Shown piece by piece: positions 1 through 64,000 of a stretch of 64,000 nucleotides of DNA. The position numbers and the translations under genes were made by a program. The first letter of the stretch is position 1; each line of letters starts with the position of its first letter. Location: the NCBI GenBank assembly GCA_029261355.1, contig JAJDBM010000040.1, forward strand, positions 62,001 through 126,000, in the 5' to 3' direction. The stretch is from Nitrospirales bacterium (lineage in GTDB: Bacteria > Nitrospirota > Nitrospiria > Nitrospirales > UBA8639). The notes under the pieces are model-generated. The model had not been told where the DNA came from. It did not search any database and was given only the letters and a program-made list of their open reading frames with translations.

Positions 1-67
1 ACCATACGGACTTTCAGCGCGGTATCAAATGCTTCAAGGGTACGGAAGTTAATTGAATCGGCTATAG
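1..67. repeat. 67-bp direct repeat, copy 1 (window edge)
   Basis: These bases recur at 2670-2736 with one mismatch (A55 here, G there). The two copies flank the lytic transglycosylase gene. This copy begins at the first base of the window, so it may extend further left. Both copies stay open on the minus strand over the whole repeat in one frame, so they could be copies of a gene end, but I do not recognise the peptide. Bases 68-326 show nothing I can support as a gene. Confidence 0.85.
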
Positions 68-326
68 CTTCGATTTTCTATTTCACTAATCTTCACATCA
101 TTCCCAATGCACATGATTTGTTGGCACATGAAGGCTTCGTCCAGGGCAAATGACAAGGACCCAAGTCAAGTGCGGAGCCTACTGGAATTACCTGAACACG
201 ACATTCTCGCAAACACCCAATACATGCTGCCGAGTCACTGCACTCACACAGCCTAGGCTCCAGTTCGGAACACAATATGGCATTCAGAGAGAGAAAATGC
301 CGCTGGCGTCTTTTTCTAATAGACCC

Positions 327-2480
327 TTAGCGTTTATCTTTGTCAGAATTGAAAGCGACTGGAGAATTGTCATCCTCTGCTCTAACACGAAGGCGAGCAT
401 TTGCTCGAATACGATCACTCTTCAGATTATTCAGTCGTTTCAGTGCCTTGACTGACAGGCCGAATTTCACGGCAATGCCTGAGAGCGTGTCGCCAGAATG
501 AATGCGGTACCAAGTTGTTGGCGGGGATGGTTCTGATTGAGGGGCAAGAGATGGATTATCCGCCCTCTCTGCTCTAATACGAAGACGAGAATTCCATCGA
601 AGACGATCTTCCTTCAGGTTATTGAGTCGTTTGAGTTCCTTTTCAGACAGACCGAACTCCCTGGCGACAGAGGCAAGTGTGTCACCATAATGGACGCGAT
701 ACCAGTTGTCTGGCAGGGACGGTTCAGATTGAGAAACGAGAGATACGTTATCGTCCTTCTTCCCTCCGACCCGAAGACGATCGTTCCACCGAATGCGATC
801 GTCCTTCAGATCATTGAGTCGTTTCAATTCCTTCTTCGTCAGATCGAATTCCTTGGCGACCGATGCAAGCGTGTCACCAAAGCGGACATGGTACCAATTT
901 GCTGGTGGAGTCGGTTCAGATGGAGGAACAAGAGATGGATGTTCATCCTCTTCTCCTCTAACACGGAGTTGATCATTCCATCGAATACGATCTTCTTTTA
1001 GGTTATTCAGTCGCCTAAGATCCTTCTTTGTCAGACCGAACTCCTGAGCGACCGATGCAAGCGTGTCACCAAAACGCACGCGATACCAGGTGGCTGGCGG
1101 AGAGGATTCGGCTTCAAGTGCGATCGGAGCACTATCGTCCTCATTTCTTAAGCGAAGGCGATCATTCCATCGAATACGGTCTTCCTTCAGACTATTCAGT
1201 CGCTTAAGCTCCTGCTTGGTCAAACCAAACCGCCGAGCCACGTCATCCAATGTGTCACCAAAACGCACGCGATACCAGGTGGCGGACACTGGAGGAAGCT
1301 TCGCCCACATCTCAATTTGGTCGTGACGTTCTCGAACAAGGACCCCCTTGCCCTGAGGAACTTTTAACGAATAGCCATCTTCCAGGATGGGAACAATATT
1401 TTGTCGAAGTTCTGGATTCAATTCCTTGAGTGTCCCAAAAGAAATCCCCGTGGTTTTGGCCACAGCTTTTAGATGAGTACGCTTACGCACCAACGCCTCA
1501 TGATAGGCATAAGGGCTAGTCGTATTCACCTTAAACCCATATTGGGTCGGATTCGAAGCAATAAGAACCGCTGCGATAAAACTGGGGACATAATCCTTGG
1601 TTTCACGCCTGATATACCCTGTTTTCCGAATTTTCCAAAAATCACGACTCCCGCTTTTTCGAATTGCTCGCTGAATTTTCGACCCGCCTGCATTGTAAGC
1701 CCCCAAAGCCAAAGGCCAAGATTTGAACTGATCAAAGAGGTCTCTGAGGTGCTGAGCCGCAGCAACCGTAGACTTGACTGGATCCCGTCGTTCGTCGACA
1801 TACCATGTCACATCAAGCCCATACGCACGCCCCGTCGGTTTCATAAATTGCCAAGGACCTGAAGCACTGGCACTCGACAAGGCTCGAGGGTTAAAGCCAC
1901 TCTCAACCAATGAGAGATAGCCAAGCTCTATCGGTAACCCGGCATCTTTAAAGGTACGCTGAACCAGACCTTTATATTTCTCAAATCGGTCAAGGTATTT
2001 CTGAAATCTATTGTGAATGTCATGTTGGTAATAATCGAGGATACGTTGCACATGCAGGTTGACCTCGAGCGGCATCATGGCATAAGAACGGCCAGTAGAA
2101 ACCAGAATTGGCTGCATCCTATTTCCGTCAACATGCGGCCTTTCGAATGAGGACTGCGGAACGGACCAAGCATGTGTGACGACTGAATGATAGGATGCGA
2201 ATTGGACAAAGGGGGGAAACACCCGAGGGTCTGTGGCAAGATCACTCTCTAACAAACCGTGAAAAGAATCAGCTCTATCAAGAAAAGGTCCTGCAGGACC
2301 TATAGGCCGAGCAAACGTCGATTGTAAAGTAGTAACCGATGCAGGCACCAACCTGTCTAAAGCGAAGCCATCTTGAGCAGATGCGGCGCCTATGATCGAT
2401 AGACTCCACCACAAGGTTGTCACGCAGTAGACCGCAGAAAGACGTAGGCTGCTGGGTCGTTGAGTCGTTACCCTATTCAC
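327..2480 (-). CDS. mltD: Membrane-bound lytic murein transglycosylase D-like, five LysM domains
   Basis: Predicted periplasmic enzyme that cleaves the MurNAc-GlcNAc bond of peptidoglycan. The 717-residue product opens with a signal-peptide-like stretch ending near an Ala-Gln around residue 36. An SLT domain lies at about residues 175-290, with the catalytic glutamate in SLVESGFNP near residue 192, the GPWQF motif and the AYNAGG motif. From about residue 398 to the end come five LysM modules of 63-64 residues, each starting W-Y-(R/H)-(V/I) followed by GDTL. Two or three LysM modules is usual for MltD, so five is long. The modules are nearly identical, suggesting recent tandem duplication. It stands alone on its strand. 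Function call by family resemblance is firm; the gene symbol is by analogy. Confidence 0.88.
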   Translation of the reverse strand: MNRVTTQRPSSLRLSAVYCVTTLWWSLSIIGAASAQDGFALDRLVPASVTTLQSTFARPIGPAGPFLDRADSFHGLLESDLATDPRVFPPFVQFASYHSVVTHAWSVPQSSFERPHVDGNRMQPILVSTGRSYAMMPLEVNLHVQRILDYYQHDIHNRFQKYLDRFEKYKGLVQRTFKDAGLPIELGYLSLVESGFNPRALSSASASGPWQFMKPTGRAYGLDVTWYVDERRDPVKSTVAAAQHLRDLFDQFKSWPLALGAYNAGGSKIQRAIRKSGSRDFWKIRKTGYIRRETKDYVPSFIAAVLIASNPTQYGFKVNTTSPYAYHEALVRKRTHLKAVAKTTGISFGTLKELNPELRQNIVPILEDGYSLKVPQGKGVLVRERHDQIEMWAKLPPVSATWYRVRFGDTLDDVARRFGLTKQELKRLNSLKEDRIRWNDRLRLRNEDDSAPIALEAESSPPATWYRVRFGDTLASVAQEFGLTKKDLRRLNNLKEDRIRWNDQLRVRGEEDEHPSLVPPSEPTPPANWYHVRFGDTLASVAKEFDLTKKELKRLNDLKDDRIRWNDRLRVGGKKDDNVSLVSQSEPSLPDNWYRVHYGDTLASVAREFGLSEKELKRLNNLKEDRLRWNSRLRIRAERADNPSLAPQSEPSPPTTWYRIHSGDTLSGIAVKFGLSVKALKRLNNLKSDRIRANARLRVRAEDDNSPVAFNSDKDKR
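360..1290 (-). repeat. Tandem ~190-bp coding repeats (five LysM units)
   Basis: Five in-register DNA repeats of about 189-192 bp lie inside the 3' half of the transglycosylase gene. Each encodes one LysM domain plus a Ser/Pro-rich linker. The middle units are most alike, and the last (nearest 360) is most diverged. Such arrays can change copy number by recombination, so unit number may differ among relatives. Confidence 0.85.
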
Positions 2481-2669
2481 AATAGAAAAATTATTCCGAA
2501 TTTTTGTTACGCAAGTATAACATACTCATCATTATGACAATGCTGTCAATGAATGATTGAACCTAGGCAGGGAAAGAATAAGATTCAGGGTTTATTGATT
2601 CTTACTCAGCAGAGAGACGAATCAAAGCGTACGCGAACAATATAGCGAATCCAAATAAGTTCCAGCTTA

Positions 2670-2736
2670 ACCATACGGACTTTCAGCGCGGTATCAAATG
2701 CTTCAAGGGTACGGAAGTTAATTGGATCGGCTATAG
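2670..2736. repeat. 67-bp direct repeat, copy 2
   Basis: Second copy of the sequence at 1-67, with 66 of 67 positions identical. Similarity stops sharply after the shared GGCTATAG end. On the minus strand one frame is open from above the repeat, through it, to a stop near 2605, but I do not recognise the peptide. It lies about 190 bp upstream of the transglycosylase start and could be a scar of duplication or part of a larger dispersed repeat. Confidence 0.85.
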
Positions 2737-3512
2737 GACTACCCCCATAAAAAGGGGACTACATTCATTGAACCTCAAATACGACTCTCTACCCACAAAA
2801 ATGACTAAGATTCAAATATTAGAATGTGTAGGCCCTGGCAGGGCAAATGCAATAGTGACCAAAAATTGTACGATCCTTCAGCTCAGGGAAGATCAAAGCA
2901 TTCGTCAACGTTGTAAAGACAATCCGATCTCTCATGGAATAGAAAAAACTCACATCAGTTTTGGAGCCTCATGCTGATCGGCACAACGTCATGAAACACC
3001 TCAAGATTCTGAAGTGAATTAAATCAGTCTTAATTTCCTTCTCAATAATTTTTGATTTGCTGAAGATGGTTCATGGCCGCCGACTTGGTGCCCAGTTAAA
3101 AATTCTAAAAAAATGATTTGCCCCCTATATCTTCCGAGAGGATAGGCAACCGCGACTGGATCCTGATGGAGGACTGATGCAACTCATACAAAGAAACGCC
3201 ACCGAATCCAACAAACATCCAGTTGCGAAGACAGTTCTTTATAGTAAATAAAGAACATTTCAAACAGCTCAAGACAAGTGAGAGAAACCGTGGGGCCACT
3301 TGGCAGCCATTGCAAATGGGTGACCAATTTTCCAAATTGTCTCCTTGGCCAGTTTTCCCGCAGTACTCGAATTTCAGATAGGTTTCGTGCAGCAAATGAA
3401 AAAAGTCGTCAAACACATCAACAATCTATTCAAAAAACATGCGGGTATCGCACACTAAAACAATTATCCAACCATCACTTCGTCCTGCTAGTGTATAGGA
3501 AAGTTCCACTTA
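2737..3512. other. Long stretch without a recognisable gene
   Basis: About 775 bp of AT-rich sequence between the repeat and the toxin-immunity remnant. Short open frames exist on both strands (for example 2768-2977 plus and 3105-3416 minus), but none has a convincing ribosome site, composition or recognisable motif. It may be decayed DNA of the neighbouring Rhs locus. Confidence 0.5.
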
Positions 3513-3896
3513 CTACTTGAATCCAAGGGATACCGTAGTGCACTTCATTTTAGTATATGGGCTTCTCTTCATTAAAAATTCTTCAAACCGAGTCAGAGAA
3601 TAAAAAGTTTCTGATTTTTTTTTTGTCAATTGCTCTATCGACACATCAACGCCAGTGTCAACCACTTTTGGCAATTCAGAGGACCAAATGTCTTCCGATA
3701 CTTCACAATCAAAATAAAAAAGTCCAGTAGACCTTTGATAGGTTGAGACATAAACTAATCGATCTTTTCGTTTTTTATTATAAAACCCAATTGCACAAAG
3801 ATCAGCATCCCAAAAATCAACAACATTCAACTCAAAATTAATTAATTCATTTTGCAAAAATTCGATTACTTGAATTATTGAGGGATCTTTTTCCAT
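3513..3896 (-). CDS. Candidate immunity protein for an Rhs-type toxin
   Basis: A 127-residue acidic, cytosolic-looking protein with no signal peptide. It is rich in aromatic residues and contains the stretch NVVDFWDADLCAIGF near the N-terminus. Its ATG directly abuts the TAA of the toxin remnant upstream on the same strand, the standard layout of a polymorphic toxin tip followed by its immunity gene. Its AT-rich composition differs from the housekeeping genes nearby. I infer the role from position and general character, not from a recognised family; an unrelated small orphan protein is possible. Confidence 0.55.
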   Translation of the reverse strand: MEKDPSIIQVIEFLQNELINFELNVVDFWDADLCAIGFYNKKRKDRLVYVSTYQRSTGLFYFDCEVSEDIWSSELPKVVDTGVDVSIEQLTKKKSETFYSLTRFEEFLMKRSPYTKMKCTTVSLGFK

Positions 3897-4311
3897 TTAC
3901 TTCTCAAATCTTTTATTTGTGAGCAATTTCCGAATAGTTATATTCCCACTTTTTAATGCTTGCTCTACTGTTTGATGTTTAAACTCACCTGGGACTTCTC
4001 CCAAAATACCGGCCTTTCGAAAATTTTCTATAAACTTGCCTACTTCAATATTTAAATTTTTGAGAATTACCTGTGTCCCAATCACTTTGAATCCCTGCAG
4101 AAACTCCACCAATAACGGCCCCGATGGCTAAGCCAATGCAAAAAGGACAATGGCCGGATGGATCGTTGTAGACCAGGGGACTATTCGCTGCGTAGGTATA
4201 GCGATTGAGGGATTGCGGATCCAAAGCACTTGGCACAATGGTATCAGCTGAAATAAACCTTCCGAGAACCAGATCATAATACCGAGCTTCACAACACGGG
4301 GAAATCGGTAA
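3897..4311 (-). pseudogene. Rhs repeat-associated core and toxin tip, 3' remnant
   Basis: The minus strand encodes the hallmark end of an Rhs core: EARYYDLVLGRFISAD, then QSLNRYTYAANSPLVYNDP (about 4293-4150). A short glycine-rich membrane-like segment follows. The frame ends at 4045, but the neighbouring frame continues from about 4112 to 3897, giving a C-terminal piece that ends SGNITIRKLLTNKRF. This looks like a polymorphic-toxin tip, so one frameshift lies between about 4112 and 4045, probably near the A/T-rich tract at 4055-4065. Upstream the core frame is closed by TGA at 4312-4314, with no coding sequence for the many repeats of a full Rhs protein. The gene is therefore a 5'-truncated, frameshifted relic. 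The toxin activity is not identifiable. Confidence 0.75.
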
Positions 4312-4463
4312 TCAAAAAAACACAAAGGAAAAGGTGGTTGATACTCGAAAAATATTTCATTGGGCATCAACAAACTCCTAGCCGCTCGAGCTACGATACC
4401 ATAGGAATTGTATCGAAAAAACTCAGAGGCTTAGAATGATACTGCTAGGGAATAGAATAAGAA

Positions 4464-4504
4464 TTAAATAAAAAAAACCCTGCCGAGGAAATCCTCGGCA
4501 GGGT
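4464..4504 (-). terminator. Rho-independent terminator of the porin gene
   Basis: A 13-bp perfect stem, with arms at 4477-4489 and 4492-4504 (ACCCTGCCGAGGA on the plus strand), is followed in the minus direction by a run of T. It sits about 50 bp past the stop codon of the outer-membrane protein gene at 4555. Confidence 0.93.
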
Positions 4505-4554
4505 CTTTAGGATAACGGGGAAGAAGTGGTTTCTCCCCTATTGTTGTAGATGAC

Positions 4555-6042
4555 TTAGAAGTTGATCCAGAGTTGCGTGTAGCCCCAATTCTGATCAGCT
4601 GTGCCAAGATTATTCTTGCTACTGTAGTCACCGGTAAAGAAGTGACCAGCACCAATCTGCCATCCTACTTTATTGTCTTGGAAAAACATTGTGTAAACAA
4701 TGTCTATTTCTCCACCCAATGACTTTTCATTATTACCTGCTGGCGTAGTCTTAAATACGGCTTGATTCGCGCCATACCAATTATCATTTTCTTCGGCAAG
4801 TCGCATGTAGTGTCCAGCAATTTCAAAGTGACTATCTTTGGTGGGACGCAATTGCAAGTTACCACCAAACGTCATCATGTTCTGCCAAGACATCAAGTCC
4901 ATGTACCCAAAGTGAATATGGTTCGTTGGGAACAACTGACTAAAGGTATTTGCATTTCCATCGGTGCCACTATCATCACCAGATGCATAGTTGAATTCTG
5001 CGCCGATTCGAGGTTGCATTGGAACTGGCAATGTGACACCAGCATCAACATGCACGGCATAGGCACTAATATCAGTTTTACTTGCTCCACCGGCAGGGCC
5101 AACATGACCAAACTGATAGTAACCTTCAGCTGTCGCATCAACAATGCCTTTTTTGGTGGCAATTCGAGCACCAGTTGTATGTCGTGTCTGGTTTGGTTGT
5201 TGTCCACCACCAAAGTTTGCAGTAGCTCCTCCAACACCGCCAAATTCAGTGATCCAGGCTGGTTCAATTGTCACACCAGCAACTTTCATTGGTGCACGTA
5301 AGAAAAGGAGATTAGCATCTCCACCATAGCCACCACCTGAGGGAGAGGCACCACAACCACCAGAATTTTGATTGGCACAATTACCTTCTGCGAGGACTAA
5401 CCAACCAAATTCAACTGGAACTTTGGAATGGTTATATCGAAAGGTCACACCATCAAATGCAAAACCCACATTGTTCCAATCAAAATGACCGAAAATACGA
5501 TGGTTTCCCCAAACCATAAGCTGACGACCTGCTTTCATTGTCAGATTTGGTGCAATGAAGTTTCGAACCAACATAAATCCTTGTCGCAAGAACAAGTTTG
5601 TTCCACTATGATTTGGATTTATCCCTGGGTGACCCGCTGCGACATCTCCAAAGTTATTGGCAACTTGGGCTTGAGCAAAAAAGGCCACATCAGGAGAAAT
5701 ATCGTAGTTGAAGCCTAATCGAATCAATTGTTGGGTGAAGAATCGATTATCCTTTGTAGGAGTACCAGTGGAATTGGCCCCAAACCCAGAATTGGTTCGA
5801 AATTCAGGTCGAACACGCATGTCCCCAGAGATTGTGAGATTCTTCAAGTCAAAGGCTTGGCTTGTTGGGGGATCAAACTTGTGGTACGGAATTAAATCTG
5901 GAATAGCACGTGGCACTGCAGGCACATTGGTGTTCTTGTCCGTAGCCGGCGTTGTCTTTGCCGCAAAGACAGGAACCGCTGACATGGACACGATCAGACA
6001 ACCTGCCGTGAACCACTTAGAAATACGATGAAATTCGCTCAT
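4555..6042 (-). CDS. Outer-membrane porin, alginate-export-like family
   Basis: Predicted outer-membrane beta-barrel for passive solute passage; the substrate is unknown. The ATG at 6042 is preferred over upstream codons because GGAGGAG lies 5-6 bases before it and a signal peptide (MSEFHRISKW, hydrophobic core, then VFAAK) follows directly. The 495-residue product has the DMRVRPEFRTN strand motif near residue 75, alternating-polarity strands throughout, and a C-terminal phenylalanine (QLWINF) typical of BAM-assembled barrels. Glycine- and asparagine-rich loops are common. It is monocistronic, with a strong terminator behind it. Family assignment to alginate-export-type proteins is from overall resemblance; it need not transport alginate. 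Confidence 0.75.
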   Translation of the reverse strand: MSEFHRISKWFTAGCLIVSMSAVPVFAAKTTPATDKNTNVPAVPRAIPDLIPYHKFDPPTSQAFDLKNLTISGDMRVRPEFRTNSGFGANSTGTPTKDNRFFTQQLIRLGFNYDISPDVAFFAQAQVANNFGDVAAGHPGINPNHSGTNLFLRQGFMLVRNFIAPNLTMKAGRQLMVWGNHRIFGHFDWNNVGFAFDGVTFRYNHSKVPVEFGWLVLAEGNCANQNSGGCGASPSGGGYGGDANLLFLRAPMKVAGVTIEPAWITEFGGVGGATANFGGGQQPNQTRHTTGARIATKKGIVDATAEGYYQFGHVGPAGGASKTDISAYAVHVDAGVTLPVPMQPRIGAEFNYASGDDSGTDGNANTFSQLFPTNHIHFGYMDLMSWQNMMTFGGNLQLRPTKDSHFEIAGHYMRLAEENDNWYGANQAVFKTTPAGNNEKSLGGEIDIVYTMFFQDNKVGWQIGAGHFFTGDYSSKNNLGTADQNWGYTQLWINF

Positions 6043-6510
6043 TGCACTCCTCCTGTTAGATGAGTCCCCTGAATGTGTTCTGGGGGACAAACAGTTGCTC
6101 GCATTAAGGACCCATCTCCTTAATTTGAACAATTACGTTAATTGATTTTCTCTACCTTACCTTTTCCTCAGCTAATTTGATTCAAATACTGTGTCTATAA
6201 CTGTCCACCAACAATGCCATATAAGCTAAAAACGTACCAATTGCTTCAAAACATTGCAAACTATTGATTTTTATATTAATTTACTACTTTCAGATGCTTG
6301 AAACCTTAAACTAAAGTATTTCAAGAAAGAGACGACTTGTTGTTAAAAAACAACACAATGGAAAAACAGGTTATTCCATTGCTATAGTGAGATGCCTTGT
6401 TCTGGTAGGGTTGGGACTTCATAGAAAAACGGGGGCGCACTGAAAAAGTCAAGTTTTGTTATCGATTCAATAATAGCGATGAAAATACGAGTGCTCCCCT
6501 CTCCAAACCC
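6043..6510. other. Intergenic region upstream of the porin gene
   Basis: About 470 bp, very AT-rich. It must contain the porin promoter on the minus strand. Two small inverted repeats occur at about 6340-6355 (GTTGTT/ACAAC) and 6357-6379 (AATGGA/TCCATT). No gene is evident. Confidence 0.5.
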
Positions 6511-6801
6511 CTAAACAAGCTTATTCCCTCCTTGCGTCTCTGAATCAGATTCCGTAATTCCCTTCACGTGATCCTCAACCTCTTTGACTGAGGCCTCAAA
6601 GTCTTGTTCCACCGATTTGAATTCTTGCTGGATCATATTGATTTCTGGCTCAACTGACTGCCGGAGATCTTCTGTTGTTTCCTTAAATCCTTTGACGGCT
6701 TTGCCGACTTGCTTGCCAATTTCCGGTAGCTCTTTTGGCCCAAACAACAAAAAAGCGATCACCAAAATGATCAAAACCTCCATGGCGCCAAGACCAAACA
6801 T
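6511..6801 (-). CDS. Sec-independent translocase protein, TatA/TatB type
   Basis: A 96-residue inner-membrane protein with one N-terminal transmembrane helix (MEVLIILVIAFLLFG), the FGPKELPEIGK hinge and an amphipathic helix (VGKAVKGFKETTEDLR), then a long acidic tail. This is the TatA/B architecture; the longer charged tail and the FGP-E-LP hinge make it more TatB-like. It follows the TatA gene at 6886 on the same strand. No tatC is in the window, so the pore-docking partner must lie elsewhere. Confidence 0.88.
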   Translation of the reverse strand: MFGLGAMEVLIILVIAFLLFGPKELPEIGKQVGKAVKGFKETTEDLRQSVEPEINMIQQEFKSVEQDFEASVKEVEDHVKGITESDSETQGGNKLV

Positions 6802-6885
6802 AATTCAATAGCAACGAGTTCGGGGTTTGAAGAAGGAGGCTGGGACCCTCCTTAGCTTTCACGCAACATGCCCCGAATTTCTCAT

Positions 6886-7194
6886 TTATCCTTGTCTGGC
6901 TTGTTCTGGTTGTGGAGGTGGTGGCACGGCTTCCGCCGCAGGCGGTGGCGTTACCACTTGGGCTGTCTGCTGTGCTTGAACTGGTTCCGTCTGTTGAGGA
7001 ATTTCTTGTGTCATATTAGGCTCGTCAGGGTTTGGGGTCACATCATAGGCATCTGCTTCATGGACGGACTTCTTAAAGCCCTTAATGGCCTTTCCTAATC
7101 CTTCACCAAGCTGGGGTATTTTGCCTGCGCCAAAAATAATTAGCACAATAATTAAAATAAGGAGCAATTCCATCCAGCCAAATGACCCAATCAT
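6886..7194 (-). CDS. tatA: Sec-independent translocase protein TatA
   Basis: A 102-residue protein: N-terminal membrane helix (WMELLLILIIVLIIFGAGK), the FGAGKIPQLG hinge and the amphipathic GLGKAIKGFKKSV helix, all diagnostic of TatA. TatA oligomers form the channel for folded, twin-arginine-signal proteins. The C-terminal tail is unusually rich in Pro, Gln and Ala, unlike the acidic tail of most TatA. It precedes the TatB-like gene by about 85 bp and follows the MidA-like gene by about 113 bp, so the three may share a transcript. Confidence 0.92.
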   Translation of the reverse strand: MIGSFGWMELLLILIIVLIIFGAGKIPQLGEGLGKAIKGFKKSVHEADAYDVTPNPDEPNMTQEIPQQTEPVQAQQTAQVVTPPPAAEAVPPPPQPEQARQG

Positions 7195-7307
7195 AACGAA
7201 ACCTTTCGTTTCACTTGCAAATTCATAATACTCAAGATTCTCACTCGAGTCGCGGTAGTATACTTGAGCAATCGAGAAAAATCTACATAAATCGACAGCA
7301 GTCCAAC

Positions 7308-8741
7308 CTAAGAGACCGTAAGAAAAAAGTGTGTATAGTCCACTAATTGAGGGGGCTCTTGCAGCATGCCCCGAATCCCTTCCTTCTCATATCCTAGCTT
7401 CTCTAGAGCAGTCTGCGCTTCATTAATTTCTGAGGCAGTGACATAGGCGATGGTGTCTGGAACACCCTCAGGCTTAAAGTCTCGAATAATCGCTGCCAGC
7501 GCGGCTTTCTCCTCAGCAGGCATGGCATCTCGGAGAGGAAATTCAATCACTCTCTTGTACTGGCTGCGATACGAGGTATTCAGAGCTTCCAATGTTCGAA
7601 TTACAAGCGCATCACACTCCCATGACTCCGGGCTTGGGAGACTTGGATGGGCTGCGAGTAAGTCCATAAGCGTCAAGACGCTCTCTCCAATATGGGCTCC
7701 CACGTATTCCCGCTGTGACTCAATATTGGCCTTGGCACCCAGATGCTTGGCGATCTCTTCGAGTAAAGCAAAATTCACCATGAAACTGAATTGCCCCCCA
7801 TGTACGGAGTAACATGGTTTCTCTGGATCATTGAGCACCTGCTGACTATAGGTTCCCGCATCAAAACTGCTAAATCCAAGGGAAGTGGGTGACAGTAAAC
7901 GCACGGCTTCCTTCATGGTTGAGGCAGCCCCGGTATTAACAGGGACAAGAACCTCTTCATCAATGTTTTTTAGGAAGTCGGAAATGGTCCTGCGAAAGGA
8001 TAACGATTTCGATTCAACTGCATGGTATTCGCGTTCCCACACTAAATCTTCCAGAAAACTTGGATGCTGGGTGAGGGCATCAATATCTTTCTGATCAAAG
8101 GCCTGGACAAACCCTTCCCAATCTTCAATCTCGGCAAGCTTTGCCTCACTCACATTTGGCCGAAGATGCTCTTCGCTCAAATCACTGGCTTTTCGTAACA
8201 GTAATTTTGTGGGCAGTTCACTCCAAAATTCATTACAGATAATCCGATCAACAGACCCGTCCGCTACCGACTGTAAATTTTCTATACTTGCACAGGTAAA
8301 GATCGTTCGCTCATGATGTGGCGCAAGGTCTTTATTGTTTTTGGCTTCGGTCAATACCGCATCATGTTTATCAATAAGGTGATATTCCACAAAGGGAAAA
8401 AACTGATTATCCGTATCTAATGCCTTGAGACGATCCAAAAAACATGCGGCCAGATTACCATTCCCACAGCCCCACTCCATGACCACAAGAGCTGCCTTCG
8501 CAGGTCCGTCTTCAGGGGAACGATTCTTTGCTCGCTGTAACAAACGACGAAAATAATCCTCAGCTAACGCATAGGCGAGGCGTGAATCTGCCGAGGCAAA
8601 CGTTTGATAAAACTCTCGGACTCGTGAACCTCGCAATCCATAAAACACTTCATTGATATGAGACTGCCATTCATCAACAGGCAGAAAATCCCCTATGAGC
8701 TGGGGAAGAGCATCAGGATCTAACGAGGATTGCAACGCCAT
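7308..8741 (-). CDS. Class I SAM-dependent methyltransferase, MidA-like
   Basis: A 477-residue cytosolic protein. The SAM-binding glycine motif is VMEWGCGNGNLAACF (about residues 87-101). A second motif, IICNEFWSELPT (about residues 167-178), matches the NE-x-x-D-A-x-P region of MidA/NDUFAF7-type arginine methyltransferases. Longer than typical MidA (about 350-400), with an extra C-terminal domain of unknown role. No protein target can be read from the sequence. It lies upstream of the Tat genes on the same strand. Confidence 0.7.
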   Translation of the reverse strand: MALQSSLDPDALPQLIGDFLPVDEWQSHINEVFYGLRGSRVREFYQTFASADSRLAYALAEDYFRRLLQRAKNRSPEDGPAKAALVVMEWGCGNGNLAACFLDRLKALDTDNQFFPFVEYHLIDKHDAVLTEAKNNKDLAPHHERTIFTCASIENLQSVADGSVDRIICNEFWSELPTKLLLRKASDLSEEHLRPNVSEAKLAEIEDWEGFVQAFDQKDIDALTQHPSFLEDLVWEREYHAVESKSLSFRRTISDFLKNIDEEVLVPVNTGAASTMKEAVRLLSPTSLGFSSFDAGTYSQQVLNDPEKPCYSVHGGQFSFMVNFALLEEIAKHLGAKANIESQREYVGAHIGESVLTLMDLLAAHPSLPSPESWECDALVIRTLEALNTSYRSQYKRVIEFPLRDAMPAEEKAALAAIIRDFKPEGVPDTIAYVTASEINEAQTALEKLGYEKEGIRGMLQEPPQLVDYTHFFLTVS

Positions 8742-8879
8742 AACGATATCCCTTCAATCATCATAAGTTATTGAAATTACTAAAGAAAGATTGAGATTCT
8801 AACAGACTACCTACCCCCTCGCAAGACACGGCAGGAGTTTCTTGACAGACACACAAAACAAAGAGTAGAGATTGAGAGC

Positions 8880-9605
8880 ATGCAATCTCTTTATATGAAG
8901 AGATGGGACAAGCAACAGCCAAAACCGATCATGAAAGATTCTCCTGCATCCCCGATCTCAGGTAATCATATGTTTTTTTTAACCGCCATCCTGTGGGTCT
9001 TTCTTCTCGTTACGCCTTTACCTCTGCATGCAGAGGAACTTAAGCAACCACTCACTCCTGTCTTTCAACCAGATGAAACTCAACATGGTTTCTCAGAATT
9101 CCAAAGTTTACCAGAGATACCTTCCTCAACTCCTCCCCCACAACAAGGTGATAAGCCCCATTCCGATCTCTCCCCACCCATTAACACTGAGCAACCGCCA
9201 AAAGGCGTCTTTTACCAGTTGGATTTTGCAAAAGATCTTGAAGATGATGAAGGCATGAGACGAGGACATTTCGTCTTCCCCATCAACCCAACCAGCACCC
9301 TACCATCCGATGGCCAACCGATATATCTTGTCTTTCAAGTCCATTCCCACTTCGCATCCTACGAGGTCTTTGGCCAGCTCTACCCTGAACATGTAACAGA
9401 CCTTTCCCCAGACACATTGCTTGATGAAGATGCCATGCATCTAGCCCTGGAAGATGATAGTGGCTATCTCCAATTCGACCCTCCCACTCATCAATGGCCA
9501 ATTGGCACGTATCGCGTCAAAATCTTTGTGGGATTCGAGGCAAGTCAATTTAATTTAATGGGCACCATGCGCTTTTCCGTGATACCAGCATCCGCCTCGC
9601 CGTGA
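8880..9605 (+). CDS. Secreted protein of unknown function, proline-rich N-terminus
   Basis: A 241-residue product. A hydrophobic signal segment (FFLTAILWVFLLVTPLPLHA) begins only at about residue 31, so the real start may be the ATG at 8931 or a later one; none has a strong ribosome site. After the signal come about 50 residues rich in Pro, Gln and Ser. A compact C-terminal half follows (VFPINPTSTLPSDGQPIYLV, then GTYRVKIFVGFE) that looks like a beta-sandwich. I recognise no family. Probably periplasmic. Confidence 0.65.
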   Translation: MQSLYMKRWDKQQPKPIMKDSPASPISGNHMFFLTAILWVFLLVTPLPLHAEELKQPLTPVFQPDETQHGFSEFQSLPEIPSSTPPPQQGDKPHSDLSPPINTEQPPKGVFYQLDFAKDLEDDEGMRRGHFVFPINPTSTLPSDGQPIYLVFQVHSHFASYEVFGQLYPEHVTDLSPDTLLDEDAMHLALEDDSGYLQFDPPTHQWPIGTYRVKIFVGFEASQFNLMGTMRFSVIPASASP

Positions 9606-9798
9606 CCTCTGGTCCCTCACCAACCTGCCTATCTAATGGCACTACAAGGGTTGACAGGTCTTAGGTCTTTTAGTAATGTGATGAGCAGTTTACCCTAAGC
9701 ATGTTTTTCTGCTCGTGCCGTTCAATTCATTCACTCTCACGACCACTCAACCAAGCCGTCGCCTCATGAGCATGAAGCGAGATGAGGAACCATTCTAG

Positions 9799-10059
9799 AT
9801 GAAAAAAACTGGCTGGACGCTTCTGATGTTCGTCCTGATTTGCGGACTGTTCGGGGGAGTACTTGGAGAGATTTTTCGAGTGGTCACACCACCCGGCACC
9901 GTTCAAAATATCTTCGCCAGATCATTGGCTCCAGGATTAGATCCTCCCGTCACCATCGATCTTGTACTGATCAAATTCACGTTTGGATTCCTGCTTAAAA
10001 TGAATTTCTTTACCTTCGTTGGGGCGATATTGGGTTTTTATCTTTATAAAAACCTCTAG
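9799..10059 (+). CDS. DUF4321-like small membrane protein
   Basis: An 86-residue protein with an N-terminal membrane helix ([17 protein letters not shown]), a central hydrophilic loop ending in the LDPPVTIDL / [11 protein letters not shown] segment, and a second helix ending LYKNL. This pattern matches the DUF4321 family of short integral-membrane proteins of unknown role. It converges with uvrB: the two coding regions overlap by 4 bp at their stop codons, leaving no room for an intrinsic terminator. Confidence 0.7.
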
Positions 10060-12071
10060 TCACCTATTTCTAGTTCCTTTTGCCGCAAACCCCGGATCTT
10101 GTCACGCAACATTGCAGCTCGCTCATAATCCAAGGACTTGGCCGCCGCTTTCATCTCTTTCTCTAACCCGGCAATCACTTTCGCAATACCTCCTTCTGTC
10201 TGATACATTGCCTCTTCTTCAGCCGCAAGACTGAGCTCAGGATAGGTGGCTTCGGCAATGTGTCCATCCAAATCATGAATACGCTTAATGATCGATTCAG
10301 GAGTAATCCCATGCTTTTGATTATAGGCCAATTGGATTTTTCGACGGCGAGCAGTTTCCTCCAACGCCACCCGCATAGAGTTCGTCACCACATCGCCATA
10401 CAGAATTACCTTGCCTTCACTATTACGAGCGGCACGCCCAGCCGTTTGAATCAGAGCACGCTGCCCTCGTAAAAATCCTTCTTTATCTGCATCCAAGATA
10501 CCCACTAGGCTCACCTCAGGAAGATCCAACCCTTCACGCAGCAAATTGATACCGACAAGTACATCAAACACCCCACGTCGTAGGTCACGGATAATTTCAG
10601 CCCGCTCTAACGTTTTGATATCTGAATGAAGATAGCGAACCTTCAACCCGACATCGTGATAATACTCAGTCAGGTCTTCAGACATACGTTTTGTCAATGT
10701 CGTGACCAACACACGATGCCCCTTGGCCAATACCAAGCGAATTTCCTGCAATAAATCTTCCACTTGTCCTTTTGCTGGCTTCACTTCCATGACGGGATCA
10801 ATCAGTCCAGTTGGACGAATAATTTGCTCAACGACAAACTTCCCCGAATGCTTCATTTCATAGGGTCCAGGCGTGGCGGACACCGATACGACTTGATGCA
10901 TGCATTCTTCAAATTCAGGCAATTTCAACGGTCGATTGTCGAGTGCAGACGGCAAGCGAAAGCCATAGTTCACCAGGTTTTGCTTGCGAGAATGATCGCC
11001 TTCATACATCCCTCCAAATTGTGGAATCGTGACATGCGATTCATCGACAACCAATAAGAAATCTTTGGGGAAATAATCCAACAAGGTGGGAGGTGGTTCA
11101 CCTGGCCCTCGTCCACTGAGATGTCGAGAATAATTTTCAATCCCATGGCAGTAGCCCATTACTCGAATCATTTCCAAATCAAACTTGGTACGCTGCTCAA
11201 TACGCTGGGCTTCCAGTAATTGATTATTCCGATGAAAATAGGCAATCCGTTCCTCGAGTTCTTCTTCGATGCCGGCAATGGCACGTTCATACCGATCTGG
11301 TGCGATGACGTAATGGCTTTTGGGATAAATGGGAATCTTAGAAATCCGCCTGAGCGATTGCCCAGTTAGTGGATCTATCTCGTGCAGGGCCTCAATTTCA
11401 TCACCAAACATTTCTACTCGTATGGTGTGTGAATCCGAAGCCGCAGGGAAAATCTCGATCACATCGCCTCGAGCGCGAAACATGCCACGCTGTAACTCCA
11501 CATCGTTTCGTGAATACTGAATCTCCACCAACTTGGCCAGAATCGCCTCACGCCGAATTTCCATGCCCTCTTCTAGAAAGAGCAGCATGTCATGGTAGAC
11601 CTCAGGTGATCCCAGCCCGTAAATGCACGACACGGACGCGACAATAATAATATCATTGCGTTCCAATAATGCGGTCGTCGCCGCATGCCTCATCTGGTCA
11701 ATGGTGTCATTGATCGATGAATCTTTCGCAATATAGGTATCCGTGGTAGGGATGTAGGCTTCAGGTTGGTAGTAGTCGTAAAAACTCACGAAATACTCCA
11801 CCGCATTGTCAGGGAAAAATCCTTTGAACTCCTGATAGAGTTGCGCCGCCAGGGTTTTATTATGCACCACCACCAGCGTGGGCCGCTGGACATTGGCAAT
11901 GACATTGGCCATGGTAAAGGTCTTCCCAGAACCCGTCACGCCTAACAGCATCTGGTGCGGAAACCCTTTATTGATTCCAGCGGTTAAGGCAGAAATCGCC
12001 TTACCTTGATCACCTTTCGGGACGTAGTCAGATTGAAGCGTAAAAGTATCCATCAGCATTCTATGTGCCAT
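10056..12071 (-). CDS. uvrB: UvrABC system protein B
   Basis: Damage-verification helicase of nucleotide excision repair; it receives lesions from UvrA and recruits UvrC. 671 residues, the normal length. Visible motifs: Walker [11 protein letters not shown] (about residue 43), the beta-hairpin region YYQPEAYIP, helicase box DESHV (about residue 340), motif [11 protein letters not shown] and the C-terminal UVR domain around [14 protein letters not shown]. Start uncertain by six codons: MAHRML at 12071 or the following in-frame ATGs, none with a good Shine-Dalgarno. It lies 11 bp downstream of fhs on the same strand, so the two are probably cotranscribed. Confidence 0.97.
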
Positions 12072-12082
12072 GAAGTTTAGAG

Positions 12083-13759
12083 CTAAAACAGCCCGGTGAT
12101 GTTACCAACATTATCTACGCCAATGTCATTCGCCGCGGGAACCTTGGGGAGTCCTGGCATGGTCATGACATCCCCCGTCAACACCACAATAAACTCGGCT
12201 CCAAGAGAAAGTCGAATTTCACGAACAGGGACGCTAAACCCTATTGGTGTACTTTTTTTGGTAGGATCTGTTGAAAAGCTATATTGCGTTTTGGCCATAC
12301 AGACAGGCAAATGCCCATAACCTGACTGCTCAAGTTCCGTAAAACGATCCAAGACGTTCTTGGGAAATTCCACATCATCTGCCCGATAAATCTCTTTGGC
12401 GATCATTCGTACTTTGTCGGCTAAGGATAGATCATCTGGATACAGTTCACGAAAATCTGCTTCGCCCTGTTCAATCACTCGTACCACTTCCTCCGCTAAA
12501 GCCAACGTCCCATCTCCACCTTTGGCCCAATGTTCTGCGAGCAGAACTTGCACGCCCATGTCAGCACAAGCCTTCTTGACTAGTTCAATTTCAGCCTGAG
12601 AATCTGAAGAAAACTGGTTCACCGCCACCACCGTCGGCACACCAAATTTCTGCACATTTTCCACATGCTGTAAAAGATTGGGAAGTCCATCTTTCAGAGC
12701 CTGACAATTTTCTTGATTGAGCTGTTTGGCATCAACTCCACCATGCAGCTTCAAGGCCTTTATCGTCGCCACGACCACTGCACAAGCAGGACGAAGCCCT
12801 GCTCGGCGACATTTGATATTGAAAAATTTCTCGGCTCCAAGATCGGCCCCAAAACCAGCCTCCGTCACGACATAATCCGCTAATTTTAATGCGGCTTTCG
12901 TTGCCACGACCGAATTACACCCATGTGCAATATTTCCAAATGGTCCGCCATGGACCAAGGCCGGGTTATGTTCAAGAGTTTGAACAAGGTTTGGATTAAA
13001 GGCTTCTTTCAACAAGGCTGTCATCGCACCTTCTGCCTGAATATCTCTTGCAAAGATCATTTCTTTTTTCGCAGACCTGCCGACCAGAATGTTCCCTAAT
13101 CGTCGCTGAAGGTCTGAAAGGTCCGTAGCTAAACAGAAAATCGCCATAGCCTCAGACGCAGCGGTAATATCAAACCCTGCTTCCCTTGGAAACCCGTTTG
13201 CCGCTCCACCTAATCCTGTCACCATCGTGCGCAAAGAACGATCATTCATATCCATCGTTCGTCGCCATGTCACTCGGCGTGGATCTAATTGAGGCTCATG
13301 CCCCCAATAGATGTGATTGTCCACCATCGCAGACAGCAAATTATTCGCTGAGGTGATCGCATGAAAGTCGCCAGTAAAATGAAGATTGATATCGGACATT
13401 GGCACCACCTGCGCATACCCCCCACCACATGCTCCCCCCTTCATCCCGAAGCATGGTCCTAAGCTGGGCTCTCGAATCGAGACTATCGTGTTCTTGCCGA
13501 TCTTATTGAGTCCATCAGCCAAACCGACTGATGTCGTCGTCTTTCCTTCCCCTGCCACCGTGGGAGTCATGGCTGTGACTAAAATTAATTTTCCATCAGG
13601 ACGGTCACGAAATTGATCAAGGGAAGACAGTGGAATCTTCGCCTTATATCGCCCATAGAGTTCGATCTGCTCTGGCAATAAACCTAAACGGTCTTGGGCA
13701 ATCTCATGAATCGGCTGCAACAGGGCTTGGTTAGCAATTTCAATATTGGTCTTGGCCAT
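12083..13759 (-). CDS. fhs: Formate-tetrahydrofolate ligase
   Basis: Makes 10-formyl-THF from formate, THF and ATP for purine synthesis or acetyl-CoA/C1 pathways. 558 residues, matching the usual length of about 556. The start at 13759 ([11 protein letters not shown]) is chosen because GAGGAG lies just upstream and the family begins there; an upstream extension is open but unlikely. Motifs: ATP loop [16 protein letters not shown], the [14 protein letters not shown] segment, and the C-terminal [12 protein letters not shown]. Followed at 11 bp by uvrB. Confidence 0.96.
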
Positions 13760-14085
13760 CGAACGCTCCTCGGGTTTTGACGATGAATTCACAGACGCGC
13801 ATGGGCACAACGGTCAATCATAGCAATGACGACGAGATGAACACCATGCAACGAGAGGTATTCATGCTCTCTCATCCATCGCCTGACTCTTGCCATTTCA
13901 AAGGAGGCACACAGAATTCATACTGGACTTTGCCTCCTTCCCCTCTTAGGATGTTCAACAAGAATATGGATACAATGCAGGTTTCCTGATCATGATGAAA
14001 AATCACGGTAGTTCAAATCGGTTCATCTTTTCTCGCGGCGGATCTCCCATTTGAAAACGTTCACCTTCTTGCACTAAGGAGCGCT
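13760..14085. other. Divergent intergenic region with a long-loop inverted repeat
   Basis: Separates fhs (minus) from the secreted nuclease gene (plus). Contains an inverted repeat, AAGGAGGCA near 13901-13909 pairing with TGCCTCCTT near 13938-13946, with a loop of about 28 bases. No T-run follows on either strand. No riboswitch class is recognisable. An AAGGAG ribosome site for the plus-strand gene lies at its right end. Confidence 0.45.
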
Positions 14086-15429
14086 ATGCGACGTATTTTT
14101 CAAATCCTTGGCTGTGTGCTCATGATTCATCTTGGATGGACTGCAACTCTTTTCGCACAAGAGTTTGAAGTGGGAACATCTATTACACTTCATGCCACCA
14201 AACCAGTGGGCGTGCCACTTCATCGAAAAGATCCACCCAATTACTGGAAGCATATTCCAACGGAAACCCAAGTGACGCTCGAGGATATCGACTCGAATGG
14301 TAAATGGCTGATCGTTCGAATGCCTTCGGGAGAACAGGCCTGGGTCAGCACAAAATACATTCGTGTCAGTAATCCACTTCCCCCATCATCAACGCCTCAC
14401 GCGACGCGCAGCATTCATACACAATCATCTTCGCCAACCGTGTCTTCGGACGACGATGAAGAGAAAGTCTGGCAGTCCCGAAGTGGATGTGAGCAGGTCG
14501 TGAGGAAAGGTGGACGGATGGCAGAAGCCACCTCAACTACCATGCGCATCGCCACGTGGAATATTCGATGGTTTCCCATTGGACACCCGAAGGATCAACC
14601 AGGTACCTCTGCGACGCCCACCGACATCGATTGGCTCGTCTGCACGCTCGTCTGGATGCAACTCGATGTCCTCACCGTACAAGAAACCTTATCAACCTCA
14701 CTGGCGAACACCGCGTGGAACACCGTGACCCAGTTGCTTGCTCAACAGACCGGAGCCAAATGGAAATGGTATCGACAGCCTTGTGGACGACCAAATGATC
14801 ATCACATCGGATTATTGTGGAATGACTCACTGGTTGAACTTTCCCAATTTGAAAGTCTGTGGCAATTCAATTCCAAAGCCAATTCCGCGAGAAAAGCCTG
14901 CACATTTGGACTTCGCCCTGGACAATACGTTCACGTAAAATCACGAAAAAAAAATGGAGTAGACTTTCATCTGATTGGCCTTCACCTCAAATCAGGCCCA
15001 ACGGTCATGGCTGTTGAGCAACGTCAAAAGGCCCTGAATAGTATAGATCGAACGGTCGCCCCACTCGTGAAACAAGATCAAGACATCATCATTCTCGGAG
15101 ACTTTAATACGATGGGAGCGGGAGACCGTCAGTCACAAACCACCGAGTTAAAATATCTACGCCGGAAAGTCGGCAAAGAAAGTCCCGGCTTTAACGATCT
15201 CAAACTCACACCGCAATGTTCCCAATATTTCAGAGGCCGAGGCGGGTGGCTCGATCACATCTTGGTCTCGAAGGGCATGAAAGAAATACAAGGCAAAAAA
15301 GCCCGAGTAACCGGATATTGCGGCGTCGCCAACTGTGAAAAAATCAAAGGGAAGTATCCTGCAGCCTACCAACACTTATCCGATCATTGTCCTGTGGTTG
15401 TCGAAATCACCAACCAGGATAAAGATTAA
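14086..15429 (+). CDS. Secreted SH3b-endonuclease/exonuclease/phosphatase family protein
   Basis: A 447-residue exported protein. Signal peptide residues 1-25, then a bacterial SH3-type domain (about 27-95; ends GEQAWVSTKYIR), a Ser/Thr/Pro linker, and a DNase I-like EEP domain from about residue 155. EEP catalytic motifs are all present: ATWNIRWFP, TVQETL, IGLHLKSG, ILGDFNTMG, GWLDHILV and LSDHCPV. The family comprises metal-dependent nucleases and phosphodiesterases; the SH3b domain suggests attachment to the cell wall. AAGGAG precedes the start. The substrate is unknown; extracellular DNA scavenging is one inference. Confidence 0.82.
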   Translation: MRRIFQILGCVLMIHLGWTATLFAQEFEVGTSITLHATKPVGVPLHRKDPPNYWKHIPTETQVTLEDIDSNGKWLIVRMPSGEQAWVSTKYIRVSNPLPPSSTPHATRSIHTQSSSPTVSSDDDEEKVWQSRSGCEQVVRKGGRMAEATSTTMRIATWNIRWFPIGHPKDQPGTSATPTDIDWLVCTLVWMQLDVLTVQETLSTSLANTAWNTVTQLLAQQTGAKWKWYRQPCGRPNDHHIGLLWNDSLVELSQFESLWQFNSKANSARKACTFGLRPGQYVHVKSRKKNGVDFHLIGLHLKSGPTVMAVEQRQKALNSIDRTVAPLVKQDQDIIILGDFNTMGAGDRQSQTTELKYLRRKVGKESPGFNDLKLTPQCSQYFRGRGGWLDHILVSKGMKEIQGKKARVTGYCGVANCEKIKGKYPAAYQHLSDHCPVVVEITNQDKD

Positions 15430-15527
15430 AAAAACCAAGTCCATTACAACAACTCAGGCTAGGGCCACCCGCCCTAGCGGCATGAAGCTCCTCTCAAAAT
15501 GAGGTAACCATTAAGACACAAGACAAA

Positions 15528-16202
15528 ATGCACCTCTTTTTTGATCTAGACGGCACACTCACCTACCCGTTCCTTGGCATCACCACATGCATCAGCATGC
15601 GCTCACTGCACTAAACAGACCTGCTCCAATGCCTGAAACCCTTCGCTAATGTATCGGGCCTCCCTTAAAATCAAGTTTCGCCACATTACTACATTCTACA
15701 GACGAATCTCTCCTAGATATTGCGTTGATGGAATTCCGCGAACGCTATAGTTCCATTGGACTTTTTGAGAACAAGCTTTCCCTCACATCGAAGATGCTCT
15801 TAAGGAATTGGAGTCATCTAGATACAACCTCGGGGGGGGGCAACCTCTAAGCCAACCGCTTTTGCTAAACGCATTCTGGCGCACTTCGGACTAGAACGGT
15901 ATTTTGACTCGATTGACGATAGCCAGCTAAACGGCACACGAAGTGACAAGGCTAGCTTACACGCTTATATCTTAGAACGAGATAACCTGACTGCCCCAGA
16001 GACGGTGATGATTGGAGACCGAGAACATGACATGCTTGGGGCCAAACACTGCAACATTCCTCGGCTTGGCGTGCTCTGGGGCTATGGCTCGAAGAAGGAG
16101 TTAGAGGATTCAGGTGCCTCTATCTGTATCGAATCTCCAAAAGAGTTAAGGAATGCCATCCTCACAGTCGCCACACAATATCCAGATGCTCATGTGGGAT
16201 AA
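15528..16202 (+). pseudogene. HAD-family phosphatase (phosphoglycolate phosphatase-like), multiply broken
   Basis: Starts with ATG and the HAD motif I FFDLDGTLT, ends with motif III/IV MIGDREHDMLGAK and a normal C-terminus, so both ends of a Gph-like gene of about 220 residues remain. Four lesions separate them: a frameshift near 15590 after GITTCI, an in-frame TAA near 15648, a second frameshift near 15775 and a third at a run of nine G at 15832-15840. Joining the three frames gives an uninterrupted HAD sequence. Its substrate in life is likely a small phosphorylated metabolite. If the sequence is correct, the gene is dead. Confidence 0.85.
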
Positions 16203-16348
16203 TTGAGCGTTAGCTTGAATGTGCCCAAGTGCTTGCAAACAGACATGCAGATGACGATCTCTCGAAGAACCTATCAAATCAAGAGAGAGAGCGGAAAATA
16301 GCGGTTCCAGTAGTCCACTGATTAGGAAAGAGGGGAATGAAAGCACAG

Positions 16349-17299
16349 TCATTGAGTATTTCCAGAATGTCCCAACCTACCTTCTTGCATAAGCCGACGT
16401 CTTTTCTCAGCTTCAATAAAAATTCGCTTCACACGGGGGTGAGCATCTTTAATGTGTTGATCCATCTTTGCCACGGTCGACTCCACATGTTCGGACGATA
16501 ATCCATCCTGAAAACCCACACTCACATTCACGAGGATAAATTCCGGTCCCATATGCATCGTTAACACTTCATTCACATGCTTAATTTCAGGATACCCATT
16601 AGCAAGCTGCCGAATATCTTGCACCACTTCACGATTGGCACTCTCACCAATCAACAGGCCTTTTGTCTCATAGGCCAACCAGACCGCCGTGGCCCCTAGG
16701 ATCAATCCAATAATCACTGTGGCCACACCATCAAGATACGAAAACCCAGTGACCTGTCCTAACCAGATCCCCATAAACGCAACGACGAGCCCTAACACTG
16801 CGGCAGAGTCTTCGAACAACACCATAAAAATCGTGGGATCTTTCCCGCGTTGCACCGCTTCCATATAAGACCATTTTCCTTTTGCCGCAGAAAATTCTTT
16901 AAATGCGAAAAACCACGCCCCTCCTTCAAACACCAATGCCAGGCTTAGCACAATATAATTGATCATCGGACTTTCTACTGGCTCTGGATGAATGATGTGC
17001 CGCACACCTTCATAGAGCGAAATCCCCGAGCCCAACGCAAAAATTAAGATGGCAACAACAAAACTCCAAAAATACACTTCTTTGCCATGTCCAAAGGGAA
17101 ACTGTTCGTCGGCCGGCTTCTTCGCACGATGCAACCCATATAGCAAAAGCCCCTGATTTCCAGTATCCACCAGTGAATGAATCCCCTCGGCTAACATCGC
17201 CGAACTCCCTGTAACCAAAGAGGCCCCAAACTTTGTGACCGCAATCAGTGCATTCCCAATTAATGCCGCATAAATAACTTTTTTTGAACCAGCAGCCAT
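16349..17299 (-). CDS. Cation diffusion facilitator family transporter
   Basis: A 316-residue inner-membrane antiporter expected to expel divalent metals such as Zn, Co, Fe or Mn. Six transmembrane helices lie in residues 1-205. The helix-II metal site shows as EGIHSLVDTGNQ and the cytoplasmic loop as FPFGHGKEVYFW. The helix-V counterpart reads FEDSAAVLGL rather than the classic HxxxD, so metal choice may differ from ZntB/YiiP. The C-terminal domain (about 210-295) has the ferredoxin-like dimer fold. GGGGAGG precedes the start. The gene is isolated on its strand. Confidence 0.92.
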   Translation of the reverse strand: MAAGSKKVIYAALIGNALIAVTKFGASLVTGSSAMLAEGIHSLVDTGNQGLLLYGLHRAKKPADEQFPFGHGKEVYFWSFVVAILIFALGSGISLYEGVRHIIHPEPVESPMINYIVLSLALVFEGGAWFFAFKEFSAAKGKWSYMEAVQRGKDPTIFMVLFEDSAAVLGLVVAFMGIWLGQVTGFSYLDGVATVIIGLILGATAVWLAYETKGLLIGESANREVVQDIRQLANGYPEIKHVNEVLTMHMGPEFILVNVSVGFQDGLSSEHVESTVAKMDQHIKDAHPRVKRIFIEAEKRRRLMQEGRLGHSGNTQ

Positions 17300-17877
17300 C
17301 CATCCTCCCCAGTCATCTCTTGAAACATTTCCATTCGCTCACCGCGAGACCATCAATTGTACAATGTTCTCCTCATTTGAACACCAGGCCTTCTCTCTTC
17401 GCGCTGCGAACCACGAACTATTATGCCATGACATCCATTCACGACCAACCTATTTTTCGTCAACCACAAGAGAAAAATCCCTCAAGAACTTCACTCAAAG
17501 CCATACCAACTGGAGTCACCACATCATCTTGGCTCCCCTGTACATTACTCCGACTCTGTGCCCTGCGAATCTTGAAATAATGTAGATCTCAGTCATCCTA
17601 ATGATACGTGCACCGATTTCATTGACTCTCCAGATCCGCTTGCCCGGGTGGCTGCCAAAATACGGCACATTATCGACCCCTCTGTCGAGGTTGTTATGGT
17701 TCCTGGAAACCCTTACGCTGAAGGGAGAAACTTCGACTCAGCATCCAATCGTTCGCATTCGGTAGACTGTCAGCCTTAACTCTCGCTGAATACGTTGGCA
17801 CCCAATACTAGGCAGGGATGATGAAAATCCCATATCCAATTTCGCCATACGACAACACTGCCAGATCCTTATGAGAA
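17300..17877. other. Intergenic region with a possible gene fragment
   Basis: About 580 bp between divergent genes. An open stretch of 67 codons on the plus strand, 17576-17779, has protein-like composition (contains DFIDSPDPLARVAAKIRH and EVVMVPGNPYAEGR) but no start codon and an upstream stop. It may be the tail of a deleted gene; I recognise no family. The rest shows nothing. Confidence 0.35.
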
Positions 17878-18480
17878 ATGAGTAAATACAGAAGCGAGTT
17901 TTCCTTGGAAACGAACACCAACTCCATCACACGTTGTACCTGGGCAACCAATGATTTACTGATCCAGTACCACGATACAGAATGGGGCATTCCGCTTCAT
18001 GACGATCAACGGTTATTTGAATTTTTGATTCTTGAAGGGATGCAAGCTGGCATGAGTTGGCACACAGTCCTCAAAAAACGCCAGGCGTTTCGGACTGCAT
18101 TTGATAACTTCCAAGCGAGAAAAATATCAAAATACCCTCACGAAAAAGTTGAACAACTCCTACAAAACACCAGTATTATCCGAAATCGTCTAAAAATACT
18201 GGCTGCCATAAAAAATGCCACGTCTTACATGTCCATACAAAAAGAATATGGAACCTTCGATCACTATATTTGGCAATTTGTCGATGGAAAACCCATTCAG
18301 AATCATTGGCCCCATCACCAACATGTTCCAAGCTACACCGCTGCTTCTGATTCAATGAGCAAAGATCTCAAACACCATGGATTTTCTTTTGTTGGCTCGA
18401 CGATTTGCTATGCCTTTATGCAAGCCACGGGAATGGTGAATGACCACACGACCAACTGCTTCCTATACAGGGATGGTTGA
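17878..18480 (+). CDS. tag: DNA-3-methyladenine glycosylase I
   Basis: Base-excision repair enzyme removing 3-methyladenine. 200 residues, close to the E. coli Tag length (187). Matches across the family: RCTWATNDLLIQYHDTEWG (zinc ligands Cys and His), LFEFLILEGMQAGMSW, and the C-terminal zinc ligands in MVNDHTTNCF. The catalytic glutamate of the LEGMQAG segment is present. Starts at ATG, though the N-terminal 20 residues are not conserved in the family, so a later start is possible. Cytosolic and monocistronic. Confidence 0.93.
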   Translation: MSKYRSEFSLETNTNSITRCTWATNDLLIQYHDTEWGIPLHDDQRLFEFLILEGMQAGMSWHTVLKKRQAFRTAFDNFQARKISKYPHEKVEQLLQNTSIIRNRLKILAAIKNATSYMSIQKEYGTFDHYIWQFVDGKPIQNHWPHHQHVPSYTAASDSMSKDLKHHGFSFVGSTICYAFMQATGMVNDHTTNCFLYRDG

Positions 18481-18862
18481 ATAATTAGGCGCTCCATCAG
18501 ACAACAAGTCCAGAAACGCGTTGAACACAAGGCCTCGGGGCGGTTCAAACTACCTCGTCCAACAAGACCACAATACGGGAGCACGGGAATTTGGCGAGAA
18601 CGTCGCTGGCGGTTTTTTGCAACAGACCCATACAGCCAAATTCAAATACCGTAAACTAGGATTTACCCTTCCATCAAAAACCTTACATCTCTTTACCTAG
18701 TACACACTGTGTTGTATAGTTAAATTAATCTTAACCGTATAGGTTGTGGCCCTCATTCTCTCGAACATTTTCTGTCCTAATGATTCCTCTTTCCAGATCT
18801 CACAGCCATAGGTAAATCGGGTTCAACACCCTCAAGAATGGCATTTACCCTGGAGGTTTATC
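18481..18862. other. Intergenic region, no gene seen
   Basis: About 380 bp. Parts near 18520-18630 have protein-like codon composition but no frame stays open. A GGAGG ribosome site at the right end precedes the next entry. Confidence 0.4.
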
Positions 18863-19109
18863 ATGGCCACAAATGTCAGTCGCCCCCCACATCTACCTTT
18901 TCCACAAAAAACACACGCAACGCTTGGAGCAATTGGTTGCTCGGGAGATCTGCTACGTCGTAGGTTTTCTGGTCTATCGACCGTTTCATTCGGAAACAGA
19001 AGGCAAACAACTTCACAAGAGAGCAGAATTCAAATTGCGAAAATTATGTGATTTCCAATTCCCAATTTTGTCCGAAAATGCCAGTTTTCGCACCGACACA
19101 TTAAGGTAG
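18863..19109 (+). pseudogene. Possible frameshifted small gene, unknown
   Basis: ATG at 18863 follows TGGAGG at a good distance. After MATNVSRPP the initial frame becomes arginine/serine rich. The next frame, open from 18873 to 19109, reads more like a protein (PHIYLFHKKHTQRLEQLV, then EICYVVGFLVYRPFHSE). A one-base error in the C-run at 18883-18889 would join them into about 80 residues. No family recognised. It could also be a real 62-residue protein in the first frame. Confidence 0.35.
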
Positions 19110-19235
19110 ACACCCAACCTTTGATTATTTTTCTCTTCGTCCTTAAGATTTTCCGAATACTCTCTGCAAAACGGTGAGACATCTTTCACCACAGCTATCC
19201 TCTTCTATGAGAAAGAGGAGAAAAATCTTTTTACG

Positions 19236-19790
19236 TTAAGGCCTGACATGATGTTCTTTTCGTCCAGACACGAGTCCTATTCCAATCAACCACATGCCAA
19301 CTGGAATTCCGATCCAAAGCAACTCATTCGCCAGGACCTGGACTCCCCATTCACTAAAAAAACTTGAAATCCCAATGGGTGAGACTTTCACCGGAGTCCA
19401 GGGGAAAAAATATCGACTGTTTTCAATAGGGGCAAAAAATGCCACGCCAAGGCCACCATTTGTTAGAGCATCTAAAAACCCATGTGACGCAGTGACAAGA
19501 GAAAAATGGGCGACCAATTTCTTACCTTCAGTTGATTTTAACAACACCGTTGGAAACCCAAACCGAACAATTCCAACACCAAAAACCAATGCAAATAATA
19601 GGGAATGTGTCAGTCCCCGATGTCCCAAGACATGCTCATAGGGTATGCCAACCTCAAAGGCGAGCACGTCAAGATCAGGAGCAATGCTACAGAAAACCGT
19701 CAAGATCCAAAAGCGTTTGGGATTGACAGTCCAAAGATGAGAACGTCCGATGACATAGGCTACAAGAGCATGGGAAAAGGCAGAGGCCAT
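19236..19790 (-). CDS. YdjM/DUF457-type membrane-bound metal-dependent hydrolase
   Basis: A 184-residue integral membrane protein. Contains the family motifs FSHALVAYVIGR near the start, SIAPDLDVLAF (about residue 35), LGHRGLTHSLLFALVFG (about residues 54-71) and ASHGFLDALTNGG (about 104). The conserved His and Asp residues would bind metal at the membrane surface. At least four hydrophobic helices. Physiological substrate unknown for the family. It lies 35 bp downstream of the HAD hydrolase on the same strand, so probably an operon. Confidence 0.85.
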   Translation of the reverse strand: MASAFSHALVAYVIGRSHLWTVNPKRFWILTVFCSIAPDLDVLAFEVGIPYEHVLGHRGLTHSLLFALVFGVGIVRFGFPTVLLKSTEGKKLVAHFSLVTASHGFLDALTNGGLGVAFFAPIENSRYFFPWTPVKVSPIGISSFFSEWGVQVLANELLWIGIPVGMWLIGIGLVSGRKEHHVRP

Positions 19791-19825
19791 GAGAGCTCAC
19801 ACAATGAAAAGATGAACGAATGGTA

Positions 19826-20500
19826 TCAGGAGAGATTCAACGCTCGATCAATGGCGGGATCGGCCAGGCTTGTCGCGACCAATTGCACCCCAGAGAAATT
19901 GTGGTTTTGACTATGTATTCCAGGTACAGCGACGGTGTACGCCCCAGCGGACATGGCCGCACGACAACCGATTTCACTATCTTCTAATACCAGAAGCACC
20001 GCCGGCTCTATCTCAAATTGTTGCGCAGCCTTCTGATAAATTTCCGGTGACGGTTTGCCATTCACAATATCCTCAGCCGTCAAAAAAAATTGAAATCGAT
20101 CGGCTATACCCACAAGCTCCAACACACGATCCACAAAGTACCGTCGACTACTGGTTGTCACAGCTTTCGGAATGTCACGTTTCTCTATCTTATCCAATAA
20201 CGGCAACAAGCCTGGCATGGGGGCCAGTCGTTCCTCGAGTAGCCCTGAAAAGATCTCATCAGTTTCTTGTTGTAACTGCTCTACCGAATCATCTAAATGA
20301 TGCCAATCAATCATCACTTGAAGTGCCGCTGAACTTTGACGTCCCATCATATTATCCAGCAATTCACGAGTCACCTGCTTTCCACGTCTAGCCAACAACA
20401 CTCCACCAACTTCAGTGTAGAGCTCCTCTGTGTTGACCATCAATCCATCCAAATCGAATGCCACAGCCACAATTGTCGAAGTTCCACCAGACTGATTCAT
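19826..20500 (-). CDS. HAD-IA hydrolase, beta-phosphoglucomutase/phosphatase-like
   Basis: A 224-residue cytosolic phosphohydrolase. HAD motifs in order: I AFDLDGLMVNTE (nucleophile Asp near residue 16), II VTTSSRR, III KPSPEIY, IV VLEDSEIG. The helical cap after motif I and the DGLMVNTE variant place it near the beta-phosphoglucomutase/HDHD-type phosphatases acting on sugar phosphates or nucleotides. The exact substrate cannot be read. Upstream partner of the DUF457 gene. Confidence 0.88.
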   Translation of the reverse strand: MNQSGGTSTIVAVAFDLDGLMVNTEELYTEVGGVLLARRGKQVTRELLDNMMGRQSSAALQVMIDWHHLDDSVEQLQQETDEIFSGLLEERLAPMPGLLPLLDKIEKRDIPKAVTTSSRRYFVDRVLELVGIADRFQFFLTAEDIVNGKPSPEIYQKAAQQFEIEPAVLLVLEDSEIGCRAAMSAGAYTVAVPGIHSQNHNFSGVQLVATSLADPAIDRALNLS

Positions 20501-20675
20501 AAATATATTTTCACTTTTTTAGATTCTCCCCTTTTCATTCCCTATCCCAAGATCATGTTTGCTTGTATGATAGAGACTATTATCCATCAACAGGTAAACA
20601 ATGATCGAAAACTGAACGTCATATTCCACATGTGACGATAGCATATCTGCCACATCATTCAACCCATCTCGCTCT

Positions 20676-22601
20676 ATGATTTCGACACTCAGCAATCATC
20701 AATTACACAAAATATGGTGTAACAGCCAAGCACCGCTATTTTTTGCCTGCACTATTTTCGGCATAGGACTGTCCATCTCCACCATAACATTCGGGTTCAC
20801 TGATGCGGCTCAGACCATTCCTCGCCCGTATCATGACAAACAGATATCCGACGATCCTGAATACATACGGCAGTCACGCTATCTCACCATGGAAGATGGA
20901 GTCAAAATTGCCATAACGGTCTATCGACCCGTGGATGGGCAGAATGACCGTCTACGCCCTACGATTCTTCATCAAACACGTTACTGGCGTTCCATTGAGT
21001 ATCGTTGGCCTTTGTCTCTCTTGAAAAAAGACTTACCCCGCGGCTTAATGGGGACTTACGCGACACGCTTTCTGAACAATGGATATGTGTGGGTCGACGT
21101 AGACGTGCGAGGGTCTGGCGCATCATTTGGCTCTCGCCCCTATGCCTACACACCACAAGAAATCCACGATGGAGCAGAAGTCGTGGAATGGATTATTCAG
21201 CAACCCTGGTCCGATGGGACGGTTGGAGCCCTCGGTATTTCCTATGGCGGTGCCACGGCGGAAATGCTCCTGGTGAACGAACATCCTGCCGTAAAAGCCG
21301 TCGCCCCACTTTTTTCTGGGTATGACATTTACCCAGAAATTGCCTTTCCCGGTGGAATCCATCTCACGTGGTTTACGAGAACATGGACTTACATCAACAA
21401 CGAACTTGATCAAAACCAGCTCCCATTTAGAGGATGGCTTACCAAGGCCTTCGTTCACGGTGTCAGTCCAGTCGATGTTGATCATGACCGATCACTTCTC
21501 ATGAACGCTCTCTCAGAACATCAAAAAAATTGGAGTCCGCACCATGAGTCCCTCAATCTCACGTTTCGCGATGATGTCCCTTCCTCGCATGCCATACCCA
21601 ACATCGACGCACTCAGCTCTCACGTCTATACAAAAGAAATTGCAGGATCAGGAGCGGCGATCTACAGTTATAGCGGTTGGTTTGATGGAGCCTATCACCT
21701 CGCAGCGATTAGACGACATCTTGCCCATGACAACCCTCACAATAAACTCATTATTGGACCATGGGATCATGGAGGAAAGAGCAATATCAGCCCATTCAAT
21801 ACCGGACCTTCAGCATTTGATCATCAAGGAGAACTCCTGAAGTTTTTTGATTATCACCTGAAGGATCAGAAAACGGGCATTGTGGATGAAGCACCCATCC
21901 ATTATTTCACGATGGGCGAAGAACAGTGGAAAGCGAGTCAATCCTGGCCACCTGAGGCCACCAACGTCCCTTACTTCTTTGAAGCAGAACGTCAACTCAC
22001 AACGACCCATCCAAAAAGTAACATGGCCAATGATCAGTATGTCGCCAATCCAAACGTAGGGACAGGAACCCAGAGTCGGTGGAATACATTAGTCGGGCAA
22101 TCACTGCCGACTCCGTATGCTGACCGACCTCAGGAACGCGACCAACTATTATCGTATACCTCAGATCCGTTGGAGCAGAACATGGAAGTGACCGGTCATC
22201 CAATTGTGACAATTTTTCTCAGCGCAAATACCACAGATGCCACCGTCTTTGCGTATCTCGAAGATATAGACAAAACAGAAAACGTGACCTATGTCACAGA
22301 AGGTCAACTACGCGCAATCCACCGAAAAGTCCTTAATCCTCCCCAACACTTTCCCAAAGGTGTTCCGTACCGAACCTATACTCGTCAAAACGCATCACCG
22401 CTCACTCCTGGAAGCGTTGCTAAACTTTCATTTGACCTTCTTCCAACCTCCTATCAATTTAAACAAGGCCACCGTATCCGATTATCAATAGCCGGTGCCG
22501 ACAAAGACCACTTCGCCCTCTTACCTGGAGAGAATCCCACCTTCACCATTCATCGTTCTAATCCATATCCATCACACCTTGATCTTCCGGTTATTCGATA
22601 A
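20676..22601 (+). CDS. CocE/NonD family alpha/beta hydrolase, exported
   Basis: A 641-residue serine hydrolase of the X-Pro dipeptidyl-peptidase S15/cocaine-esterase family. An N-terminal hydrophobic segment (about residues 20-45) suggests export. The nucleophile elbow is GISYGG (Ser near residue 189) and GPWDHGG (about residue 366) supplies the Asp/His region. The C-terminal jelly-roll (PLEQNMEVTGHPIVTIFL and GHRIRLSIAGAD) is the XPP C-domain. Family members cleave acyl esters or peptide amides; the substrate here is unknown. The start is ATG with a weak ribosome site. No obvious operon partner. Confidence 0.9.
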   Translation: MISTLSNHQLHKIWCNSQAPLFFACTIFGIGLSISTITFGFTDAAQTIPRPYHDKQISDDPEYIRQSRYLTMEDGVKIAITVYRPVDGQNDRLRPTILHQTRYWRSIEYRWPLSLLKKDLPRGLMGTYATRFLNNGYVWVDVDVRGSGASFGSRPYAYTPQEIHDGAEVVEWIIQQPWSDGTVGALGISYGGATAEMLLVNEHPAVKAVAPLFSGYDIYPEIAFPGGIHLTWFTRTWTYINNELDQNQLPFRGWLTKAFVHGVSPVDVDHDRSLLMNALSEHQKNWSPHHESLNLTFRDDVPSSHAIPNIDALSSHVYTKEIAGSGAAIYSYSGWFDGAYHLAAIRRHLAHDNPHNKLIIGPWDHGGKSNISPFNTGPSAFDHQGELLKFFDYHLKDQKTGIVDEAPIHYFTMGEEQWKASQSWPPEATNVPYFFEAERQLTTTHPKSNMANDQYVANPNVGTGTQSRWNTLVGQSLPTPYADRPQERDQLLSYTSDPLEQNMEVTGHPIVTIFLSANTTDATVFAYLEDIDKTENVTYVTEGQLRAIHRKVLNPPQHFPKGVPYRTYTRQNASPLTPGSVAKLSFDLLPTSYQFKQGHRIRLSIAGADKDHFALLPGENPTFTIHRSNPYPSHLDLPVIR

Positions 22602-23121
22602 CCTTCTCCCCACCTCTTCTGCCTCTCGCAAAAAATGACAAGGTAAAAGGTAAGACCAGGGCTTCGTTCGATCTCACCATACAACTTAGATTTAACGACT
22701 CACTCAAAACCTCCGATAAATCTCTTTTCCATTTTTAGCAGTGGAGATCATTTACCAGAGGAAATTTCCAAATTCTATTGCGTGGAAGATTCAGCAATCA
22801 GAGGACCGAGAACTAGTTTTTAACAGTGAGGAGATTGGGCCTTCATCTCACCAACCAGCTAGTATCTCTTTGTCGAACAATCGTATCTTTTAGGATATCC
22901 AAAACATATCGACTCGTTGATCTGTTACGTGTCCGTCTGAGACATACTTCTTCAAGCAGAGTTATATCAATTCATAATATTATCCCGCTGCAATCTGCTC
23001 CCTTGTTCACAAACACGCCGTGGGCATAGTGCTTGCTCACTTCACTAATCTGACATGACAACCGCAATGTGCTGGAAGCTCGTTGCAATGTGTTTGAATA
23101 ATCATCCAAGGAGGGACGTTA
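22602..23121. other. Intergenic region, no gene seen
   Basis: About 520 bp between two plus-strand genes. I see no credible frame and no strong hairpin. An AAGGAGG-like site precedes the ATG at 23122. Confidence 0.45.
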
Positions 23122-25158
23122 ATGGTACGCTTACTTATGATGAGTCTTGCATTTCTGATTGTCACAGATGGAGCTGTGGCGCAGGTTGTTCCAAAAAGTA
23201 CTGACAAAAAAACAGGGAAATTAGTCAGCACTCAATTGAATACAAGTAACAACACGTTCACGCCATTCGCAAATCGAACGATTCCACAGGGAACAGAATT
23301 GGCAAAAGTGACTGAGTTACCGAAAGCTCCTAGAGTGAATAAAAACATCAGACGATTGCCCGTTATTCCCCACCTTTGGTGTACCATACCAAATCCCATA
23401 GCAGAGACAGACATAGATCCCCATCGCTCACTGTTCGTCCATGATGTCGAAACATTATCTGCAAGAAACTTCACTTTGCGTCGTACACTCTCTCAAATCT
23501 CTAACCAAGTAAGTGCTCAAGTCCCTGGAACGACACCATCATCGATCTTTCGTCAACTCTGGGATACCCAAAATAACACCGCATCCGGGGTCGACCCTTC
23601 GAATATTCATTGTGACGATAATGATTCAAAGATCAATGGATTTCCACTAAATCGATGTCGACGCCCCGAAGGGAAAGAGGCGTTTGGGACTGATGCGATG
23701 CTCAATTCCCGAATGGCCCTGTATAAGCCAACGGCATTGGTCAATCGTTTAGACTTAGCATCCAAAGGATGGCGTAACTGCGGAGAGCATCGAATTATTT
23801 ATGCAAAAAGGCGTCTTGGAATTGAGCAAAACCTGATTATCTTTGAAGCGGTGTTGCCGAACCCAAAACCTGGATGCCAATCAGGATGCCGTGACGTGGT
23901 CGAGTTTTGGGTGAACCTTTCCAAAGAAAGCAACCCCGTTGCTCGTGCAGCAAGACTCGAGAGGTTTTTCTATAAGGGTCTGCCAGGATTTAAGCCGGTC
24001 GTACACGTGAATCACTATAATGCGTCGGGTGCATCGTCCATATACGGTGGGTCAGGAAGTGGACAAATCCGGACCAATCAGTTCCTGCAGACTACCGGGA
24101 TCACTCCATGGACGCTCAAGGAATTCAAAACCATGGTCAGTTGCAGCAGCGGCAACTGTGACTTTGATTTAGTCCCCATCAGTGTCAAAGGTAACCCATA
24201 TGGAATCTTGTGGAACAAAAACATTGCTACTGGGGCGTCCAGTCCTTCGACACCAATCACAGACATCGCGGCACTCGCCAAAGATTTCCAAAAAGATGTG
24301 CTGGCCCAAGTCACGAATAATAAGCTCGCAAATACTGACCTGAACAAGTTTTCTTATGCTGTCGATCTCAACAAAAATGCGGCTGAAAGCCAATCGTTGG
24401 CTCCTACAGTTGACCACTACCCAAGCCAATTTTTAGGCGCGAGTAATATCACTTTTCACTTACAATTACATAGCGCAGCACTTCCCTTTGGGCTCACAGG
24501 AAGACAAATCGTCAATAGGGCCACAGCTCTGAGCTGTGCAGGCTGTCATCAGCCCAGTCAGTTTGGGTTGCAGGTTCCCAATTCAATTGGACCTGGAATG
24601 AGCTGGCCAGAAACGCGGTGGCCTGGAACAGGAGGATTCGTTCATGTCGAAACTCAAGCCCAAACATTACCAGCGAACCAACTGCCCACAACGGCGGTGA
24701 TCCCTCAAGGTTTTAGGTTGTCACCAGCATTGATAAACGAATTTCTTCCTACACGACAGAAAAATCTCGTCACTCTTGCAAACGCAAAAATCTGTCCGTG
24801 TAAATTCCAATTTCCAAAGTTAGATTTCCCTAAAATACTTGAATTGGATCCTTTTAAATTTCGTCAACTCCTAGAGATCCGACTTCCTAAAAGTCCGATT
24901 CAACTGAAAAAGACTTTTGGAAACCAAATAGTACAAGTGTTAAAGAAGAAAGCATTCACACTCAACAATGACGTGGTGATTCAAGCAAAAGATCCCGTCC
25001 TGAACAAACAAGCTGATGTCTTAACCATTCAGCTTGGTGTTGAAAGAGGAGACTTGACGAATGCACAATTCAGACAGTTCAAGCGTACCACAGCACAAAA
25101 CTTAGTGCTGAGAGAACCTCCTCGAGAAACGGTGACTGGTTCATTGCGCACCCATTAA
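23122..25158 (+). CDS. Secreted protein of unknown function with one c-type heme motif
   Basis: A 678-residue protein with a signal peptide (MVRLLMMSLAFLIVTDGAVAQ). It has one CXXCH, in ALSCAGCHQPSQFG at about residue 473, which would be heme c after export. The N-terminal part has many cysteines (WCTIPNPI, CRRPEG, NCGEHRIIYA, GCQSGCRDVVEFW, CSSGNCDF) that could form disulfides, and the NRLDLA plus CGEHRIIYAK pattern recurs in my memory of large secreted proteins from Myxococcota and similar groups, with no known function. It ends with a basic tail. A single-gene unit with a hairpin terminator behind it. Confidence 0.75.
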   Translation: MVRLLMMSLAFLIVTDGAVAQVVPKSTDKKTGKLVSTQLNTSNNTFTPFANRTIPQGTELAKVTELPKAPRVNKNIRRLPVIPHLWCTIPNPIAETDIDPHRSLFVHDVETLSARNFTLRRTLSQISNQVSAQVPGTTPSSIFRQLWDTQNNTASGVDPSNIHCDDNDSKINGFPLNRCRRPEGKEAFGTDAMLNSRMALYKPTALVNRLDLASKGWRNCGEHRIIYAKRRLGIEQNLIIFEAVLPNPKPGCQSGCRDVVEFWVNLSKESNPVARAARLERFFYKGLPGFKPVVHVNHYNASGASSIYGGSGSGQIRTNQFLQTTGITPWTLKEFKTMVSCSSGNCDFDLVPISVKGNPYGILWNKNIATGASSPSTPITDIAALAKDFQKDVLAQVTNNKLANTDLNKFSYAVDLNKNAAESQSLAPTVDHYPSQFLGASNITFHLQLHSAALPFGLTGRQIVNRATALSCAGCHQPSQFGLQVPNSIGPGMSWPETRWPGTGGFVHVETQAQTLPANQLPTTAVIPQGFRLSPALINEFLPTRQKNLVTLANAKICPCKFQFPKLDFPKILELDPFKFRQLLEIRLPKSPIQLKKTFGNQIVQVLKKKAFTLNNDVVIQAKDPVLNKQADVLTIQLGVERGDLTNAQFRQFKRTTAQNLVLREPPRETVTGSLRTH

Positions 25159-25188
25159 CCCAATGTTCGCCACGACCCTCTCTTAGGA

Positions 25189-25230
25189 ACCACAGGGGTA
25201 GAGCAACATATACTCTGCCCCTGTGGTGTT
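25189..25230 (+). terminator. Hairpin terminator after the secreted heme protein gene
   Basis: Inverted repeat with ACCACAGGGG-T-AGAG on the left and CTCT-G-CCCCTGTGGT on the right, about 30 bp past the stop. The following T-run is weak (GTGTTCTCCC). Confidence 0.7.
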
Positions 25231-25400
25231 CTCCCATTCTGAGCCCAACCTCACGATCAGTTCACCCCCAACATTCCAATATCGGACAGAGGCCTATCTG
25301 AGAACGTCAAGATAGGATCTATAAGTGTGAAGTTCCTCCAACTTAATCACTGAGTAAAAAATTTGAAAAGAATCGACGGGGCATTTCTGGGGGAAATTGA

Positions 25401-26084
25401 TTAGGCGAGAAGGGACCAAGTGAAGTAGCCACCGAATCCAATAGCAAGAAGTGCAGCACTTACTTTCATATTGTGATGCCACGTTCCTGGTACAAAAACA
25501 AACGGAAGACTGATCAACGTACTCATGAACAACATACCGCCGATTGAACCAAGACCAAACACCGCGATATATCCGAGCCCCATGGTCATTGATGGCATCG
25601 TACTCATCACGGCCAAGCTTAACGCCGCACTTCCTGCAATGCCATGAACAAACCCTACGCCTAAAGCTTTAACTCTCGAAGCCAAAACATGATGGCGATG
25701 GACCTCTTGATCTTTGCCATGAAGGTGAACATGGGAATGAGTCGATCCATCATGCCGATGCTCATGCACATGAACGGTCCAGGGTTGCCAACAACGCCAG
25801 AGGAGATGAAAGCCGAGAAGAAGAATCATACAGCCAACCGCTGCCTCCATCCCGGTAGCGAGATGTTCTGGAATCGTCCATTTGAAACTTAAGACCAATA
25901 TGCCGACCAGACCCAACGCACAGGTATGCCCCACTCCCCATATGACCCCTAGCAGGGCTGAGCGCCTCAGATTCTTGGATTCGGCTGCTAACGTGCCGAC
26001 TGCCACGAGATGATCGGGATCAAGCGCATGCGCAACCCCTAACGCCAACCCCAGAAATAATGATGTGAGAAGTAGGTGATCCAT
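25401..26084 (-). CDS. Nickel/cobalt permease-like protein (NiCoT/UreH type)
   Basis: A 227-residue inner-membrane protein with about six helices. The second half of helix I carries AHALDPDHLVAVG, the NiCoT metal signature (H-x-x-x-D-H). A cytoplasmic His-rich loop, with HVHEHRHDGSTHSHVHLHG at about residues 103-121, probably binds metal. GFVHGIAGSAALSL (about 147-160) is the second family motif. Such proteins import Ni or Co for urease, hydrogenase or cobalamin. No such enzyme is encoded nearby, so the metal is unproven. It lies 13 bp behind the O-methyltransferase gene. Confidence 0.85.
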   Translation of the reverse strand: MDHLLLTSLFLGLALGVAHALDPDHLVAVGTLAAESKNLRRSALLGVIWGVGHTCALGLVGILVLSFKWTIPEHLATGMEAAVGCMILLLGFHLLWRCWQPWTVHVHEHRHDGSTHSHVHLHGKDQEVHRHHVLASRVKALGVGFVHGIAGSAALSLAVMSTMPSMTMGLGYIAVFGLGSIGGMLFMSTLISLPFVFVPGTWHHNMKVSAALLAIGFGGYFTWSLLA

Positions 26085-26097
26085 TTACGTCATCTCG

Positions 26098-26745
26098 TTA
26101 ATGAGCATGTGGTGTAATGACGAGCACGCCATCCCGTATGGTCACCAATACTGCCGAAACACGAGAATCGGCATGGACGACTCGATTTAACTCTTGAATG
26201 GCTGCTGTTGAACCATCCACTGGAGTAGACTGTAAAACATCACCACTCCAAAGAACATTATCAATCAAGATGACGCCTCGCTCAGCCACCAAGTCTAATG
26301 CCCGCTGGTAGTAATTCACATAGTTCACTTTATCGGCATCGATAAAAACGAGATCAAACGGGCCAGTGAGAGTTTGAAGCGTTTCCAACGCAGGACCAAG
26401 TCTTATGTCGATTTTTTGTCCATGTGGGCTTTGAGCCAGATACTTTTTCGCGAGCGTCGTCGTCGTTACATCAATATCACAGGTCGTCACCGTCCCATCT
26501 GACGGCAATGCCTCTGCAAAACAGAGCGCACTGTATCCCGTAAAGGTTCCGATTTCGAGAACCTTCTTGGCTTGAACAACTCGAGTCATCATTTTGAGGA
26601 ATGCGCCTTCTAACGGCCCCACGAGCATCTGAGGCAACTCCATGGTCTGAACGGTTTCTTCCCGCAACCGACGACACACATCCGACTCCGCCATCGAATG
26701 AGCTTCAGCATAGGCTTCAATCTCTGGCAATACTAAGGACTTCAT
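26098..26745 (-). CDS. SAM-dependent O-methyltransferase, CCoAOMT-like
   Basis: A 215-residue cytosolic class I methyltransferase. Motif I is VLEIGTFTGYSALCFAEAL (about residues 60-78). FDLVFIDADKVNYVNYYQRA (about 132-151) is the metal-binding motif of caffeoyl-CoA/catechol O-methyltransferase-type enzymes, and LIDNVLWSGDV completes it. The family methylates catechol-like hydroxyls with Mg; the substrate here is unknown. First gene of a two-gene unit with the NiCoT-like permease. Confidence 0.92.
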   Translation of the reverse strand: MKSLVLPEIEAYAEAHSMAESDVCRRLREETVQTMELPQMLVGPLEGAFLKMMTRVVQAKKVLEIGTFTGYSALCFAEALPSDGTVTTCDIDVTTTTLAKKYLAQSPHGQKIDIRLGPALETLQTLTGPFDLVFIDADKVNYVNYYQRALDLVAERGVILIDNVLWSGDVLQSTPVDGSTAAIQELNRVVHADSRVSAVLVTIRDGVLVITPHAH

Positions 26746-26906
26746 ATTTTATTGCTCTCCCTCTTCTATCATAGAATAGAACGGAAGCTTATCACATTCC
26801 AAAAGACTCTTGGCAGTCTTTCATCTTTCCCATTGCCAAAACAAGAAGCCTATCGTACAGTTTCGAAGAAGTTCTTACCCCCATTGAACCGCAAGGAGTG
26901 ATACTT

Positions 26907-28460
26907 GTGAATGTCGACACGTCTCTCACGCCACTGACTAAACGCTTGACCGAGATTCATCACCTCAAAGATGCCTGCGCTGTACTTTCTTGGGACCAAG
27001 AAACCTATATGCCCCCTGGCGGAGGTCACGCCAGAGCTGAACAGATCGCTACGATCCAAACATTGGCCCATGCGGCGCTCACCTCTCCCGAAACAGAGAA
27101 GTTATTGGGCGCTTGGGTAGATATGCCTACAGGACAACTATTGGAAAAGTCTCATGGTGAGTTAGATGATTCAGGCCAGGCTCTGATACGAGAAGTCTGG
27201 CGTGATCTGACTCATGCCAAAAAGCTGCCCCCAACATTCGTCAATACACTCGAACGGGAATGTTCGCTGGCTCAACAGGTATGGATTGAAGCCAGAAAAA
27301 ACAATGACTTTGGATTATTTTTACCCAACCTCCGAAAAGTGGTGGCCTTGAAACTCGAAGAAACTGAATATCTTGGATATGACGCATCTCCTTACGATGC
27401 ATTACTCGATGAATATGAACCTGGCTCAACCGTCGCCAAACTCACCCCCCTATTTTCCACGTTACGACCTCGCTTGGTCGCACTACTGCAACAAGTACGC
27501 AATTCTTCAATAAAACCCAATACCACGCTCTTGAGCCAATCCTTTGATAATGAAAAACAAGTAGAATTTGGGAAAATGGTGTTAATCAAGATGGGCTATC
27601 AGTTTGATCGTGGTCGATTGGATCTCTCTGCTCATCCGTTTACCACCTCATTTCACCCACATGACGTACGTGTAACCACTCGTGTATTTGAACGGGACTT
27701 TCAATCTTGCTTGTTTAGCTGTATCCATGAAGGAGGACATGGTCTGTATGAACAGGGCCTCTTGGCAGAACATTATGGCACGCCATTAGGGGAAGCCGTA
27801 TCGTTAGGAATCCATGAAAGTCAGTCACGATTGTGGGAAAACGCGGTTGGCCGATCACAGCCTTTTTGGCAACATATCTTTCCTCTTGCTCAAGAGTTCT
27901 TCCCCGGCCAACTTGGCGGGGTGAGCTTTGAAGAATTCTACTTAGCCATCAATCATGTCGAACCGTCCCTAATTCGTGTAGAAGCCGATGAGCTCACCTA
28001 TAACCTCCATGTTATGGTTCGCTTTGAAATTGAACTAGACCTGATCGAAGGACGAATTCAGGTTGAGGACCTCCCTGCGATATGGAATGAAAAAATGCAG
28101 GACTATCTTGGAATGACTCCAGACACTGATTCCAATGGGGTCCTCCAAGACGTGCATTGGTCGTTCGGTGCCTTCGGATACTTTCCAACCTATACGTTAG
28201 GGAACCTCTACGCTTCAATGTTTTACGAGCAAGCCAAACAAGAAATAGCCAACCTTGAAACAGAGATTTCCAACGGACAGTTGCTCCAACTCAAAACCTG
28301 GCTGAATCAAAGCATTCATCGCTGGGGTCGACAATTTACGCCTGATGATCTCGTTCGCCAAGTGACGGGACAGTCCCCAAGTCCAGAACCCTTCCTCAAC
28401 TATCTCGAAGAAAAGTTCAGCACCCTCTATAGCTTTCCCCTTAATTCCCAGACAACGTGA
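26907..28460 (+). CDS. Carboxypeptidase M32 (thermostable carboxypeptidase Taq type)
   Basis: A 517-residue zinc carboxypeptidase of the M32 family (usual length about 500). The active-site motif HEGGHGLYEQG lies near residue 273, with the third ligand region IGVHESQSRLWEN-like (IHESQSRLWENAVG) downstream and family motifs DACAVLSWDQETYMP and HPFTTSF present. I prefer GTG at 26907 because AAGGAG ends 8 bases before it; the GTG at 26898 overlaps that site. Cytosolic peptide trimming is the expected role. Monocistronic. Confidence 0.93.
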   Translation: MNVDTSLTPLTKRLTEIHHLKDACAVLSWDQETYMPPGGGHARAEQIATIQTLAHAALTSPETEKLLGAWVDMPTGQLLEKSHGELDDSGQALIREVWRDLTHAKKLPPTFVNTLERECSLAQQVWIEARKNNDFGLFLPNLRKVVALKLEETEYLGYDASPYDALLDEYEPGSTVAKLTPLFSTLRPRLVALLQQVRNSSIKPNTTLLSQSFDNEKQVEFGKMVLIKMGYQFDRGRLDLSAHPFTTSFHPHDVRVTTRVFERDFQSCLFSCIHEGGHGLYEQGLLAEHYGTPLGEAVSLGIHESQSRLWENAVGRSQPFWQHIFPLAQEFFPGQLGGVSFEEFYLAINHVEPSLIRVEADELTYNLHVMVRFEIELDLIEGRIQVEDLPAIWNEKMQDYLGMTPDTDSNGVLQDVHWSFGAFGYFPTYTLGNLYASMFYEQAKQEIANLETEISNGQLLQLKTWLNQSIHRWGRQFTPDDLVRQVTGQSPSPEPFLNYLEEKFSTLYSFPLNSQTT

Positions 28461-28662
28461 TTTTTACGAACATGCAGTATCACTGCAGTAGAACAATTCA
28501 GACCGTGACTCAGACGGGTTATTGATTAGAAGACATCTCAGTACCTAGGCTAACCTCCAGTAGATAAGTTCTATGGAGGCATTGTTGCGACTGACGGGCA
28601 TCCTCCATTTACTCATGTTGAGCCAAAAAGTTGGCTCTCATATTTTTCATAAGGAGGCTTCA

Positions 28663-28965
28663 ATGCCTACATTTTTTAGTTTGTCCCGCTCGCTTGCTCT
28701 AGGCGTATTTTGTCTGTCCCTTCTCTTCGGGCCTACGATTGGTTTTGGAGCCGACAACAAACTCAATCTCAATACTGCGACGGCAGCGCAGCTTGAGACA
28801 TTAAAAGGGATTGGACCTGAAATCGCGAACAGGATTCTTGATTACAAGAAAGACCAGGGGAACTTTAAAAGCGTTGATGAATTAGGAAACGTGAAGGGTA
28901 TCGGCGATAAGAAGCTTGCCGAGCTCAAAGAGATGATCATGGTCAAGAAGTCAAAAAAGAAGTAA
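28663..28965 (+). CDS. ComEA-like helix-hairpin-helix protein
   Basis: A 100-residue exported DNA-binding protein. The ATG at 28663 follows AAGGAGG and starts a clean signal peptide ending IGFGAD. The body is two HhH motifs: LNLNTATAAQLETLKGIGPE and FKSVDELGNVKGIGDKKL, then a Lys-rich tail. ComEA family proteins bind incoming DNA in the periplasm during transformation; stand-alone short versions like this often lack other proof of competence, and no com genes are adjacent. Confidence 0.88.
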   Translation: MPTFFSLSRSLALGVFCLSLLFGPTIGFGADNKLNLNTATAAQLETLKGIGPEIANRILDYKKDQGNFKSVDELGNVKGIGDKKLAELKEMIMVKKSKKK

Positions 28966-28987
28966 CGACCACGACATAAATTTCTGT

Positions 28988-29034
28988 AGCCTATTCAATC
29001 TCTCTCCCAGTCTGGAGAGGGATTGAGTTAGGCT
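28988..29034. terminator. Bidirectional hairpin terminator between convergent genes
   Basis: Arms of about 20 bp (AGCCTATTCAATCTCTCTCC and its near-complement) with a 6-base loop. It lies between the ComEA-like gene and the convergent gene at 29028, and the right arm covers that gene's stop codon. T-runs are poor. Confidence 0.65.
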
Positions 29035-29588
29035 CCAAACGCCGTATTGAATCGACCAACCTGTGCTGATGTCAGCGTCAACTCGCCAGTACATTCTATT
29101 CGTGAAGGCACGAGCATGACTGTATGAAAAGAAATATCCCGAATTGCAATTTTCTGTTCGAGTTCATCAGCTGAACTAATTTCAATCGCTTCAACAGATT
29201 CCATAATTTGGCCATTGTCCTGCGGGCCATATGTGGCTATCACTTCCTGAAGAATTTCCATGATTTGCTCATTTACTTCCGAGTCTTTCACCACTTGATC
29301 GACCAGTTCCACTACCGGCATAGCTTGGTCCGTCACACTAAAGTTCTCAAGCCGTTCTTTTCGTCGTAAAAATAAGAGATCGTTATCCACATCTTTACTA
29401 AAGGCTCCATAGGCAAAACGCATAAACTCAAAATGCAATCCTCTAAGCCCTTTTCCCAACATTTGCAACTCACAAAGAAACATGAGTTGCTGAAACTTCA
29501 CATCACTCATAAACCCATGCGGCTCGGCTAAATGAAGTAAATATATTAATAATGCACGGTCAACGGTAATTTCGGCTGGCTTTCGCAT
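29028..29588 (-). CDS. Panacea/SocA-like domain protein
   Basis: A 186-residue cytosolic protein. Residues 25-70 hold KFQQLMFLCELQMLGKGLRG and HFEFMRFAYGAFSKDVDNDL, the pattern of Panacea/SocA and YwgA-type proteins (K-x-Q-K-L-x-F followed by Y-G-P-F-S). Panacea proteins often act as antitoxins or protease adaptors, but no toxin partner is adjacent, and this one is followed by a unique C-terminal half. Family membership is tentative. Confidence 0.55.
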   Translation of the reverse strand: MRKPAEITVDRALLIYLLHLAEPHGFMSDVKFQQLMFLCELQMLGKGLRGLHFEFMRFAYGAFSKDVDNDLLFLRRKERLENFSVTDQAMPVVELVDQVVKDSEVNEQIMEILQEVIATYGPQDNGQIMESVEAIEISSADELEQKIAIRDISFHTVMLVPSRIECTGELTLTSAQVGRFNTAFGA

Positions 29589-29817
29589 AACGATCCTTTT
29601 CGTTCACGACCCCTAGAGAAGTCTCAAATATATGATGATAAGCCTAAAACCGGTGGATTTTAGAAACTGGCCCATGATGAATCAAGCCCGACAAAGCGCA
29701 TCATTCTGATACGTCGCGTACAGGTAGACAAGTCTAGTATCCCTTCAGAATTAAGGTCAAGGTCAGAAAACTACACTGTCTAGAGGGGTTCTTGGTACAC
29801 TAAATGCTCACCTAAAC

Positions 29818-29846
29818 TTGACCATCTGAGCATTTTGAGTTTTAAT
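29818..29846 (+). promoter_or_regulatory. Candidate sigma-70 promoter of fur
   Basis: TTGACC at 29818-29823, a 17-bp spacer and TTTAAT at 29841-29846, about 28 bp upstream of the fur ATG. An inverted repeat TGCTCA (29805-29810)/TGAGCA (29827-29832) straddles the -35 box and could be an operator. No good Fur box is evident here. Confidence 0.5.
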
Positions 29847-29874
29847 AGGCCTCTTTTTTTTAAAAAGGCTTGCA

Positions 29875-30369
29875 ATGGCGAAGAATTCTAAAGAACTCCA
29901 GCTTCTCAAAGACCATTTAACAAAGAATAATCTCAAGCTCACGAGACAGCGAGAGAACATTCTCAGTAACTTCCTGAAAATGGAACATGTGACAGCTGAG
30001 CAAATGTATCGTCTCTTATCCAAAAAAGATCCACATATTGGATTGGCCACAGTCTACCGTACCCTCAAGCTATTCTGTGATATGGGGGTGGCTCAAGAGC
30101 AACATTTTGGCTCTCAGACTCAGTTTGACAATGTGGTTCATAAAGGACACCACGATCACCTTATTTGCACGGCCTGTGAAAAGATTATCGAATTTGAGAA
30201 CTGCCAGATCGAAGAACTTCAGGAAGAAGTCGCCGCCAAGAATGGATTTTCAATTAAAACGCATCGATTAGAACTATACTGTGACCCCATTCGTTTAACA
30301 GATGGAAACTGCAAAAACTGCAGTCGCCAACTCACGGCACAGGCTCCATACCAGGTCAGCACCACATAG
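29875..30369 (+). CDS. fur: Ferric uptake regulator family protein
   Basis: A 164-residue metal-dependent repressor. The winged helix lies in residues 15-85 with LTRQRENIL and the GLATVYRTLKLF recognition helix. The regulatory metal site is HKGHHDHLIC (about residue 95), followed by IEFENCQIEELQ, and the C-terminal CKNC gives the second half of the structural zinc site with TACEK. This set fits Fur more than Zur or PerR, but the metal cannot be read with certainty. It heads an operon with a ferric ABC transporter (15 bp gap to fbpA). Confidence 0.93.
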   Translation: MAKNSKELQLLKDHLTKNNLKLTRQRENILSNFLKMEHVTAEQMYRLLSKKDPHIGLATVYRTLKLFCDMGVAQEQHFGSQTQFDNVVHKGHHDHLICTACEKIIEFENCQIEELQEEVAAKNGFSIKTHRLELYCDPIRLTDGNCKNCSRQLTAQAPYQVSTT

Positions 30370-30383
30370 GTAAAATCCATCAC

Positions 30384-31430
30384 ATGAACATTCCATCTAG
30401 GCCTTCAATGATTCACCCATATCGTAGGTTTAAAGCTTTCGCCTTCCTCACGGCTCTTTTAATATTGCTACCAAACTTGAGCATGGCATCCGATCAGCTC
30501 ATTGTCTATTCTGGGCGTGCGGAGCGACTGATTAAGCCTGTATTAGATGCGTTTCAAGCCAAGACCAATATATCTATTCAACTTTTGACAGGAAGCAGTA
30601 CACAACTGATTAATAGGTTGCAGGCTGAAGGGAAGCATACGTCAGCTGATGTATTTATCACAAACGATGCTGGGACGCTCGAACGGGCACGAGAACTTCA
30701 CCTTCTCAAGCCTATGAAGATTGAAGGAATAGAACATATCATTCCTCAAGCATTTCGAGCGCCGGATAATAGTTGGATTGGCCTCTCCGGAAGAATTTGG
30801 ATTATTGTATACAATACATCAATGGTCAAACCTGAACAGATTTCCTCTCTCTTCGATCTTGCTGATCCTACATGGAAAGGCAAACTCGCGATCCCCACAG
30901 CCGGCAGTGAATATCTTCAAGCTGGAGCCTCGGTAATCAGTGCAACGAAAGGGGAAGCAGCGACAGAGTCGTTCCTAAAGGGCATTCGAGATAATGCAGA
31001 AAATTTCGTCTATGGGAAAAACCGGCAGATAGTCGATGCCGTTGCTAAGAGTAAAGTCGCCCTAGGATTAGTGAACCATTACTATATCTACCGCCACCTC
31101 GCACAAAACCCAAAGGCTCCTATCGCTCCGCTTCTGACCGACCAAAAAAAAGGGGAAATGGGCCTGATCATGAATGCGACAGGCATCGGAGTGGTCAAGC
31201 ATACCAAACAAGCTGAGGCTGCTAAAACGCTCATTCAATTCCTCATTTCCCAGTCTGGGCAACAAATGTTTGCTGAACGCAACAAAGAATACCCGCTGCA
31301 TCACATGGTCAAAGCAGACCCAACCCTTCCACCTCGCGACAGTTTTCACGTGGCCCAAGTTCCTTTGGCTCGACTCGCAGAACTCCGGGAGCCAACGATG
31401 TTGTTGATCGAGCGTTCAGGACTGCGTTGA
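30384..31430 (+). CDS. fbpA: Ferric iron ABC transporter, periplasmic binding protein
   Basis: A 348-residue exported protein. Signal sequence about residues 10-35, ending LSMASDQ; the start could also be the ATG at 30408. Mature part begins LIVYSGRAERLIKPVLDAF, the class-II periplasmic-binding protein opening of FbpA/FutA types. GKLAIPTAGSEY and AVAKSKVALGLVNHYYIYRH are conserved; Tyr pairs in NHYYIY could bind iron. Cytoplasmic partners follow at 31441 and 33489. Expected to deliver Fe(III) to the permease. Confidence 0.92.
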   Translation: MNIPSRPSMIHPYRRFKAFAFLTALLILLPNLSMASDQLIVYSGRAERLIKPVLDAFQAKTNISIQLLTGSSTQLINRLQAEGKHTSADVFITNDAGTLERARELHLLKPMKIEGIEHIIPQAFRAPDNSWIGLSGRIWIIVYNTSMVKPEQISSLFDLADPTWKGKLAIPTAGSEYLQAGASVISATKGEAATESFLKGIRDNAENFVYGKNRQIVDAVAKSKVALGLVNHYYIYRHLAQNPKAPIAPLLTDQKKGEMGLIMNATGIGVVKHTKQAEAAKTLIQFLISQSGQQMFAERNKEYPLHHMVKADPTLPPRDSFHVAQVPLARLAELREPTMLLIERSGLR

Positions 31431-31440
31431 CCCCATCCCC

Positions 31441-33030
31441 ATGACAGCGCTCTCTCGGCGACAAGCCTTCTTTTCTCCCCTACCACTGTTCACCTTTGCC
31501 ATCGCGACAACCCTTGCATTTCCCCTTCTGTATGTCGCGTATTCGGCATTCTCTGCTAAAGGTGCTGTGTGGCAACGATTATGGGCCACTCGCATACCAG
31601 AATTGCTCTTTAATACTGTCTCTTTAGCTATTGGTGTTGGTGTCACCACGTTATTCCTGGGAATTTCCCTTGCTTGGCTGATCACACGATATGACTTTAC
31701 CGGCCGACGAATATGGGAATGGGCTATCGTCCTCCCATTAGCCATTCCTTCCTACGTGCTTGCGTATATTTATACCTACCTACTGGAAACAGGGGGTACC
31801 CTTGAACAAGGCTGGCAAATGGTCATGGGAGCAGAGGCACGGATCTTCTCACCGTACAGCTACGGCGGAGCCTGGCTCGTCATGACGTTAAATACATTTC
31901 CTTACGTATACCTGCTCTCTCGAGCCGCATTATACAACTTCAATCTCTCATTTGAAGAGGCAGCACAGGCCTCTGGTGCCACACGATGGCAAACCATGTA
32001 TCGTGTCTCCCTCCCACTCATTCGACCATCATTGGTGGCAGGCCTGTTCCTTGTGACCTTGTATGTCGTGTCTGACTTTGGGGCCGTCTCCCTCCTGCGC
32101 TTTCAAACCTTTACCTATGCAATTTACCAACAAATGACCGGACGATATGATTATGGAGCGGCTTCAATTTTAAGCTTGCTTCTCGTTCTCTTTGCATTCT
32201 TTTTCCTCATTGCCGAACGGTGGTTTCGACAACAAAGCCGATTTTTTCAAACGGGCGGTCATATTCGTACAAAAGCGCTCATCCCTTGTGGGACCATGCA
32301 GACTCTCGTGATTACAACGTTCATTCTTCTTATCTTCAGCGCCGCCTTTGGTGTCCCTGTCCTCCTACTCATTCAATGGACATGGATGACATGGGTTGAA
32401 GGTGAAATGGGAAGTGGATTCCTACAGTATATTTGGAATAGCACCATGCTCTCTGGTGTAGCCGCCACATTGGCGATTGCCATTGGAACACCCCTCGCTT
32501 ACCTCGCATGCAGATTTCCAACAAAACTAAATCTCTTTGTGCTTCAGGGCGCCTATACGGGGTATGTGTTGCCAGGACCAGTTGCGGCACTCGCCCTCCT
32601 CACACTTTTCACGCAATACCTACCGTTCCTTTATGGAACCGCACTGGTATTAATTCTGGCCTATCTTGTCCATTTTCTTCCGGCGGGACTTCAGGCCATG
32701 GAATCGGCGATTCAACAAGTCAATCCTAATATTGAAGAAGCGGCAAAAAGTTTGGGACTACATGCCTTAAGCTCATTCAGACAGGTCACATTCCCATTAG
32801 TTCGTGGAGGATTTATGGTGGCCTGGATATTAATGTTTCTCCAAGCCATGAAAGAACTCCCCGCTACTCTTTTGTTAAGACCAGTAGGCTTTGACACGTT
32901 GTCAGTGAGAATCTGGTTAGAGGCCAGTGAAGAACTGTATCAACTGGCAGCACCACCTGCCCTCCTCATCATCCTTATCACAATTCCTGTAGTGTTACTC
33001 CTCACGAAGAAGAATTGGCGAGCCACATAA
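31441..33030 (+). CDS. fbpB: Ferric iron ABC transporter, fused permease
   Basis: A 529-residue inner-membrane permease with two homologous halves and about 12 helices, typical of FbpB-type ferric transporters. Each half has its EAA loop: EEAAQASGATRWQTMYRVSLP (about residue 178) and EEAAKSLGLHALSSFRQVTF (about residue 430). Begins 10 bp after fbpA. The gene for its ATPase is separated by 458 bp of repeated DNA, unusual for this operon type. Confidence 0.94.
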   Translation: MTALSRRQAFFSPLPLFTFAIATTLAFPLLYVAYSAFSAKGAVWQRLWATRIPELLFNTVSLAIGVGVTTLFLGISLAWLITRYDFTGRRIWEWAIVLPLAIPSYVLAYIYTYLLETGGTLEQGWQMVMGAEARIFSPYSYGGAWLVMTLNTFPYVYLLSRAALYNFNLSFEEAAQASGATRWQTMYRVSLPLIRPSLVAGLFLVTLYVVSDFGAVSLLRFQTFTYAIYQQMTGRYDYGAASILSLLLVLFAFFFLIAERWFRQQSRFFQTGGHIRTKALIPCGTMQTLVITTFILLIFSAAFGVPVLLLIQWTWMTWVEGEMGSGFLQYIWNSTMLSGVAATLAIAIGTPLAYLACRFPTKLNLFVLQGAYTGYVLPGPVAALALLTLFTQYLPFLYGTALVLILAYLVHFLPAGLQAMESAIQQVNPNIEEAAKSLGLHALSSFRQVTFPLVRGGFMVAWILMFLQAMKELPATLLLRPVGFDTLSVRIWLEASEELYQLAAPPALLIILITIPVVLLLTKKNWRAT

Positions 33031-33050
33031 AAGCAGAGTATACTAGAATA

Positions 33051-33226
33051 CCTATAATCAAAATGTAGGCAAGAAATTGAAGCAACCTGTATAGACGAGG
33101 AATGACTGCTGGCCAGACACGAAACAACCGTATTCTAGAAACACTTTTAACTTATTGGCAGCATCTGAAACGACCCGTATAGTTTAATACCCGTCTACTC
33201 ACATGACATTCAACTACCATGCTCTA
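33051..33226. repeat. Intergenic direct repeat, copy 1 (between fbpB and fbpC)
   Basis: A 176-bp unit repeated at 33234-33410 with about nine substitutions and one single-base indel. Neither copy has a long frame. The copies are head-to-tail with a period of 183 bp. No flanking inverted repeats or target duplication are visible, so it is not an obvious insertion sequence. Confidence 0.9.
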
Positions 33227-33233
33227 AGTAACA

Positions 33234-33410
33234 CCTATAATCAAAATGTAGGCAAGAAATTGAAGCAACCGGTATAGACGAGGAATGACTGCTGGCCAGA
33301 CACGAAACAACCGTATTCTAGGAACACCTTTAACTTATTGGCTAGCATCTGAAGCGACCCGTACAGCTTCACACCCGTCTACTCACATGACATTCAACTA
33401 CCATGCTCTA
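33234..33410. repeat. Intergenic direct repeat, copy 2
   Basis: Second copy of the unit at 33051-33226. After it, a short stretch (AACACCTTTAAC near 33413-33424) repeats an internal segment of the unit, hinting at a third partial copy or slippage. The promoter or processing site for fbpC may lie in or after this region. Confidence 0.9.
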
Positions 33411-33488
33411 ACAACACCTTTAACGTATAATGCGACCAACATCGGCTCCAATAACATAAAATAATCGTCTCAGAAGAAGACCACGTCA

Positions 33489-34571
33489 ATGACTCCTGAT
33501 CAACAAACCACTGAACGAGCCACAATCCTCGATTTGCAGAACGTGACATGTCACTATCAGGCAAATCAGCCGGCCGTTCAGAATATTTCCATATCCGCAC
33601 AAGAAGGCGAGATCATCTGCTTACTAGGACCCTCAGGATGCGGAAAAACAACAACACTCCGTGCCATTGCTGGATTTGAAAAAGTCACAACAGGTGAAAT
33701 CTTCTTAAATGGACAACTGGTCTCTTCAGCCAATACACATACCCCCACGGAACGCCGACGAGTAGGAATGGTGTTTCAAGACTATGCACTATTCCCTCAT
33801 TTACGAGTGAAAGAAAATGTTTCTTTTGGCTTACAGGCCTTGTCTCGCACATCACGTCAAGAACGCACAGCAACCATGTTAGACCTTGTCGGACTCACTG
33901 GATTTGAACAGCGATACCCTCATGAATTATCTGGAGGTCAACAGCAACGGGTGGCATTAGCCAGAGCATTAGCCCCGAATCCAGTCATCTTGCTCATGGA
34001 TGAACCATTTAGCAATTTAGACCCAGACATGACCATTAAAATGCGAAACGAGCTGTATCGATTACTGAGACAGACGAACACCACCGCAGTACTTGTGACC
34101 CACGATCATCAAGAAGCTTTTGCAATGGCTGATCGAGTCGCCGTTCTCGAAGACGGCATTCTTGTTCAATATGATACCCCTGAAACGATTTATCATCGTC
34201 CGACCTGTCAATTTGTCGCGGAATTTGTTGGGAAAGCTGATTTTATTCCAGGGGTTATTCAAAATGGTACAATTGAAACTGAAATTGGAGCCTTTCCCAA
34301 CCAAGGAGGATACCAAGGGAACTCCAAGGTTATCGTGATGGTTCGCCCTGACGATATTAAAATGTCGCAATCGACCTCCAAGCATGCCAAAATCATCAGT
34401 CGGCAATTTCGTGGCTCCCAACACTTGTATGCGATTGAACTGGCAACTGGACATATCGTGCATAGTGTGGAACCATCTGATCATTCCTATGAAGTCAACA
34501 CCAATGTGTCATTGGAAATTATTGCGACCCATACGGTATTATTTGAACATCCAACAGAATCCACCAGCTAA
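33489..34571 (+). CDS. fbpC: Ferric iron ABC transporter, ATP-binding protein
   Basis: A 360-residue ABC ATPase. Walker A GPSGCGKTTTLRAIAGF (about residues 55-71), Q-loop MVFQDYALFPHL, signature LSGGQQQRVALARALA, Walker B VILLMDEPFSNLD, H-loop LVTHDHQEAFA. The C-terminal TOBE-like part (about 245-360) fits the Fbp/Pot subfamily. The partner permease is fbpB. It ends 13 bp before the His-rich protein gene, so they may be cotranscribed. Confidence 0.95.
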   Translation: MTPDQQTTERATILDLQNVTCHYQANQPAVQNISISAQEGEIICLLGPSGCGKTTTLRAIAGFEKVTTGEIFLNGQLVSSANTHTPTERRRVGMVFQDYALFPHLRVKENVSFGLQALSRTSRQERTATMLDLVGLTGFEQRYPHELSGGQQQRVALARALAPNPVILLMDEPFSNLDPDMTIKMRNELYRLLRQTNTTAVLVTHDHQEAFAMADRVAVLEDGILVQYDTPETIYHRPTCQFVAEFVGKADFIPGVIQNGTIETEIGAFPNQGGYQGNSKVIVMVRPDDIKMSQSTSKHAKIISRQFRGSQHLYAIELATGHIVHSVEPSDHSYEVNTNVSLEIIATHTVLFEHPTESTS

Positions 34572-34584
34572 GGGAGGACAACGT

Positions 34585-35319
34585 ATGAAACATCTGACAT
34601 TGAAACATGTGCTCTTACTATCCGTCGTCTGGCCAGGATGCCTCGCTCTTTTATTATTCAGCTCGCCAGCATTTGCAAGTGGAATGGGCTACGAAGGACA
34701 TTCAAAAGGACATGGAAGCCCTCATAGTAGTATGGGCATGAAGGGTCATAGCTCTTCTCACCAAAACGCAAATTACTCAGGACATGGATCCGACCATCAC
34801 GGAAATTCGATCAAGGGACATGCGGCAGCTGGCGGACATGGATCCTATGGAAAAGGACATAGCGGCGGACATGGAGGTGGCAAGCATGCAGGAGCCCATC
34901 AAAGTGCCAACGAATTCATCAAACATGTCCTGAAGTATAAAGACGGCATGGCCATTACCGATGAACAAGCTACGAAATTAAAAAACGTTGGAACGGCCTT
35001 TAAGAAAACTCGAATCAAAATGAAAGCTGAAGTCGAACTTGCTAATTTAGACTTACATGAGCTTCTCAAAAATGAGGAATCCAGCCTTTCAGACATTGAA
35101 TCCAAGTTGAAAAACGTACATATGCTTGAGGCCGACTTACTCATGGCCTCTGTCAAAGCCAAACGAGATGCCAAAGCCGTCTTGACCCCCGAACAACGGA
35201 GCCGCATGAAAGCCGTGCATGATCGGATTCAAGCCTATTCATCAGGAAAGATGTCAGGCAAAGGTCATCCTGGTGGATACAAACATCATAGTAAAGATGG
35301 CAAAAAAAAGGACTATTAA
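34585..35319 (+). CDS. His/Gly-rich periplasmic CpxP/Spy/ZraP-like protein
   Basis: A 244-residue exported protein. ATG at 34585 follows AGGGAGG; a longer open frame upstream lacks this. Signal peptide ends SSPAFASG. Residues 33-110 are extremely rich in Gly, His and Ser (GHSSSHQN, GHGSDHHGNS and similar), a likely metal-binding region. The rest is helical, with LTPEQRSRMKAVHDR near residue 205, the LTxxQ motif of Spy/CpxP/ZraP. Metal buffering or envelope chaperoning beside the ferric transporter is inferred. Terminator follows at 35351. Confidence 0.8.
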   Translation: MKHLTLKHVLLLSVVWPGCLALLLFSSPAFASGMGYEGHSKGHGSPHSSMGMKGHSSSHQNANYSGHGSDHHGNSIKGHAAAGGHGSYGKGHSGGHGGGKHAGAHQSANEFIKHVLKYKDGMAITDEQATKLKNVGTAFKKTRIKMKAEVELANLDLHELLKNEESSLSDIESKLKNVHMLEADLLMASVKAKRDAKAVLTPEQRSRMKAVHDRIQAYSSGKMSGKGHPGGYKHHSKDGKKKDY

Positions 35320-35350
35320 TCGATCAAAAAAACGAAATGAATAGAGACAG

Positions 35351-35377
35351 AAAAGGGCCCCTTCAGGGGCCCTTTTT
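35351..35377 (+). terminator. Rho-independent terminator of the fbp operon
   Basis: AAAAGGGCCCC, three-base loop, GGGGCCCTTTTT: a perfect GC stem with a T-run, 32 bp after the His-rich protein stop. Confidence 0.95.
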
Positions 35378-35484
35378 GTTTCATAATGTGGCGATCAAAA
35401 TACTTCTGCCACCTTACATTTAGAGCAAGCATAATCTAGGAATTCTGAGTGATTTCGAGACATTTTCTTTCTAAGGACATCAGT

Positions 35485-35835
35485 ATGAACCACATTCTAA
35501 AGTGTAAAGAAATTCGAATACTGCATTGGTTAACGCTAGCTTTTGTCGTGGCCCTTCTCGGGTTAGGTAATTCAGCCTGCAGTAATAACTCAGAACCAGA
35601 AAAGAGACCGACCCACATAACACTAATACTTGGTGGAGAGAATTGTGAGTTTTATCTTGGTGCGGTTAAGACCGCCCTCAACAAGCTCAAAGGGGTCAAG
35701 GAAGTAGACCTCTCAACACAAAAAGGCCAGGCCGTTATCAAGACTGACGGAACATTACAATCCAGTCAAATTGTTGATGCAGTTAATAGTCTCTCAGGAG
35801 AGGGTTGGAATTGTGAAGCAGAGTTTCAGAAATAA
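35485..35835 (+). CDS. Exported HMA-like protein with degenerate metal site
   Basis: A 116-residue product starting at 35485 (AAGGA upstream; the ATG at 35449 has none). N-terminal hydrophobic segment, then GNSACSNNSE, which could be a poor lipobox. Residues about 45-115 resemble a heavy-metal-associated fold (VKTALNKLKGVKEVDLSTQK and the final EGWNCEAEF), but the usual CxxC is reduced to NCEFYL. A classical copper chaperone role is therefore doubtful. The neighbours concern iron and redox. Confidence 0.65.
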   Translation: MNHILKCKEIRILHWLTLAFVVALLGLGNSACSNNSEPEKRPTHITLILGGENCEFYLGAVKTALNKLKGVKEVDLSTQKGQAVIKTDGTLQSSQIVDAVNSLSGEGWNCEAEFQK

Positions 35836-35894
35836 GGATCTATATGTCAGAGTATCTTCCTGCTCTTAGGGGTTGAATCATTATATGGCTACGA

Positions 35895-36947
35895 TTATTC
35901 TTGCACATCTCTCTGCAGCTGCAATCGACCTTTCAGCCCAGACGAAATTATTACTGTTCCTTCCGCATCGACAATAACGCCTTCCACTTCCGGTAATCGC
36001 TCAATCAAAGCCATGCCTTTTTGAGGTCCCATCACAAAGATGCCCGTATCGAGTCCATCGGCCATGATGCCTTGGGACGCGATCACGGTGACACTTTGAG
36101 TGGAGCGTACAGGTTGGAGATTTTTGGGGTCTAAAATATGATGGTAGCGAACCCCATTCTGCTCAAAATATCTTTGATAGTCTCCCGCGGTTGAAACAGC
36201 TTCATCTTCTAATTCTATGGTTGCGAAGACATGGCCCTGTTCTTTGCGGGGATGTTGAATACCGAAGACAAACTGATGCCCATCTGGTAGTCGTCCAAAG
36301 GTCTTGATATCTCCGGATATAGCAACAACCCCGGCCGTCGCTCCTGCTGCAATCATGACTTCGGCAGCAAGGTCAGCAGCAAACCCCTTACCGATTCCTC
36401 CCACATCAACCTGCATGCCTGGAAGGACAAGAAACACTGTCCCGGCCTGACGATTCAACTTCACATTACGTAGGTCAATAAGCCGACGAACCGCATCTAA
36501 CTCATGAAGTCCAGGAACTCTTCCTTCGTCACTCACATTCCAAGCTGCCACAGCAGGACCTATGGCAATATTGAATCCACCTTCTGTCAACCGATCCATG
36601 TCAAGGGAATGCTCGAGCAATGTTATAGTCTCGTTGCTCACTAGAACAGGACGTTGACCTGCCGCCCCATTCACATGTGACAGTTCACTTTCAGGAACCC
36701 ATGTGCTCAACAATTCTTCCAAGCGACGGATTTCTTTGAGTCCTACATCGACCGCCCGATGGGCCGTCTCGTCATCCGGAGCCACACCCGTAACAAATAC
36801 GATTGTACCCATGAGATATTGACTCCGTTTGACGAATCCGCTCTCGGCGAGACTGTCATCACACAGCACAAACCCAGAAATCATCAAGACCGTCACAACG
36901 ATCAATATACGACAATTTAAAAACATCACGTTGCGCACACCTCTCAT
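35895..36947 (-). CDS. apbE: FAD:protein FMN transferase
   Basis: Attaches FMN covalently to a Thr of FMN-binding domains in the periplasm. Core motifs: MGTIVFVTG near the N-terminus, VDVGGIGKGFAADLAAE (about residue 175), VAISGDIKTFG, YHHILDPKNLQPV, and MADGLDTGIFVMG near the end. The ATG at 36947 or 36926 is preferred to 37037 because the longer start would overlap the upstream lipoprotein gene; a signal anchor (ILIVVTVLMISGFVLC) follows either one. A likely substrate, the FMN-binding protein at 40171, is encoded about 3 kb away. Confidence 0.93.
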   Translation of the reverse strand: MRGVRNVMFLNCRILIVVTVLMISGFVLCDDSLAESGFVKRSQYLMGTIVFVTGVAPDDETAHRAVDVGLKEIRRLEELLSTWVPESELSHVNGAAGQRPVLVSNETITLLEHSLDMDRLTEGGFNIAIGPAVAAWNVSDEGRVPGLHELDAVRRLIDLRNVKLNRQAGTVFLVLPGMQVDVGGIGKGFAADLAAEVMIAAGATAGVVAISGDIKTFGRLPDGHQFVFGIQHPRKEQGHVFATIELEDEAVSTAGDYQRYFEQNGVRYHHILDPKNLQPVRSTQSVTVIASQGIMADGLDTGIFVMGPQKGMALIERLPEVEGVIVDAEGTVIISSGLKGRLQLQRDVQE

Positions 36948-36990
36948 ACAAGTCACGTTGAACAAGCCTGAAGGCAAGCTCCCCAAGTAG

Positions 36991-37620
36991 CTATTGGCGA
37001 TTAAAATACTTAATTTTAGAATTGGAAGTGATCGCATAGAGTCTCGTTGTACCTACAAGGGGGCCTGGAAACGAATTGACTATAGTCTGATTGGTCAGCT
37101 GTGGGTCGCTCTCAATAATCGCATCCCACTGAACACGATCTTCCACAATCGTCATCCTGACCATTCGTTCAGTACGAGGCGTATCGACATCTAATTGCCA
37201 TTTCCCCAAGTACACCACCTCATTCGATTCAATGTGAAATGAATGGGAGACATGTGATTCAGCCATAAATGGACCTTCATTGACCTGTATTCGGACGATT
37301 TCATATTGACCGGGCACTAGAGAAACTGAAAAGGCACCATAATGTTTTTCAACTGAAACCCGCGTTCGCTCCTGAGTAACAGTATTCACCACATCAAAGA
37401 AACGTAGCTGAACAGGGAACTGACGAGGGTTAGGACCTACAGTGTGAAGGTCCACTACACCAAAAACCAATGATCGACTTCCCTCCTCATCCTTCATATT
37501 TCCACCAAGAGACGCAGCACAACCAACAAGAAAAAAGCCCAAGACTATATTGAAGAAAAATACTACCCATCCCCAAACTTTGAGGTCACACCATTGTTGT
37601 TTAGGTGAAAATATCATCAA
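36991..37620 (-). CDS. Lipoprotein of unknown function
   Basis: A 209-residue protein with a signal segment and lipobox LVGC (GFFLVGCAAS, Cys near residue 34), so anchored in a membrane. The rest has beta-rich character (VPGQYEIVRIQVNEG, EVVYLGKWQLDV) and no recognised family. First gene of a pair with apbE on the same strand. Fur-box-like sites lie in the divergent region upstream. Confidence 0.75.
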   Translation of the reverse strand: MMIFSPKQQWCDLKVWGWVVFFFNIVLGFFLVGCAASLGGNMKDEEGSRSLVFGVVDLHTVGPNPRQFPVQLRFFDVVNTVTQERTRVSVEKHYGAFSVSLVPGQYEIVRIQVNEGPFMAESHVSHSFHIESNEVVYLGKWQLDVDTPRTERMVRMTIVEDRVQWDAIIESDPQLTNQTIVNSFPGPLVGTTRLYAITSNSKIKYFNRQ

Positions 37621-37802
37621 TCCCCTTTCTTTCTTGGATCAATATTCTTCGTCTAAAATACCCTAAAATGCATTGATTCGCATAGCAATTCCAGGAATCA
37701 TTTTTTAATGCGTCTCGGCTAAGATGCCCTTGCAACCCCCATAAACACAGAAGTTGACAAATTGGGAGGCCATCAGATATTAATAGTACCTTCATGGATA
37801 TT

Positions 37803-37855
37803 AATAATGGTTATCAATTTCAATTCAAAAGACTCTAATACTTATTATCATATTC
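37803..37855. promoter_or_regulatory. Two Fur-box-like sites in the divergent region
   Basis: Against the 19-bp consensus GATAATGATAATCATTATC, 37803-37821 matches at 14 positions and about 37837-37855 at 13. They lie between the lipoprotein-apbE pair (minus) and the zinc-ribbon/porin genes (plus), so could control either or both. Count made by eye; not a statistical test. Confidence 0.5.
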
Positions 37856-37885
37856 CCTAAATTCATTTCGAATTCATACTAAATT

Positions 37886-38110
37886 ATGGAGGCACGTCAA
37901 AGTCATACCGTCGCGAAGGGGGGGCCAGAAGACAGTTCTGAGGCCAGGTGTGCATGTGGGCAATTAGTCGCAAAGCTTGGGTCCAATGGGGTTGAGTTAA
38001 AATGCAAACGATGTAAACGTCTAGTTTCTATACCATTCTCTACTCTCTCTCATTCTGAAGTTGCTATCCAGCTATGCTCCCCATCACCCTCAACTAAAAA
38101 TTCCTCTTAG
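37886..38110 (+). CDS. Com-like zinc-ribbon small protein
   Basis: A 74-residue basic protein. RCACGQLVAKLGSNGVELKC followed by KRCKRLVSI gives a CxC-x(16-17)-CxxC zinc ribbon like that of phage Mu Com translational regulators and related domains. The N- and C-terminal tails look disordered. No phage genes are near. Possibly a regulator of the following porin locus; function inferred. Confidence 0.65.
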   Translation: MEARQSHTVAKGGPEDSSEARCACGQLVAKLGSNGVELKCKRCKRLVSIPFSTLSHSEVAIQLCSPSPSTKNSS

Positions 38111-38149
38111 ACATTTAGACATGACCTGCCGGTGCGATGTATCTGAGGG

Positions 38150-38185
38150 CCTCTGAGTCCCATTTATTTCCTATAACCTCAGAGG
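38150..38185 (+). promoter_or_regulatory. Inverted repeat in the porin leader
   Basis: CCTCTGAG at 38150-38157 pairs with CTCAGAGG at 38178-38185, a perfect 8-bp stem with a 20-base AT-rich loop, about 30 bp before the porin ribosome site GGAGG. It could be an operator or an mRNA hairpin. Confidence 0.4.
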
Positions 38186-38224
38186 ACCGTTCGAGTCCCC
38201 AGCCGTTTGATTGGAGGAAGTGCA

Positions 38225-39691
38225 ATGAAGTCATCGTTGACATTAGGGGCTCTTGGAGCCGCCGCTATGTTATTGGGGCAGTTTGGGTTTATGGATAATG
38301 TTCATGCAGCAGGACGTGGGGTCTCTGATTCAGTAACTCCTGTGTCCGTCCTCACAGCAGAAGACATTAACAAAATAGTCGATATGCGCGTGGAACAACG
38401 GGTCCAAGAAATTTTAGGCCCCCAATCCACTCCTCCTCCAAGCAGTGATCTGTTTGACACTCCTCAAATGGGACAAACAACTCAATCACCTATTCGCGGC
38501 GTAGAACAAAAGAAGATCGACGGTGTCGATTGGGTCACAGGTGGTAGCGTGTTGCAGGGTGGACGAACGATTTACGCCAAACCCTTTGTTCGTGCACCAA
38601 AGACGATTGTCGGTGGGTACATGGATTTCACTATCAGCGATTGTAATGGGGGCACTCAAGACTGCTCGCGCGGCTTGGAGTTTGATCAAGAACGCTTTGT
38701 CCCATTCTTTTACTCGCAAGTCACTGATCGGCTTAGTGTTGCGGCAGAAGTAGAGATTGAACATGGAGGCCCTCAAGGCAACCAAGGTGATGGAGACGTC
38801 AAAATCGAATTCGCCACCATGGACTACCGTTTTACTGACTGGTTCAATTTCAGAGGTGGAATTATTTTGATTCCTTTAGGCAGATTTAACCTCATCCATG
38901 ACTCGCCATTAAATGACCTTCCGTTACGTCCCATGGTCACCAGACGGGTTATCCCTTCGACGTTTGCTGAGTCCGGCCTTGGATTCTTTGGTACGGTCTA
39001 TCCAACAGCTCTCTCCAAAGTTGACTATGAATTCTACATTACCCAAGGTTTTGATGGCGGAACAGGAAACGCTATTTCGGAAAGTTCTGGCCTTCGGTCA
39101 TCTCGCGGTAGCTTCAAAGACGACAATAATGAGAATAAAGCCATTGTCAGTCGGATTTCCGTCAGCCCGATCCTTGGCATAGAGGTCGCCGGTTCGGTCC
39201 ATCATAGTAAATACGATGATAATAGCAATGATAGTCTAACCATTTGGGCCATAGATGGATTACTCCAGCGCGGTCCCTTTGAACTTATGGGAGAAGCCGC
39301 ATGGGCCCGTATTGGCGGTGGAAGCTCTAACCCAATAGCACCGACAACAACATCAGCAGGAACCCCACCGAATAGAATGTCAGGCTACTACGTCCAGGGC
39401 AACTACCACTTTATGCCAGAATTTTTGAAACAATGGGCTCCCTCACACTTCACTGACGCCTCGACATTCACGGCCGTCGTGCGATGGGGACAGGTCGATA
39501 CCAATACGCAGTCCAGCACGAACAGACGTGAAATTGACCGCCTAACCTTAGGAGTTAATTTCCGACCGGTAGAAGATGCAGTTTTCAAGTTTGCCTATAC
39601 CTTCAATGATCATAATGGATTTGGGGAAGGTTCACCTTCTGACCCAGGGGCCGCGAATGGTTGGCAATTTAGTATGGCCACTTACTTCTAA
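38225..39691 (+). CDS. Outer-membrane porin (phosphate-selective porin-like)
   Basis: A 488-residue barrel. ATG at 38225 follows GGAGG at 7 bp; the upstream ATG at 38207 does not. Signal peptide ends VHAAGRG. A short coiled-coil-like region (VDMRVEQRVQEIL) at about residue 55 is typical of OprP/OprO-like porins. Then come strand pairs such as FFYSQVTDRLSVAAEVEIEH and WFNFRGGIILIPLGRFNLIH. It ends with WQFSMATYF, an aromatic C-terminus. Probably the first gene of porin-lipoprotein-FMN-binding-membrane protein, ended by the terminator at 41464. Confidence 0.82.
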   Translation: MKSSLTLGALGAAAMLLGQFGFMDNVHAAGRGVSDSVTPVSVLTAEDINKIVDMRVEQRVQEILGPQSTPPPSSDLFDTPQMGQTTQSPIRGVEQKKIDGVDWVTGGSVLQGGRTIYAKPFVRAPKTIVGGYMDFTISDCNGGTQDCSRGLEFDQERFVPFFYSQVTDRLSVAAEVEIEHGGPQGNQGDGDVKIEFATMDYRFTDWFNFRGGIILIPLGRFNLIHDSPLNDLPLRPMVTRRVIPSTFAESGLGFFGTVYPTALSKVDYEFYITQGFDGGTGNAISESSGLRSSRGSFKDDNNENKAIVSRISVSPILGIEVAGSVHHSKYDDNSNDSLTIWAIDGLLQRGPFELMGEAAWARIGGGSSNPIAPTTTSAGTPPNRMSGYYVQGNYHFMPEFLKQWAPSHFTDASTFTAVVRWGQVDTNTQSSTNRREIDRLTLGVNFRPVEDAVFKFAYTFNDHNGFGEGSPSDPGAANGWQFSMATYF

Positions 39692-39733
39692 GAATGTTTT
39701 AGTGAAATAAGATAGAAAAGACTCTGACAAGTC

Positions 39734-40168
39734 ATGTTTAAGAAGATCATCATTTTTAGTATTCTGTCTCTGATGAACTTTGGGTGTGTCTCTTTGATGG
39801 ACACACCCAAAGTGTCCACCACATGCTCTTTTGACGAGGCATGGAGTGAAACCTTAGCCAGCGTTGATGAATTTGAATTACGTCAAATTGATAAAACCAG
39901 CGGAATTATTGAAACAGATTGGATTGGGCTCAAATCTAAAAGAAAAGCCGGTGCCCTTCAGCGAGATGTAAACGAAGAACGTGCTCGCTTCGTCATTACC
40001 ATTCAGCCAGCACAAGGAACGCATATCGTAACCATACTGCAAAATCGAGAGTTTTGGTCACCTATGGGAAATCAATATCGAAACTGGCGACGTATTTCAG
40101 CTAATAAAGAAGAAGAACAGCGACTCGCGGCACGAATTCAGAAACGCTTACACGCGAAAGGTTGTTAA
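39734..40168 (+). CDS. Small lipoprotein, unknown
   Basis: A 144-residue lipoprotein: signal with lipobox MNFGC (Cys near residue 18). The mature part contains CSFDEAWSETLASVDEF, then IDKTSGIIETDWIG and a charged C-terminus, a pattern reminiscent of BamC-like repeats. It begins 42 bp after the porin stop and ends 2 bp before the FMN-binding gene, so it belongs to that operon. Role unknown. Confidence 0.75.
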   Translation: MFKKIIIFSILSLMNFGCVSLMDTPKVSTTCSFDEAWSETLASVDEFELRQIDKTSGIIETDWIGLKSKRKAGALQRDVNEERARFVITIQPAQGTHIVTILQNREFWSPMGNQYRNWRRISANKEEEQRLAARIQKRLHAKGC

Positions 40169-40170
40169 TC

Positions 40171-40878
40171 ATGGACATTCGGGCTTTTCACCTCACATTT
40201 CTTATCGGACTACTCACATTCTTTATGATGACCGTGGCTCCCCATTCCCTCTTTGCTCAAGTGCCACAGGAACGGATTTGGGACCACGAGCTAAAGCGAT
40301 GGTTGAATGCAAAAGAACTTGGGCATATGGAAGTGTACTTCACAGAAGACGACGCGGCCAAAGTGATGTTCCCAGAGTCTGACCTTATCCGAAAGGAAAT
40401 CCTCCCGCTCAACGCAGACAAAAAAACCCTTGTCCAAGAACGCATTGGTTGGAAATTTCCAGAAGAATCCTTCACCGTCTATATTGGTGAAACAAAAGGT
40501 CAAGTTGATGGATATGCCATTGTCCAAAATACCATAGGCAAACATCGACCGATTACCTATATGGTCGGCGTTGATCCAGAAGGAGAAGTCACAAACTTTG
40601 AAGTGCTGATCTATCGTGAAGCCCGCGGTAACGAGATCAAGACCAAACGGTTTAACTATCAATATCAAGGTAAAGATGTTCGTGACCCCATTCGTATTAA
40701 TAGCGACATTATCAATATTTCTGGTGCCACCATGTCAGTACGTTCGGCCAGTGCCGGAGTCAAGCGCGTCTTGGTGTTGGTCAATGAATTTTATCTAAAA
40801 CCCTTGGGGATAGGCACTGATACTCTTGTCGCTGGAAATAACGAAAAAGGGTTCCTGGAATCTCTTTTAGGGTTTTGA
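40171..40878 (+). CDS. Periplasmic FMN-binding domain protein
   Basis: A 235-residue exported protein (signal ends SLFAQVPQE). The FMN-binding domain (about residues 95-215) contains GYAIVQNTIGKHRPITYMVG and the flavinylation motif ISGATMSVRS; the Thr near residue 187 is the expected site for covalent FMN added by ApbE. Similar domains occur in RnfG/NqrC and in stand-alone flavoproteins used for extracytosolic electron transfer. ATG at 40171 is taken instead of TTG at 40162. Neighbours: porin, lipoprotein and a four-helix membrane protein; apbE 3 kb upstream. Confidence 0.88.
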   Translation: MDIRAFHLTFLIGLLTFFMMTVAPHSLFAQVPQERIWDHELKRWLNAKELGHMEVYFTEDDAAKVMFPESDLIRKEILPLNADKKTLVQERIGWKFPEESFTVYIGETKGQVDGYAIVQNTIGKHRPITYMVGVDPEGEVTNFEVLIYREARGNEIKTKRFNYQYQGKDVRDPIRINSDIINISGATMSVRSASAGVKRVLVLVNEFYLKPLGIGTDTLVAGNNEKGFLESLLGF

Positions 40879-40895
40879 ATGACGCGTGAAGCTGA

Positions 40896-41411
40896 ATGCG
40901 AAATTTTAATACACGGTTTCGACTTCGCGACACCGACAAACAGATTCGATTGGTTTACACCTGGTTCCTTCTCATTATGCTGGCCGGCTTCATCTTTACC
41001 TTTGTCTGGGCTCATAGTATGACTGACCTCTCGCCAAAAGGGCTTGCTCAACATTATCGAGGCTCCGATGCCAACTTTGGCGAACCCATGTCATTTGGAC
41101 AATTAGCAGAAACCACGCATTTCCACTTATTTACCATGCCTGTTGTTTTTTTGATTATGGTCCATGTCTTGTTTTTGACGATGGCCAGTCCATTCACGAA
41201 GATAGCCACCACATGGATGTCGTTTCTTGGAGTCACTTTGGATTTAATTTCCCCCTGGCTTATTACCTATGTGTCACCAGTCTATGTCTTGACCATGCTT
41301 GCTGGGGACATAATGATGACTCTTGGATTCATAGTCATGTTTTTTATCCCCATGCGCGAAATGTGGTTCCACAAGAAAGCGTTAGACTATAACAGCGATT
41401 TTGACGACTAA
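40896..41411 (+). CDS. Four-helix inner-membrane protein, partner of the FMN-binding protein
   Basis: A 171-residue protein with four predicted helices (LVYTWFLLIMLAGFIFTFVW; FTMPVVFLIMVHVLFLTMA; WMSFLGVTLDLISPWLI; VLTMLAGDIMMTLGFIVMF). His residues in TTHFHLF and LIMVHVLF lie near or in helix 2 and could ligate heme or quinone, but there is no classic cytochrome b motif. No family recognised. It is 17 bp after the FMN-binding gene and last in the operon. A membrane electron donor to the flavoprotein is inference. Confidence 0.8.
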   Translation: MRNFNTRFRLRDTDKQIRLVYTWFLLIMLAGFIFTFVWAHSMTDLSPKGLAQHYRGSDANFGEPMSFGQLAETTHFHLFTMPVVFLIMVHVLFLTMASPFTKIATTWMSFLGVTLDLISPWLITYVSPVYVLTMLAGDIMMTLGFIVMFFIPMREMWFHKKALDYNSDFDD

Positions 41412-41463
41412 GTATCGATTCACCTAGGCACGAATAATCCATCAGGCCAGAGACCTTGAGTCC

Positions 41464-41505
41464 AGAGCCCATGAGAGTTCCCTTACTCTCATGGGCTCTT
41501 TTTTA
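41464..41505 (+). terminator. Rho-independent terminator of the porin/FMN operon
   Basis: AGAGCCCATGAGAG and CTCTCATGGGCTCT flank an 8-base loop, followed by TTTTTTA. A perfect 14-bp stem. Confidence 0.95.
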
Positions 41506-41544
41506 TTCGAATTTGAGGGGCGGACCCATCATTCGCTTCAAAGA

Positions 41545-41572
41545 GCGGGGGATCTCCTCCTGGATCCCCCGC
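41545..41572. other. GC-rich hairpin
   Basis: GCGGGGGATC and GATCCCCCGC, perfect 10-bp arms with an 8-base loop, about 90 bp before the di-heme protein gene. No T-run. A second small inverted repeat (AAATAC/GTATTT, 41585-41603) follows. Possible operator or mRNA-end structure. Confidence 0.5.
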
Positions 41573-41663
41573 CCCTCATTCCAAAAATACTTTAAAGGTA
41601 TTTCATAGATTCATATTCTTACTTTTTTCTTTCATCCTTTATTCTCTTACGGAGGTGCGTCAC

Positions 41664-43415
41664 ATGGGCACGAAAAAACATGTACTCATACATTCCCTGA
41701 CAGTCTTGGGGCTTTTATTGACATTAAGCGGAACGCTGATCGCCCCTCAAGCCTTTTCCCAAGAAATCGAAGAACTAGATCCTGCTGAAATCTCAAATGG
41801 TGAACGCTTATTTTTAGAGACTCGATTTGCACAATTCTTTAAAACTTTTATAGACAACGGGGGCGACACCAATACACCTCTGAGCCAAGGTGATCCATCA
41901 CTTGATAAGGCCGTGAATTGGCAAGTGACACCTGATCAATTTGCCGATGGTCCATTCGCAGGACAATCCATGAATTGTCGAAGTTGTCATTTTGTTGATG
42001 AGCTCGGAGTAGAAGATCCATTAATTGGATACGGAATGCGCACCTACTCTGACTTCTCCCGCCGTAGTCCTATCCCTGCTAGAGAAGATGGAAAAACCGT
42101 CACCGTACGCAATTCCCCTTCACTCGTGAATGCCTCTCTCCGACGAAAAAACTTTTTTTTACATTTTGATGCAGAATTCAAGACCATGGTCGATTTAGTC
42201 AAAGGCACTCTGAGCGGACGTAATTACGGCTGGCTGGCCGGGGAAGGTACGGCGGCCATTACCCACGTCGCTCGCATCGTTCGCGAGGACGATGGAACCG
42301 GAGATTTGGCATCAGAATTCGAATCGTTATCCTACTCAACTCTCCTCACAGGAACGGATCCAACACTACCAGAGGGATTTAAACTTCCAGAAGAGTTTCG
42401 AGTCGATGTCGCCAATGCCACGGATGAAGAACTTTTCCAAGCAGTTTCTAAACTCATTGCCGCCTACACAGAAGATCTTGCGTTTTCACAAGATGACGAT
42501 GGTAATTTCAACCTCTCTCCCTATGATGTATTTTTAGAAACGAATGAATTGCCAAGACAACCAAGGAAGTGGGAATCTGATATTTCCTATAGCAAACGCC
42601 TTCTTCGAAAGGTAAAAAGGTTAGAACAAAAAGGACTGATCCAGTTTGTTACCACAAATGAAGGAAGCTTTGAGTTTCATGAGCAGCCCTTTGTCTTTGG
42701 TGAAAAAGAATTGCAAGGGCTTAAAATATTTTTTAAAGGGAAAAATCGTCAGTTGCGGCCAAGTGACCTGACTCAAGGTAAAATAGGAAACTGCACAGCC
42801 TGTCATGCCGCTCCTAACTTTACCGACTTTCAATTGCACAATACAGGCATTGCCCAAGCCGAATATGATGGCATTCATGGAGCGGGATCTTTTGCCAATC
42901 TCGACATCCCTGGCCTCTGGCGACGCATCCATAATCCCAATGCCTTTCTTCCCGCCACCGAACAACATCCCACTGCCCAAGAGCCATTTCGTGCGGTTCC
43001 CTCCGCCCCTACTCCTCAACAGACGGATTTAGGCGTGTGGAATATTTTCGCCAATCCAGACTTCCCAAAAACACAACCTCAAATCTGGCGCACTCTCTGC
43101 AAGGACGTACTAAACGGAAACTTCCATGTGTGGAATATTATCCGACACTGTCGACCAAGTCGCTTACTTCCTAAATCCATTGCACGCTTTAAAACGCCAG
43201 GCCTTCGCGACCTCAGCCATTCAGCTCCGTTCAGCCATACGGGACAAGCAGATACGCTAGACGATGTAATTCGTGGCTATATTAATAATTCAGAATTACG
43301 ACGAGAAGGCGAGCTTCGTAACGGAGATCGGCAACTCAAAGGAATCGCTCTCATAGAAGAAGATATCGCTCCGTTGACAGCGTTCCTGAAATCACTCAAT
43401 GAAGACTATAATTAA
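41664..43415 (+). CDS. Di-heme cytochrome c peroxidase/MauG-like secreted protein
   Basis: A 583-residue periplasmic protein. ATG at 41664 follows GGAGG at 8 bp; signal ends PQAFSQE. Two heme c motifs: CRSCH (about residue 108) and CTACH (about residue 377). The C-terminal segment FKTPGLRDLSHSAPFSHTGQ followed by TLDDVIRGYI is the peroxidase/MauG signature. It is much longer than bacterial CcpA-type peroxidases (about 330), with a large insert between the hemes. Paired with a PEP-CTERM gene 15 bp downstream. Substrate unknown. Confidence 0.85.
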   Translation: MGTKKHVLIHSLTVLGLLLTLSGTLIAPQAFSQEIEELDPAEISNGERLFLETRFAQFFKTFIDNGGDTNTPLSQGDPSLDKAVNWQVTPDQFADGPFAGQSMNCRSCHFVDELGVEDPLIGYGMRTYSDFSRRSPIPAREDGKTVTVRNSPSLVNASLRRKNFFLHFDAEFKTMVDLVKGTLSGRNYGWLAGEGTAAITHVARIVREDDGTGDLASEFESLSYSTLLTGTDPTLPEGFKLPEEFRVDVANATDEELFQAVSKLIAAYTEDLAFSQDDDGNFNLSPYDVFLETNELPRQPRKWESDISYSKRLLRKVKRLEQKGLIQFVTTNEGSFEFHEQPFVFGEKELQGLKIFFKGKNRQLRPSDLTQGKIGNCTACHAAPNFTDFQLHNTGIAQAEYDGIHGAGSFANLDIPGLWRRIHNPNAFLPATEQHPTAQEPFRAVPSAPTPQQTDLGVWNIFANPDFPKTQPQIWRTLCKDVLNGNFHVWNIIRHCRPSRLLPKSIARFKTPGLRDLSHSAPFSHTGQADTLDDVIRGYINNSELRREGELRNGDRQLKGIALIEEDIAPLTAFLKSLNEDYN

Positions 43416-43430
43416 GTGAGGGTCTACCTA

Positions 43431-44174
43431 ATGCGCTTAAGTCTAAAACATGTGAAAAAAAACAAAATGCTCGCATCAAGCATTACTCTCTTCATCCTCA
43501 TGACCTTCACTGGACTATCTTCCGCGACGGCAAGTAGTATTGCCGCCGCGGACATTTATGCTCAGCTGACATTCACAAAACTACCTAACGATATCGAGTT
43601 AGTTCTCATCGACTCCTTTGGCGTAATTGACACCTTTGAAAACGGCAACGGGTCAGCAGTCGCTCAAGCTCCAGATCCACTGGACTTGGCGAATGGATTT
43701 CAATTCGAAGCAAATGCGATTACCACATCATCTCCCACCGGATCTGCATTTGCGGTTGGTGCTGCATTTGGAAGCTTCGACCTCATCAATACAACACCCA
43801 ACCCAATAGACGTGGACTTCACAGTCATGTACGACTGGACCATACTGGGATTTGTTGATGATTCAAGCCTTGAGCAGGCTTTGTCCGAAATTGCCTTGGA
43901 TGTCTTCATCAATGATGTCTCACTTACACCAATCAGGGAAGGGAACATCACCCCATCCAATTTTAGTATGGAATCTGGAAGCGGAGTCCAAGGTACGACC
44001 ATCACGCAAGTGTTTTCTGATTTTTCCATCCCAGCCGGGACGACATTTATCGATGTGGCAGTAGCGGCTCAAGCAGAAGCCACATCGGCAACGGTTCCCG
44101 AACCATCGACGTTCATTCTTTTGGGGTCTGGGATTGCTGGACTCGCCATCTACCAGAGGAGAAGGAAATCATGA
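43431..44174 (+). CDS. PEP-CTERM sorting-domain protein
   Basis: A 247-residue exported protein. Start at 43431 (MRLSLKHVKKN), with GAGGG upstream; GTG at 43416 is an alternative. Signal ends SSATASS. The body is low in Lys and rich in Asp, Ser and Thr, with predicted beta strands. It ends with VPEPSTFILLGSGIAGLAIY plus a basic tail, the canonical PEP-CTERM signal for exosortase processing. The exosortase is not in the window. Cotranscribed with the di-heme protein. Confidence 0.92.
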   Translation: MRLSLKHVKKNKMLASSITLFILMTFTGLSSATASSIAAADIYAQLTFTKLPNDIELVLIDSFGVIDTFENGNGSAVAQAPDPLDLANGFQFEANAITTSSPTGSAFAVGAAFGSFDLINTTPNPIDVDFTVMYDWTILGFVDDSSLEQALSEIALDVFINDVSLTPIREGNITPSNFSMESGSGVQGTTITQVFSDFSIPAGTTFIDVAVAAQAEATSATVPEPSTFILLGSGIAGLAIYQRRRKS

Positions 44175-44233
44175 GAACTCACGTCAACAATGATGATTTC
44201 CCAATATGTGTAGGGAAAGAGCAAGCGCACATA

Positions 44234-44258
44234 GAGCAGTCATGACATAAGACTGCTC
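44234..44258 (+). terminator. Hairpin after the PEP-CTERM gene
   Basis: GAGCAGTC and GACTGCTC arms around a 9-base loop, followed by ATATTTCTCTTT. It probably ends the di-heme/PEP-CTERM transcript; a second, better terminator lies 40 bp on. Confidence 0.65.
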
Positions 44259-44294
44259 ATATTTCTCTTTAGCGGCCCGCGGCCTTTTGATCCC

Positions 44295-44335
44295 AGAGCC
44301 CAAAGTACAGAATTACTTTGGGCTCTTGTGTTTTT
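44295..44335 (+). terminator. Second terminator downstream of the PEP-CTERM gene
   Basis: AGAGCCCAAAGTA and TACTTTGGGCTCT (44295-44307, 44314-44326), then TGTGTTTTT. A perfect 13-bp stem. Confidence 0.9.
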
Positions 44336-44455
44336 CAACAGCGACATGGTGTTGAGCGGAGAAAACCGAGAGAACATCACACATTCACTGGCACTCCGGC
44401 ACAACAACGGATCGATAGTGACCGTCAATAAAAGCAGAAATAGAGGAGAACAATC

Positions 44456-44995
44456 ATGACAACATCTTCCCTGACCTTCTCTCAGCCACAATCTCATAGA
44501 AACGGTGAACATGACCTGATACAAGAGTTCCGTGAATATACGGAAAACTGGGTCAAGCGAATGAGGCTCCTACAACCGACCAATGAACCGCAGGCCATTG
44601 CCCGTGAAGTCGTGGACGAATTGTTTCTCCACATGTTCAATTTTTCTCCCACCCTCAATCCCCTTCCACGACAGATCCATGACTTCATCGTGTCAAACCT
44701 CCGCCAAGGTGTGACGTTGAGAGACCTTTCAAAGTTCCTTGGATATTCAGAGAAATACTGCTCAGAACTCTTTCAGACCCACATGGGAGAACCGTTTTCT
44801 CTCTATCTCAAACGCGTACGGATTGAAAAGGCCAAGCGATTGCTTGAAGATGATAGTATCGGACTCACATCCATCGCCGACGCCTTAGGGTTTGGTGATC
44901 AGTTCGCCTTTAGCCACTTTTTCAAGAAGGCCACAGGGCAATCCCCTCGACAATTTCGCACAAACGTTCAGCATACGCTTCAAGTCAATCCATGA
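44456..44995 (+). CDS. AraC-family transcriptional regulator
   Basis: A 179-residue DNA-binding protein. C-terminal AraC/XylS double helix-turn-helix in about residues 75-175: VTLRDLSKFLGYSEKYCSEL, then FSLYLKRVRIEKAKRLLEDD, then SIADALGFGDQFAFSHFFKK with the FKKATGQSPRQFR signature. The N-terminal part is short and lacks a cupin ligand-binding domain. GAGGAG precedes the start. Target genes unknown; flanked by the di-heme/PEP-CTERM pair and a cytochrome gene. Confidence 0.93.
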   Translation: MTTSSLTFSQPQSHRNGEHDLIQEFREYTENWVKRMRLLQPTNEPQAIAREVVDELFLHMFNFSPTLNPLPRQIHDFIVSNLRQGVTLRDLSKFLGYSEKYCSELFQTHMGEPFSLYLKRVRIEKAKRLLEDDSIGLTSIADALGFGDQFAFSHFFKKATGQSPRQFRTNVQHTLQVNP

Positions 44996-45132
44996 AAATA
45001 TGCTACACTCCCCATCTCAAATTTATGAAAAAAAACAATGCGAAGGTAGAAACAAAAAGGGGTAAACCCTCTACGCGGAGCGACACGGTCTCATCACCAC
45101 ATCGCCTCAAACGGGACGGCCCCTTTGCGTAG

Positions 45133-45501
45133 CTACTTTACCGTCTCACTTAAAGTTCGAATATAGGCCAGCACGTCACGAATTTCCTGTGCAGAGAGTA
45201 AGGACTTCCAAGCCGGCATGCCTTTATCAGGTATCCCATTGCTAATTTCTGATAAAAGTTCAGAGTCGGAATCATTACGTACATCCTCACTAGTCAAATC
45301 TGCAGGAGGCACACTGAGATACGCTCCTGTGGGGCCATCCCCTTTTCCACTCTCCCCATGGCAAGACGCACAATTGGTTTGAAACACCGTACGACCATTC
45401 CGAGCATCTGAGGTCCCATCCGCAGCCCTCGCCGTTTGCTCCTCGACAGACACAGTCAAAAACAAAGCGCCAGTCAACATGAATACAGACACAAGCCTCA
45501 T
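45133..45501 (-). CDS. Class I cytochrome c, small soluble
   Basis: A 122-residue periplasmic cytochrome. Signal peptide ends TARAADG. Single heme motif CASCHGESGKGDGP (about residue 44) with the distal Met ligand in GMPAWKSLLS (about residue 94), and a final helix IRDVLAYIRTL. A standard one-heme electron carrier. Single gene, convergent with the AraC gene. Confidence 0.95.
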   Translation of the reverse strand: MRLVSVFMLTGALFLTVSVEEQTARAADGTSDARNGRTVFQTNCASCHGESGKGDGPTGAYLSVPPADLTSEDVRNDSDSELLSEISNGIPDKGMPAWKSLLSAQEIRDVLAYIRTLSETVK

Positions 45502-45736
45502 AGACTTTCTCCTTCCTAAACATACAAGAGAGAACCCCTGTCAGAGTCTCCAGTCAGATCTAAAAATTCGCATCCACCCTATCGTACTACAGAATTCGCC
45601 AATCAAACACTACCCTGTTAGTCAAGACCCACGGTGAGAGACTAACCGGAATAAGACATCAACTCAAACAGGAATTCGAACATGTTTTTCCGGCATATCA
45701 ACATGTCGAAACGGTGATTGCTGATGATACATTTAT

Positions 45737-45761
45737 ATTGATTTTGAAAATCGAAATCAAT
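45737..45761. promoter_or_regulatory. Fur-box-like palindrome upstream of tonB
   Basis: Arms ATTGATTT and AAATCAAT (perfect complements) surround TGAAAATCG. Inside it, 45740-45758 matches the 19-bp Fur consensus at 13 positions. It lies 44 bp before the tonB ATG, where a repressor would block transcription. Confidence 0.55.
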
Positions 45762-45804
45762 AAAGACCCGTACGCCTTAATATATACCTGAGTCTGGTGA
45801 TTTC

Positions 45805-47019
45805 ATGAAATCTCACGTTCTCATTCACAAAAGAATATCCAGGACCAATGTCTTGACCTGGACAGGATCTCTCTTCTTGCATGGAGTATTAATACTTGCC
45901 TCTCTCTCGTTTCTGACTCCCACACCTGCCAATCAGGCTTCCGAAACGCTCAAATGGAACGTCTCACTTATTCAACCCACACCATCTTCCGTTCCAACCG
46001 AGCACGTGCAAACAGTCACACGTCCATCACCGTCACGCCACACGACTCTTTCACGTCCTCTGCAGCATCGACACGTCGTCGCACACCGTCCCATACAACG
46101 AGAGCAGCCGTCTACCCATAAGACGGCTGCCCGTCCTCAACAAAATCACAAGCCGATCAAGACTCAGCATACACCGAAACGAGCACCCACACCTCCGAAT
46201 TTATTACCAACACAAATGGCACAAGCCCTAACCACTGTGTCGACCAAACTGACGAACAGACAACAGGTCGCCCCAGGGAAAACATCAACGCCATCCAGAT
46301 CACTCCCTCATTTTCAGTCTTCTCCTCAGACTGTTCGAGCGCAGGTACCGCAAAATGTTCGCGCCTCTCAGCATAAAGTAACCACAGTGGCCGTCAAATC
46401 AGCTCAAATGGGACAACCCAAGCAATTCATCAAAATGGCAGAAACATCACGCAAGGCCATCACAACAATGACCTCCACTGTGCAAACTCATAGCAAGCAA
46501 GCACAACCACATCAACAGGCCATCATTCAATCGAGCAACCGGCGACGGATTGCCCCAACAACCCAAGGGATACAACGCCAACTACAACAAACAGTCAGGT
46601 ATACCGGTTCAACCCAACGACACATAACGAAAGAACTACGACATCGCTCACAGACTTCTTCTCGTAAACAAGTGGCTACTAAGCCGAGACAACGGGCGTC
46701 ATCTGACAAAACCGTCACGTCGGATCAACTCTCGGGTGAAGCCCTTGCGTTCCTCAAACTCCTTCGTGAGAAAATTGAAAGACACCGCAAATATCCACGT
46801 GTGGCCAAACGACTAGGGTATCAAGGAACCACGACTGTCTCATTTGCTATATCGCATCAAGGAACTTTGACGGTATTACAAGTAGCTGATCCGTCAGGGC
46901 ATTCCATGTTAGACGAAGCGGCTTTAACAGCCGTTCAGCGCATCATGCCCTTAAAACCACCGGCAATGATCGGAGGCACACTCATAGAAATTCCAGTGGC
47001 ATTCGAATTGACACGGTAA
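45805..47019 (+). CDS. tonB: TonB-like energy transducer
   Basis: A 404-residue protein that links the inner-membrane proton motive force to outer-membrane receptors. One N-terminal anchor (VLTWTGSLFLHGVLILASLSF) with the HG-x-x-L-type start. A very long Pro/Gln/Thr/Arg-rich periplasmic spacer (about 50-300) differs from the usual Pro-Lys repeats. C-terminal domain about 320-404: HRKYPRVAKRLGYQGTTTVSF and ADPSGHSMLDEAALTAVQRI, the TonB_C fold. Followed by an unknown periplasmic protein, ExbB and ExbD. Probable Fur control from the upstream palindrome. Confidence 0.9.
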   Translation: MKSHVLIHKRISRTNVLTWTGSLFLHGVLILASLSFLTPTPANQASETLKWNVSLIQPTPSSVPTEHVQTVTRPSPSRHTTLSRPLQHRHVVAHRPIQREQPSTHKTAARPQQNHKPIKTQHTPKRAPTPPNLLPTQMAQALTTVSTKLTNRQQVAPGKTSTPSRSLPHFQSSPQTVRAQVPQNVRASQHKVTTVAVKSAQMGQPKQFIKMAETSRKAITTMTSTVQTHSKQAQPHQQAIIQSSNRRRIAPTTQGIQRQLQQTVRYTGSTQRHITKELRHRSQTSSRKQVATKPRQRASSDKTVTSDQLSGEALAFLKLLREKIERHRKYPRVAKRLGYQGTTTVSFAISHQGTLTVLQVADPSGHSMLDEAALTAVQRIMPLKPPAMIGGTLIEIPVAFELTR

Positions 47020-47189
47020 AATCAAGACAGATTCACTCATCCGTCAGGAGTAGTTAAAATCTTCAGCGACAGGGCTGTGAGTCAAACGGAAACAACAATC
47101 ACCAAGTGAACAAAAGGTTGAGAACAGGTTGACTCGTACATCTCAGTTTGAAATTTACCCATTTTTTATTTTTCTGAAAGGACATCATC

Positions 47190-47657
47190 ATGATTACGCG
47201 AATGATTCTCATTGCATTACTCGTCGGATGGTCTGGAGTTCACACAACGATGGCGGCTGACACAACATTTACAGCCAAAACTACGGATGCAGATGGCGTG
47301 GAGATGACACTGGAAAACGCCCGGCTTTACTGGGAAGACCAAATCAATGAGACCACGTTTGTTCCGCATGAAATCACCTATGTCCCCGTCAAACGAGGAG
47401 CCGCTACGCTGAACGTTCAGTTTGCCAATATCAAACACATCCACATTAAACCCGATCATCCCAATAAAGGAAAAGCTGCATTAAATATTGCATTACAAAA
47501 CGGGAAAAACGGAGAATTTCCATTAGCTCAAGAAGTCAGTCTCGTAGGTAACTCTGATTTTGGGGAAATCAAAGTCCCGGTTCAAGATCTTCGAAAAATT
47601 GTCCTTATGGCCGATGACAAACAGTCGAATATTCAAGCTCAATCAAAAACTCCATAG
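47190..47657 (+). CDS. Periplasmic protein of unknown function in the ton operon
   Basis: A 155-residue exported protein; signal ends TTMAADTT. Two beta-rich parts: ARLYWEDQINETTFVPHEI and QFANIKHIHIKPDHP, then EIKVPVQDLRKIVLMADD. No family recognised. Placed between tonB and exbB (37 bp before exbB), suggesting a role with TonB function. Confidence 0.75.
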   Translation: MITRMILIALLVGWSGVHTTMAADTTFTAKTTDADGVEMTLENARLYWEDQINETTFVPHEITYVPVKRGAATLNVQFANIKHIHIKPDHPNKGKAALNIALQNGKNGEFPLAQEVSLVGNSDFGEIKVPVQDLRKIVLMADDKQSNIQAQSKTP

Positions 47658-47693
47658 CATGTCTCTCACCAAGAGAAAAAAGGAATACGAACG

Positions 47694-48119
47694 ATGAATT
47701 CACTGCACGCCGTCGTCGATTACGGCATAATCGGTCTTTTGCTTGTCTTAAGCATCTGGGCCATGGCTGTCGCAACTGAGCGATGGATATTCTATCGACG
47801 TCTCAACGTGTCACAATTTCCCGACCGACACCGTTTTGAAATTTCATTAACGAAACGTTTAGTCGTCATTGGAACAGTTGCCGCCAATGCTCCCTACATT
47901 GGCCTACTCGGAACAGTCTTGGGCATTATGATGACATTCCAAAGTATGGGAGATGCGACGACTATTTCGGTCAGCACGATTATGGTTGGATTAAGCTTAG
48001 CATTGAAAGCCACGGCTGTCGGCCTGATCGTGGCCATTCCCTGTGTCGTCATGAACAATGCGTTACGCCGCCGCGTGACAGAACTACTCACCGAACATCA
48101 GGTCGCCCATGGATCATGA
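47694..48119 (+). CDS. exbB: ExbB-like proton channel (MotA/TolQ/ExbB family), short form
   Basis: A 141-residue inner-membrane protein, well short of classical ExbB (about 240). Three helices: IIGLLLVLSIWAMAVATERW, then APYIGLLGTVLGIMMTFQSM and STIMVGLSLALKATAVGLIV, the last two with the family's conserved Gly/Thr pattern. Short ExbB forms are known in the TonB-ExbBD2-type systems. AAGGA precedes the ATG. Overlaps exbD by 11 bp, so the two are translationally coupled. Confidence 0.92.
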   Translation: MNSLHAVVDYGIIGLLLVLSIWAMAVATERWIFYRRLNVSQFPDRHRFEISLTKRLVVIGTVAANAPYIGLLGTVLGIMMTFQSMGDATTISVSTIMVGLSLALKATAVGLIVAIPCVVMNNALRRRVTELLTEHQVAHGS

Positions 48120-48483
48120 ACTGAATCAAATCAATGTTATTCCGCTGGTGGACGTCATGCTCGTCTTACTCGTCATCGTGCTCACCACAGCAACCTTTAT
48201 CACAACTGGGCATATTCCAGTCGACCTGGCCAAAGCGTCAGAATCCACAGCACAACCAGATGATCCAATTCGCATAACCTTGACCGCGAAGGGAGCGCTG
48301 TTCCTCAACGACGAAGAAATTTCTCGAGATAACCTCATCGGCCATTTACAAGAATTCCCTAAAAAAACGCTAGTGGTCGTGAGAGCAGACAGGGTCATTA
48401 AACTTGAACAATTTGTTGATGTTGTCGACGAAGTGAAAGGAGAAGGGTTTCAGCAGGTGAGCTTGGCAGTTGAACGCAAGTAA
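48109..48483 (+). CDS. exbD: ExbD-like biopolymer transport protein
   Basis: A 124-residue protein with one N-terminal helix, INVIPLVDVMLVLLVIVLTT, which includes the conserved proton-carrying Asp in PLVDVMLVLL. Periplasmic domain ends VVDEVKGEGFQQVSLAVE. Overlaps the end of exbB. Completes a TonB-X-ExbB-ExbD gene set. Confidence 0.93.
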   Translation: MDHELNQINVIPLVDVMLVLLVIVLTTATFITTGHIPVDLAKASESTAQPDDPIRITLTAKGALFLNDEEISRDNLIGHLQEFPKKTLVVVRADRVIKLEQFVDVVDEVKGEGFQQVSLAVERK

Positions 48484-48928
48484 CCTCGTAAAATTATGCG
48501 ACTGGCCCTTTCAAAAAATATGAAGATGGCGGAACACATCCATCATGATGTGCATGGATAAAATAATGATTAAAATGCATAGTGCAAACCTCTGTTCTAA
48601 ACCACTCTGATCACCACCCCTTCAAAACTCATTTCCTCTTCCCCTCATTACCTCCAACTTTTTCCCGGCAATTCAACACATTTCACAGATTCATCGCCAT
48701 TAATACTGTCAAATGAGAATACAAATCGGCTGCCCAGAGAGTACTTCCCCAAAGGCATCGATTTTTCCGTATATACGCAAGCCCAGCTGAATAGAGTGGC
48801 GCGGTAAAACTCACGCCCGAGAAAAACGTTAGACTATGAAACACTAATAGAAAAAATTCAGGCCTGGATAGCAGCGATCAGTTGAACACACGATCACTAT
48901 CAGACTTTCATTGGTCTTCGATTGATTT
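48484..48928. other. Intergenic region, no gene seen
   Basis: About 445 bp between convergent genes (exbD and the DUF885 gene). No credible frame or strong terminator found on either strand. Confidence 0.5.
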
Positions 48929-50770
48929 TCACCTTTGCTTTTCCTGCTCCACCCACTGTTTCACCAATTGTTCAAGCAAGTCCAATGGCACGGCACCATG
49001 CGTGAGAAGCTGATCGTGAAATTCACGAATGTCAAAAGTTTTCCCCAATGTTGTAGAGGCATATGAACGCAATTCTTGGATTTTCAATTCTCCGATCTTA
49101 TACGCCAAGGCTTGGCCAGGCCAAACGATATAGCGATCGACCTCCACGAGAATATTGTGCTGCGTTTGAACTGTATGGGCCTTCATATAATCAATGGCTT
49201 GCTGACGAGACCATCCCAACGCATGTATCCCTGTGTCGACAACCAGACGCACCGCACGCCACATCTCAAAATTCAAACGGCCAAAATCAGAGTAGGGATC
49301 TTGATAAAACCCCATTTCTGATCCTAGACTTTCAGCATACAGCCCCCACCCTTCAACATACGCCGTATGTTGACTGTTTTGACGAAATGTCGGCAAATCT
49401 CTCTGCTCCAATGCCAATGACAATTGGAAATGATGGCCTGGCACAGCCTCATGAAGTGTTAAGGCTTCCATGACCCATTTGGGGCGTGACGGTAAATCGT
49501 GCGTATTTGCATAAAAATACCCAGGACGACCTGCCTCAAAAGAGCCACGTCTATAGTATGCTGTTGGTCGAGATTTTTCCTGATAGGCTGGGATCGCTTT
49601 TATACCATAGGGCATGCGCGGTAATTTCCTAAACAGCCGAATCAACTGTGGGTCTGCCCGCTTTGCAATATCACGATAAGCCATTAATAAATCTTGCGGC
49701 TTATCAAAATAAAATTGTGGATCAGTCCGTAAGAATTCTGAAAACGCTTCATACCCACCTTCGAACCCCAACGAGTCTATGACATGTTCCATTTCTGCAC
49801 GAATCCGTTTCACTTCTTGCAACCCGATATCATGAATCTGTTGTGGGGATAAATTTGTTGTCGTACTTTCACGAACACGATAGGCATACCACGCCTCTCC
49901 ATCTGGTAGGTCGGACCATGCGATTGTTTGCCGGACGTTGGGAAGATAGTCTTTTTCTAAGAATTGCTGTAATCCTTGGTAGGCTGGCTTCACGTTTTCT
50001 TGAAAGACCTGCACGGCCTCATCTTGTACACGTCGTTGTTCTGCTTTTGAAATTGAATCTGGGAATTTCACGAATGGCTCTAATAGAGCACTATCTAACG
50101 GGTCGCCTTCGATCAACATGGCAACCTGACCAGGGACACCATCTAAGACCACCCGCGGTGTCGTAATTTTTGCTTGAATCCCATTTTTTAATAGCTCGAT
50201 ATGTTGATCTAATAAGGCCGGCGCCTTACGAAGTCGAGCTAATATATGTTGATAATCCTCAATCGACTGCTTAGGCATTGAATCCAAGACATTGGGAATC
50301 TGCTGGTGCACACCCTCAAGTTGATTGACTGCCAGATATTTGATCTTAAATTTGGCACCTTCAAGACTTGATTCTATAACTTTCCTAAATAAATCAAAGT
50401 TAATTTGATCTGCTTTATTTAGCGTGCCTCGGTCAATTGATCGAATGACGTCCAATGGACTATGCAAATCCTTTTGTCGACGGACGATTGCTTCAATTGA
50501 CATATCAGCCCAACGATCATCCTGCCCCGGATATCCAACGTACGTTGCCCATGTTGGATACTCATGCATCCAATATTTCCATTGCAGATCAAACAATGCG
50601 TGTAAACGTTGCGTATCCGTCTGCTCTTGTGTGTGTTCCAATAACGTGACGTACTGCTGCTCAAATGATTGGATAGCAGAAGACGGCTCAGCAAATAATG
50701 GATTTAACAAACAGACAGTCAGACAAAAGGAACTGAGACAAATGCCACGAATGAGGTTTTCTAAAGACAT
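48929..50770 (-). CDS. DUF885-family metallo-hydrolase, exported
   Basis: A 613-residue protein with an N-terminal signal (FCLTVCLLNPLFAEPSS). Zinc-type motif ALTLHEAVPGHHFQLSL near residue 445 and the C-terminal HTVQTQHNILVEVDRYIVWPGQALAYKIG, both hallmarks of DUF885. These are M32/M3-like gluzincins of unknown substrate, probably peptidases. Single gene. The N-terminal domain is helical with WMHEYPTWATYVGYPG at about residue 68. Confidence 0.9.
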   Translation of the reverse strand: MSLENLIRGICLSSFCLTVCLLNPLFAEPSSAIQSFEQQYVTLLEHTQEQTDTQRLHALFDLQWKYWMHEYPTWATYVGYPGQDDRWADMSIEAIVRRQKDLHSPLDVIRSIDRGTLNKADQINFDLFRKVIESSLEGAKFKIKYLAVNQLEGVHQQIPNVLDSMPKQSIEDYQHILARLRKAPALLDQHIELLKNGIQAKITTPRVVLDGVPGQVAMLIEGDPLDSALLEPFVKFPDSISKAEQRRVQDEAVQVFQENVKPAYQGLQQFLEKDYLPNVRQTIAWSDLPDGEAWYAYRVRESTTTNLSPQQIHDIGLQEVKRIRAEMEHVIDSLGFEGGYEAFSEFLRTDPQFYFDKPQDLLMAYRDIAKRADPQLIRLFRKLPRMPYGIKAIPAYQEKSRPTAYYRRGSFEAGRPGYFYANTHDLPSRPKWVMEALTLHEAVPGHHFQLSLALEQRDLPTFRQNSQHTAYVEGWGLYAESLGSEMGFYQDPYSDFGRLNFEMWRAVRLVVDTGIHALGWSRQQAIDYMKAHTVQTQHNILVEVDRYIVWPGQALAYKIGELKIQELRSYASTTLGKTFDIREFHDQLLTHGAVPLDLLEQLVKQWVEQEKQR

Positions 50771-51524
50771 TCAAAAGTCTCCCTGTGTTACAAGCAATTT
50801 CTGGCTCCTGATTATTGGTGATGCGGATTCAACTACTACCAGTGCCTGATTTCGGTCCGTATTTTGGCATTGACGAAATTCATGGCCCGCCACAGCTACT
50901 CCAAGATTAGAAAAATCAGCGTTCCCCGTTTCCTGTCTCATTCGAATCTAGAACCTACCCTTGTCAGAAATTTCTGGGTTCACGTATAAATATCCTATTT
51001 ATGCTAGCTGCTTCACACCCTAACCTGACCTAAGAATCCACATGATACGGATTGACTGTTAGCCTGAGCAACAAGTCTATGGATGAGACCGAGGAATCTG
51101 ACAAGGGCATGATCGAGGCCTATCAACAGAAATCTTTGCAGTCTATATGCTTAATCATAGATGGACCACAGAAACAGGAATCATGCTCTTTCTCTTTCAA
51201 GGTCAGTACACATCAAATCTGGATGCGTTAGATGACAATGATTTTCTCTATTTCCGACTACTTTATTCATTCTAGTCAGTCAAACTGTTTTCATGTTAAG
51301 TAAATCTGCTTCAGAATATTATCCTCAAAGTCTTTGACGAAAGTAAGTATTCCTCACTCTTCATCAAGCTGCACACAATTTTAACTCCCTAAGCCATAAG
51401 ACATTGAGTATCACCAACAATGTCATCAGTCGAGCATGTTAAAGCCGCACAGACTGAGCACCATGAACTTCTTCTATAGTTTCCCCTCCCCTAAAGTGCG
51501 TATGAGTCCAAGGGCAAGTATTTT
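50771..51524. other. Intergenic region, no firm gene
   Basis: About 750 bp. An open stretch near 51108-51276 on the plus strand (58 codons, no start codon) encodes a hydrophobic-aromatic peptide that I cannot place. The remainder shows nothing. Likely edge of the accessory region. Confidence 0.4.
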
Positions 51525-52805
51525 TCACACCGTCAGAATAGGGGTTTGTCGTTCAACTTGTTTGCGTCCCCGCTGGGCTTGTACCACCCGTTTCCGCCAC
51601 CAGATAACTACTCCGGTTATGGATAGGATTGCGGTGCATAGGCCCATGACTGAAATCAGGATCCGACCAGGCAGCCCCAGGAGACGTCCAGAATGCAGCG
51701 GAAACTGCGCCTGGACGAAAATGTCGGCAGCCGTGCCTGTCCAGGGCTGCCGATTACCCAGATACCGGCCGTCGCCGCCATCAAAGTAAAATGCAGGAGG
51801 TCCTACTCCCGCCGCGCCGTGATCGTCGCCAAGATGAAAGAAACGGACTCCGTAGATACCGAAATTTTGCGCATAAAACACGTCACCTATTGGTTCCGGC
51901 CAACTTCGCTCCTTGGCCACTTCGACGGCATGGTTGATGACTGGACCATAGCCAATCTTGGGAGCGATGGGCTTGTGCAAGTCGGTCTCTGGTCGTAAGT
52001 CGAATGGGGATGGAGTGATCTCAGTAACTAACGACATGACCGGATAGAAGACCTCCCGATTGAGGTTGAGGGAAAACGCCGTGAACGCCAGTGTGAACAG
52101 CAGGCCCCACGCCCAGAGGCCAAAGGCGCGGTGAATATCAAAATTGATACGTTTGATCGTTCCCGAAGTTTTGATCTTCCAGGCCGTGGCCCACCGTGCC
52201 CGCCAACTCTCAACCGTGGGCTTATCGGATACGGTTGGGAACCTTGAATTTGATGCGCGTCGCGGCAAAGTTAGGTAATAACCGACAAAGCAATCCAACA
52301 TCCACAAAATGGCGATTCCGCCCAACAGCCACTCACCCCAGTGGGCAATGCCCCACATCTCAGGGATGTGAAGCGAAAAGTGTAACTTGTAGAGAAAGGA
52401 GACCAAGGTTTCTTTGGTCAACGGCCAAACGGCACCCCACTCGCGCCGACCCAACTCTTCACCCGTAACGGGGTCGATGAAAACCTGATTATAGCCGAGT
52501 TCATACAATTTGCCTGTAGCAGGATTCACACGAGGGTCGACGCCAAAGACTAAGGCCTTACCACGCTCCGGGGCAAGCGGTACGAAGGTGACTCTTGCTC
52601 GCGGGGCACGGGTTTCGATCGCTTGAACCAGATCGAGCGAAGGAAGATAAGCGCCGCGGCTGACTACATGGGTCAGGTGCGGGTTTAACAATTCGTCCAA
52701 CTCGTGATCCCAGGAGATTATTGCGCCCGTCAAGCCCGACATCACAAGAAACCCAGCGATCACCAGTCCCACCCAGCGATGGAGAAGGATAAAGATATAA
52801 TGCAT
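51525..52805 (-). CDS. PepSY-associated transmembrane protein
   Basis: A 426-residue inner-membrane protein of the PepSY_TM family. Four helices: MHYIFILLHRWVGLVIAGFL with the LHRWVGL start motif, WLLGGIAILWMLDCFVGYYL, LWAWGLLFTLAFTAFSLNL, and LISVMGLCTAILSITGVVIWW near the end. His residues in the helices fit heme-b or metal binding. PepSY_TM proteins occur in siderophore utilisation and ferric-reduction loci. GC content is clearly higher than that of its neighbours, suggesting recent transfer. No other siderophore genes adjoin it. Confidence 0.85.
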   Translation of the reverse strand: MHYIFILLHRWVGLVIAGFLVMSGLTGAIISWDHELDELLNPHLTHVVSRGAYLPSLDLVQAIETRAPRARVTFVPLAPERGKALVFGVDPRVNPATGKLYELGYNQVFIDPVTGEELGRREWGAVWPLTKETLVSFLYKLHFSLHIPEMWGIAHWGEWLLGGIAILWMLDCFVGYYLTLPRRASNSRFPTVSDKPTVESWRARWATAWKIKTSGTIKRINFDIHRAFGLWAWGLLFTLAFTAFSLNLNREVFYPVMSLVTEITPSPFDLRPETDLHKPIAPKIGYGPVINHAVEVAKERSWPEPIGDVFYAQNFGIYGVRFFHLGDDHGAAGVGPPAFYFDGGDGRYLGNRQPWTGTAADIFVQAQFPLHSGRLLGLPGRILISVMGLCTAILSITGVVIWWRKRVVQAQRGRKQVERQTPILTV

Positions 52806-52989
52806 TATTTTCTTCCCAGTAAAAAATATGAATACCTGTTCACCCCGACGAGCGCGATTACAATAAATCGTTAAAAAAAGTGCGCGATCTCTCCCCTCTA
52901 AACATTAGACGAATGACTCGAACAAAACCTCACCCTCTCACTGTCAGAACTCTTTACTCTCTTCACCCAGGGGTTGAACCCCTCCGAAT

Positions 52990-53217
52990 TCATGTTGCCC
53001 TCAAACAGCAGAAGGACAAGCAGTCGCTTGCCACACTTCCCAGCCAATAAGCTCGTCCGTGGTCGGGTATTCCCGCTTCGTTGCTATACCACCTAATGCC
53101 CTTTACACGCGCACCATGAGGTCGATGAGTGACACGTTCAAACCCACGTTCATCCAGATAGACTACCCAAGCTGAACCTTGGGTCAGCACGACCTGGAGG
53201 AGTTGCCAGAGACAGGC
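52990..53217 (-). pseudogene. IS630-type transposase fragment
   Basis: Minus-strand frame with stops at both ends and no start. Contains AWVVYLDERGFERVTHRPHG, which matches the first catalytic-Asp region of IS630/Tc1-mariner-like transposases (VYLDE-G-F, then H-R-P-x-G). The rest of the element is gone. GC-rich like the PepSY gene, so probably part of the same imported block. Confidence 0.6.
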
Positions 53218-53392
53218 TCACTACTTGATCGGATCTCGTTCAGCGTATCGAAAAGTTTTTTTGTGTCAGTGGTAATTGTTGGAGTGCATACTAAATGGCA
53301 TCGAATGACGCCTAGCAGTTAAGGGTTAAGCACTCAAACAGTATATTTTGGTATGGAGATTTATAGAGCAATGTGACTAACAAAGCAGTGCT

Positions 53393-53448
53393 TGTCAAGG
53401 AAACTTGACAATTCAATTTACCTGCCTTATAGTCAAGGGAACTTGACA
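53393..53448 (+). promoter_or_regulatory. Promoter with twin XRE-type operators
   Basis: TTGACA at 53405-53410, a 17-bp spacer and TATAGT at 53428-53433 form a near-perfect sigma-70 promoter. Two palindromes overlap it: TGTCAAG-GAAA-CTTGACA (53393-53410, perfect 7-bp arms) covers the -35 box, and AGTCAAG-GGAA-CTTGACA (53431-53448, one mismatch in an arm) covers the -10 edge and start site. They are 38 bp apart. AGGAGG follows at 53449-53454, before the ATG at 53459. Binding there would block transcription. Confidence 0.8.
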
Positions 53449-53458
53449 GGAGGTTCAC

Positions 53459-53875
53459 ATGCAACCAATCACATTCAAAGAAGCCAATCAACGCTATTTG
53501 CGATGTTTTTTCCCCGTTATGCTTCTGTATATCTTTTTTTGTTTTGCGGGGCCGCTCGTACTTCAGTCTTTCGGTAATACCCCAAACTGGACAGCTGCGC
53601 TAGTGGCCGTATTAACTGGCATACCCATAGTTGCCGTATTCTGGCTTATGACGCGATTCCTCCGGGAGACAGACGAATATACTCAAAAAACTCAAGCAGT
53701 GGCGATGCTCAATGGCGGAGCGATAACTTTATCCCTAGCAGTGATAATTGGGTTCCTGGAATTATACAATGCTGTACCGAAAATCGAACACTTTCCATTA
53801 ATAATGATGGTGGCGCCAACATTTTTTGGTGCTTGGGGGTTGTGTTACGCACATCAAGTGATGCAGCGCGAGTGA
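53459..53875 (+). CDS. Four-helix membrane protein paired with an XRE regulator
   Basis: A 138-residue inner-membrane protein with four helices (PVMLLYIFFCFAGPLVLQ; TAALVAVLTGIPIVAVFWLM; MLNGGAITLSLAVIIGFLEL; LIMMVAPTFFGAWGLCYA) and no signature motif. It starts 4 bp after AGGAGG. The next gene overlaps its stop by 4 bp (GTGA). Small membrane protein plus helix-turn-helix regulator pairs are common on mobile regions; function unknown. Confidence 0.85.
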   Translation: MQPITFKEANQRYLRCFFPVMLLYIFFCFAGPLVLQSFGNTPNWTAALVAVLTGIPIVAVFWLMTRFLRETDEYTQKTQAVAMLNGGAITLSLAVIIGFLELYNAVPKIEHFPLIMMVAPTFFGAWGLCYAHQVMQRE

Positions 53876-54072
53876 ACAATCGTCTCAAGGAATTACGCGG
53901 TTTGCGAAATTGGAGCCAAGCAGACCTAGCTGACGAATTGGGAGTTTCACGTCAATCTGTCAATGCGATCGAAACGGGTAAATATGATCCGTCGTTACCT
54001 TTGGCATTTCGGATAGCGCACCTCTTCGACCTACCAATAGAATCAATTTTCGAAGATGAGAACTCCAAATAG
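53872..54072 (+). CDS. XRE-family helix-turn-helix regulator
   Basis: A 66-residue DNA-binding protein starting at GTG 53872, which overlaps the upstream TGA. NRLKELRGLRNWSQADLADE, LGVSRQSVNAIETGKYDPSL and FRIAHLFDLPIESIFED form the complete Cro/C1-type domain, with a short C-terminal tail. Minimal regulators of this type usually autoregulate; the palindromes at 53393-53448 are the obvious target. Confidence 0.93.
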   Translation: MNNRLKELRGLRNWSQADLADELGVSRQSVNAIETGKYDPSLPLAFRIAHLFDLPIESIFEDENSK

Positions 54073-54232
54073 CCTTTCTTGGTCCAATGCCCACGAAAGT
54101 CTGCAAAACGGCGAGGTAAATGATCTGTGTATTGATTAAATAACACAGACATCCAAGTTTCCCGCTCACCTGTGTGCAGGAGTCCTTAAGGGAATATGCC
54201 AAAATTAAACGAAAAGACCCAGGAGAAACCAC

Positions 54233-54496
54233 ATGACAGAACTTCGGCCCTTTCTGTTTCCCGTCACAACCAGCACAGCCCTGCTCCTCGGATCAATTGC
54301 GCATGCCACACCACTCACCATCTCCAGTCCCTCCGCTGATCGATGGAACGCTGCCGTGAACGTCACACCTGAATATCGTGCAACGGCATCGGCTTTCTCC
54401 GCGAGCGCACCTGGCTTGGAAAGTTTCGTTGCGACACAGCTCTTGCTATTTAATATCTCAGCGTTGGTCCCCACAGGAAAAAATGCAGGGGGTTAG
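54233..54496 (+). pseudogene. Possible truncated exported protein next to an IS element
   Basis: An 87-residue frame with AGGAGA upstream of the ATG and a signal-peptide-like start (PFLFPVTTSTALLLGSIAHA). The body (TISSPSADRWNAAVNVTPEY) looks like the beginning of a longer exported protein that ends abruptly. No family recognised. It may be a remnant broken by rearrangement near the IS3 element. Confidence 0.45.
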
Positions 54497-54721
54497 GCAA
54501 TAGATGAGACACGTGTCAATACGAGCCGCATAGTCTGAGGCCATTTCAAAAAAAATCTCCAAGCTAGGGTTAAGAAAATTTTATATTCTTGACATCTTTA
54601 CTGAGGTCCATTCGTCACTCAAACTTACTACTCTCAGAGGTGGGCCCGAAAAACTTGACACCCGCTTCAGTGGATAAGTAGACCTGTTTTAATCATCCGC
54701 ACGTTATTGACAGGAGCTTAC

Positions 54722-55027
54722 ATGAGTCGACGAATCCGACGGCACCACAACCCCGTGTTCAAGGCAAAGGTAGCGGTGGCGGCCCTGAAAGGCGATTGCA
54801 CCACGGCTGAGTTAGCGAAGAAATTTGACGTCCACCCCAACCAGATTGCTCAATGGAAAACCCAGCTACTGGAACAGGCCCCCGCCGCCTTCGATGAGAA
54901 GTGGCGTGAGGCGGCCCCGGCCGTTGATGTCAAAACCCTGCATGCCAAGATTGGGCAACTGACGCTGGAGAATGATTTTTTAGAAGGCGCGCTCGGCAAA
55001 GCCGGACGGCTGAGCGCAAAACCATGA
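54722..55027 (+). CDS. IS3-family transposase OrfA
   Basis: A 101-residue DNA-binding subunit. ATG at 54722 follows CAGGAG; a longer frame from 54707 lacks a ribosome site. HTH about residues 18-45 (FKAKVAVAALKGDCTTAELA, then KFDVHPNQIAQWK), then a leucine-rich coiled coil (LHAKIGQLTLENDFLEGAL). Its last codons overlap OrfB by 4 bp (ATGA), so OrfB may be made by reinitiation or by frameshifting. Confidence 0.93.
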   Translation: MSRRIRRHHNPVFKAKVAVAALKGDCTTAELAKKFDVHPNQIAQWKTQLLEQAPAAFDEKWREAAPAVDVKTLHAKIGQLTLENDFLEGALGKAGRLSAKP

Positions 55028-55851
55028 TTGACCGGAGCCATGCCCTCCCCCTCTCGCACCCAGCCAAGATACTTGGGTTGTCTCGAGGCTGCCTCTACTA
55101 TGAACCAACACCAGTCAGTGAGCATGAACTCGGATTGATGCATCGTTTAGATCAACTACATGTGGCTCACCCATTCGCTGGATCACGGATGCTGAGAGAT
55201 CTGCTTCGATTGGAAGGCTTCAACATTGGCCGGAGGCACGTCAGAACCCTGATGAAACGGATGGGCATCGAGGCGCTCTATTGCCAGCCTCGAACAACTC
55301 AGACGCATCGAGGGCACCCGGTGTATCCCTACTTACTTAGGAATCTGGCCATTACGCGCTCCAATCAGGTGTGGGCATCAGACGTTATCTACATCCCAAT
55401 GGCGCATGGATTTGTCTATCTGACCGTGATCCTGGATTGGTATAGTCGCCATGTGCTGGCCTGGCGTGTGTCGGTGACGATGGATGTGGAATTTATCATG
55501 GATGCCTTGGAAGAAGCGCTTGAGACATATGGCTGTCCAGCCATCATGAACACCGATCAAGGCAGTCAATATACCAGTGAGCGATTCCTTCAAGCGCTTC
55601 ACGATCAAGATATTCAAATTAGTATGGACGGCAAAGGTGCGTGGCGGGACAATATTTTTGTCGAACGATTATGGCGATCCGTCAAGTATGAGGATATTTA
55701 CTTGCACGCCTATGAGACCCCGAACGAAGTCAAGCAAGGGCTAAAACGGTATTTTGCATTCTATAATTCCAGGCGCCCACATCAGGCACATGCTGGGCAG
55801 ACGCCCGACACGGCGTATTTCAGCCGGTTGCCAGTAGCTGAGGTCGCATAA
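55024..55851 (+). CDS. IS3-family transposase OrfB (DDE integrase domain)
   Basis: A 275-residue catalytic subunit. N-terminal HTH_21-like part with YPYLLRNLAITRSNQVWASD. DDE residues: D in VWASDVIYIPM, D in AIMNTDQGSQYTS, E in NIFVERLWRSVKYEDIYLH, with the YNSRRPHQAH ending typical of IS3. All catalytic residues are present, so the element may be active. Confidence 0.95.
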   Translation: MIDRSHALPLSHPAKILGLSRGCLYYEPTPVSEHELGLMHRLDQLHVAHPFAGSRMLRDLLRLEGFNIGRRHVRTLMKRMGIEALYCQPRTTQTHRGHPVYPYLLRNLAITRSNQVWASDVIYIPMAHGFVYLTVILDWYSRHVLAWRVSVTMDVEFIMDALEEALETYGCPAIMNTDQGSQYTSERFLQALHDQDIQISMDGKGAWRDNIFVERLWRSVKYEDIYLHAYETPNEVKQGLKRYFAFYNSRRPHQAHAGQTPDTAYFSRLPVAEVA

Positions 55852-55952
55852 TTCATGGGCATGCGTATCCACTTAAGAATGGGGGGCGAGTGTTCAGAAA
55901 AAGGGGACCACTTTTCTCTAGACAGGGAGCTGACGACTTCTCTTTTTAGTCA

Positions 55953-56519
55953 ATGAAAATAAAAAAACCAATTCTCTATATTTTTGCTGGCCTCCCGGGT
56001 ACGGGAAAAACAACGTTAGCGCAAGGACTGTGTCGGACCATAAATGCAACCTACCTCCGCATCGATACCCTTGAGCAAGCGTTGAGAGATCTTTGTTGTA
56101 TGAGCCCCCATGAGGAAGGGTATAAATTGGCCCATAGGATGGCAAAAGAGAACCTCCAGCTTGGGAGTAATGTCATTGCTGATTCATGCAATCCTCTCAG
56201 CCTATCTCGAATCGATTGGATGGACATCGCCCTCTCGACGGCAGCTACATTTATCAATATTGAGGTGGTGTGCTCCGATCGTCATGAACATCGACAACGT
56301 GTCGAGACACGTGAAACTACTGTGCCAGGCTTGCTTCTGCCCACGTGGAATGAAGTCAAAAACCGGGAATACGATCCTTGGCTATCCGAAAGAATCATTA
56401 TCGATACTGCAGGAAAAACCCAAGATCAGAGCCTGACCGAACTCATCACCAGACTCGATACCTACAAAGTAGACATCAAACTCAAAAATCCCGCCAATCG
56501 CCAAGGCCTCGGCTCATGA
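55953..56519 (+). CDS. P-loop ATPase/kinase (AAA_33-type)
   Basis: A 188-residue cytosolic protein. Walker A GLPGTGKTTLAQGL at residues 12-25, and the kinase-like pattern IRIDTLEQALR/ADSCNPLSLSR. The motif VVCSDRHEHRQRVETRE (about 108-124) resembles the lid and R-x(3)-R region of small AAA-type kinases. Such proteins phosphorylate small molecules or nucleotides; this one could be a resistance enzyme or part of a toxin system, but nothing adjacent says which. It begins just past the IS3 end. Confidence 0.8.
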   Translation: MKIKKPILYIFAGLPGTGKTTLAQGLCRTINATYLRIDTLEQALRDLCCMSPHEEGYKLAHRMAKENLQLGSNVIADSCNPLSLSRIDWMDIALSTAATFINIEVVCSDRHEHRQRVETRETTVPGLLLPTWNEVKNREYDPWLSERIIIDTAGKTQDQSLTELITRLDTYKVDIKLKNPANRQGLGS

Positions 56520-56637
56520 AAGCAGGCGATTCCCCCTATAACTCTCTTCCAAAAATTCCCCGACCAACCAATGAATTGACATTTCCCTCTGGAGTTTGAA
56601 CATGGCAATACCAACGAACCATTGGTAGCCTTATATT

Positions 56638-56656
56638 GATAACGGAAATCAATATC
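56638..56656. promoter_or_regulatory. Fur box upstream of the Bfd-like gene
   Basis: GATAACGGAAATCAATATC matches the Fur consensus at 15 of 19 positions, the best in the window, and lies 53 bp before the ATG at 56709. bfd genes are classic Fur targets, which strengthens the call. Confidence 0.7.
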
Positions 56657-56708
56657 AACTTACAAGATTAGCAAGTTCAATCACCATACATGACTCAGGA
56701 GATCTACT

Positions 56709-56900
56709 ATGTACATTTGTCTGTGCAAAGGAATTTCTGAAGCCCAGTTCGACGAAATCATTGATCAACACCAGGGTTGTCTACGGCGAATAGCCAAGAC
56801 GATGGGATTGGACGAGAGTTGTTGTGGCCGTTGCGAAGAATTGCTTCCAGAATTGATTGCAAATCGGGTGGATACTGACTCGCTGCTCCCAGCGTCGTGA
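56709..56900 (+). CDS. bfd: Bacterioferritin-associated ferredoxin-like [2Fe-2S] protein
   Basis: A 63-residue protein, the usual Bfd length. Cysteines YICLCKGIS and SCCGRCEELL give the CxC-x(31-35)-CxxC pattern of BFD-like [2Fe-2S] proteins. It would donate electrons to bacterioferritin to release stored iron. A Fur box lies upstream. The bacterioferritin fragment at 57117 is on the opposite strand and truncated. Confidence 0.9.
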   Translation: MYICLCKGISEAQFDEIIDQHQGCLRRIAKTMGLDESCCGRCEELLPELIANRVDTDSLLPAS

Positions 56901-57023
56901 GGAAATTGCACCAGCTACCTCTTGTTCTACCATATCGAGTAACGTAAGTTACGAGTTGTTGCCCTGCTGGTAGTCACTTCAAAAGCAGGGCATCCGAAAG
57001 ACCTTACACGAGTGGAGGTAGTT

Positions 57024-57089
57024 ATGGAGAGAAGGTCTGTCGCCTGTGCTCTCATGACTGAGAGAGAACACAGGCCTTCATCACGGTAG
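57024..57089 (+). CDS. Possible 21-residue open reading frame in a hairpin-rich spacer
   Basis: ATG at 57024 follows GGAGG at a 6-base gap, an excellent ribosome site, and gives a 21-residue basic peptide (MERRSVACALMTEREHRPSS). The surrounding region also folds into three inverted repeats: about 56944-56957, 56961-56991 (GCCCTGCT/AGCAGGGC) and 57042-57075 (GCCTGTG/CACAGGC around CTCTC/GAGAG). It may be a leader peptide or a decayed transcript; expression is unproven. Confidence 0.35.
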   Translation: MERRSVACALMTEREHRPSSR

Positions 57090-57116
57090 TCGCATTAGCA
57101 GCTCACTCCTTAAGAC

Positions 57117-57383
57117 TCAACTTTCAGACTTGACCTGCTCGCTCAGATAATTTTCAAGACCGACTTGATCAATAATTTCCTTCTGAGTTTCTAGCCAGTC
57201 AATATGCCCTTCTTCGCTTTTCATAATTTCTTCTAATTTCTGACGCGTCGTATCATCGCCAACTGTCGAACAATGCGTAATGGCTTTACGCAAAACTTGA
57301 ACTGCCTCCATCTCAAGCTTTAAGTCCAAATTCAATTGCTCGTCAACCGATTCACCAACAGAAACTGGTCCTAAGCGTTGCAC
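57117..57383 (-). pseudogene. bfr: Bacterioferritin, 5'-truncated
   Basis: Encodes only the last 88 residues of a 155-160 residue bacterioferritin. LGPVSVGESVDEQLNLDL aligns with the LG-x-x-x-x-GE-x-V start of helix C, and KSEEGHIDWLETQKEIIDQVG with the end that carries the ferroxidase E-x-x-H ligands. The frame is closed by TAG immediately upstream of the GTG, and no frame beyond supplies the N-terminal helices (A/B). A truncated four-helix bundle could not assemble normally. A Fur-box-like site lies just upstream (57392-57410). Confidence 0.85.
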
Positions 57384-57391
57384 CTACCAAC

Positions 57392-57410
57392 GAAATTCAT
57401 TCTCAATATC
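57392..57410. promoter_or_regulatory. Fur-box-like site before the bfr remnant
   Basis: On the minus strand GATATTGAGAATGAATTTC matches the Fur consensus at 14 of 19 positions. Since the bfr reading frame begins only 9 bp on, the site may be a relic of an earlier promoter arrangement or serve a different message. Confidence 0.45.
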
Positions 57411-57526
57411 TAAGCTCCTAATGCTCATCCCTTAGATTGAACTCCAGTTGCAACATTTTCCATACATTTCGCATTATTTTCTGGACAATGAACATTTTCC
57501 TCGATTATTGAGCATGCTAAAATTTC

Positions 57527-57545
57527 AATAATGAGAATGCATTTC
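57527..57545. promoter_or_regulatory. Second Fur-box-like site
   Basis: AATAATGAGAATGCATTTC matches the Fur consensus at 13 of 19. It lies 140 bp upstream of the bfr remnant and is not near any other clear gene start. A short minus-strand frame with GAGGA before ATG follows (about 57500-57428) but looks unconvincing. Confidence 0.35.
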
Positions 57546-57638
57546 AAGTTCAATAAACGCAAAAACACCCCCCATTCCACGATGCTGATTTCAGCACAAC
57601 ACAGAACCGTAGCATACAAGCAACATAGAAGTTTCACC

Positions 57639-57700
57639 CGAGGACAAGAGACGCCCCTTGTCCTCGCGCCTGGCTAGAGTGCCTCTCCTCCGGAGGCACT
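57639..57700. other. Two hairpins in a 600-bp non-coding stretch
   Basis: CGAGGACAAG/CTTGTCCTCG (57639-57666, perfect 10-bp arms) and AGTGCCTC/GAGGCACT (57678-57700). Neither has a proper T-run; TTTAGCC and ATTTTTT follow. They sit in the empty region 57384-58018, where I see no credible gene. Confidence 0.5.
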
Positions 57701-58018
57701 TTAGCCTCCCATTTTTTCAAAGGATGTGAATGATCAGCGCCTTCAACAATGACGACTCATTCTACTCAGACGTAGACGTGGCAGAGGGTGCGTACAACTT
57801 TGCGATGAAGTGACAGGGAGGTCACCTCACTCATGAGATCACCGAACAATATTCCTCACGGAGAACAGGCTGCGTTCCTCAGTTTGACCCTTTCACTCTC
57901 ACTCATTGCCTTCTACGTGCTTGGCCTATGGATCTGTCCGGTGGTGTCCCCATAGAACAGAGTGAATGCGTGCCAGAACATTCGTTCTCCTCCCCACATC
58001 TAACCAAAGACTGCCTGC

Positions 58019-58297
58019 ATGCAATCATCTGCGAAGCCATCACCCCATTCTCAACCAACTCCCTACTCCACCACACCATGCCCACGATGCCAAGGGCTAC
58101 TCGTCAAAGTGTTTATCGACATGGTGGATGCTAGTGAATTTCCTCACCCAGGATCTGCCGCGTTTCTCACTCGTTGCGTCAATTGTGGTGAGTGCTTAGA
58201 TGAGACCATACTCAAAAATAGACAAGAGACTCCCATCAGGCCATGGAAGAGACGACCTTGGTCCAATGTCCCAAACCTTCCTTCGTTAAAAAATTAA
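58019..58297 (+). CDS. Small zinc-ribbon protein
   Basis: A 92-residue protein. Two CxxC pairs: TPCPRCQGLLVKVFIDM and FLTRCVNCGECLDETIL, forming a zinc ribbon. The CPRC...RCVNCG-E layout is common in short uncharacterised proteins of environmental bacteria. The start is uncertain; the conserved part begins near residue 20 and no strong ribosome site precedes the ATG. Function unknown. Confidence 0.7.
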   Translation: MQSSAKPSPHSQPTPYSTTPCPRCQGLLVKVFIDMVDASEFPHPGSAAFLTRCVNCGECLDETILKNRQETPIRPWKRRPWSNVPNLPSLKN

Positions 58298-58357
58298 ATT
58301 TCCGAAATACTTCCTCACAAATACACACCATTTGGTAACAAACCTCACGTCACTGCC

Positions 58358-58597
58358 TCATCGTGTGCTTGCACTCGAACATTCTTTTCGACGTATTCCT
58401 TCTTTCCATGTTTTCCGCATAAATTCCTGGTTATTCAACATTCTTTTTTCTTGCCACAATTCAGTATTCATATATTGAATTTGAGCACCATTATCAAAAT
58501 ATGTCACAAAACTCTCTTCTGTTAACAAATGACTCAATAACCATTCTCCACTACAGGCCTTCATGGTCTCATTCATTCCTTTCTCATCCATTACCAC
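58358..58597 (-). CDS. Possible small protein divergent from the TonB receptor
   Basis: A 79-residue frame on the minus strand, 20 bp from the receptor start on the opposite strand. Contains WLLSHLLTEESFVTYFDNGAQ and ends KEGIRRKE. Reads like a soluble protein, but start codons have weak ribosome sites and I do not recognise it. A Fur-box-like match lies inside it (58477-58495, minus strand, 13 of 19), which would argue that the region is regulatory instead. Confidence 0.3.
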   Translation of the reverse strand: MVMDEKGMNETMKACSGEWLLSHLLTEESFVTYFDNGAQIQYMNTELWQEKRMLNNQEFMRKTWKEGIRRKECSSASTR

Positions 58598-58616
58598 ATA
58601 GGATTAGGAGATCCAG

Positions 58617-60716
58617 ATGACCCAACGACCTCAACTATTTATATTTGGACTGTTCCTCACTTTGCTATTGAACTCAACATTTGCCCATTCCGCAGATGAA
58701 GATGTCGCCACACAACAAGCGAATCCACAAGCCAAACCAACACTCAAGCTCAAGCAAGTCACGATCAGCGCGACCAAAACCGCACGCGACCCGATCATGA
58801 CACCTGGGGAAGTCAGCATTATCGAACAGGAAACCTTTCAGCAACGACAAGCGCAGAGCTTAGATGATGTTCTGCGGTATCAACCCGGGATCACTTCTGA
58901 AAGCGGACCACGACAGATGGGCGAATCTCCAAATATTCGTGGACTTTCGGGAGCACGAGTCCTCACACTCATTGACGGACAGCGAATGAATTTTCAGTCA
59001 GGTCACAAGGGTCGCACTTTTATTGATGTCGATCTTTTAAAACGAGTAGAAGTCATTCGTGGTCCGGGGTCTGCGCTCTATGGCAGTCAAGCCATTGGTG
59101 GGGTCGTCGCAATGGAAACCAAGGATCCATCTGACTATTTGGGACCAGATGGACAATTTGCTATTTCTCAAAAATTTGGATACCAAAGAAACAGCGATGA
59201 AATCCTTACCAGTACCGCATTAGCTGGCCGTCTGAGTGAACATGTAGAGTTCATGGCCTATGGCCTCCTGCGGGGGGCAGACAACATCCGCATTGGCGAT
59301 GGGTTTGGCGAATTGCCTAATTCTGGACAGGATAACGCAGCTGGTCTTGGAAAAATTGTTTGGAAACCCACGGCCCATGATCAAGCAGAGTTTTCTGTCT
59401 ATGTCACCCGTCAAGCTGCTGGCATTCCGTTTAACTCCAATACGAACCCCACTAATACCGCCAGCATTTCCGATCGAAAAAACCGTCAATTTAACTATCG
59501 ACTTGGCTATACCCACAACAATCCTGATAACCCATATATCAATTTGAATGGCTTTGTGTATCACAATACACTCGACGTGACTGAGCGGCAGTTATCCAAT
59601 GGCACCCGAGATGATATTAATTTTGATACCACCGGATTCGATCTTCGGAATTCCATGAATCTTGGCAACCCAGAGTTCCATCACCATAACATCACCGTAG
59701 GAACAGAATTTTACACAAACAATCAAGAGAGCACTGGAAATCGCGCAACCGGAGCACGTCTATTTTTCCCAGAAGCCAATTCCTATGTCTATGGACTGTA
59801 CATTCAAGATGAAATCACGCTGTTCAATGATCGTGCTGTGCTAATACCAGGGCTACGATGGGACCATTGGGAGAATAAAGCCAAGGGGCAATCCAAGAAA
59901 ACCGCAGATCGGGTCAATCCAAAAATTGGAGGAGTCGTCAAAGCCACCGACTTCTTGTTTTTGACCGCCAACTATGCTCATGGCTTTCGACAACCAGGCT
60001 TTGACGATCTGTTTGTATCTGGCACTCATTTTCCAGGATCGGTCTTTCTTCCCAACCCAAATCTGAAACCAGAGAAAAGTCGCAATATCGATGCCGGTCT
60101 TCGCATTGTACTTCCTCGAGTATTCTCTGAGAATGATCAACTGATTTGGAAAGGCGCATATTTCAGAAACAAGGTACGCGATTTCATCGATCAAGATGTG
60201 AACTTCAATTTCGGGACCTTCCAGCTTGAATTCATGCCCGTCAATGTTACTAAGGCCTTACTGCAAGGGTTTGAAAGTGAACTCGCATGGTTACCCACTG
60301 ACAATATTACCGTCCGCGCGAACTTTACCTATACGCGTGGGACTGACCAAACAACCAATGAACCCCTGACGACAATACCTGCCATCCGTGGGTTACTTGG
60401 CATGGATTACTACCACGTTCCCTGGGGGCTCACCATAGGAGGTCGCACTCAGATTACTGGTGATCAAAAACGAGCGCCTGATGGAACGGCAAAGACAGGA
60501 GGCTATGCCCTCTTTGATATTTATCTAGCCATGCAACCCCCGCAATCATTTTTTGACCAACTTGGAACACCATGGCTTCATGGCTTGCGCGTGAATGCCG
60601 GTATTGACAATCTCACAGATCTCAAATATCGACGTCATTTATCGAACCTACCCGAGGCTGGCATTAATCCCAAAGTCTCAGTAGCCTATACCTTTGTCCT
60701 TCCGTCGTCTCCGTGA
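58617..60716 (+). CDS. TonB-dependent receptor, hemoglobin/transferrin/lactoferrin family
   Basis: A 699-residue outer-membrane receptor. TAGGAG 7 bp before the ATG; signal ends AHSADED. TonB-box region LKLKQVTISATKTARDP at about residues 41-57. Plug domain VLRYQPGITSES, NIRGLSGARVLTLIDGQRMN, RVEVIRGPGSALYGSQAIGG matches hemoglobin/heme receptors, including GGVVAMETKDPSDYL. Barrel ends at SVAYTFVLPSSP. Expected to import heme or a related iron ligand using TonB-ExbBD. Its stop codon overlaps the next gene. Confidence 0.9.
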   Translation: MTQRPQLFIFGLFLTLLLNSTFAHSADEDVATQQANPQAKPTLKLKQVTISATKTARDPIMTPGEVSIIEQETFQQRQAQSLDDVLRYQPGITSESGPRQMGESPNIRGLSGARVLTLIDGQRMNFQSGHKGRTFIDVDLLKRVEVIRGPGSALYGSQAIGGVVAMETKDPSDYLGPDGQFAISQKFGYQRNSDEILTSTALAGRLSEHVEFMAYGLLRGADNIRIGDGFGELPNSGQDNAAGLGKIVWKPTAHDQAEFSVYVTRQAAGIPFNSNTNPTNTASISDRKNRQFNYRLGYTHNNPDNPYINLNGFVYHNTLDVTERQLSNGTRDDINFDTTGFDLRNSMNLGNPEFHHHNITVGTEFYTNNQESTGNRATGARLFFPEANSYVYGLYIQDEITLFNDRAVLIPGLRWDHWENKAKGQSKKTADRVNPKIGGVVKATDFLFLTANYAHGFRQPGFDDLFVSGTHFPGSVFLPNPNLKPEKSRNIDAGLRIVLPRVFSENDQLIWKGAYFRNKVRDFIDQDVNFNFGTFQLEFMPVNVTKALLQGFESELAWLPTDNITVRANFTYTRGTDQTTNEPLTTIPAIRGLLGMDYYHVPWGLTIGGRTQITGDQKRAPDGTAKTGGYALFDIYLAMQPPQSFFDQLGTPWLHGLRVNAGIDNLTDLKYRRHLSNLPEAGINPKVSVAYTFVLPSSP

Positions 60717-63700
60717 ATACCATCTCAATGGTACAAGCCAACGTGATCGATTCAGCCCGAACTCGAGGCCAGCCGATGCTGGCCTCGTCGCCTCCCCCTG
60801 CCTTTCTGTTCTTACTCTTGTACGCCCTGCATTCATTTGTCGGCCTCACCTATGAAGTGGTGTGGATCAAGTATCTCACCAGCACATTAGGCATGACCCT
60901 CCCAGCCTTTGCCATTGTTCTCAGCACATTTATGGCTGGGCTGGGATTAGGCAGCTATATTCTCTCCAGGGTCACCACACACAGGACACCGTTCTACCTC
61001 ACACACATTCAATCATCACTCCTGCTGTTCGCGGTACTCCAAGCTGCGATTGGCATCCTTGGCATGGCCTTTCCCTTCATATTGAACCTTCTGGATTCCC
61101 TCTATGTCGCGATGGCTCCAGAAACAGAAGGGTTCCGCCATCTCCTGATTCGCTGCACCGTGGCGGGTATGATCCTTCTTCCAATCACCTCGCTACTTGG
61201 AACTGGCTTTCCACTCTTAGCTGGACTGTCCACATCATTGAGTACCAAGGACTCCTCACAACGACCCGGCCTAGTATATTACGTCGGGGTCCTCGCCTCG
61301 GCGATCGGCGCACTGGCATCCTTGGCCATGATTCCCGCATGGGGACTACTCTCCACATCGCTCGTGTTAGGCGCGCTCAACCTGGCCATTGCGATGCTCA
61401 CATGGGCAAGTGCCAAAAGATATTCCTGGACTGCCTGTTCATCAACATCGCTCTCATCCAACCTCAAACGGGAAAAAGGACTTTCTCAACTCGGCCCATC
61501 ACATGATTCGGCCGCGCACGATCTCAAACCACTGATCCTTGCCATTGGCGCATTAGTCGGATTCTTCATTTTGGGACTGGAAATTGTCGGAGCCCAATAT
61601 ATCTGGCTCGTGATCAATGCCACCGCCTACTCAGAAGGCCTGTTGTTTGCAGCAATTCTGTTAGCCATGGCAATGGGATCTGCATTATATCTTGTGGCTC
61701 GTTCGTATTGTTCCCCTTCAACCTTAATCATCGTTGGATTCTTGACTGCCGCCTGTGCCCAAATCGCATTAATTCCGTTTGCCGAGAGTATCGCCTCAGT
61801 GTTTGATCTTTTTCTTCACCAGTCCGGTTGGGTACAGGATTGGATAGGAACCTCGTCTCTTCGTTTTTTCATCGCCAGCGGAGCCCTCACATTCAGCGTA
61901 CTCGGGCTACCGGCCCTGGGATATGGCCTCGTGTTTTGCAGCCTCTGTGAACTCGCCACCAACACCATCCCTCACTCACTACGGGCTGAACTTTCTGTGA
62001 ACAATCCGATAATACATACTCGAGTATCGCCTCTCGCTCAATTGTATGCCTGGCACAATTGGGGTTCTGTAGCTGGAGTCCTTTTGACCTCGTTTGTCCT
62101 GATTCCATGGCTCGGACTCACAATTAGCCTGACCATCTTGTCGGTCTGTGGCCTTGTGCTCATTTGGATCGTGTTGGCATTTACGCCACTGCTGTCTGCA
62201 ACTCGCGGACAAGCTTACAAACATACTTCTAAGTTTCAAACCCAGCTCATTCCTATAAGTGTCATTCTTCTCGGTCTCACTCTTTGGATTGGAGTCAATG
62301 GGGACCTGACATTTCAAACACATGCCTCCGGTGAGTCTCACGATGTGATCTACCAGCGAGAAGATGCCTCAGGTGTGGTTGAAGTGTTTGCTGATCGCCA
62401 AACTGGGGAACGCACCCTCTTCACCAGTCGACTTCGGCAAGAAGGTGGAAGTCGTCAAGAAGATATTCGTGTCCAACGGCTACAAGGTTATCTACCAATA
62501 CTGTTACATCCTAACCCGAAACGAACATTAGTTGTGGGCTTGGGAACAGGAATCGCTGCAGGATCCTATCTAAGAAAGGAAGTCGAAGAGGTCACGATTG
62601 TCGAAATTTCAGAAGGGATCATTGAAGCGGCGGAATTGTTCGAACAAGAAAGTGGTGAAATTCTTTCACATCCCAAAACACGTATCGTGAAACAAGACGG
62701 TCGAAATTTTATGAAACTGTCCCGCCATCACTATGACCTCATCATCCAAGAACTCTTTTTTCCATACCAAAGTGGTGTCGGAAGTCTCTATACCGTCGAG
62801 CATTATCAGCGAATCCGTAACCGTCTGGCTCCCGGTGGTATGGTCGGACAATGGATCACAATCAATCAACTAGGCCTTAATGATCTGCGCATGCTTGTCC
62901 ACACCTTTCACACGATATTTCCTCATACGTCTCTCTGGCTTCATGGAGGCTACTTGCTGATTCTTGGGGGGCTCGAACCGCTTTCCATCGACTACCCAAC
63001 ATATACTCGACGATTTTATGAGGACGATCACTTAGGAGGCCTCTCAAAATTAGGAACAGACCCCTATGACATGCTGGGTGGTTTTGTGACCCAGGGAGCA
63101 CCTCTGCAGGACTGGGCGTCTGGAGTCTCACTCAATACTGATGACAATCGTCGCATTGAGTACTCAGCACCGCTTTCATTCGCCAAGCTAAATACGACAA
63201 CTCTGGCAGCCGAAACTCTAGAGTCGTTTCAATCCATCCTCCTCCCACTGACTGATGTCGTTCAGATGCAAAAATCATCACCAGAACTTGATGAGAGTAA
63301 ACTGACGCACATATCCAAAGCGTTTTCTCTGCTTCTTCATGGCATTGTCGCTCGGACACGAGAACAGCATGAACAGGCTGAATCGCTGTATGTTCAGGCA
63401 TGGCAGCATAATCCCAACAACTATCAGATCAAAGCCTACCTTGAACCTCTCTGGGCGTCCCGCGGTCGTGCATTACTCTTGAAAGGTGAGCAGGAAGAGG
63501 CAAGTCGGTGGCTGCGCAAAGCCTCCGACGTGAACAAGGCCAATGCCAATGTCCTCTTCGATCTGGGATTACTCGCTTCACAAGAAGGGAATGATCGCGA
63601 AGCTATCACGCACTACACAACAATCCTTGAGGAATTCCCTCGTTGGCCGCAACGATTAACACTCATGTTTAATCTAGGATTGAGCCATTATAGAATGGAA

Positions 63701-63934
63701 GATTTTTCACGAGCCGCTCAATTATTTCAAAAAGTGATTCGTTCAGAACCATCCTCGGTGAACGCTCACTTCAACTTGGCAAATAGTCTTGCGCAAACTG
63801 AGCAATACGAACAAGCGGCCATTCATTATCGGACTGTTCTACGATTGGCCCCTAGTCATCAACAGGCCCAAGAGAATTATCTTGAAATCATTGAGTGGAT
63901 CACAACGCAAGAGTCCGATGCACCTCCACTGTAG
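60713..63934 (+). CDS. Membrane-spermidine synthase-TPR fusion protein
   Basis: A 1073-residue protein starting at GTG 60713, overlapping the receptor's TGA by 4 bp; an ATG at 60728 is an alternative. About 12 membrane helices (about residues 25-540, beginning YALHSFVGLTYEVVWIKYL) precede a spermidine synthase-like domain at about 545-800 with TLVVGLGTGIAAGSYL and EEVTIVEISEGIIEAAELFE, GRNFMKLSRHHYDLIIQELF, then TPR repeats from about 860 (VLFDLGLLASQEGNDREAIT, VNAHFNLANSLAQTEQYEQA). Similar fusions exist; the enzymatic product is unknown, and the SpeE-type catalytic Asp after GRNF-like motif reads IIQELFF, so activity as spermidine synthase is doubtful. Cotranscribed with the receptor. Confidence 0.85.
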   Translation: MNTISMVQANVIDSARTRGQPMLASSPPPAFLFLLLYALHSFVGLTYEVVWIKYLTSTLGMTLPAFAIVLSTFMAGLGLGSYILSRVTTHRTPFYLTHIQSSLLLFAVLQAAIGILGMAFPFILNLLDSLYVAMAPETEGFRHLLIRCTVAGMILLPITSLLGTGFPLLAGLSTSLSTKDSSQRPGLVYYVGVLASAIGALASLAMIPAWGLLSTSLVLGALNLAIAMLTWASAKRYSWTACSSTSLSSNLKREKGLSQLGPSHDSAAHDLKPLILAIGALVGFFILGLEIVGAQYIWLVINATAYSEGLLFAAILLAMAMGSALYLVARSYCSPSTLIIVGFLTAACAQIALIPFAESIASVFDLFLHQSGWVQDWIGTSSLRFFIASGALTFSVLGLPALGYGLVFCSLCELATNTIPHSLRAELSVNNPIIHTRVSPLAQLYAWHNWGSVAGVLLTSFVLIPWLGLTISLTILSVCGLVLIWIVLAFTPLLSATRGQAYKHTSKFQTQLIPISVILLGLTLWIGVNGDLTFQTHASGESHDVIYQREDASGVVEVFADRQTGERTLFTSRLRQEGGSRQEDIRVQRLQGYLPILLHPNPKRTLVVGLGTGIAAGSYLRKEVEEVTIVEISEGIIEAAELFEQESGEILSHPKTRIVKQDGRNFMKLSRHHYDLIIQELFFPYQSGVGSLYTVEHYQRIRNRLAPGGMVGQWITINQLGLNDLRMLVHTFHTIFPHTSLWLHGGYLLILGGLEPLSIDYPTYTRRFYEDDHLGGLSKLGTDPYDMLGGFVTQGAPLQDWASGVSLNTDDNRRIEYSAPLSFAKLNTTTLAAETLESFQSILLPLTDVVQMQKSSPELDESKLTHISKAFSLLLHGIVARTREQHEQAESLYVQAWQHNPNNYQIKAYLEPLWASRGRALLLKGEQEEASRWLRKASDVNKANANVLFDLGLLASQEGNDREAITHYTTILEEFPRWPQRLTLMFNLGLSHYRMEDFSRAAQLFQKVIRSEPSSVNAHFNLANSLAQTEQYEQAAIHYRTVLRLAPSHQQAQENYLEIIEWITTQESDAPPL

Positions 63935-64000
63935 ATTGCAAGCCGGCCCTTTCCTTCTCAATCTAGACGTTGAACATCTTTTTTCCTTCTATTGAACATG

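Follow-up and report, generated by a model that had tools for sequence, protein, structure and literature searches.

A heme receptor-linked MFS/spermidine synthase-like/TPR fusion in Nitrospirales as a candidate inner-membrane component of heme-iron uptake

The receptor and fusion genes

The window, by which we mean the whole 64,000-nucleotide stretch of Nitrospirales DNA analyzed here, carries two neighboring genes on its + strand close to its end. The first (58617..60716) encodes a TonB-dependent heme/hemoglobin receptor, which matches TIGR01785 at 451.5 bits against a curated cutoff of 316.85, in agreement with the identity given in the preliminary description of this DNA. The receptor orthologs from the window's own genome (G000) and from four others (G417, G019, G025, and G027) all contain the segment FRQP...H...NP(N/D)L, which we take to be a heme-receptor motif. 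The second gene (60713..63934, + strand) encodes a protein of 1073 amino acids when read from its GTG start. It was described as a fusion of membrane, SpeE-like, and TPR regions, and this is borne out: the reading frame is real, and matches Spermine_synth (PF01564) at 49.3 bits (cutoff 22.9), MFS_SpdSyn (NF037959, fused MFS/spermidine synthase) at 55 bits (curated cutoff 40), and TPR families.

The two reading frames have the four bases GTGA in common, and the genes had therefore been described as translationally coupled. The stop-start overlap is present in the window but is not conserved: the gap is 5 nt in G417, 149 nt in G025, 246 nt in G027, and 1045 nt in G019, where it holds a repetitive ORF of 131 amino acids. 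A GC-rich hairpin (60764..60787, + strand) has a counterpart after the receptor stop codon in each of the other four genomes, and across the five genomes only 0 or 1 of 200 shuffled sequences folds as well. A terminator scan counted the G027 hairpin, which has a T tail, as terminator-like; the hairpin of the window was absent from the scan result. Because the overlap occurs only in G000, and a hairpin lies at the junction in all five genomes, translational coupling was not kept. Given the range of gaps and the terminator-like hairpin in G027, a transcript shared by receptor and fusion is putative only.

The start codon of the fusion is uncertain, and may be the GTG at 60713 or an ATG at 60728 or 60776, for three reasons: neither the window nor G417 has a visible Shine–Dalgarno sequence ahead of the GTG; the mismatches between these two genomes show no codon-position bias in the 31-codon leader (15/11/16 at positions 1/2/3, compared with 40/19/64 in the following 129 codons); and in both genomes the hairpin lies inside the putative leader. 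A possible Shine–Dalgarno sequence for the ATG at 60776 was rejected, as the GAGG in question belongs to an arm of the hairpin.

Upstream of the receptor is a putative Fur-like site (58477..58495, + strand), scored against a 19-nt Fur consensus. A block corresponding to it aligns upstream of all five receptors, with 14 of 19 matches in G417, G019, G025, and G027, a score reached by 0–3 of 200 mononucleotide shuffles. The site in the window itself is weak, with 13/19 matches, equaled by 28 of 200 shuffles; as background, 5 of 213 pieces of the window have at least 14 matches. Further upstream (45805..48483, + strand) are genes for TonB, a 155-residue protein, ExbB, and ExbD, assigned using Pfam (for TonB, ExbB, and ExbD) and gene order, which lie in an island with Fur and an ABC transporter read as iron-type. 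The three g4 genomes have a block upstream of the receptor that resembles this one by eye.

Conservation of the receptor–fusion pair

A close full-length ortholog of the fusion was found in five of the 48 family genomes searched, with identities to the window's protein of 62% in G417, 48% in G019 and G025, and 51 and 45% for the two pieces into which a frame split divides the G027 protein. Strong receptor matches occur in the same five genomes; a sixth, in G378, is weak and partial (30%) and comes without a fusion. In all five genomes the receptor lies upstream of the fusion, as its neighbor and on the same strand, and the proposed link to a heme-type receptor is thus conserved in every close ortholog found.

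The close form of the fusion is confined to these five among the 269 genomes of the class. At the level of the phylum, homologs at E 1e-30 were found in 35 of 395 sampled genomes, a sample that did not include G417; four of these are among the five close orthologs, and the others have 26–33% identity. A scan of the genome collection beyond the phylum gave one locus, L044, which has the gene order of G417 and was counted once, as G417. A plasmid search returned 19 records with partial matches, none of which covers 80% of the query. A 20-member tree places the five orthologs in one clade on a long branch, with 100/100 support. They therefore represent one conserved association, perhaps of single origin, rather than five independent ones.

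The wider family behaves differently. A receptor HMM built from 11 receptors was run on 58 loci, comprising the five orthologous loci and 53 others, the latter being places matched at E 1e-34 or better. Its hits were the receptors of the five orthologous loci and, in L044, one additional receptor; no receptor was found in the stretches around the 53 distant loci, nine of which are contigs shorter than 7.2 kb (L008, L087, L088, L092, L112, L115, L162, L163, and L168). ORFs were picked by keeping the longer of overlapping frames, and in L100 the fusion itself was not returned. Leave-one-out HMMs recovered six out of six left-out Pfam-confirmed receptors, including L149:9508-11619, which the control for an earlier and less sensitive phmmer test on 48 loci had missed. 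Scatter of the fusion away from receptors, which had been named as the outcome that would speak against the link, is thus true of the wide family but not of the orthologous clade, where the genes are paired in 5/5.

Domain structure of the fusion

The AlphaFold model of the fusion has a mean pLDDT of 82.9 and a pTM of 0.79. Residues from about 29 to 500 (60797..62212, + strand) are predicted to have the 12-helix MFS fold, with residues 25–491 matching SLC37A4 at Z 29.2 (376 residues, rmsd 3.6). This part is kept throughout the aligned orthologs, and its structural matches are general transporters, none specific to heme. An extra predicted helix (residues 502–529) leads into the spermidine synthase-like domain at residues 533–823 (62309..63181, + strand), which matches 2b2c, 1uir, and 1inl in phmmer and whose predicted fold is that of spermidine synthase, with Z 28.0 to 1uir over 278 residues (rmsd 3.4). 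The C-terminal TPR helices, at residues from about 857 to 1066 (63281..63910, + strand), are indicated both by the family matches and by the model.

The distribution of Lys and Arg in the loops of 20 family members (summed means of 14.75 for even-numbered loops and 2.9 for odd) suggests that the synthase-like domain is in the periplasm. The charge bias of an intact SpeE from G000, described below, reads the same way (7 vs. 2), which makes this placement doubtful, and the charge bias was not relied on.

Residues of the synthase-like domain

Residue roles were taken from PMC6514230, whose available text describes the Glu and Asp that bind the ribose and adenine in spermidine synthase, together with the roles of the aspartates, and were transferred by alignment to solved synthases and 20 family members. 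Both of the motifs noted in the preliminary description are present, namely the glycine motif, VVGLGTG, and IIQELFF (62741..62761, + strand). All 20 aligned family members keep the residues expected to bind the adenosyl group, Glu631 (ribose) and Asp662 (adenine); Gln588 is kept in 15 of the 20 and in 5/5 orthologs, and Val587 occupies the position of Tyr106.

The three aspartates expected of a spermidine synthase are all replaced. Thr612 is found in place of Asp131 of AtSPDS1, which binds the amine of decarboxylated SAM; Glu680 replaces the catalytic Asp201, a conservative change; and Phe683 replaces the substrate Asp204. All three are identical in the five orthologs. IIQELFF had been singled out as unusual for a site where a catalytic Asp is expected. 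The replacement by Glu stands, but the motif is not isolated: I(I/V)QELFF occurs in 5/5 orthologs, and among the 20 aligned family members 18 have D or E at the catalytic position, with a single G and a single Q in the other two. The first aspartate is missing in 20/20 of these members and the last in 19/20; this loss is close to family-wide and, taken alone, gives no indication of heme. QELFF, unlike the aspartate loss, is special to the five-genome clade.

The available part of PMC3725402 reports that exchange of the first aspartate (the Thr612 position) for Ile in a Datura enzyme left no measurable spermidine synthase activity and a low SAM-dependent methyl transfer, while the Arabidopsis enzyme with the same aspartate exchanged kept some synthase activity. 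A profile search of the five genomes found the SpeD family PF02675 in G000 and G417 and gave no match in G019, G025, and G027. In addition, G000 has a separate membrane-anchored SpeE (L152:8602-10143) with SpeD adjoining and with its GGGDG and DLPDP motifs intact. The altered aspartates, the lack of a SpeD match in three of the five genomes, and the intact SpeE with SpeD in G000 together make the fusion an unlikely producer of spermidine, as the preliminary description had supposed.

Neighboring genes

In G000, beyond the end of the window, and in G417, the receptor and fusion are followed on the same strand by a small gene, PepSY, two small genes, an ExbB-like gene (PF01618), DUF2149 (PF09919), a CobN-like gene (PF02514, 1068 and 1062 bits, respectively), and a gene for a protein of 530/531 amino acids. 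The small genes after the fusion encode 137 residues in G000 and 132 in G417, and are not evidently alike. Four small genes thus lie between the fusion and the group of ExbB-like, DUF2149, and CobN-like genes; strong DUF2149 matches occur only in G000 and G417 of the 48 genomes, with weak ones in G003 and G004. A second CobN-like cluster, with two further receptors, lies on contig 36 of G000.

The best solved match of the CobN-like protein is the heme de-chelatase HmuS (9d26, 448 bits), with CobN second (378 bits), and it also exceeds the NCBIfam cutoff for CobN, under which it is named CobN. HmuS is told apart by a methionine-rich insertion, as defined in the available text of PMC12583661, and on reading the sequence this insertion is absent from the CobN-like protein, which has Asp at the position of His-1209 of HmuS. 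Of the HmuS heme ligands, His-254 aligns with a His and Met-79 falls outside the alignment.

The next larger gene that follows the fusion on its strand in G019, G025, and G027 codes for a CbiX/CbiK-like protein of about 560 residues, with a signal-like start (by eye) and two invariant His-Gly motifs. Its similarity to CbiX is just above the cutoff of 22 (24.5 bits in G019 and 25.1 in G025), and its model is modest (pLDDT 70, pTM 0.55). Compared with the PDB, the model is closest to periplasmic CbiK (E 4e-4), then SirB, with FetB of Porphyromonas at rank 7; no more than two PDB matches attain E 0.001, with sugar-binding proteins close behind. Full-length versions are found in these three genomes and in G008, which is without the fusion, and fragments remain in G007, G033, and G378.

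Proposed function

The locus looks like a heme-iron acquisition module, and its organization suggests that the receptor-linked fusion does not make spermidine but is a so far unrecognized component of heme-iron uptake. Our best guess, judging from sequence and predicted structure, is that the fusion is an inner-membrane heme/porphyrin permease-scaffold; we put the probability that it serves such a module, as permease and docking scaffold, at about one half. Heme would enter through the TonB receptor, and a chelatase-like partner would strip iron from it on the periplasmic side. The MFS part would carry heme, porphyrin, or a product through the inner membrane, and the TPRs would hold partners. 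The synthase-like domain may bind an adenosyl ligand, more probably SAM or SAH than decarboxylated SAM, at what would be a regulatory or altered transfer site that makes no spermidine.

Several observations argue for this reading. The pair occurs in the same five of 48 genomes as codirectional neighbors, in a clade that is monophyletic in 100/100 and that differs from the 53 distant loci in having the receptor; chelatase-like neighbors of two different classes accompany it; a Fur-like block precedes the receptors; and the MFS fold is predicted. The adenosyl-binding residues are kept, and the clade has Thr612, Glu680, and Phe683; at the Thr612 position, the change of Asp to Ile in a Datura enzyme abolished measurable synthase activity and gave low methyl transfer, with some synthase activity remaining in Arabidopsis (PMC3725402, available part). 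Against it, the five genomes are a single clade, so that the association may have arisen once; the gap varies up to 1045 nt and in G027 contains the terminator-like hairpin; and the MFS matches do not single out heme. Furthermore, the CobN-like protein lacks the HmuS hallmarks and passes the CobN cutoff, the CbiX-like model is modest and its G008 homolog is full length in the absence of a fusion, and the loss of the first and last aspartates is near family-wide. The charge bias would place the synthase-like domain in the periplasm, a compartment in which one would not expect SAM, although this sidedness is doubtful.

A bolder version, which we offer only tentatively, is that the fusion may represent an undescribed class of proteins that handle heme or porphyrin at the inner membrane. 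Such a protein would be an MFS permease carrying a C-terminal spermidine synthase fold turned adenosyl-ligand sensor or porphyrin-modifying site, and would act behind a heme receptor with de-chelatases of class I or class II, which would be interchangeable.

By analogy with ChlM, which acts beside ChlH, the domain might instead be an active SAM-dependent transferase, of methyl or other groups, with a porphyrin as its substrate, and the MFS part would move the modified pigment. The kept adenosyl-binding residues and the acid retained as Glu680 are consistent with this, as are the CobN/ChlH-superfamily neighbor in two genomes and the loss of an aspartate thought to repel SAM (PMC3725402, available part). 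However, no substrate site was identified in the domain, and the charge bias, itself doubtful, suggests a periplasmic domain without SAM; we consider an active transferase unlikely.

Slightly less plausible is a scaffold or assembly factor, in which the TPRs and a dead synthase domain would assemble or regulate the receptor–TonB–chelatase machinery and the MFS part would be only an anchor. TPRs are common in envelope assembly, and the altered aspartates would suit a dead domain, but all of the aligned orthologs retain the 12-helix MFS part.

The preliminary description had favored metallophore synthesis or export. MFS exporters and SAM-derived metallophores exist, and the iron island includes Fur and TonB components, but the receptor is of the heme type and the classified neighbors are chelatase-like, PepSY, and TonB/ExbB/ExbD proteins; no metallophore synthase was noticed among the neighbor genes read in these loci. 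We found no positive support for metallophore synthesis, and judge a metallophore role improbable. A working spermidine synthase, for which the fold and the PF01564 match would speak, was rejected as very improbable on the three replaced aspartates, the missing SpeD matches, and the intact SpeE and SpeD of G000.

Comparison with known systems

Among the closest known systems is the heme utilization operon hmuYRSTUV of Bacteroidota, with the de-chelatase HmuS (PMC12583661, available part), which likewise has a heme-type TonB receptor, and with which G000 and G417 also share ExbB-like, DUF2149, and CobN/HmuS-like genes. R-, S-, U-, and V-like genes are present in these two genomes; HmuY and HmuT were not recognized in them, so that only part of the six-gene set is found. 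The system described here differs in having the extra MFS–synthase–TPR protein, and a CobN-like protein without the Met-rich insertion. The word spermidine does not occur in the main text of PMC12583661, as available, and no published account of an association between the fusion and a heme receptor is apparent in the open-licence literature. The inner-membrane crossing of heme de-chelation products is not a settled matter in the hmu system, and PMC12583661 calls the function of HmuT unclear; the receptor-linked fusion, with chelatase-like genes of two classes beside it, is a testable candidate for this step.

The protein that follows the fusion in G019, G025, and G027 has as near-top matches the class II chelatase folds of periplasmic CbiK of Desulfovibrio vulgaris, SirB, and FetB of Porphyromonas gingivalis, but is about 560 rather than about 260 residues long, with weak sequence similarity and a modest model. 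The G000 SpeE resembles the fusion in that a spermidine synthase domain comes after its membrane helices; it differs in having seven helices by hydropathy, intact GGGDG and DLPDP motifs, and no TPR match.

The family NF037959 (MFS_SpdSyn) has the same membrane part and spermidine synthase-like domain as the fusion, to which the clade described here adds the upstream heme receptor (5/5), the C-terminal TPRs, and the QELFF acid motif. If the proposed role is correct, it would provide a first function for a branch of this large family, whose members carry only the database label of fused MFS/spermidine synthase.

The receptor-fusion junction and its neighborhood

The stop codon of the TonB-dependent heme receptor is followed by a GC-rich hairpin in all five genomes that carry the receptor and a close ortholog of the MFS/spermidine-synthase-like/TPR fusion (window 60764-60787 and, at related loci, L044:8035-8095, L032:11080-11150, L033:7420-7480 and L031:5676-5776); in two of them it falls within what looks like the fusion's coding leader. 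We note that in G027 (L033:7599-10657) a frameshift, either real or an assembly error, separates the synthase core of the fusion from the remainder. Within the iron island, the stretch separating the heme receptor from the ExbD gene contains an IS3-like transposase pair, identified by eye (window 54707-55851).

The gene for the CbiX-like, secreted-looking protein persists as fragments in G007, G033 and G378, three g4 genomes without the fusion (L149:8304-8880, L150:7363-7836 and L151:8487-8714), a pattern that would fit loss of the module in these three.

Related genes elsewhere in G000

A second CobN-like cluster, on contig 36 of G000 (L153:3835-14742), is probably cobalamin related. It contains two TonB receptors identified by Pfam, and also ExbB-like, DUF2149-like and CobB-like genes, as judged by eye.

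G000 also has an intact membrane SpeE adjoining SpeD (L152:8307-10143). Charge bias predicts its catalytic domain to be outside, as for the fusion, which is puzzling because the enzyme requires cytosolic dcSAM.
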